Below are positions 1 through 22,319 of a DNA stretch of 22,319 nt, piece after piece. Position 1 is the first letter of the stretch. The number at the start of each line of letters is the position of its first letter. Source of the DNA: a virus; the IMG/VR virus record IMGVR_UViG_3300042561_000923, positions 1 to 22,319 of that record. One strand, written 5' to 3'. The position numbers and the translations under genes are program-made. The notes below the pieces were generated by a model. The model was not told the origin of the DNA. It ran no database searches and saw only the letters and a list, made by a program, of their open reading frames with translations.

Positions 1-495
1 TCATCAACAGTAAGTGGTGGACTACAAAATACCGCAAGTTGTAATTATTCATTTGTCGGTGGTGGCTCTATAAACAAATCAATTTGTAATTACTCAACGG
101 TAATTGGCGGTTCTGGAAATACAGCGTCTAATTTATATTCATTTGTTGGTGGTGGTCAGTGTAATACAGCATCTGGAATACACTCTGTCGTTGGTGGTGG
201 AGAACAAAATAAAGCAACAAGTTTTTGTAATTTTGTTGGTGGTGGTGGTCAAAACACAGCATTAGGTTTTAGAACAACAATTGCGGGAGGTAGATCAAAC
301 ACAACAAGCTCAACATATAGTATAATAGGTGGTGGATGGGGTAATAAGGCAATATGTGCAACATCTGTTATTGGTGGGGGTAGATTTAATGTTGCCTGTG
401 GAGATAACACATCAATATTAGGTGGTAGTGGTAACACATCAATTTCTAATTTCGGAACAATTTTAGGTGGATCTGGAAACACCGTTAATCACGAA
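1..495 (+). repeat. Eleven tandem 45-base (15-residue) coding repeats
   Basis: The conserved Asn falls at residues 10, 25, 40, 55, 70, 85, 100, 115, 130, 145 and 160, with no insertion or deletion. A Gly-Gly pair precedes each Asn by three and four residues. DNA conservation is weaker than protein conservation (GGTGGT cores), so selection acts on the fold. The array probably continues upstream of the window. Confidence 0.9.
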
Positions 496-945
496 ATGTC
501 GGCAACATATGGTAAAGATGTAATATCAGTATCAGCTTGTACATTCCACGTAAATTATTTGGCATTACAAAATACACCAGAAACAGATAGTACTAATAAC
601 AATTTCTTGGTTAGAGACACATCAACAGGTATTTTAAAAACAAGAGATATTTCTCAATCAGTAAACTACTCAACAAGTGCTATAACATCCTCACAAACCT
701 TAACTTGGGATAAAGTATATTGGGGTGTTAGTGGATCATCAAATGTTGATTTAACATTACCAACAACAACGTCAAGAGACGGGTATTATTTAGTCATAAA
801 AGACGAAGCCGGAACTTCCGGGTTTTTTAGAATAAGATTAACACCGGCATCGGGTTTGATTGACGGAAATTCATATGTTGATATGAATATAAACTATATG
901 TCTCTTACCATTATGGTGAGAAACGGAAATTGGTATTTAATTTAA
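1..945 (+). CDS. Phage fibre/adhesin with YadA-like head repeats (5' end outside window)
   Basis: The frame is open from base 1 to the TAA at 943-945, giving 314 visible residues; the true start lies upstream. The ATG at 496 is internal, because the same frame is open to the left and carries a regular repeat. Residues 1-165 are eleven units of exactly 15 residues with consensus Y-S-x-[VI]-x-G-G-x-x-N-x-A, like head repeats of trimeric autotransporter adhesins, which form trimeric beta-rolls. Residues about 190-215 include NNFLVRDTSTGILKTRD, a pattern common in fibre shafts. The last about 80 residues form a beta-rich tip ending NGNWYLI. The role is inferred: an outer tail or head fibre that may contact the host. 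The next gene starts 4 bases after the stop, so the two are probably cotranscribed. Family type is fairly sure; exact position on the virion is unknown. Confidence 0.85.
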   Translation, partial: SSTVSGGLQNTASCNYSFVGGGSINKSICNYSTVIGGSGNTASNLYSFVGGGQCNTASGIHSVVGGGEQNKATSFCNFVGGGGQNTALGFRTTIAGGRSNTTSSTYSIIGGGWGNKAICATSVIGGGRFNVACGDNTSILGGSGNTSISNFGTILGGSGNTVNHEMSATYGKDVISVSACTFHVNYLALQNTPETDSTNNNFLVRDTSTGILKTRDISQSVNYSTSAITSSQTLTWDKVYWGVSGSSNVDLTLPTTTSRDGYYLVIKDEAGTSGFFRIRLTPASGLIDGNSYVDMNINYMSLTIMVRNGNWYLI

Positions 946-949
946 TATT

Positions 950-2173
950 ATGTCATTTATTTTTAACAACTCAATAAAGTACGCGGACGGACCAAATATG
1001 GACGCTTTCGGTAGACTAAGAACCGCAGCGGTTCAAAATTTATTAGACATTAAACACGTTTACGATAAAAATCCTTTACAGGTTAATGAAGTAACCGCAG
1101 GTACTGCAACATCAGTTTTTAACCAACAATATGCGAGAGTTAGAATGTCAACATCAGCAAATAATGATTTGGTTATTAGACAAACTAAAACACACCCAAT
1201 TTATCAACCAGGTAAAAGTCAACTATTTGAAGGCAGTTTTTCAAACTTCCAAATAGAAACAAATATAATTAAACGAATTGGATGTTTCACATCAACAACG
1301 GCATCCACGTACAATTCGGTATTTGATGGGTTCTTTTTAGAAAGTAATGGTGTAACAAGTGCTATAACATTTAACATTTATTTAAGTGGTTCTTGTACTT
1401 ATAGTGCCGATACAACAACTTGGAATAATACAGACTTTGATGTAAACAATTTTGATTGGAGTAACACAAATCTAATGACAGTAGATTATCAATGGTTAGG
1501 TGTTGGTAGGATGAGGTTTGGAATGGTATTATCGGGCCAAACATTTTATTTTTTAGACTATACTGCGGCAAATAATATACCTACCGTTTACATGTCATCA
1601 CCAAATCAACCAATTAGGTATGAAATAAGACAAGTAGGTGTTGGTTCAGGATACTTTGATATGTTATGTAGTCAAGTATCAACCGAAGGAGCGTTAAACG
1701 GACTTTATTCAACCATTGGTGTTCAAAACTCAACAACCGCAAATTTAGGAACGTCAGGTACAAAATATCCGTATATTGGTTATAGACTTAAACAGACTTA
1801 TAAATCAGTGACATCACAATATAGTAGTTTATCCATTTTAAACACCTCAAATGATAATTATTTAATAACCATTGAATTTAATCCTACATTATCCGCAACC
1901 CCAAGTTGGACTGACATACCAAATTCACCATTTCAGTATTCAGTATATAACGGGACCGTCACAACAACAATAACATCACCAGGACACATTATGACATCAT
2001 TAATTGGTGAAGCTGGAACAACAGCTGTTGTTACTGCCGTTAAAGTGGATGATAATCAAATTAGGGTTGGATCTAATGTTAACGGAACACTTGACGAAAT
2101 GTGGGTGTGTATAACACCACTAAGCAACTCAGCATCATTTTTAGGTACTGCGGAAGTATTATATTATTTATAA
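950..2173 (+). CDS. Virion structural protein with N-terminal DAFGRLR motif
   Basis: 407 residues starting MSFIFNNSIKYADGPNMDAF. The DAFGRLR motif at residues 18-24 is seen near the N-terminus of many structural proteins of large and marine myophages, whose exact function is not established. The rest is rich in Ser, Thr, Asn and aromatic residues with alternating hydrophobics, as in beta-sandwich virion proteins. There is no signal peptide, membrane segment or enzyme motif. It follows the fibre gene by 4 bases with no promoter motif or terminator between, so it likely belongs to the same late operon and the same appendage. The start is the first ATG after the previous stop. A fibre, baseplate-periphery or head-decoration role is possible; I cannot choose between them. 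Confidence 0.7.
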   Translation: MSFIFNNSIKYADGPNMDAFGRLRTAAVQNLLDIKHVYDKNPLQVNEVTAGTATSVFNQQYARVRMSTSANNDLVIRQTKTHPIYQPGKSQLFEGSFSNFQIETNIIKRIGCFTSTTASTYNSVFDGFFLESNGVTSAITFNIYLSGSCTYSADTTTWNNTDFDVNNFDWSNTNLMTVDYQWLGVGRMRFGMVLSGQTFYFLDYTAANNIPTVYMSSPNQPIRYEIRQVGVGSGYFDMLCSQVSTEGALNGLYSTIGVQNSTTANLGTSGTKYPYIGYRLKQTYKSVTSQYSSLSILNTSNDNYLITIEFNPTLSATPSWTDIPNSPFQYSVYNGTVTTTITSPGHIMTSLIGEAGTTAVVTAVKVDDNQIRVGSNVNGTLDEMWVCITPLSNSASFLGTAEVLYYL

Positions 2174-2188
2174 TTACAAAATTTTCAT

Positions 2189-2217
2189 TTGACAATTTTT
2201 AGAGTATTAAATATATT
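2189..2217 (+). promoter_or_regulatory. Promoter-like element for the DNA polymerase gene
   Basis: TTGACA (2189-2194), 17 bases, then TATATT (2212-2217) is a near-consensus housekeeping sigma promoter. The same bases read as TTTG (2188-2191), 20 bases, TATATTTA (2212-2219), one base from the Bacteroidota consensus TTTG / TAnnTTTG. The late-type motif ATATTTAT (2213-2220) also overlaps it. Expected start of transcription is near 2224, giving a leader of about 55 bases. It is the only element of this type noticed in the window. Confidence 0.6.
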
Positions 2218-2234
2218 TATTGAGGTAAGGTAAA

Positions 2235-2251
2235 TTTCGTAAACTACGAAA
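2235..2251 (+). promoter_or_regulatory. Hairpin in the DNA polymerase mRNA leader (possible operator)
   Basis: TTTCGTA (2235-2241) and TACGAAA (2245-2251) form a perfect 7-bp stem with a 3-base AAC loop. The outer sequences GTATTA (2204-2209) and TAATAC (2254-2259) can also pair at DNA level, but GTATTA lies upstream of the predicted transcription start. The stem is 28 bases before the ATG at 2280 and is not followed by a U tract, so it is not a terminator. In T4, gp43 represses its own translation by binding a hairpin in its mRNA leader. An analogous role here is inference. Confidence 0.45.
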
Positions 2252-2279
2252 GCTAATACACCACTCAAAAAATATATTT

Positions 2280-5084
2280 ATGATTACAGCAGAAGAAATT
2301 AAATCGTTTCTAGAAGGAAACGACCCTGAAGAACACATTGTGGCAATAGAGTTTGACTATCAAAAAGACCACATCTATAAAATAAAAGAAGTTCCCGGAA
2401 AAGGAAAATCAATTGTAAGAGACAATCTAATAGCATTTGCTTGGGTTGGTGATTTAAGAGGTCTTAATTTTTATCAAGGATCAAAAGCTTTACAAAAAGA
2501 AGCAATGTCAAAATATGGTATTGTTATTGAGAAATTAAGAACTGATGGAAATGAACAGTTAGAAAATGGTTTAACATTCCTAGTTAAATCACTAAAAGGG
2601 TATAGAGCTCTTTCACAATTTTTTCGTGATGGTGGAATTGATCCTTGGGGTGAAAAGACAAAAGATAAATTCTTAATGCTTACACCGGTTGAACAATACC
2701 TAGTATCAAAAGAAAAAAGATTATTCAAAGGTTTTGAAGATTACAACGATATTACAAGACTTGTATTTGACCTTGAGACGACATCTTTGGAACCTAAAGA
2801 TGGTAGGATATTTATGATTGGGATTAAAACAAATAAAGGATATAAAAAAGTAATTGAATGTTCAAATGAAGATGAAGAACGAAAAGGTATTGTTGAGTTC
2901 TTTAAAATTATAGACGAGATAAAACCTTCAATTATTTCTGGATATAACTCAGCAAACTTTGACTGGTATTGGATTTATGAAAGATGTAAATTATTAAATC
3001 TTGATATTAAAAAAATTGCAAAGTCACTTCACGGTGAAAGGTCAATAACACAAAAAGATTCTATTCTTAAATTAGGAAATGAGGTAGAAAGTTTTACCCA
3101 AACTCAAATGTGGGGTTATAACATTATTGATATAATACATTCAGTTCGTAGAGCCCAAGCAATTAATTCATCAATAAAAGAAGCGGGTCTTAAATACATT
3201 ACAAAATTTATTGATGCTGAGGCTAGTGACCGAGTATATATTGACCACGACAAAATTGGGTCAATGTATAGAGAAAAGAATTTGTATTGGTTGAATATTG
3301 AAAACGGTAAGTATAAAAAAGTCGGTGTTGATAAAAAAATAGATGAGGTATGTTCAAGAAGAACTGACATTTATATTCAAACAACCGGTGATGATATTGT
3401 GGAACGGTACCTTGACGATGACTTGGAAGAAACCCTACTTGTTGACGAAGAGTTCAACCAAGGGTCATTCCTTCTTGCGACCCTTCTTCCAACAACATAT
3501 GAAAGAGTTTCAACAATGGGAACAGCAACCATTTGGAAAATGGTAATGCTTGCTTGGTCTTATAAGAATGGTATTGCAATTCCAGCAAGAAAAGAAAAAA
3601 GAAATTTTGTTGGTGGATTATCACGATTACTTAAAACCGGTTATTCAAAAGACGTATTAAAACTTGACTACTCGTCACTTTATCCATCAATTCAGTTGGT
3701 TCACGATGTATTTCCGGAATCAGATATTACCGGTGTAATGAAAGGTCTTTTATCTTATTTTAGGGATACTCGTATTATGTATAAAAACTTAGCTTCTGAA
3801 TATAAAAAGATTGATAAGAAAAAAGCTAAATCATTTGATAATAAACAATTACCAATTAAGATTTTTATTAACTCATTATTTGGCGCCTTGTCGGCCCCGC
3901 AAGTATTTCCTTGGGGTGATATGAATAAGGGTGAACAAATTACTTGTACCGGTAGACAGTATCTACGACAGATGTTAAAATTCTTTGTTGGTCGTGGTTA
4001 TACTCCACTTGTTTGTGATACGGATGGTATGAACTTTTCACTTCCAGATGGTGGTGTTGATGATAGGAAATATATTGGTCGTGGTCTTAACTGGTTGGTT
4101 AAAGAAGGAAAAGAATATACTGGCTATGATGCTGATGTTGCAGAATTTAATGATACATTTATGCGTGGTGCTATGGGTCTTGATTGTGATGGTACTTGGC
4201 AGTCTTGTATTAACTTGGCTCGTAAAAACTATGCGACATTAGAACATAATGGGAAAGTTAAACTTACCGGTAATACAATCAAATCTAAAAAGATGCCAAA
4301 GTATATTGAGATATTTTTAGATAAAGCAATTAATTTACTTCTTAATGGTAATGGTCAAGGTTTTGTTGAGTGGTACTATGAATATCTACAAAGAATATTT
4401 GATCAAAAAATACCACTTATTGATATAGCAAATAAGGCAAAGGTAAAACAATCAATTGATGATTATATTAAAAGAAGTAAAACAACAACAAAAGCAGGTT
4501 CCTTAATGTCAAGACAAGCACATATGGAACTTGCAATTAAAGAAGGTTTAAATGTAAATCTTGGTGATGTGATTTATTATGTAAATAATGGTAGTAAAGC
4601 TTCACACGGAGATGTACAAAAAGTAAACAAACCAAAAAAAGGGTGGAATGAAGAACAATTGAATACTTTTTTCTCAAATACAAAAGTAAATCCGGAAACA
4701 ATAGAATCTGTAATTCAACTTAATTGTTATAGGATTGATCCCCAAGAATTAGAAAGTAACCCAGGATTAACCGGTGAGTACAACATTCAAAGAGCAATTG
4801 CGACAATTAATAAAAGAGTGGAACCATTACTTGTTGTTTTTAAAGAAGAAATTAGAGACGGATTACTAGTTAAGAATCCAGAAGAAAGACCGTTCTTCAC
4901 AAAAGACCAATGTGAATTGATTAATGGTATTCCTTTTGAGGATGGCGACCAGGATGATTTAGATAAAGACCTTATGACTATGGAACAAGGTGAGGTTGAT
5001 TTTTGGAGGAACACAGGAATTAATCCGGATTATATTTACGAATTAGCGGAAGAAGGTTGGGAAGATAAAGTTATGACATTTTAA
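2280..5084 (+). CDS. 43: Family B DNA polymerase with 3'-5' exonuclease (T4 gp43-like)
   Basis: 934 residues; T4 gp43 has 898. It replicates the phage genome and proofreads. Exonuclease motifs: Exo I D164-x-E166 (FDLET), Exo II around N223 and D228 (GYNSANFD), Exo III Y377-x3-D381. Polymerase motifs: A at D463 (DYSSLYPS), B at K527-x3-N531-S532 ending FG at 534-535, C at D580-T581-D582. Motif C reads CDTDG where most family B enzymes have DTDS. The KxY-type motif RKNY is at 648-651. All catalytic aspartates are present, so it should be active. The start ATG follows an A-rich leader with a hairpin and its own promoter-like element. Its 3' end overlaps a convergent gene by 14 bases. No intein or intron disrupts it. 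Confidence 0.96.
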   Translation: MITAEEIKSFLEGNDPEEHIVAIEFDYQKDHIYKIKEVPGKGKSIVRDNLIAFAWVGDLRGLNFYQGSKALQKEAMSKYGIVIEKLRTDGNEQLENGLTFLVKSLKGYRALSQFFRDGGIDPWGEKTKDKFLMLTPVEQYLVSKEKRLFKGFEDYNDITRLVFDLETTSLEPKDGRIFMIGIKTNKGYKKVIECSNEDEERKGIVEFFKIIDEIKPSIISGYNSANFDWYWIYERCKLLNLDIKKIAKSLHGERSITQKDSILKLGNEVESFTQTQMWGYNIIDIIHSVRRAQAINSSIKEAGLKYITKFIDAEASDRVYIDHDKIGSMYREKNLYWLNIENGKYKKVGVDKKIDEVCSRRTDIYIQTTGDDIVERYLDDDLEETLLVDEEFNQGSFLLATLLPTTYERVSTMGTATIWKMVMLAWSYKNGIAIPARKEKRNFVGGLSRLLKTGYSKDVLKLDYSSLYPSIQLVHDVFPESDITGVMKGLLSYFRDTRIMYKNLASEYKKIDKKKAKSFDNKQLPIKIFINSLFGALSAPQVFPWGDMNKGEQITCTGRQYLRQMLKFFVGRGYTPLVCDTDGMNFSLPDGGVDDRKYIGRGLNWLVKEGKEYTGYDADVAEFNDTFMRGAMGLDCDGTWQSCINLARKNYATLEHNGKVKLTGNTIKSKKMPKYIEIFLDKAINLLLNGNGQGFVEWYYEYLQRIFDQKIPLIDIANKAKVKQSIDDYIKRSKTTTKAGSLMSRQAHMELAIKEGLNVNLGDVIYYVNNGSKASHGDVQKVNKPKKGWNEEQLNTFFSNTKVNPETIESVIQLNCYRIDPQELESNPGLTGEYNIQRAIATINKRVEPLLVVFKEEIRDGLLVKNPEERPFFTKDQCELINGIPFEDGDQDDLDKDLMTMEQGEVDFWRNTGINPDYIYELAEEGWEDKVMTF

Positions 5085-5448
5085 GACCATCAGACGATAC
5101 AATATACCAATTACCATCAACAAACTTAAATTTAACACAAGCTCCTTTTTCAAGAAGGAGCTCATCCCACTCTTCATCAATTGAGCCAGTGTCGGATTTA
5201 ATTAAAGTTTGTGTAAGAGATTTTACTGTAATTTTTTTTACAATAGAAGAATTTAATGTTACTTCAGAATACTCAACACCCCTAACAATTAAAAATGTTT
5301 CATCGGTAGTTGTATAGACAGATTCGGATATTATTTTATGAACCTCAACCGGTTTCTCAATAATAACTTTTGGCTCAACAATAGTTTGTGTTGTATATTT
5401 TACAACATTTTTTCTTTGTGTTAAATTATCAAATCTTACTCCACCCAT
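5071..5448 (-). CDS. Small structural protein with fibre-tip-like C-terminus
   Basis: 125 residues. The N-terminal half is polar and extended (MGGVRFDNLTQRKNVVKY and onward). The C-terminal about 70 residues are beta-rich and end in NWYIVSSDG, resembling the NGNWYLI end of the fibre at 1-945, so a similar tip fold is likely. The start ATG overlaps the TAA of the upstream neck-like gene by one base (TAATG), which suggests translational coupling and one operon. The 3' end overlaps the DNA polymerase gene end by 14 bases, tail to tail. No enzyme motif or membrane segment is seen. The function is inferred as a neck- or head-attached appendage (whisker or short fibre). Confidence 0.7.
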   Translation of the reverse strand: MGGVRFDNLTQRKNVVKYTTQTIVEPKVIIEKPVEVHKIISESVYTTTDETFLIVRGVEYSEVTLNSSIVKKITVKSLTQTLIKSDTGSIDEEWDELLLEKGACVKFKFVDGNWYIVSSDGLKMS

Positions 5449-6572
5449 TATATTACATATATTTGTCTAGGCATCGCTCTAAACTTGAGCTGTTTATTTA
5501 AATTCTCAGCAATTAAAGCTTCTCTTTCCATTACCTTTTCTGGTTTAAGACGAGTTAATCTTCCTTCAGCACCGATTAGTTCCTCAATTAATTTTGTCTT
5601 TTCATCTTTTGCTTCAGTTGCTAGCGACTGATAATCTAATGTTAAATCAGCATCCGGTGTTTTTAGATTACCACTATATTTACCTCTTACTTTTGAAAGT
5701 GTTTCTTTACAGTATGCAATGAACCATCTTCTAACCCAAATTTGTGCCGGGTTATTTAATTCATACCAACTAATTTTATCAAATGGAACATCAGATGGTA
5801 GTTTAACTATTTCTGGATTATCTTTTAAACATTTATCTCTATCTTCCGGACCAACATCATAATACCAGTACCAAACTTTACCTCTCATTAATGTTGAATT
5901 ACCAAAGTCAAATTTACCACCAGGTGTGTTCATTAAGTGAATTGCTTTTTTACCATCCGGTAATGCTGTTACTCTATATGTTAAATCACCTGCGATAATT
6001 CTTCTTTGAATGTTAATTTCTTGCATTCTTAATAACATATCAAATGCTGGCATCATAAAGTAAGAACCTGCCATATTACCCATTTGTGCGTAACCTGCAG
6101 GACCAGAAATACCACCACCAGCAATTCCACCAAATGTCCAAGGATCAAATAACATATTATTTAATTCTGGTGGTGTAAACCATAGTAATTCATTTAATTC
6201 TCTATTTGCCGGTATTTCATAAATTTGTTGTCCTGATTGTAATTGTATATAATCTTTTTTTAATACATAATCACCCCCAGCTTGTAGACCTACTATTTTT
6301 GAATAAGCGTATGTGTATCTTGTTTCATAATCTAAACTTCTTGTCGTAAAAGCTTTTGCTAGTGACTGTGTATCTAAATTTAAATTATTTAAGGCCGTCC
6401 ATTGTGATTCAATTAACCAATCTTGAACATATTGTGAATACTCATCAATTGAAAATTCAAGTAATGTATCCATTTGTTCGTCTTCAAGTTCAACAGATCT
6501 TAAAGGTGCACCAAGTAAGTGTCTAATCTTTGTGTAAAGTTGACTTCTTTCGGGTTCATTGATTATTGACAT
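5448..6572 (-). CDS. 13: Neck / head-completion protein, T4 gp13-like
   Basis: 374 residues. The N-terminal region (LGAP at 20-23, then a stretch with EDEQMDTLLEFSIDEY) matches the pattern of T4-type gp13 neck proteins: a short helix, LGAP, then an acidic amphipathic helix. A Gly-rich loop lies at about 148-170. Near 275-300 a Trp/Arg-rich helix (WVRRWFIAYCKETLSK) precedes a long charged C-terminal helix, as in gp13 relatives that bind the portal/neck ring. The role is inferred: closing the packaged head and providing the tail docking site. The ATG lies 15 bases after a late promoter motif that overlaps the stop codon of the upstream SOD-domain gene. Assignment rests on motif pattern and neighbours; it could be another neck protein. 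Confidence 0.6.
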   Translation of the reverse strand: MSIINEPERSQLYTKIRHLLGAPLRSVELEDEQMDTLLEFSIDEYSQYVQDWLIESQWTALNNLNLDTQSLAKAFTTRSLDYETRYTYAYSKIVGLQAGGDYVLKKDYIQLQSGQQIYEIPANRELNELLWFTPPELNNMLFDPWTFGGIAGGGISGPAGYAQMGNMAGSYFMMPAFDMLLRMQEINIQRRIIAGDLTYRVTALPDGKKAIHLMNTPGGKFDFGNSTLMRGKVWYWYYDVGPEDRDKCLKDNPEIVKLPSDVPFDKISWYELNNPAQIWVRRWFIAYCKETLSKVRGKYSGNLKTPDADLTLDYQSLATEAKDEKTKLIEELIGAEGRLTRLKPEKVMEREALIAENLNKQLKFRAMPRQIYVI

Positions 6573-6587
6573 AAGAGGTTTTTCTTA

Positions 6588-6595
6588 ATAAATAT
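6588..6595 (-). promoter_or_regulatory. Late promoter motif ATATTTAT (gp13-like operon)
   Basis: On the minus strand ATATTTAT followed by TAAGAAAA, 15 bases before the ATG at 6572. It overlaps the TGA stop of the preceding gene by one base, so the 22-base gap between the two genes is essentially this promoter. Confidence 0.65.
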
Positions 6596-8691
6596 CAAGC
6601 TCTTGAAATTGTTAATCTTTTAAGGTCAAATTTGAACCTTTCATTTTTTGATAAATCTCTAATAATATCTTGTGGTATGTTATCACCAAGTCTTGGAACA
6701 CCGTATTTTTCACCCAATGAATTAAATAAAGTAACAACTTCTTTTGTTTTTTCATCACCAATTAAAAACTCTTTATATTGGTCCATTGTTACCATTGGAA
6801 ATTTAATTGCACCTACCATAGTTTTATCCATTTTTAATATTTTTGTGGACAGTGATATTGTTTGTGCTTCTTTAGTTCTTCCAGATTTTAACAAGTTTGG
6901 TGTTTTAATAAGTTCAATAATTCTATTTTTATCATAATAGTATAAATCAACACTCATATTTTTTGCATTTGGAACACCAACAAGTAATCCCGTTATATCA
7001 TTAAGTAAAAAATTTAATAAATCTTCAGCTTGATTTTTTAAATCTTGATTTTCGTGGTTAATTAAAAGTTCAAGAAAGTTTGGGTATTGACTCAATTCAA
7101 TTAATTTATTTTTATTTTCTTGAGAACCATTATATCTTGACACAAATATACCAACAGATTTTCTAATACTTTTAAGTGAAATTCTTTCACCAGTATCTCT
7201 AATAATTTTACAAGAAAGTTTGTCACCATTTTTTGTTAATACGTCAAATGGAGAAGACAAATTAGTAGCTAATGTACCATCAAGAAAACCTGTAACCATA
7301 CCTTCAAAATCAAAACCTCTTGTTTTACTTTTAACAAATCTTTGAAAATAATTATTAAATCTATACTTTGATCTTTCTGAAACATTATTTAAATCAAGTG
7401 ACATTAACTCTTGTAAAGTTCTATTAAAATTGATGGTGCCTCTCTCAATTTCGGCACTTATAATATTATTTATAGCTTCCGCCGCAGCTTCAGCATCCAA
7501 AGGAATAAGACGAATTTTTTGTAATTCTCTCGACATAGCCTTTTTAAGGTCTTGATCAATCTCTTCATTTTCAACAATTAATTTTGCAATTGATTCTGAT
7601 AATTTCTTTTTTGATTTTGAGACAAATAAATCATTTACAAAATCCCAATTTATGTGGTTCCAGAAATTTTTGATATAATTATCTCTTTTGTTTTTAAATT
7701 TTAAATAATAAGCATGTTCCCATAAATCAAGACCAAGCAATGGATAACCACCATTGTCAATTACATTCATAATAGGATTATCTTGATTTGGTGTTGACAT
7801 AATTTTTAACTTATTTGATTTTGTTAATACCAACCAAACCCAACCAGAACCAAAACTATCTTTGGCCACTTGGTTAAATTCATTTTTCATTTTTTGTATA
7901 TTCCCAAAATCTTTTTTAATCTTATCAAGTATTTCACCTTTAGGTAATTGTTTTTTTGGTGAAAGCATTTTCCAAAATAAAGCATGATTAAAAGCCCCAC
8001 CAGCATTATTCCTTATTGTTTTATCAAATTTGCTTATTGATTTTACTATGTCTTCAAGGTCCTCATATTTAAAATCGACAACACTTAAAGCTTTATTTAA
8101 TTTTTTTACATAACCTTTATAGTGTTTGTTATAGTGAATGTTCATAGTTTCACTACCAACAAATTTATTTAATGCCGAATATGAATAAGGTAATTTTTCA
8201 ATACCAATTTTTTTCATTTCGGTTAATAATTCTTTTTTTTGGGTTTTAATTTCGGTTAATAATATTTCTTCTTTTAACAAATTTACCTTTCTATTTAATC
8301 CCTCATACATCATTTTTTCTTTTTTTGGGAATTGTTTTTCAAACTTTTTTATAAGTTGTCCGGCAAAAGCATTTGCCTCATCTTCATTTTTTCCACCAAT
8401 GTTTGGACCTTTTGGTCTTTTTAAAATATTTCTTTGGTAATCGTGAACCCATTCGTGCGCTAGAGTTCTTAGTGTGTCTCTATTTAATCTACCTTTAGAT
8501 AAAATTTTAATCTCTCTTTTATGTTCATTATGACTTCCAGTTGACATATTACCAGTTCTTTCAGAAAAAAAAGTAATTGTTAAATCATTTTTTAATGGAT
8601 ATTCTTTTTGTAAAAATTTTAAAAAATCAACATATAATTTTTTATCATTATCCGTAATTGACTTATCTTTATATACAACATTAACTTTCAT
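6595..8691 (-). CDS. Multidomain protein: zinc-peptidase-like, Mn-type superoxide dismutase, unknown C-terminal domain
   Basis: 698 residues from the ATG at 8691. A GTG nine codons upstream is unlikely because it sits inside a terminator stem and before the promoter motif. Residues about 1-130: H79-E-x-x-H83 plus EDEANAFA near 103-110, the zincin pattern of ImmA/IrrE-like peptidases. Residues about 166-356: a complete Fe/Mn superoxide dismutase domain with metal ligands H186 (HYNKHY), H236 (FNHALFW), D322 and H326 (DLWEHAYY), and second-shell Y194. NNAGG before H236 and Q303 in STPNQD are Mn-type signatures. It should convert superoxide to oxygen and peroxide. Residues about 360-698 are unassigned; FEGMVTGF, then PFDV and LSCK at about 463-495 loosely resemble a PD-(D/E)XK fold. 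A late promoter and structural neighbours suggest a virion-associated or late protein; that is inference. Confidence 0.9.
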   Translation of the reverse strand: MKVNVVYKDKSITDNDKKLYVDFLKFLQKEYPLKNDLTITFFSERTGNMSTGSHNEHKREIKILSKGRLNRDTLRTLAHEWVHDYQRNILKRPKGPNIGGKNEDEANAFAGQLIKKFEKQFPKKEKMMYEGLNRKVNLLKEEILLTEIKTQKKELLTEMKKIGIEKLPYSYSALNKFVGSETMNIHYNKHYKGYVKKLNKALSVVDFKYEDLEDIVKSISKFDKTIRNNAGGAFNHALFWKMLSPKKQLPKGEILDKIKKDFGNIQKMKNEFNQVAKDSFGSGWVWLVLTKSNKLKIMSTPNQDNPIMNVIDNGGYPLLGLDLWEHAYYLKFKNKRDNYIKNFWNHINWDFVNDLFVSKSKKKLSESIAKLIVENEEIDQDLKKAMSRELQKIRLIPLDAEAAAEAINNIISAEIERGTINFNRTLQELMSLDLNNVSERSKYRFNNYFQRFVKSKTRGFDFEGMVTGFLDGTLATNLSSPFDVLTKNGDKLSCKIIRDTGERISLKSIRKSVGIFVSRYNGSQENKNKLIELSQYPNFLELLINHENQDLKNQAEDLLNFLLNDITGLLVGVPNAKNMSVDLYYYDKNRIIELIKTPNLLKSGRTKEAQTISLSTKILKMDKTMVGAIKFPMVTMDQYKEFLIGDEKTKEVVTLFNSLGEKYGVPRLGDNIPQDIIRDLSKNERFKFDLKRLTISRA

Positions 8692-8697
8692 TATAAT

Positions 8698-8705
8698 ATA
8701 AATAC
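8698..8705 (-). promoter_or_regulatory. Late promoter motif GTATTTAT (SOD-domain gene)
   Basis: GTATTTAT on the minus strand lies between the upstream gene's terminator and the ATG at 8691, with only 6 bases (ATTATA) to the start codon. If transcription starts where it does from T4 late promoters, the mRNA would be leaderless or nearly so. Confidence 0.6.
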
Positions 8706-8706
8706 T

Positions 8707-8732
8707 AAAAAACCCCACTTTGTGTGAGGTTT
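8707..8732 (-). terminator. Rho-independent terminator after the SNF2 helicase gene
   Basis: Read on the minus strand: a 9-bp stem AAACCTCAC / GTGGGGTTT with one G-U pair and a 5-base loop ACAAA. It is followed by a run of six T (8712-8707, partly inside the stem). It begins 3 bases after the helicase stop. The next gene's promoter motif follows immediately. Confidence 0.85.
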
Positions 8733-8735
8733 AGG

Positions 8736-10496
8736 TTATTTTCTTTTATTTATTAAATTAAGAATTTCTTCTACAACATCAACGGATTCGGAAACCTCAT
8801 CACCCATAACGGTCCCAATAATTTTCTTTTTGGTGTTTAATATATCATATATTACACCCTCGATTGTATTTTCAAAAATTGGATAATACACAAGAACATT
8901 ATTTTTCTGACCATAACGGTAAGCCCTATCTTCTGCTTGTGCGTGTTCAGCAGGAACAAAAGATAAATCATTCATAATTACAACTTCAGCAGAAGTTAAG
9001 GTAAGACCAACACCGGCCGCTTTTAAGTTCCCAACGAAAACTTTTATTTTCTCGTTGTCCTGGAATTGGTCAACAGCGTGTTGTCTTTGAACTTTATTAC
9101 AACTACCATCAAGGTATACGGCTTCTTTACCAAAATGGTTATAAATTGTTTGTAGTGTGTCTGTAAAATTTGTAAAAATAATAACTTTTTTTCCTTGGTC
9201 TATAATGTTCTGAGCAAACTCAATTGTTTCTTTTGCTTTTTCATTTGCCATTACTTTTCTTACTTTCATAAGTTTTGAAAACTGAACAGTAAGTGATGAT
9301 GACTCTTCTTTTTTATTTTCTAACCATTCATAATATTCACCCATTAAATCTTTATATTCTTTTGATGAGGTCCTAAGATATACTGGTGTAATAATTTTAT
9401 CTGGTAAATCAAGGACATCTTCTTTTAATCTACGAAGAATTTGTGAAGATGTTCGGTCCCTTAACTCTTCTAAGTTTGACGCTCCGGTTACATTCCATAC
9501 TTTTCTATTTCCAGCTCTAAATTGGTACCCTTGACAATAACGAATAGCGTAAGCCATCCAGTTTTGTGCAACCGGGCTTTCAATTATATTTAAAAGATTA
9601 TAATAATTCATTGGTCGAGATGTCATTGGGGTTCCGGTTAATAACCAAACTCTTTTAATATCTTTTACAAAATTATTTATAATTTTTGTTCTTTGAGCCT
9701 GTGCATTTGAAATCATATGGGCCTCATCCAATATCACTAATTCAAATCCGGACTTAACAAGTAATGAATTTTCTTTATTCTTTGGGTCGTGAAAGTTTTT
9801 TAGGATGTCGTAATTTACAATAACAAAGTCGTGTTCAGTTGAAAATTTCTTACCTTCTGCAATATAACAAGACCTATCTGAATAATTTGCAATTTCTCGT
9901 TCCCAATTTATTTTAAGTGATGCTGGACAAATAATTAAAATCTTTTTTGCTCCGGTCTCAAGGGCTGCAATAATTGTTGATGTTGTTTTTCCAAGTCCCA
10001 TATCATCAGCAAGTATAAATCTTTTGGAACCGACAAGTTTTTCAATAGCTTCTTTTTGGTGTGACAGAGGTGGACGGTGACCATATTTAGCATAATCAAT
10101 CTCAACTTTTTCAACCGAGTGTGTTTTAATTAAAGATGATTTTGGAATCCAAAATTCAGATAAAATATCTTTTTCAAAAAACTTTCCCCAAATGTGATAT
10201 GATTTATCTTTTTCAACCAATAGTTTTTCAATGTAAACTTTTTCTGGTATCTCAAGTAAGTATCTTTCGGTTGCAAACTTTTTAGCAAAGTAAGTATCAA
10301 GAACAACCCACTTACGAGCAACTTTTGGTTTTGTATCAAAATAATTAACGATGTAATCTGCTTGAGTTCTTGTTGGGTAAAACTTTTTGTTTGTTTCCTT
10401 TTTGGATTTCATATAAAGGATATAGTTGTTAGCCCCACTATATGAGTCCAACAATTCCAAAGCCTTTTGTTCTATTATTTGTTTTTGAATTTCCAA
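8736..10496 (-). CDS. SNF2-family DNA helicase / translocase
   Basis: About 586 residues if translation starts at the TTG at 10496; the same frame stays open to a TTG at 10523, which lies upstream of the promoter motif. Numbering from 10523: Walker A GLGKT 176-180, DEAH 266-269, motif III LTGTP 295-299, motif V around AGVGLTLTSA 503-512, and motif VI QAEDRAYRYGQ 529-539, the SNF2 signature. The 150-residue N-terminal region resembles the substrate-recognition part of SMARCAL1/HARP-type proteins. Such enzymes use ATP to move along or anneal DNA; in phages they often serve where T4 uses UvsW, in fork remodelling and recombination. A terminator follows the stop. It diverges from the neck genes at 10553. 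No ATG is available near the 5' end; an internal ATG at 10412 would cut conserved-looking sequence. Confidence 0.9.
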   Translation of the reverse strand: MEIQKQIIEQKALELLDSYSGANNYILYMKSKKETNKKFYPTRTQADYIVNYFDTKPKVARKWVVLDTYFAKKFATERYLLEIPEKVYIEKLLVEKDKSYHIWGKFFEKDILSEFWIPKSSLIKTHSVEKVEIDYAKYGHRPPLSHQKEAIEKLVGSKRFILADDMGLGKTTSTIIAALETGAKKILIICPASLKINWEREIANYSDRSCYIAEGKKFSTEHDFVIVNYDILKNFHDPKNKENSLLVKSGFELVILDEAHMISNAQAQRTKIINNFVKDIKRVWLLTGTPMTSRPMNYYNLLNIIESPVAQNWMAYAIRYCQGYQFRAGNRKVWNVTGASNLEELRDRTSSQILRRLKEDVLDLPDKIITPVYLRTSSKEYKDLMGEYYEWLENKKEESSSLTVQFSKLMKVRKVMANEKAKETIEFAQNIIDQGKKVIIFTNFTDTLQTIYNHFGKEAVYLDGSCNKVQRQHAVDQFQDNEKIKVFVGNLKAAGVGLTLTSAEVVIMNDLSFVPAEHAQAEDRAYRYGQKNNVLVYYPIFENTIEGVIYDILNTKKKIIGTVMGDEVSESVDVVEEILNLINKRK

Positions 10497-10506
10497 AATT
10501 ATAGTT

Positions 10507-10514
10507 ATAAATAA
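10507..10514 (-). promoter_or_regulatory. Promoter motif TTATTTAT (helicase gene)
   Basis: On the minus strand TTATTTAT lies 10 bases before the candidate TTG start at 10496. It forms a divergent pair with the rightward motif at 10532-10539. Confidence 0.45.
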
Positions 10515-10531
10515 AAATAACAATAAAAAGA

Positions 10532-10539
10532 ATATTTAT
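10532..10539 (+). promoter_or_regulatory. Late promoter motif ATATTTAT (neck genes)
   Basis: ATATTTAT followed by CAAGAAAAC, 13 bases before the ATG at 10553. It drives the two-gene unit 10553-12105. Confidence 0.65.
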
Positions 10540-10552
10540 CAAGAAAACAACT

Positions 10553-11065
10553 ATGCAAAATAAGGTTCCAATAACACGACTTGGTAAATTTTTCGGCGAC
10601 AACGACTTTAACCTTGAGATTGAAATGGGTAAAGAGTGGTTGGATGGTGATATGAATTTCACTTGTGTGTTATATCGAGTTGATAGAACTAAAACTAAAA
10701 CCGATGATGTTTACGGTGAAACTGTTTCAGACGGTGTAAAATTTTTACCCCCGGTTGAATTTAACGCTTATGTTGCAATTGCGGCTCCGGAAAATAAATT
10801 TCTTGGGACCACAAAAATGGATCAATTTGAACCTGGAAATATTACAATGTCTGTTTACTTAAAAACATTGGAAGATTTAAATATTGATATTAGTTTTGGC
10901 GATTACGTTGGATATTACGATACAGAATCATTTGTGAGATATTACACGGTTGTAAATGACGGTCGTGTTACTTCTGACATAAAGCACACATATAAAGGCT
11001 TCAAACCCTTTTATCGTAGTATTATTGCGGCTCCGGTTGGACCTAATGAATTTAAAGGATTGTAA
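10553..11065 (+). CDS. Neck / head-tail joining protein (possibly gp14-like)
   Basis: 170 residues, start ATG at 10553 after a late promoter motif. A central segment (DDVYGETVSDGVKFLPPVEF, about residues 46-65) has the layout of the DxxYGE...PPVE region in T4-type gp14 neck proteins, followed by beta-rich sequence to the C-terminus. No enzyme motif, signal peptide or membrane segment is seen. It is followed two bases later by a gp15/gp3-like gene and lies between a gp13-like gene (opposite strand) and the sheath, which matches the 13-14-15-18 order of T4. The role is inferred as part of the neck ring between head and tail. Shorter than T4 gp14 (256 residues), so the specific assignment is tentative. 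Confidence 0.45.
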   Translation: MQNKVPITRLGKFFGDNDFNLEIEMGKEWLDGDMNFTCVLYRVDRTKTKTDDVYGETVSDGVKFLPPVEFNAYVAIAAPENKFLGTTKMDQFEPGNITMSVYLKTLEDLNIDISFGDYVGYYDTESFVRYYTVVNDGRVTSDIKHTYKGFKPFYRSIIAAPVGPNEFKGL

Positions 11066-11067
11066 AA

Positions 11068-12105
11068 ATGGGGTTACCAAAAAAAATTAAAAAATATTTA
11101 CCACTAACAGAAAGTAAAACTCTTCTTCCAAGAAGACACGAGATTGCAGATATGATTTCAAAAGACGGAACATATCTTCCAAAATCTTTATTACATGCTG
11201 ATTTGGATAGGGGGTTTTTAGATTTTGTAAAAGAACAATTGGAAACTGTTGTTGAGGGAAAAAAAATCCCAACGGTAGATATTTTAATTACAACTCAAAA
11301 CTGGTCCCAATTTGTTGAAACTTGGGATTTCCAAAATATTGACAAGAACGTTGAACCACCATTTATTACTGTGATTAGAACTCCGGAAGTAAAGTATGGT
11401 AGTAATCCGGCATTAATGTATAATATCCCAAATAGAAGACAGTATTATTATGCTAAAGTCCCAACTTGGGATGGACAAAGACACGGAATGGATATTTACA
11501 AAATTCCACAACCGGTTCCAGTCGATATAAAATATACCGTAGCAATTGTTTGTAACAGAATGAGAGAACTAAATAAGTTTAATCAAATTGTTTTAGAAAA
11601 ATTTGCGTCAAGACAAGCTTACCAAGTAATAAAGGGACATTACATTCCAATTATAAATGATGGCATTACTGATGAATCTGTTTTAGATTTAGAAAAAAGA
11701 AAAGTGTATATTCAAAAGTATGAGTTTACATTATTAGGTTTTTTAATTGATGAAGATGAATTTCAGGTAAGTCCTGCTATTACAAGATCTTTTGTTATGT
11801 TTGAGACAGATACTCAAACAAGAAAGAAAAAACAAAGAAGACCGGAACCAAATTTACCATCGTCAGTTATTTATTCGTTTTCAACAACCGAGAATGAAAG
11901 AGAAGAATTTTTTAATTATGTTGCAAATTTAAATTGGGTTAATTCGGACAATGTTGATGAATATGATGTTTTTATTAACGGAGATTATTATGGTAATACA
12001 ATTAGTGAGATACAAGTTAATAATAATGACACCATAAAAATAGTAATAACTAAAAAAGATAATACAAAAGATGCTATTTTAGAATTTGTTGTTAACCTTA
12101 TTTAA
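11068..12105 (+). CDS. Tail terminator / sheath stabiliser, T4 gp15- or gp3-like
   Basis: 345 residues, ATG two bases after the previous stop. Residues about 95-245 form the recognisable part: RRQYYYAKVPTWDG (123-136), VPVDIKYTVAIVCNRM (150-165), then a helix with FNQIVLEKF (171-179) and FEF-type strands to about 230. This matches the alpha/beta pattern of tail terminator proteins such as gp15, which cap the sheath and tube and join the tail to the neck. A basic linker RKKKQRR (252-258) leads to an extra C-terminal domain (265-345) with Ig-like strand periodicity. The gene ends in a 4-base convergent overlap with a small minus-strand gene. Location just before the sheath supports the call; gp15 and gp3 cannot be told apart by eye. 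Confidence 0.6.
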   Translation: MGLPKKIKKYLPLTESKTLLPRRHEIADMISKDGTYLPKSLLHADLDRGFLDFVKEQLETVVEGKKIPTVDILITTQNWSQFVETWDFQNIDKNVEPPFITVIRTPEVKYGSNPALMYNIPNRRQYYYAKVPTWDGQRHGMDIYKIPQPVPVDIKYTVAIVCNRMRELNKFNQIVLEKFASRQAYQVIKGHYIPIINDGITDESVLDLEKRKVYIQKYEFTLLGFLIDEDEFQVSPAITRSFVMFETDTQTRKKKQRRPEPNLPSSVIYSFSTTENEREEFFNYVANLNWVNSDNVDEYDVFINGDYYGNTISEIQVNNNDTIKIVITKKDNTKDAILEFVVNLI

Positions 12106-12266
12106 TCTTCACCATATATATCTTTTTTTTCTTTACATTTTTCTAAAATTAAGTTTTCTAAAAACTTATACATTTTAATTCCTCTTTTATCACAATATTT
12201 CTTTAAGACATTGTGAACTGATTCGTCAATCTTTAAATTCTTTATTTTTTTTGGTTCTTTATCCAT
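12102..12266 (-). CDS. Small ribbon-helix-helix-like DNA-binding protein
   Basis: 54 residues from the ATG at 12266 (MDKEPKKIKNLKIDESVHNV...). The frame is open to a TTG at 12299, but the intervening 11 codons encode poly-Phe-like sequence over an 11-base tandem repeat, so the ATG is preferred. The layout is a strand (IKNLKID), helix (ESVHNVLKKYCDKRG) and helix (KMYKFLENLILEKCKE), typical of Arc/CopG ribbon-helix-helix repressors and antitoxins, which act as dimers. It is transcribed against its neighbours, between the gp15-like gene (4-base overlap) and the sheath, with its own promoter motif at 12303-12310. No partner toxin gene is adjacent. The role is inferred as a transcriptional regulator, probably autoregulatory. 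Confidence 0.6.
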   Translation of the reverse strand: MDKEPKKIKNLKIDESVHNVLKKYCDKRGIKMYKFLENLILEKCKEKKDIYGED

Positions 12267-12267
12267 A

Positions 12268-12289
12268 GGTAGAAAAAAGGTAGAAAAAA
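12268..12289. repeat. Two tandem 11-bp direct repeats (GGTAGAAAAAA), possible operator
   Basis: GGTAGAAAAAA occurs at 12268-12278 and 12279-12289, back to back. It sits just before the start codon of the ribbon-helix-helix-like gene, between promoter motif and ATG. An 11-bp spacing puts both copies on one face of the helix, as for tandem RHH dimer sites. Confidence 0.5.
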
Positions 12290-12302
12290 ATCTCACCAAA
12301 AT

Positions 12303-12310
12303 ATAAATAG
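12303..12310 (-). promoter_or_regulatory. Promoter motif CTATTTAT (small RHH-like gene)
   Basis: On the minus strand CTATTTAT lies 36 bases before the ATG at 12266 and is divergent from the sheath promoter 34 bases to the right. The following bases, TATTTTG, also resemble a Bacteroidota -7 element. Confidence 0.45.
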
Positions 12311-12344
12311 TTTAAAAGAAGTAAAGTTTTTGTCAAAATAATGA

Positions 12345-12352
12345 ATATTTAT
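12345..12352 (+). promoter_or_regulatory. Late promoter motif ATATTTAT (tail sheath)
   Basis: ATATTTAT followed by AATAAAAAATAAAT, 33 bases before the sheath ATG at 12386. The motif plus its AATAAAAA tail is shared with the tail tube promoter (16798-16805). Confidence 0.7.
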
Positions 12353-12385
12353 AATAAAAAATAAATCTAATAATTAAAACAAAAC

Positions 12386-15300
12386 ATGGCAACAAACAGT
12401 AAAGTATTTGTATCACCAGGTGTCTATACTTCAGAAGTTGATTTGAGTTTTGTGGCACAAAGTGTTGGTGTAACAACATTAGGTATTGCTGGAGAAACTT
12501 TAAAAGGTCCAGCATTTGAACCAATCTTTGTAAAAAGCTACGACGAATTTCAAACTTACTTTGGAGGAACTTCACCTGAAAAATTTGTGAATACTCAAAT
12601 CCCTAAGTATGAGGCAGCATATATTGCAAAATCTTACTTACAACAATCAAGTCAATTATTTGTAACGAGAATATTGGGTCTATCTGGTTATGATGCGGGA
12701 CCATCTTGGTCAATTGTAACTAAAGCAAATGTTGACCCAACAACAATTGGTGTATGGTGTTTAGATCCAGTTATTATTGATTGTGAACCAGCTTGTAATT
12801 TACCAAAAGAAGTTGTTTTCACAATTGACTTCACTGGTTGTACAAATAGTTCAGATTCAGTAATCTTTGACTTAGCTTCAAGTACATTACCAAATGAAAT
12901 TAAATCTATATTAAATGAACAATATGAAACATTTGATGGTTCATTAAGTTCACTTAATGATAATTTACAAACTTTAGTTTATAATGTAATCACCTCAACT
13001 AACCCAAATGCTGAGGATGAAACAATTAGTTACTTTGGGTCGATTGATGGTGTTGACTATAGCGCATTAACAATTACTGGAACGTACACTGGTGAAACTA
13101 ATGTATTCCAAGTTCCAGCCGTACCTTTGGATCAAACTGATTTAGCATCACCTTTTAATGACCCTTGGTATTATTCATTATTTGACAATATTGGTGGTGG
13201 AGAATATACTGGTTCTTCATTCTGGAGTATAGTAAGTGGATTAACATTAATTAACCCAGTTGTTACAAGTACAACAACATTACCTACAACTCCAACTCCT
13301 ACACCAACACCGGTAAATCCTTGTGTTACACCACAGCCTTTTGTGTCACCAACACCTACACCAACACCGGTGAATATTGATTGTTATTCTGGTCAAGTTA
13401 TTGGTAAAATTTATTATTATACAGGAACTTCATACACAGATTATGATGATTTAGTAATTGCAACTTTAAGATCTAGAGGTATTGCGACTTATGCAAATTC
13501 AAATAACCCAGTATATGAGATTAGTAATATCAATAATGTTACTTTGGATATGAGTGGTCAATATTCTGGTGTAACTAAAAACCCATATTTACCATTTGCA
13601 GTTAATGCAACCAATGATTTAGGTACATCATTTATTTTTGAAACTTCGTTTAGTACTTCTGACGCTCAATACATTTCAAAAGTATTTGGAACAAGTAACT
13701 TTGGCAAACCAAGAAATGTAAATCCATTGTTCTTAGAAGAAAGATATCAAGCTTTACTTAATTATGCTTGGAGAAAAGGATATATTAGAGGATTGTCATC
13801 TGAAATTGTTCCATTAGACTCAGCACAAAGTCAGGCGATAGATTCTATTGGTTGGTACTTAGATAGATACCAATCACCGGCATCACCTTGGGTTGTTTCT
13901 GAAGTTAGAGGTTCTAAAGTATTTAACTTATTTAAATTCTATACAATTTCTGACGGTAACTCAGCAAATACTGAAGTTAAAATCTCAATTAGTGATATAT
14001 CATTTGCTAATCAAACATTTACAGTATTAGTTAGAAATTATTTTGATACAGATTCTAATCCAATTGTTGTTGAGAAATTTACAAACTGTTCGATGGACCC
14101 AAGTCAAAACAATTTTATTGCTAAGAAAGTTGGTACTCTGGATGGTGAATATGAATTAAAATCTAAATACATTATGGTTGAGATGAATGAGGATGCACCA
14201 GTAGATGCTCTTCCATGTGGTTTTGATGGATACGTTGTAAGAGAATATGATGGTATGAAATCACCATTCCCAATTTATAAAACTAAATATGATTTCCCAG
14301 GTGAAGTTATTTATAACCCACCATTTGGTTTTGCTTCAGGTGCTGATGACGCAATAACAAGTTCTGGAGACAATATTAGAAGAACATATTTAGGTATGTC
14401 AAGTAATATTGGATTTGACTCTGATTTCTTTGAATATCAAGGTAAGAGAAATCCATTAAGTCCTTGTGATTTAGAAGGTAGTGAATGGAATATTAAAACA
14501 AGAGGTTATCATATGGATATAAATGCAAGTGGTATTACAATTAACGGACCATTTGCAACAAGTGGAACACCAAGATTCTATGTTGGTAACGCACCATTTA
14601 GTTCTGAACCAACTCTTGATGTAAACCCATATTACAGATTATTTGCTCGTAAGTTTACATTATTTGTAAAAGGTGGATTCGATGGATGGGATATCTATAG
14701 AGAATATAGAACAAATGGCGATAGATATGTTTTAGGTCGTCAAGGGTTCCTTAATGGGGCTTGTCCATCTGACAGATACCCAACTGCAGCAGGATGGGGT
14801 GCATTTAAACAAATTGCAATCGGTGATGGAACAAGAGATTGGGCGAACACTGACTACTACGCTTATCTATTAGGTATTAGATCATTTGCAAACCCAGAAG
14901 CTGTAAATATCAATGTATTTGTAACACCAGGTATTGATGTTCAAAATAACTCTGATTTAGTCGAAAACACAATCGATATGATTGAAAATGAAAGAGCTGA
15001 CTCATTGTATATTACAACATTACCGGATTACAACTTGTTCTTACCAACAACAACAGGAACTGATGGTTTAATTTACCCTCAAGAAGCTGTTGATATATTG
15101 GAAGAAACAGGAATTGATTCTAACTACACAGCAACTTATTACCCTTGGGTATTAACAAGAGACAGTGTAAACAATACACAAATCTATATCCCAGCAACGG
15201 CTGAGGTTACAAGAAACTTAGCTTTAACTGATAACATTGCATTCCCTTGGTTTGCGGCGGCTGGTTATACTCGTGGTATTGTAAACGCGATTAAAGCTCG

Positions 15301-15739
15301 TAAGAAGTTAACACAAGAAGATAGAGATACTCTATATGTTGGTCGAGTTAACCCAATTGCAACATTTGCTGATGTCGGTACTGTAATCTGGGGTAACAAA
15401 ACTCTTCAAGTCAGAGAATCTGCTCTTGACAGAATCAACGTAAGAAGATTGTTATTACAAGCAAGAAAATTAATTTCTGCAGTTTCTGTAAGATTATTAT
15501 TCGATCAAAACGACGAACAAGTAAGACAGGACTTCTTAAATGCTGTTAACCCAATCTTGGATGCAATTAGAAGAGATAGAGGTTTGTATGATTTCCGAGT
15601 AACCGTTTCAAGTGATACGGAAGATTTAGATAAAAACCAGTTAGTTGGTAAAATCTACATCAAACCAACAAGGTCTCTTGAATTTATTGACATTACATTC
15701 TACATTACACCAACCGGTGCTTCATTTGAAGATGTGTGA
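12386..15739 (+). CDS. 18: Contractile tail sheath protein, T4 gp18-like, unusually large
   Basis: 1117 residues; T4 gp18 has 659. The N-terminus (FVSPGVYTSEVDLS, 8-21) is the classic sheath strand that links neighbouring subunits. The C-terminal core (about 840-1117) carries NINVFVTPG, then WFAAAGYTRG near 954, VNPIATF, NVRRLLLQ and the final strand region TRSLEFIDITFYITPTG, typical of sheath domain IV. Between about 105 and 440 is an insertion containing two Pro-Thr-rich stretches (about 293-330) that bracket PCVTPQPFVSP, encoded by a 21-base near-perfect repeat. The insertion is expected to project from the sheath surface. Sheath subunits surround the tube and contract to drive it into the host. 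A strong terminator follows the TGA. Confidence 0.95.
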   Translation: MATNSKVFVSPGVYTSEVDLSFVAQSVGVTTLGIAGETLKGPAFEPIFVKSYDEFQTYFGGTSPEKFVNTQIPKYEAAYIAKSYLQQSSQLFVTRILGLSGYDAGPSWSIVTKANVDPTTIGVWCLDPVIIDCEPACNLPKEVVFTIDFTGCTNSSDSVIFDLASSTLPNEIKSILNEQYETFDGSLSSLNDNLQTLVYNVITSTNPNAEDETISYFGSIDGVDYSALTITGTYTGETNVFQVPAVPLDQTDLASPFNDPWYYSLFDNIGGGEYTGSSFWSIVSGLTLINPVVTSTTTLPTTPTPTPTPVNPCVTPQPFVSPTPTPTPVNIDCYSGQVIGKIYYYTGTSYTDYDDLVIATLRSRGIATYANSNNPVYEISNINNVTLDMSGQYSGVTKNPYLPFAVNATNDLGTSFIFETSFSTSDAQYISKVFGTSNFGKPRNVNPLFLEERYQALLNYAWRKGYIRGLSSEIVPLDSAQSQAIDSIGWYLDRYQSPASPWVVSEVRGSKVFNLFKFYTISDGNSANTEVKISISDISFANQTFTVLVRNYFDTDSNPIVVEKFTNCSMDPSQNNFIAKKVGTLDGEYELKSKYIMVEMNEDAPVDALPCGFDGYVVREYDGMKSPFPIYKTKYDFPGEVIYNPPFGFASGADDAITSSGDNIRRTYLGMSSNIGFDSDFFEYQGKRNPLSPCDLEGSEWNIKTRGYHMDINASGITINGPFATSGTPRFYVGNAPFSSEPTLDVNPYYRLFARKFTLFVKGGFDGWDIYREYRTNGDRYVLGRQGFLNGACPSDRYPTAAGWGAFKQIAIGDGTRDWANTDYYAYLLGIRSFANPEAVNINVFVTPGIDVQNNSDLVENTIDMIENERADSLYITTLPDYNLFLPTTTGTDGLIYPQEAVDILEETGIDSNYTATYYPWVLTRDSVNNTQIYIPATAEVTRNLALTDNIAFPWFAAAGYTRGIVNAIKARKKLTQEDRDTLYVGRVNPIATFADVGTVIWGNKTLQVRESALDRINVRRLLLQARKLISAVSVRLLFDQNDEQVRQDFLNAVNPILDAIRRDRGLYDFRVTVSSDTEDLDKNQLVGKIYIKPTRSLEFIDITFYITPTGASFEDV
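13298..13375 (+). repeat. Duplicated 21-base Pro-Thr coding segment in the sheath gene
   Basis: CCTACACCAACACCGGTRAA plus T occurs at 13298-13318 and 13355-13375 with one mismatch, 57 bases (19 codons) apart. It encodes PTPTPVN twice. It marks a flexible, duplicated linker within the sheath insertion. Confidence 0.8.
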
Positions 15740-15758
15740 TAAAATAAATAAATTAAAG

Positions 15759-15787
15759 AAAATGGGGGTCAATAACCCCCATTTTTT
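15759..15787 (+). terminator. Rho-independent terminator after the tail sheath gene
   Basis: A perfect 11-bp stem AAAATGGGGGT (15759-15769) / ACCCCCATTTT (15775-15785) with a 5-base loop CAATA and a run of six T (15782-15787). It lies 19 bases after the sheath stop. As its complement starts with an A run it could also work leftward, but no leftward gene ends here. Confidence 0.92.
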
Positions 15788-15796
15788 ATTTATGAT

Positions 15797-15804
15797 ATAT
15801 TTAT
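15797..15804 (+). promoter_or_regulatory. Late promoter motif ATATTTAT (HAD-like gene)
   Basis: ATATTTAT ends 4 bases before the ATG at 15809, directly after the sheath terminator. The spacing implies a leaderless or near-leaderless mRNA. Confidence 0.6.
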
Positions 15805-15808
15805 TATT

Positions 15809-16774
15809 ATGAATCACAAAATTTTAGTTAGACAGATTATAAAAGAAATGGTAGAGAAAAAAAATCTACGTTTATATGGTTTTGATTGGGATGATAATAT
15901 TTTGAGAATGCCAACTAAAATATATTTAAAATCTGACCTTGGGGATGTTATTGGAATGTCGACAGAAGATTTTGCGGAATACAGACATTTGATTGGAAAC
16001 GAACCTTTTGATTATGAAGGGGACACAATAGTTGGATATGACAACAACCCATATAGAGATTTTACAAGTTCCGAAACATTTTTAGAAGACACCGTAGAAG
16101 CAATTAAAAAAGATAGAAAATCACCAAGTTTTAAAAAGTTTAAAGAAAATTTAATATATGCTAACCCATTTTCAATTATTACCGCTAGAGGACATAGTCC
16201 AAACGTAATTAAAAAAGGTGTTAAAATGTTTATACATTTAGTTTTGTCACCGGAAGAAAAAGAAGAAATGATAGAAAATATTAAAAGAACTTTTGAACAC
16301 GAAGAAATGTTTTCAAAAAACTTTTTAGAAAAATTAGATGATTTATCCCCAAATCAATTATTAGATTTTTATTTAGATGAGAGAGGGGATTACTACCCGG
16401 TTTCTTCAAAAGAGTTTGGTGAAAAATTCGGATTAGAGACAAGTGGCGGAGCGGCAAATCCTGAGCACGCAAAAAAAATTGCCCTTGCCGATTTCATTTC
16501 AAAATATGATGATTTAATTAAAAGTGGAAAATATATTAATACTTCATTAGGATTTTCAGATGATGACCCAAGAAATATAAAAGCAATGGTTGAGTATGTA
16601 AAAAATGAATTATCAAGAATGTATCCAGAAGTAAAATTCATAATTTATGATACATCAGAAGGAGGATATTCAAAAATTCATATAGAAACTGGAAATGAAA
16701 AAGAAGAAAGTGAAGAAGAACTTATGTTAGAAAGTTTAATTAATAGGATAATATCCAAAATTAAATCAAAGTAA
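15809..16774 (+). CDS. HAD-superfamily phosphatase-like protein
   Basis: 321 residues. HAD motif I is FDWDDNIL with D26 (nucleophile) and D28 (acid/base). Motif II is T125 in FSIITARGH. A candidate motif III lysine is K222 or K223. Motif IV is the acidic cluster DDD (251-253) in GFSDDDPRNI. The region 130-215, between motifs II and III, is a large helical insert that could be a cap. HAD enzymes hydrolyse phosphate esters through an aspartyl phosphate; the substrate here cannot be read, and nucleotide or nucleic-acid phosphatase is plausible. The N-terminus (VRQIIKEMVEKK) and C-terminus (LESLINRIISKIKSK) are amphipathic helices outside the catalytic core. It lies between sheath and tube with its own late promoter, so it is expressed with virion genes. 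Confidence 0.75.
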   Translation: MNHKILVRQIIKEMVEKKNLRLYGFDWDDNILRMPTKIYLKSDLGDVIGMSTEDFAEYRHLIGNEPFDYEGDTIVGYDNNPYRDFTSSETFLEDTVEAIKKDRKSPSFKKFKENLIYANPFSIITARGHSPNVIKKGVKMFIHLVLSPEEKEEMIENIKRTFEHEEMFSKNFLEKLDDLSPNQLLDFYLDERGDYYPVSSKEFGEKFGLETSGGAANPEHAKKIALADFISKYDDLIKSGKYINTSLGFSDDDPRNIKAMVEYVKNELSRMYPEVKFIIYDTSEGGYSKIHIETGNEKEESEEELMLESLINRIISKIKSK

Positions 16775-16797
16775 ATAGAAAAATTTTTACAAAGCTA

Positions 16798-16805
16798 ATA
16801 TTTAT
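16798..16805 (+). promoter_or_regulatory. Late promoter motif ATATTTAT (tail tube)
   Basis: ATATTTAT followed by AATAAAAACAAAAATAAAAT, 41 bases before the ATG at 16847. The leader is almost purely A and T with no Shine-Dalgarno sequence. Confidence 0.7.
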
Positions 16806-16846
16806 AATAAAAACAAAAATAAAATAAAAAATTAAAAACTGAAATT

Positions 16847-17335
16847 ATGGCTGATTTGTTAATGAAAATGCCTATACCTTACGAACCGAAAAGGGAGAAC
16901 AGATGGATTTTGAGATTTCCATCGTCATTAGGAATAAATGAGTGGTATGTAGAAAGTACCTCAAGACCAAAAATGAAAATTGCTTCAACAGAAATTCCAT
17001 TTTTGAACACCTCAACCTATGTTGCTGGTAGATTTAACTGGGAAGAAATTTCGGTTAAGTTTAGAGACCCAATTGGTCCATCAGCTTCACAAGCGGTTAT
17101 GGAATGGATTCGTCTATGTGCTGAATCTGTAACTGGTCGTATGGGTTATGCTGCCGGATATAAAAAGAATGTTGACCTTGAAATGCTTGACCCAACCGGC
17201 GTTGTTGTTGAGAAATGGATTTTAGAAGGTGCATTTTTAACAGGATATGATGGTGGGTCCCTAGATTATTCAAGTGATAAAATTGCGGGAATTACATCAA
17301 GTATTCGTATGGATAGATGTATATTAGTTTACTAA
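16847..17335 (+). CDS. 19: Tail tube protein, T4 gp19-like
   Basis: 162 residues; T4 gp19 has 163. Hallmarks of the family are present: RENRWILRFP near 16-25, an EIPFLNTSTYVAGRFNWE region at 49-66, RDPIGPSASQAVMEWIRLCA at 72-91, and VTGRMGYAAGYKKNVDLEML followed by DPTGVVVEKW to about 125. Gp19 hexamers stack to form the rigid tube inside the sheath through which DNA passes. It has its own late promoter and A-rich leader and ends at a strong terminator, so it is a single-gene unit suited to high output. It is followed by the tail chaperone and tape measure, the usual order in tailed phages. Confidence 0.95.
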   Translation: MADLLMKMPIPYEPKRENRWILRFPSSLGINEWYVESTSRPKMKIASTEIPFLNTSTYVAGRFNWEEISVKFRDPIGPSASQAVMEWIRLCAESVTGRMGYAAGYKKNVDLEMLDPTGVVVEKWILEGAFLTGYDGGSLDYSSDKIAGITSSIRMDRCILVY

Positions 17336-17359
17336 TTTTTTAAAAAAAATATATTTGTT

Positions 17360-17391
17360 AAAGTCTTCATATTTTATATGGGGACTTTTTT
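17360..17391 (+). terminator. Rho-independent terminator after the tail tube gene
   Basis: A 13-bp stem AAAGTCTTCATAT (17360-17372) / ATATGGGGACTTT (17376-17388) with two U-G pairs, a 3-base TTT loop, and six T at 17386-17391. It lies 24 bases after the tail tube stop. Confidence 0.88.
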
Positions 17392-17416
17392 ATTTACAAA
17401 AAATGATTATTGGATA

Positions 17417-17423
17417 TTTTTAT
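17417..17423 (+). promoter_or_regulatory. Variant late promoter motif TTTTTAT (tail chaperone)
   Basis: TTTTTATAATAAAAA differs by one base from the TATTTATAATAAAAA of the sheath and tube promoters. It is 13 bases before the ATG at 17437. An ATATTTTTAT reading spans 17414-17423. Confidence 0.5.
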
Positions 17424-17436
17424 AATAAAAAAGATT

Positions 17437-18201
17437 ATGGAAATGAATGAATATCAAATAGGTCAACAAGATTTTAATTTACCACATGACGTGGTTCCAT
17501 TACCAAGTGGTGGTATTTTTTACAAATCAAAAAAGAAAACAATTAAAGTTGGTTATTTAACAGCTTCTGATGAAAATATATTATTAAATACAAATTTAAG
17601 AAAAAGTATTAGAGAATCTTTAATATTACCATTATTAAGGTCAAAAGTGTATGAAAAAGATTTAAGACCGGAAGAATTATTAGAAGGTGATATTGAAGCA
17701 ATTCTTTTGTTTTTAAGAAATACATCTTTTGGCCCAGAATATACTGTCTCACTAACTGACCCATCAACTGATAAGTTGTTTACCACATCTGTTATGCTAG
17801 ATGAACTTAACATTAAGAAAACAGAATTTAAACCAGACGAAAATGGAATTTTTACCGTTTTATTACCAAAATCAAAAACAACTGTTAAATTAAAATTATT
17901 AAGTCTTGTTGAACAAATGGAAATTGACAAAATGATTGAAGCATATCCAGATGGTCGCACACCACCAACAGTTACTTGGAAATTAGCGAAAAATATTATT
18001 GAAATAAATGGTGATTCTGATAAAGGAAAAATTGCAATTTTTTCTGAAAATATGCCAATTGCTGATTCAAAGTTCATTAGAAATTTTTTAAGAGAAAATG
18101 AACCAAGATTAGATTTAAATAAAGAAGTTATGGCCCCGTCTGGAGAAAAAGTAATGGCAAACATTACTTTTGGGGTGGAATTTTTTCGGCCTTTCTTCTA
18201 A
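17437..18201 (+). CDS. 26: Tail assembly chaperone / baseplate hub assembly protein, T4 gp26-like
   Basis: 254 residues from the ATG at 17437. A TTG nine codons upstream lies inside the promoter motif and is rejected; a second ATG at 17443 is possible. Features of the T4 gp26 family: LPSGGIFYKSKKKTIKVGYL about 24-43, a TASDENILL segment, a helix with RKSIRESLILPLL, and GDIEAILLFLRNTSFGPEY at about 87-105. The C-terminus ends NITFGVEFFRPFF. Such proteins are made before tail assembly and act on the tape measure or hub rather than staying in the virion. It sits between tail tube and tape measure, the standard place for chaperones, and its end overlaps a second reading frame that appears to extend it by +1 frameshift. 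Confidence 0.8.
   Translation: MEMNEYQIGQQDFNLPHDVVPLPSGGIFYKSKKKTIKVGYLTASDENILLNTNLRKSIRESLILPLLRSKVYEKDLRPEELLEGDIEAILLFLRNTSFGPEYTVSLTDPSTDKLFTTSVMLDELNIKKTEFKPDENGIFTVLLPKSKTTVKLKLLSLVEQMEIDKMIEAYPDGRTPPTVTWKLAKNIIEINGDSDKGKIAIFSENMPIADSKFIRNFLRENEPRLDLNKEVMAPSGEKVMANITFGVEFFRPFF
18181..18189 (+). other. Candidate +1 ribosomal frameshift site TTT-TTT-CGG
   Basis: In the chaperone frame the codons are TTT (18181-18183), TTT (18184-18186), CGG (18187-18189). CGG is expected to be a rare, slowly read codon in so AT-rich a genome. Slipping forward one base lets tRNA-Phe re-pair with TTC (18185-18187), its better match, and continue as GGC in the frame of the downstream coding sequence. The same UUU-CGN arrangement drives the influenza PA-X +1 shift. 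The fused product would have about 301 residues. Confidence 0.5.
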
Positions 18202-18343
18202 TTACTCACAATATATGTTGGATGAATTTTATATTTTATCCAAATTCCTTAGAATGCAATATTCTGAATTTTTAAAAATACCCACCTATGTAAGAAAATA
18301 CTTGGTCGAAAAGATTATTGAAGAAAACAAACCCAAAACATAG
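18188..18343 (+). CDS. Second-frame extension of the tail chaperone (gp51 / lambda gpT-like)
   Basis: The frame is open from 18155 to the TAG at 18341-18343, +1 relative to the chaperone. Read after the slip it adds 51 residues, starting GLSSNYSQYMLDEFYILSKF. If translated separately it could start at the ATG at 18215 and give 42 residues. The sequence has the look of real protein: aromatic helix, then EFLKIPTYVRKYLVEKI, matching the pattern of a short helical segment followed by a conserved Pro and Arg-Tyr helix in the downstream chaperone partner of T4-like phages. It ends 27 bases before the tape measure start. Chaperone pairs linked by frameshift, such as gpG and gpGT in lambda, occupy this place. 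Coding status is likely; route of expression is inferred. Confidence 0.65.
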   Translation, partial: GLSSNYSQYMLDEFYILSKFLRMQYSEFLKIPTYVRKYLVEKIIEENKPKT

Positions 18344-18349
18344 ATTTAA

Positions 18350-18357
18350 CTATTTAT
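18350..18357 (+). promoter_or_regulatory. Late promoter motif CTATTTAT (tape measure)
   Basis: CTATTTAT followed by TAGAAAATAAATA, 13 bases before the ATG at 18371, just after the stop of the chaperone extension. Confidence 0.6.
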
Positions 18358-18370
18358 TAGAAAATAAATA

Positions 18371-20344
18371 ATGGCAAAAAAGTTTTCATATAAAAGAGGT
18401 AGTAATATTTCTGTTGATGGTACACAATACACCGATAGAGATATTGACGACTATATAGGTGAAAAACTTAAACCATTCCAAGACGAACTTAAAAAAAAGA
18501 CAGAAAGTAAACTTACTGAACAAACTTCTGAAATCCAAGGTTCAGTATTTAATGTTAGTGAAACATTGGACGGTTATGTAAAACAAATGACCGATTCTAT
18601 CAATAAAATAGGTGGTGCTCTAGAAATTTTAGACCAACAAGGTACCAAAGTTATGGGTGCTTTTGGTACAACAAGAGCTAGAATGGGTGAGTTTAAAGCT
18701 GTTATTGGTGAGGCAATTCCTTCATTCACAGAAATGGGTTTAGACACAGACCCTGCCACAGTAATAACCGAGATTGGTAAGGCTCTTGGTGGTGCCGCAA
18801 GTATTGGTGTTGAAGCAATAACCGAACTAGGCGCGACTGGTCAAGTTACTGGTCTAGAAATTGATACATTAGCGGAAAATTTTAGAAATGTTGGTGTTTC
18901 TATTTATGATGTTGGTGATACAATGAAAGAAGTTGTTGATTACACAAGGTCTGTTGGTGGAAATGTAAAAGAAGTTAGTGGATTTGTAAGTGGAAATTTA
19001 GAAAAATTAAATGTGTACAATTTCAGTAATGGAGTTGCAGGACTTACGAAAATGGCAGCACAAGCTAGTAGGTTAGGTATTGATATGAGAACTGTTTTTG
19101 ATACGTCAGAAAAATTACTAGATCCTGAAAACGCAATTGAAATGGCGGCAGGTTTACAAAGAATGGGTGTTGCAAATTCAGAAATGTTAGACCCTTTACG
19201 ACTTATGGATATGGGACTTAACGGACCGGATGAACTTATGAAATCAATGACTGATTTAAGTAAAGAATTTGTCCAATTAAATGAAAAGGGTCAATTTGAA
19301 ATTATGCCCGGAGCTAAAAGAAGGATGAGAGAGGTTGCAAAAGAATTAGGTATGTCAGCCGAAGAGTTCTCAAAGATGGCAATAAAATCTGCCGATTTTG
19401 ATAGAAAATTACAAGAAATTAAAATGCCTGATTTTGTTGGTGATGAACAAACAAAAGAAATGATTGCTACAATGTCTCAAATGAAAGATGGTAAAGCTGT
19501 TATAACCGTTAAAGATGCCGAAACAGGACGAGCAATTGAAAAAGAAGTTGACCAACTTACACCAGAAGATATTGAAAATCTTAAATTGAGTGAAGAAGAG
19601 AGTGCTAAAAGTATGGAAGAAATTGCTATAGACCAATTGGATACTTTGAAAAGAATTGAACAAGCACAAAAAGCCGTTGGAGAAAGAGTAACATATGCTG
19701 GAGCTACGGCAGCCCCAGTTATGAGAGCATATGATGTTGTTTCTGGAATACAAAGAGAAATACCTAAAGGAATCTCAAGAAGTGATATGGGTGATTTTGG
19801 TAATTTAAGTAAACAAATGAACGACTTAACAAAACCATTTGAAGATATGGCTCTACTTTTTGCTGAAGGTAAGTTTGAAGAAGGATCAACAAAAATGAAA
19901 GAATTAGTGACTACATTAGGTAATGTTGAGACTGGGTTTAAAAATAGTATGCAAACAATTGTTAATGAAACTGTGAAAGGAAGTAATAAAGTAATTGAAG
20001 AAATTTATGGTGGTAGATTTAAAACAACTGATACTGGGAAAAATACAGGAACAAATGTTGGTGAAGGTGGAACTAATCAAGAAAACGTAACACCATTAGA
20101 AAATGTTACTCCCGAAGGAACAAATGTTCAAAATGTTGTAACATCTGAACAAAAACCTATGGAACTATCAGCAAAAAGTGAAATAAAAGTTGATTTAAAA
20201 ATTACAACAGATGAAAAAACGGCATCATTAGACACAAGTGTTGTAAATTCAGCTATTGAAAAATATTTTAGTGATACTAGTAATGTTGTAAAACTATTTG
20301 GATTTGACCCAAATAGTGGATTAATGTTGAGTAAACCAAAATAG
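18371..20344 (+). CDS. Tape measure-like tail protein (gp29 analogue)
   Basis: 657 residues; T4 gp29 has 590. It is rich in Ala, Glu, Lys, Met and Gly, and largely helical. Charged helices lie at about 30-75, alternating hydrophobic and Gly-containing helices at about 85-260 (AAGLQRMG, GLTKMAAQASRLG), and more charged helices at about 300-450. A low-complexity Thr/Asn/Gly segment spans about 560-600, followed by a short folded C-terminus. The Gly/Ala-rich helices in the first half resemble tape measure segments that become membrane-active during DNA entry. Position directly after tail tube and chaperone is the main support. If it sets tail length at the usual 0.15 nm per residue, the tail would be about 100 nm, close to T4. 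No lysozyme or peptidase domain is visible. Confidence 0.75.
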   Translation: MAKKFSYKRGSNISVDGTQYTDRDIDDYIGEKLKPFQDELKKKTESKLTEQTSEIQGSVFNVSETLDGYVKQMTDSINKIGGALEILDQQGTKVMGAFGTTRARMGEFKAVIGEAIPSFTEMGLDTDPATVITEIGKALGGAASIGVEAITELGATGQVTGLEIDTLAENFRNVGVSIYDVGDTMKEVVDYTRSVGGNVKEVSGFVSGNLEKLNVYNFSNGVAGLTKMAAQASRLGIDMRTVFDTSEKLLDPENAIEMAAGLQRMGVANSEMLDPLRLMDMGLNGPDELMKSMTDLSKEFVQLNEKGQFEIMPGAKRRMREVAKELGMSAEEFSKMAIKSADFDRKLQEIKMPDFVGDEQTKEMIATMSQMKDGKAVITVKDAETGRAIEKEVDQLTPEDIENLKLSEEESAKSMEEIAIDQLDTLKRIEQAQKAVGERVTYAGATAAPVMRAYDVVSGIQREIPKGISRSDMGDFGNLSKQMNDLTKPFEDMALLFAEGKFEEGSTKMKELVTTLGNVETGFKNSMQTIVNETVKGSNKVIEEIYGGRFKTTDTGKNTGTNVGEGGTNQENVTPLENVTPEGTNVQNVVTSEQKPMELSAKSEIKVDLKITTDEKTASLDTSVVNSAIEKYFSDTSNVVKLFGFDPNSGLMLSKPK

Positions 20345-20393
20345 TGAATAAATAATTTATTAAACAACCATTCAATTAAAAAAACTTTTTCCA

Positions 20394-20401
20394 ATATTTA
20401 T
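20394..20401 (+). promoter_or_regulatory. Late promoter motif ATATTTAT (large structural gene)
   Basis: ATATTTAT followed by TCTTAAAGTAACACT, 15 bases before the ATG at 20417. Confidence 0.65.
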
Positions 20402-20416
20402 TCTTAAAGTAACACT

Positions 20417-22319
20417 ATGTCAGAAAGTTTTTTGTCATTTGCTTCATCATCTTCATTTAGAAATACATTAATTGCTAGAAATTTAGCACCTTATAATGTA
20501 CCCGGAAGTTTTTCACCACAAACAAGTAATATTAACTACGAGACAAATTTGACAGTTTCTAATGTAATTGATTCACCTAATGATTTAGTAAGTACAAACA
20601 ATCAAGCAAATAATTTATATCCATTAAATGAATATGGTCCAGAAGGTGGTTTTCCTAAACCATTAAATTTAGCGGGTCCACCACTTCCAGTTGAATCAAA
20701 CAAAGGTCCTTACGACCCAAATGATACTGTTATTGATTTGGCTAATGAATTTTTTATTGACGCTGCATATATACAAAATAATTATGGGCCAGAAGGTGGT
20801 TTTAAAAGTTTGGCAACAATAACCGATATTGTTGCAACACAAAAATTATATTTACCATATTGGGATCCACCAACATTTGTCCCGTCTTTTTATAGTCCAT
20901 ACGACATATTATTTAGCTCAAACCCTGGTGGTAGTGGCGGTAGTTTATCGCAAGATTCATATATTGCAAAAATTGGTGCAACACAATTAAAAGGATATTT
21001 TGAAGATAGAATTGCAAGAGAAGTTGAATTATTAACTATTGGTAGAGTTAATCTAAGTTCACTTTCGGATCCTTTTTCAGCATCACTTATTGCAACCGGT
21101 AAACAACCTTTAGTTGAAAAAAATTGGAGAATTACAGTTCCAGAAAACCCAATTCCAGCAGCTGTTAGTTTTGCTAATCGTTTAAGTGGAACTTATTTCC
21201 CAGCGTCATTTATTCCTGGTGATTATTTTGATAATACAGAACCAAAAAATTCAAATGCCGAAGGAGCACTTAATGTTGTAAATAATTTAACCGGCGGATT
21301 CTTAGGACCAATATTAAACAAATATAGAAATCCATCTGAAATATTTGTGGCAAATACTGGTAATGGACAAAGATCAGCTCTTTTTTCAACACTAGATTAT
21401 AACAAATATAGACCGGATTATAATAGAGGAATTATCCAAACTATTACAACCGGCATTTCTAATTTATTAAATCCAGACAAACCAAATACAGGTGGTTATT
21501 ACGTCGGTAGTTCAACAGTTGACCCGTCAAAAGTTGAATCACCACCAAATCAATTACCGGTAGCACCAGATGGAAAACAAGTTGACACACTTGTTTATGG
21601 TCCATCAGAACTTGGTATTTTATATGAAGGAAATCAAACTCAAATTAATTTTGGTTTAAAAGCAAAATCATATACAAATTCAGGAACAATAGACGGTGAA
21701 TTTGTTTGGACATCACCAAAGTATAAAGATAATGCTGGGTTTCACGTTGCACCTGGTGGCGCACCAACATCCCTAGATAATGAATTTAATATTGTTGAGG
21801 CTAACTATAATAAAAATTTATCAACAAATATTACATTTAAAGAAGGTTCAATATTAGACCAAACTCAAAGATTAATTGAAGCCGCAGATAATCTACAAGG
21901 TGAAGCTAGGTTAAAACATGTTGGAAACGCAATAAATCAAGTTTCTAAAGTTTTTAATGATGGTTATAAAGAATTAACAAAAGGTTCACAAGTACTTTCA
22001 TATAAAAATCAATCTGATGGTACAGAGGCCGGTATTGAATATTGTCGTATATTCCAAAAAGATACGCCTTATTTTACATATGCTGACTTACAAAAAACAG
22101 ATGGTATTACAACTGCCGGTAGAGGGTTTAGTTATTCTGTGTTTGATAACACGTATAATTTAAATATAGCACCATTAAGAAATCCTGGTTCAACAAACAT
22201 TGTCGATAATAAAGTTAAAAAATATATGTTCTCAATAGAAAATCTTGCTTGGAGAACATCTGATAGACCAGGGTTTACTTATGATGAATTACCAGTTTGT
22301 GAAAAAGGACCAAATGGTG
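20417..22319 (+). CDS. Large virion structural protein, probably tail/baseplate (3' end outside window)
   Basis: The frame is open from the ATG at 20417 to the window end, at least 634 residues. The start (MSESFLSFASSSSFRNTLIA) follows a late promoter motif by 15 bases. The protein is rich in Asn, Pro, Gly, Ser and Tyr, with no membrane segment. The phrase YGPEGGF occurs twice (about residues 74-80 and 124-130), which suggests a duplicated N-terminal segment. A short Gly-Gly-Ser-Gly-Gly linker is near residue 175. Near the visible end the sequence runs KYMFSIENLAWR, then a GPNG turn. I do not recognise the family. Placement after the tape measure, where T4-like phages carry baseplate and hub genes, and a late promoter make a baseplate component likely. 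The full length and any C-terminal enzyme domain are unknown. Confidence 0.7.
   Translation, partial: MSESFLSFASSSSFRNTLIARNLAPYNVPGSFSPQTSNINYETNLTVSNVIDSPNDLVSTNNQANNLYPLNEYGPEGGFPKPLNLAGPPLPVESNKGPYDPNDTVIDLANEFFIDAAYIQNNYGPEGGFKSLATITDIVATQKLYLPYWDPPTFVPSFYSPYDILFSSNPGGSGGSLSQDSYIAKIGATQLKGYFEDRIAREVELLTIGRVNLSSLSDPFSASLIATGKQPLVEKNWRITVPENPIPAAVSFANRLSGTYFPASFIPGDYFDNTEPKNSNAEGALNVVNNLTGGFLGPILNKYRNPSEIFVANTGNGQRSALFSTLDYNKYRPDYNRGIIQTITTGISNLLNPDKPNTGGYYVGSSTVDPSKVESPPNQLPVAPDGKQVDTLVYGPSELGILYEGNQTQINFGLKAKSYTNSGTIDGEFVWTSPKYKDNAGFHVAPGGAPTSLDNEFNIVEANYNKNLSTNITFKEGSILDQTQRLIEAADNLQGEARLKHVGNAINQVSKVFNDGYKELTKGSQVLSYKNQSDGTEAGIEYCRIFQKDTPYFTYADLQKTDGITTAGRGFSYSVFDNTYNLNIAPLRNPGSTNIVDNKVKKYMFSIENLAWRTSDRPGFTYDELPVCEKGPNG

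Follow-up and report, generated by a model that had tools for sequence, protein, structure and literature searches.

A superoxide dismutase within a phage multidomain protein, possibly a cargo chain cut by the prohead protease

The window analysed here, a 22,319-nucleotide stretch of viral DNA, encodes a 698-residue protein in which a zincin-like domain, a complete Mn-type superoxide dismutase (SOD) and a predicted nuclease-fold domain form a single chain. We regard it as about an even call that this fusion is a phage polyvalent (cargo) polyprotein that is directed into the prohead, processed into individual enzymes and injected; packaging, cleavage, the protease, SOD activity, its metal and the benefit are all read from sequence. 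Three things would be new: a SOD that is always present in such a chain, joints that resemble leaders and carry gp21-type motifs, and the exchange of third modules. The main features of the locus are:

8736..10523, minus strand: SNF2/UvsW-like helicase, conserved upstream neighbour of the fusion gene
8697..8704, plus strand: TATAAATA, on the strand opposite to the fusion gene and facing away
6595..8691, minus strand: whole fusion ORF, 698 aa plus stop (zincin, linker 1, SOD, linker 2, nuclease-fold domain)
8326..8691, minus strand: zincin-like domain, residues 1-122, with HEWVH (79-83) and the E in EDEAN
8218..8325, minus strand: linker 1, residues 123-158, with invariant [LI]xE at E141 and at E158 directly before M159; equivalent to the N-terminal leader of zincin-less SODs
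7621..8217, minus strand: complete Mn/Fe superoxide dismutase domain, residues 159-357, ligands H186, H236, D322 and H326
7558..7620, minus strand: linker 2, KKLSESIAKLIVENEE, residues 358-378, with invariant [LI]xE at E366 and E374
6598..7557, minus strand: predicted PD-(D/E)XK nuclease fold, residues 379-698, with invariant E463, D483, S493-x-K495 and E502
5448..6572, minus strand: neck / head-tail adaptor protein, conserved downstream neighbour of the fusion gene

The fusion gene starts at 8691 and stops at 6595-6597 on the minus strand (the original prediction gave no strand), and its product begins with MKVNVVYKDK. About 85 distinct SOD relatives are found in IMG/VR contigs; most have the same helicase and neck neighbours, and so do nearly all relatives of the fusion with enough flanking sequence, in agreement with the gene position first described. 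An assembly chimera is ruled out, because this architecture and gene order recur in many independent contigs. The late promoter motif attributed to the fusion gene did not hold up: TATAAATA occurs nine times in the window for 4.5 copies expected, and the argument fails because the motif is on the wrong strand. Scanning bacterial genomes with patterns derived from the SOD revealed none carrying the fusion. By eye, a terminator-like hairpin (CCTCAC...GTGGGG, then a T run) can be seen at 8705-8730 (minus strand), between the helicase and fusion genes. Elsewhere in the window, the tail sheath (1117 aa, 12386-15739, plus strand) contains TPTPTP-rich insertions and is longer than T4 gp18, and a 321-aa ORF (15809-16774, plus strand) has ends that resemble leaders (MNHKILVRQIIKEMVEKK ... 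ESLINRIISKIKSK) and contains DWDDN, a motif hinting at a HAD-type fold.

Both halves of the SOD domain exceed the curated Pfam cut-offs, as anticipated: Sod_Fe_N matches at residues 165-244 (E 1.4e-22, 80.4 bits, cut-off 27) and Sod_Fe_C at 250-354 (E 2.7e-39, 133.8 bits, cut-off 20.9). Matches to the NCBIfam SOD models fall below their equivalog cut-offs. Among solved structures, Mn-SODs come closest, with about 45% identity (6gsc, E 2.7e-57). The four ligands, as well as the NNAGG and NQD residues, were found at the positions claimed for them, and the Gln/Gly second shell of Mn-type enzymes is present. All four ligands are intact in 84 of the 85 distinct SOD relatives, the exception being L152, whose SOD is devoid of the first part of the domain; in this zincin-SOD sequence (L152 7986-8981), an in-frame loss covers the first metal ligand and the gene is possibly decaying. 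Between relatives, dN in the SOD is 0.05-0.16 while dS is 0.7-1.3, and the domain is therefore under purifying selection as a working enzyme and is presumably active. As the full-length AlphaFold model (10 sequences) is poor over this region, the SOD assignment rests on homology. The core of the original prediction, an intact and selected Mn-type SOD within a phage protein of several domains, one of them zincin-like, close to virion genes, thus stands, and its idea of action in the newly infected cell may be counted as supported.

Like bacterial Mn/Fe SODs, the fusion SOD is a complete domain with its ligands and a Mn-type second shell, but it is embedded in a multidomain phage protein, whereas many of the nearest bacterial SODs (L250-L315) bear N-terminal signal-like (Tat/Sec-type) sequences instead. 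The phage SOD may therefore stem from an exported enzyme. The nearest bacterial SODs found are those of Bacteroidota (Ferruginibacter, 52%), and the phage host is probably a member of this group, a reading drawn from just these relatives and the low GC. Several SOD matches labelled 'phage' look like bacterial contigs deposited as phage.

For residues 1-122, VIA indicates a zincin fold, with Z scores of about 9-10 to aminopeptidase N catalytic domains, 9.5 to AQ_1354 and 8.9 to Wss1, YbeY also being among the top matches; the HExxH motif and the downstream E are conserved. The zinc-peptidase-like character proposed for the HEWVH...EDEANAFA domain is thus retained, with both motifs, but its assignment to ImmA/IrrE (Peptidase_M78) is not: no Pfam peptidase family matches these residues at E<=1, and the fold search returns zincins in general. 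Other phages encode this zincin on its own, as a 129-aa protein whose gene has unrelated neighbours.

The approximately 340 C-terminal residues, initially described as unassigned, form a domain with a predicted nuclease fold. Modelled alone, residues 379-698 give a pLDDT of 84 and a pTM of 0.80, and the 34 best VIA matches of this model are all PD-(D/E)XK enzymes (restriction enzymes or resolvases), led by NhoI (Z 8.2, rmsd 5.6, 140 aligned), ThaI (8.0) and HinP1I (7.1); the best Foldseek E value is only 0.011. The model makes a PD-(D/E)XK fold likely. Residues E463, D483, S493, K495 and E502 never vary, even in a free-standing relative that shares 24% identity and is encoded by a 634-kb phage genome. 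A serine occupies the usual acidic position of (D/E)xK, and nuclease activity is uncertain for this reason. In PHROG, NCBIfam and PADLOC, nothing beyond weak matches was detected for the zincin domain or the third modules.

Comparison of the relatives shows that the third module is swappable at one locus, where it may be missing or replaced by small modules or by other large ones. Between helicase and neck genes, we found zincin-SOD alone (364-371 aa), zincin-SOD with one or two small modules, with a type C module (D...QxK pattern) and with a type D module (invariant FE[VI]KK), alongside the architecture of the window, and the longest chains consist of five modules (e.g. zincin-SOD-B-B-C in L238). 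There is also a zincin-less set, in which module D is encoded by its own gene behind a SOD with module E (L201 and L208), or SOD-C-D forms a single chain. The fusion is thus multidomain, as first described, but not one fixed unit. These observations bear on the possibility that the SOD is an ordinary cytoplasmic auxiliary enzyme, produced in the course of infection, that became fused accidentally while modules turn over neutrally. Other large phages, among them Vibrio phage 2.275.O and Pseudomonas phage Callisto, do encode free-standing SODs; however, the fusion has been kept at one locus across a wide clade and with swapped partners, and the junction motifs described below are conserved in all, so that we consider a chance fusion quite improbable.

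The junctions between modules carry a recurrent motif. In T4, L/I-X-E is the cleavage motif of gp21 (PMC9026906), and the targeting of internal proteins relies on short N-terminal propeptides that are cleaved at this motif (PMC9026906; PMC5694885); Alt, for example, is cut at ITE-6 and LTE-619 (PMC5694885). Among nine aligned homologs of the fusion, only five columns show [LI]xE in every row: one is the SOD active-site DLWEH and the other four are located in the two linkers, which account for about one tenth of the protein. After removal of junctions more than 60% alike, [L/I]-x-E is present in all 37 remaining SOD-module junctions (shuffled mean 17, maximum 27 in 5000 shuffles), with a total of 67 sites for 20.4+-3.9 in shuffled sequences, and only 23% of equal-sized windows inside domains contain the motif. 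A glutamate immediately precedes the SOD start in all 83 sequences, with I (48), L (30) or V (5) two positions earlier, and it is followed in 75 of the 83 by an M that looks like the old start codon of the SOD. No N-terminal propeptide of 10-19 residues ending in [L/I]-x-E exists in the window protein, which starts directly with the zincin domain and has its first [LI]xE at E141.

Could the chain be a polyvalent protein injected or acting whole, with three activities and linkers that are simply flexible helices? Full-length transfer is known for certain polyvalent proteins, such as the N4 virion RNA polymerase and ArdC (PMC5512222), and the linkers are predicted to be helical, at low confidence. 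Yet the junction motifs are conserved much more strongly than shuffled composition would predict, even between unrelated third modules, and the same modules exist as separate genes, which makes an uncut chain rather unlikely in our view, though deserving of attention.

Judged by their sequences, the junctions descend from, or imitate, N-terminal leaders, because the leaders of zincin-less SODs correspond to linker 1 and the SOD-C-D chains retain a leader. Zincin-less SODs start with a leader ending in LITE or FINE, followed by MKKIGIE, and this start is the sequence of linker 1 of the window (e.g. MEKLKLKSQKIEKQILLAEKQDVKETLITE then MKKIGIEKLPY); it is of the same kind as the T4 propeptide but longer. 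Three SOD-C-D chains keep a near-complete leader at the C-D junction (KKIIITEEQKKLIEA). When scored with a position matrix built from 33 unrelated leaders, these three are the best internal matches (23.8, 18.4 and 14.1 bits, for 11.2 bits in the best shuffled sequence); a leader HMM retrieves one clear internal match, where the matrix retrieves three. Free-standing relatives of the modules begin with the phage-wide leader MKIIITESQYxxLxE, and those of modules B and D with leaders such as MKIIITENQYKLIKEN. In a 257-kb relative (G001, L038-L050), at least 26 predicted proteins begin with one of a small set of almost identical leaders (RLTESDLxRIVKRVIxE, MNLQESIRRILREE, MKIIITESQYxxLxE and similar), many of which end in [L/I]-x-E; within the first 30 residues of G001 proteins, [LI]xE occurs 160 times for 114+-9 in shuffled sequences, with a peak at residues 6-15. 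One leader-bearing G001 protein is endolysin-like (GH19 and peptidoglycan-binding domains), the others tested being mostly without known identity, and the leader may thus signify something besides head targeting. We also considered that leaders might be phage-nucleus import signals.

Given swappable modules with leader-like [L/I]-x-E joints, the likely mechanism is no longer a SOD tethered to a protease but a set of cargo proteins, synthesised together and then probably split apart. Under the cargo polyprotein reading, the zincin-like domain, the SOD and the nuclease-fold domain would be synthesised as a single polypeptide that is taken up into the prohead core, the leader family being the local form of the T4 capsid-targeting propeptide. 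A gp21-type prohead protease would then cut after the glutamates of [L/I]-x-E, most likely after E158 (before the SOD's own start M) and after E366 or E374 (before the third module). The separated enzymes would be injected with the DNA, and the SOD would lower superoxide in the newly infected cell. Neither gp21 nor gp23 is encoded in the window record, a 22-kb fragment; both are encoded by G001, in which the gp23 propeptide ends with LINE|AT just before the mature part (FLTE|AE in T4) and is nearly identical in three more phages. The alignment of the T4 and G001 gp23 cleavage sites is clear three-way and shifts in five-way. The [LI]xE motif is short, and a single conserved gp23 site is our basis for the gp21 specificity assumed in these phages. 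Intein-like stretches (CIAGDTKIATTDG..., CLPPSEKVLTDCG...) were observed in large ORFs near the capsid genes of G001 (L038 14400-20000).

Alternatively, the zincin domain, instead of gp21, might cut the chain by autoproteolysis. Its fold, with conserved HExxH and E, is compatible with such a role, and processing by the MPTase domains of polyvalent proteins has been proposed (PMC5512222). However, the sites persist in SOD fusions that have no zincin attached, and the junction motif equals that of gp21; furthermore, no zincin was found in 12 zincin-less or related records (mostly fragments, searched without a positive control). We thus hold autoproteolysis to be improbable.

Polyvalent proteins of phages and conjugative elements are multidomain proteins with a zincin hub, thought to be injected (Iyer et al. 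2017, PMC5512222). Like them, the fusion unites unrelated enzymatic domains in one phage chain with a zincin-like metallopeptidase, its domains also exist as separate genes, and an early-infection role is likely; its disparate domains (zincin, SOD and nuclease fold) are what characterizes such proteins. It differs by the gp21-type [L/I]-x-E joints, by the retained leaders and by some members having no zincin, and a word search of the polyvalent-protein paper (PMC5512222) yields no mention of superoxide dismutase. The T4 internal head proteins and Alt likewise have short leaders ending in [L/I]-x-E with variable cargo behind, gp21 and gp23 being present in the relative G001; T4 cargo, however, consists of single proteins with terminal propeptides, whereas the fusion is a joined chain with leader-like parts inside and none at its own N-terminus. 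Chlorovirus PBCV-1 provides a precedent for a late viral SOD packaged in the virion (PMC7019647), although this Cu/Zn enzyme is free-standing, belongs to an unrelated family and comes from a virus with a eukaryotic host, and its packaging was shown, whereas that of the fusion is deduced from sequence. No paper describing a SOD-containing cargo chain was found in a non-exhaustive literature search.

More broadly, and with a confidence that falls somewhat short of even, we propose a swappable 'payload string', in which the SOD would always lie beside a variable, often nuclease-like module within one precursor with retained capsid-targeting leaders, cut by the head protease and jointly injected. 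An antioxidant would then be among the first phage proteins in the cell, and the same leader would mark dozens of uncharacterised proteins of these phages as injected cargo. If true, the fusion would be the phage counterpart of a viral polyprotein, with the head protease doing the cutting. Removing superoxide would then pay off within the first minutes of infection, which would hint at an oxidative barrier in hosts of the Bacteroidota type. The sequence rule, a leader ending in [L/I]-x-E, could moreover be used to pick out injected proteins from the many genes of unknown function in large phages.
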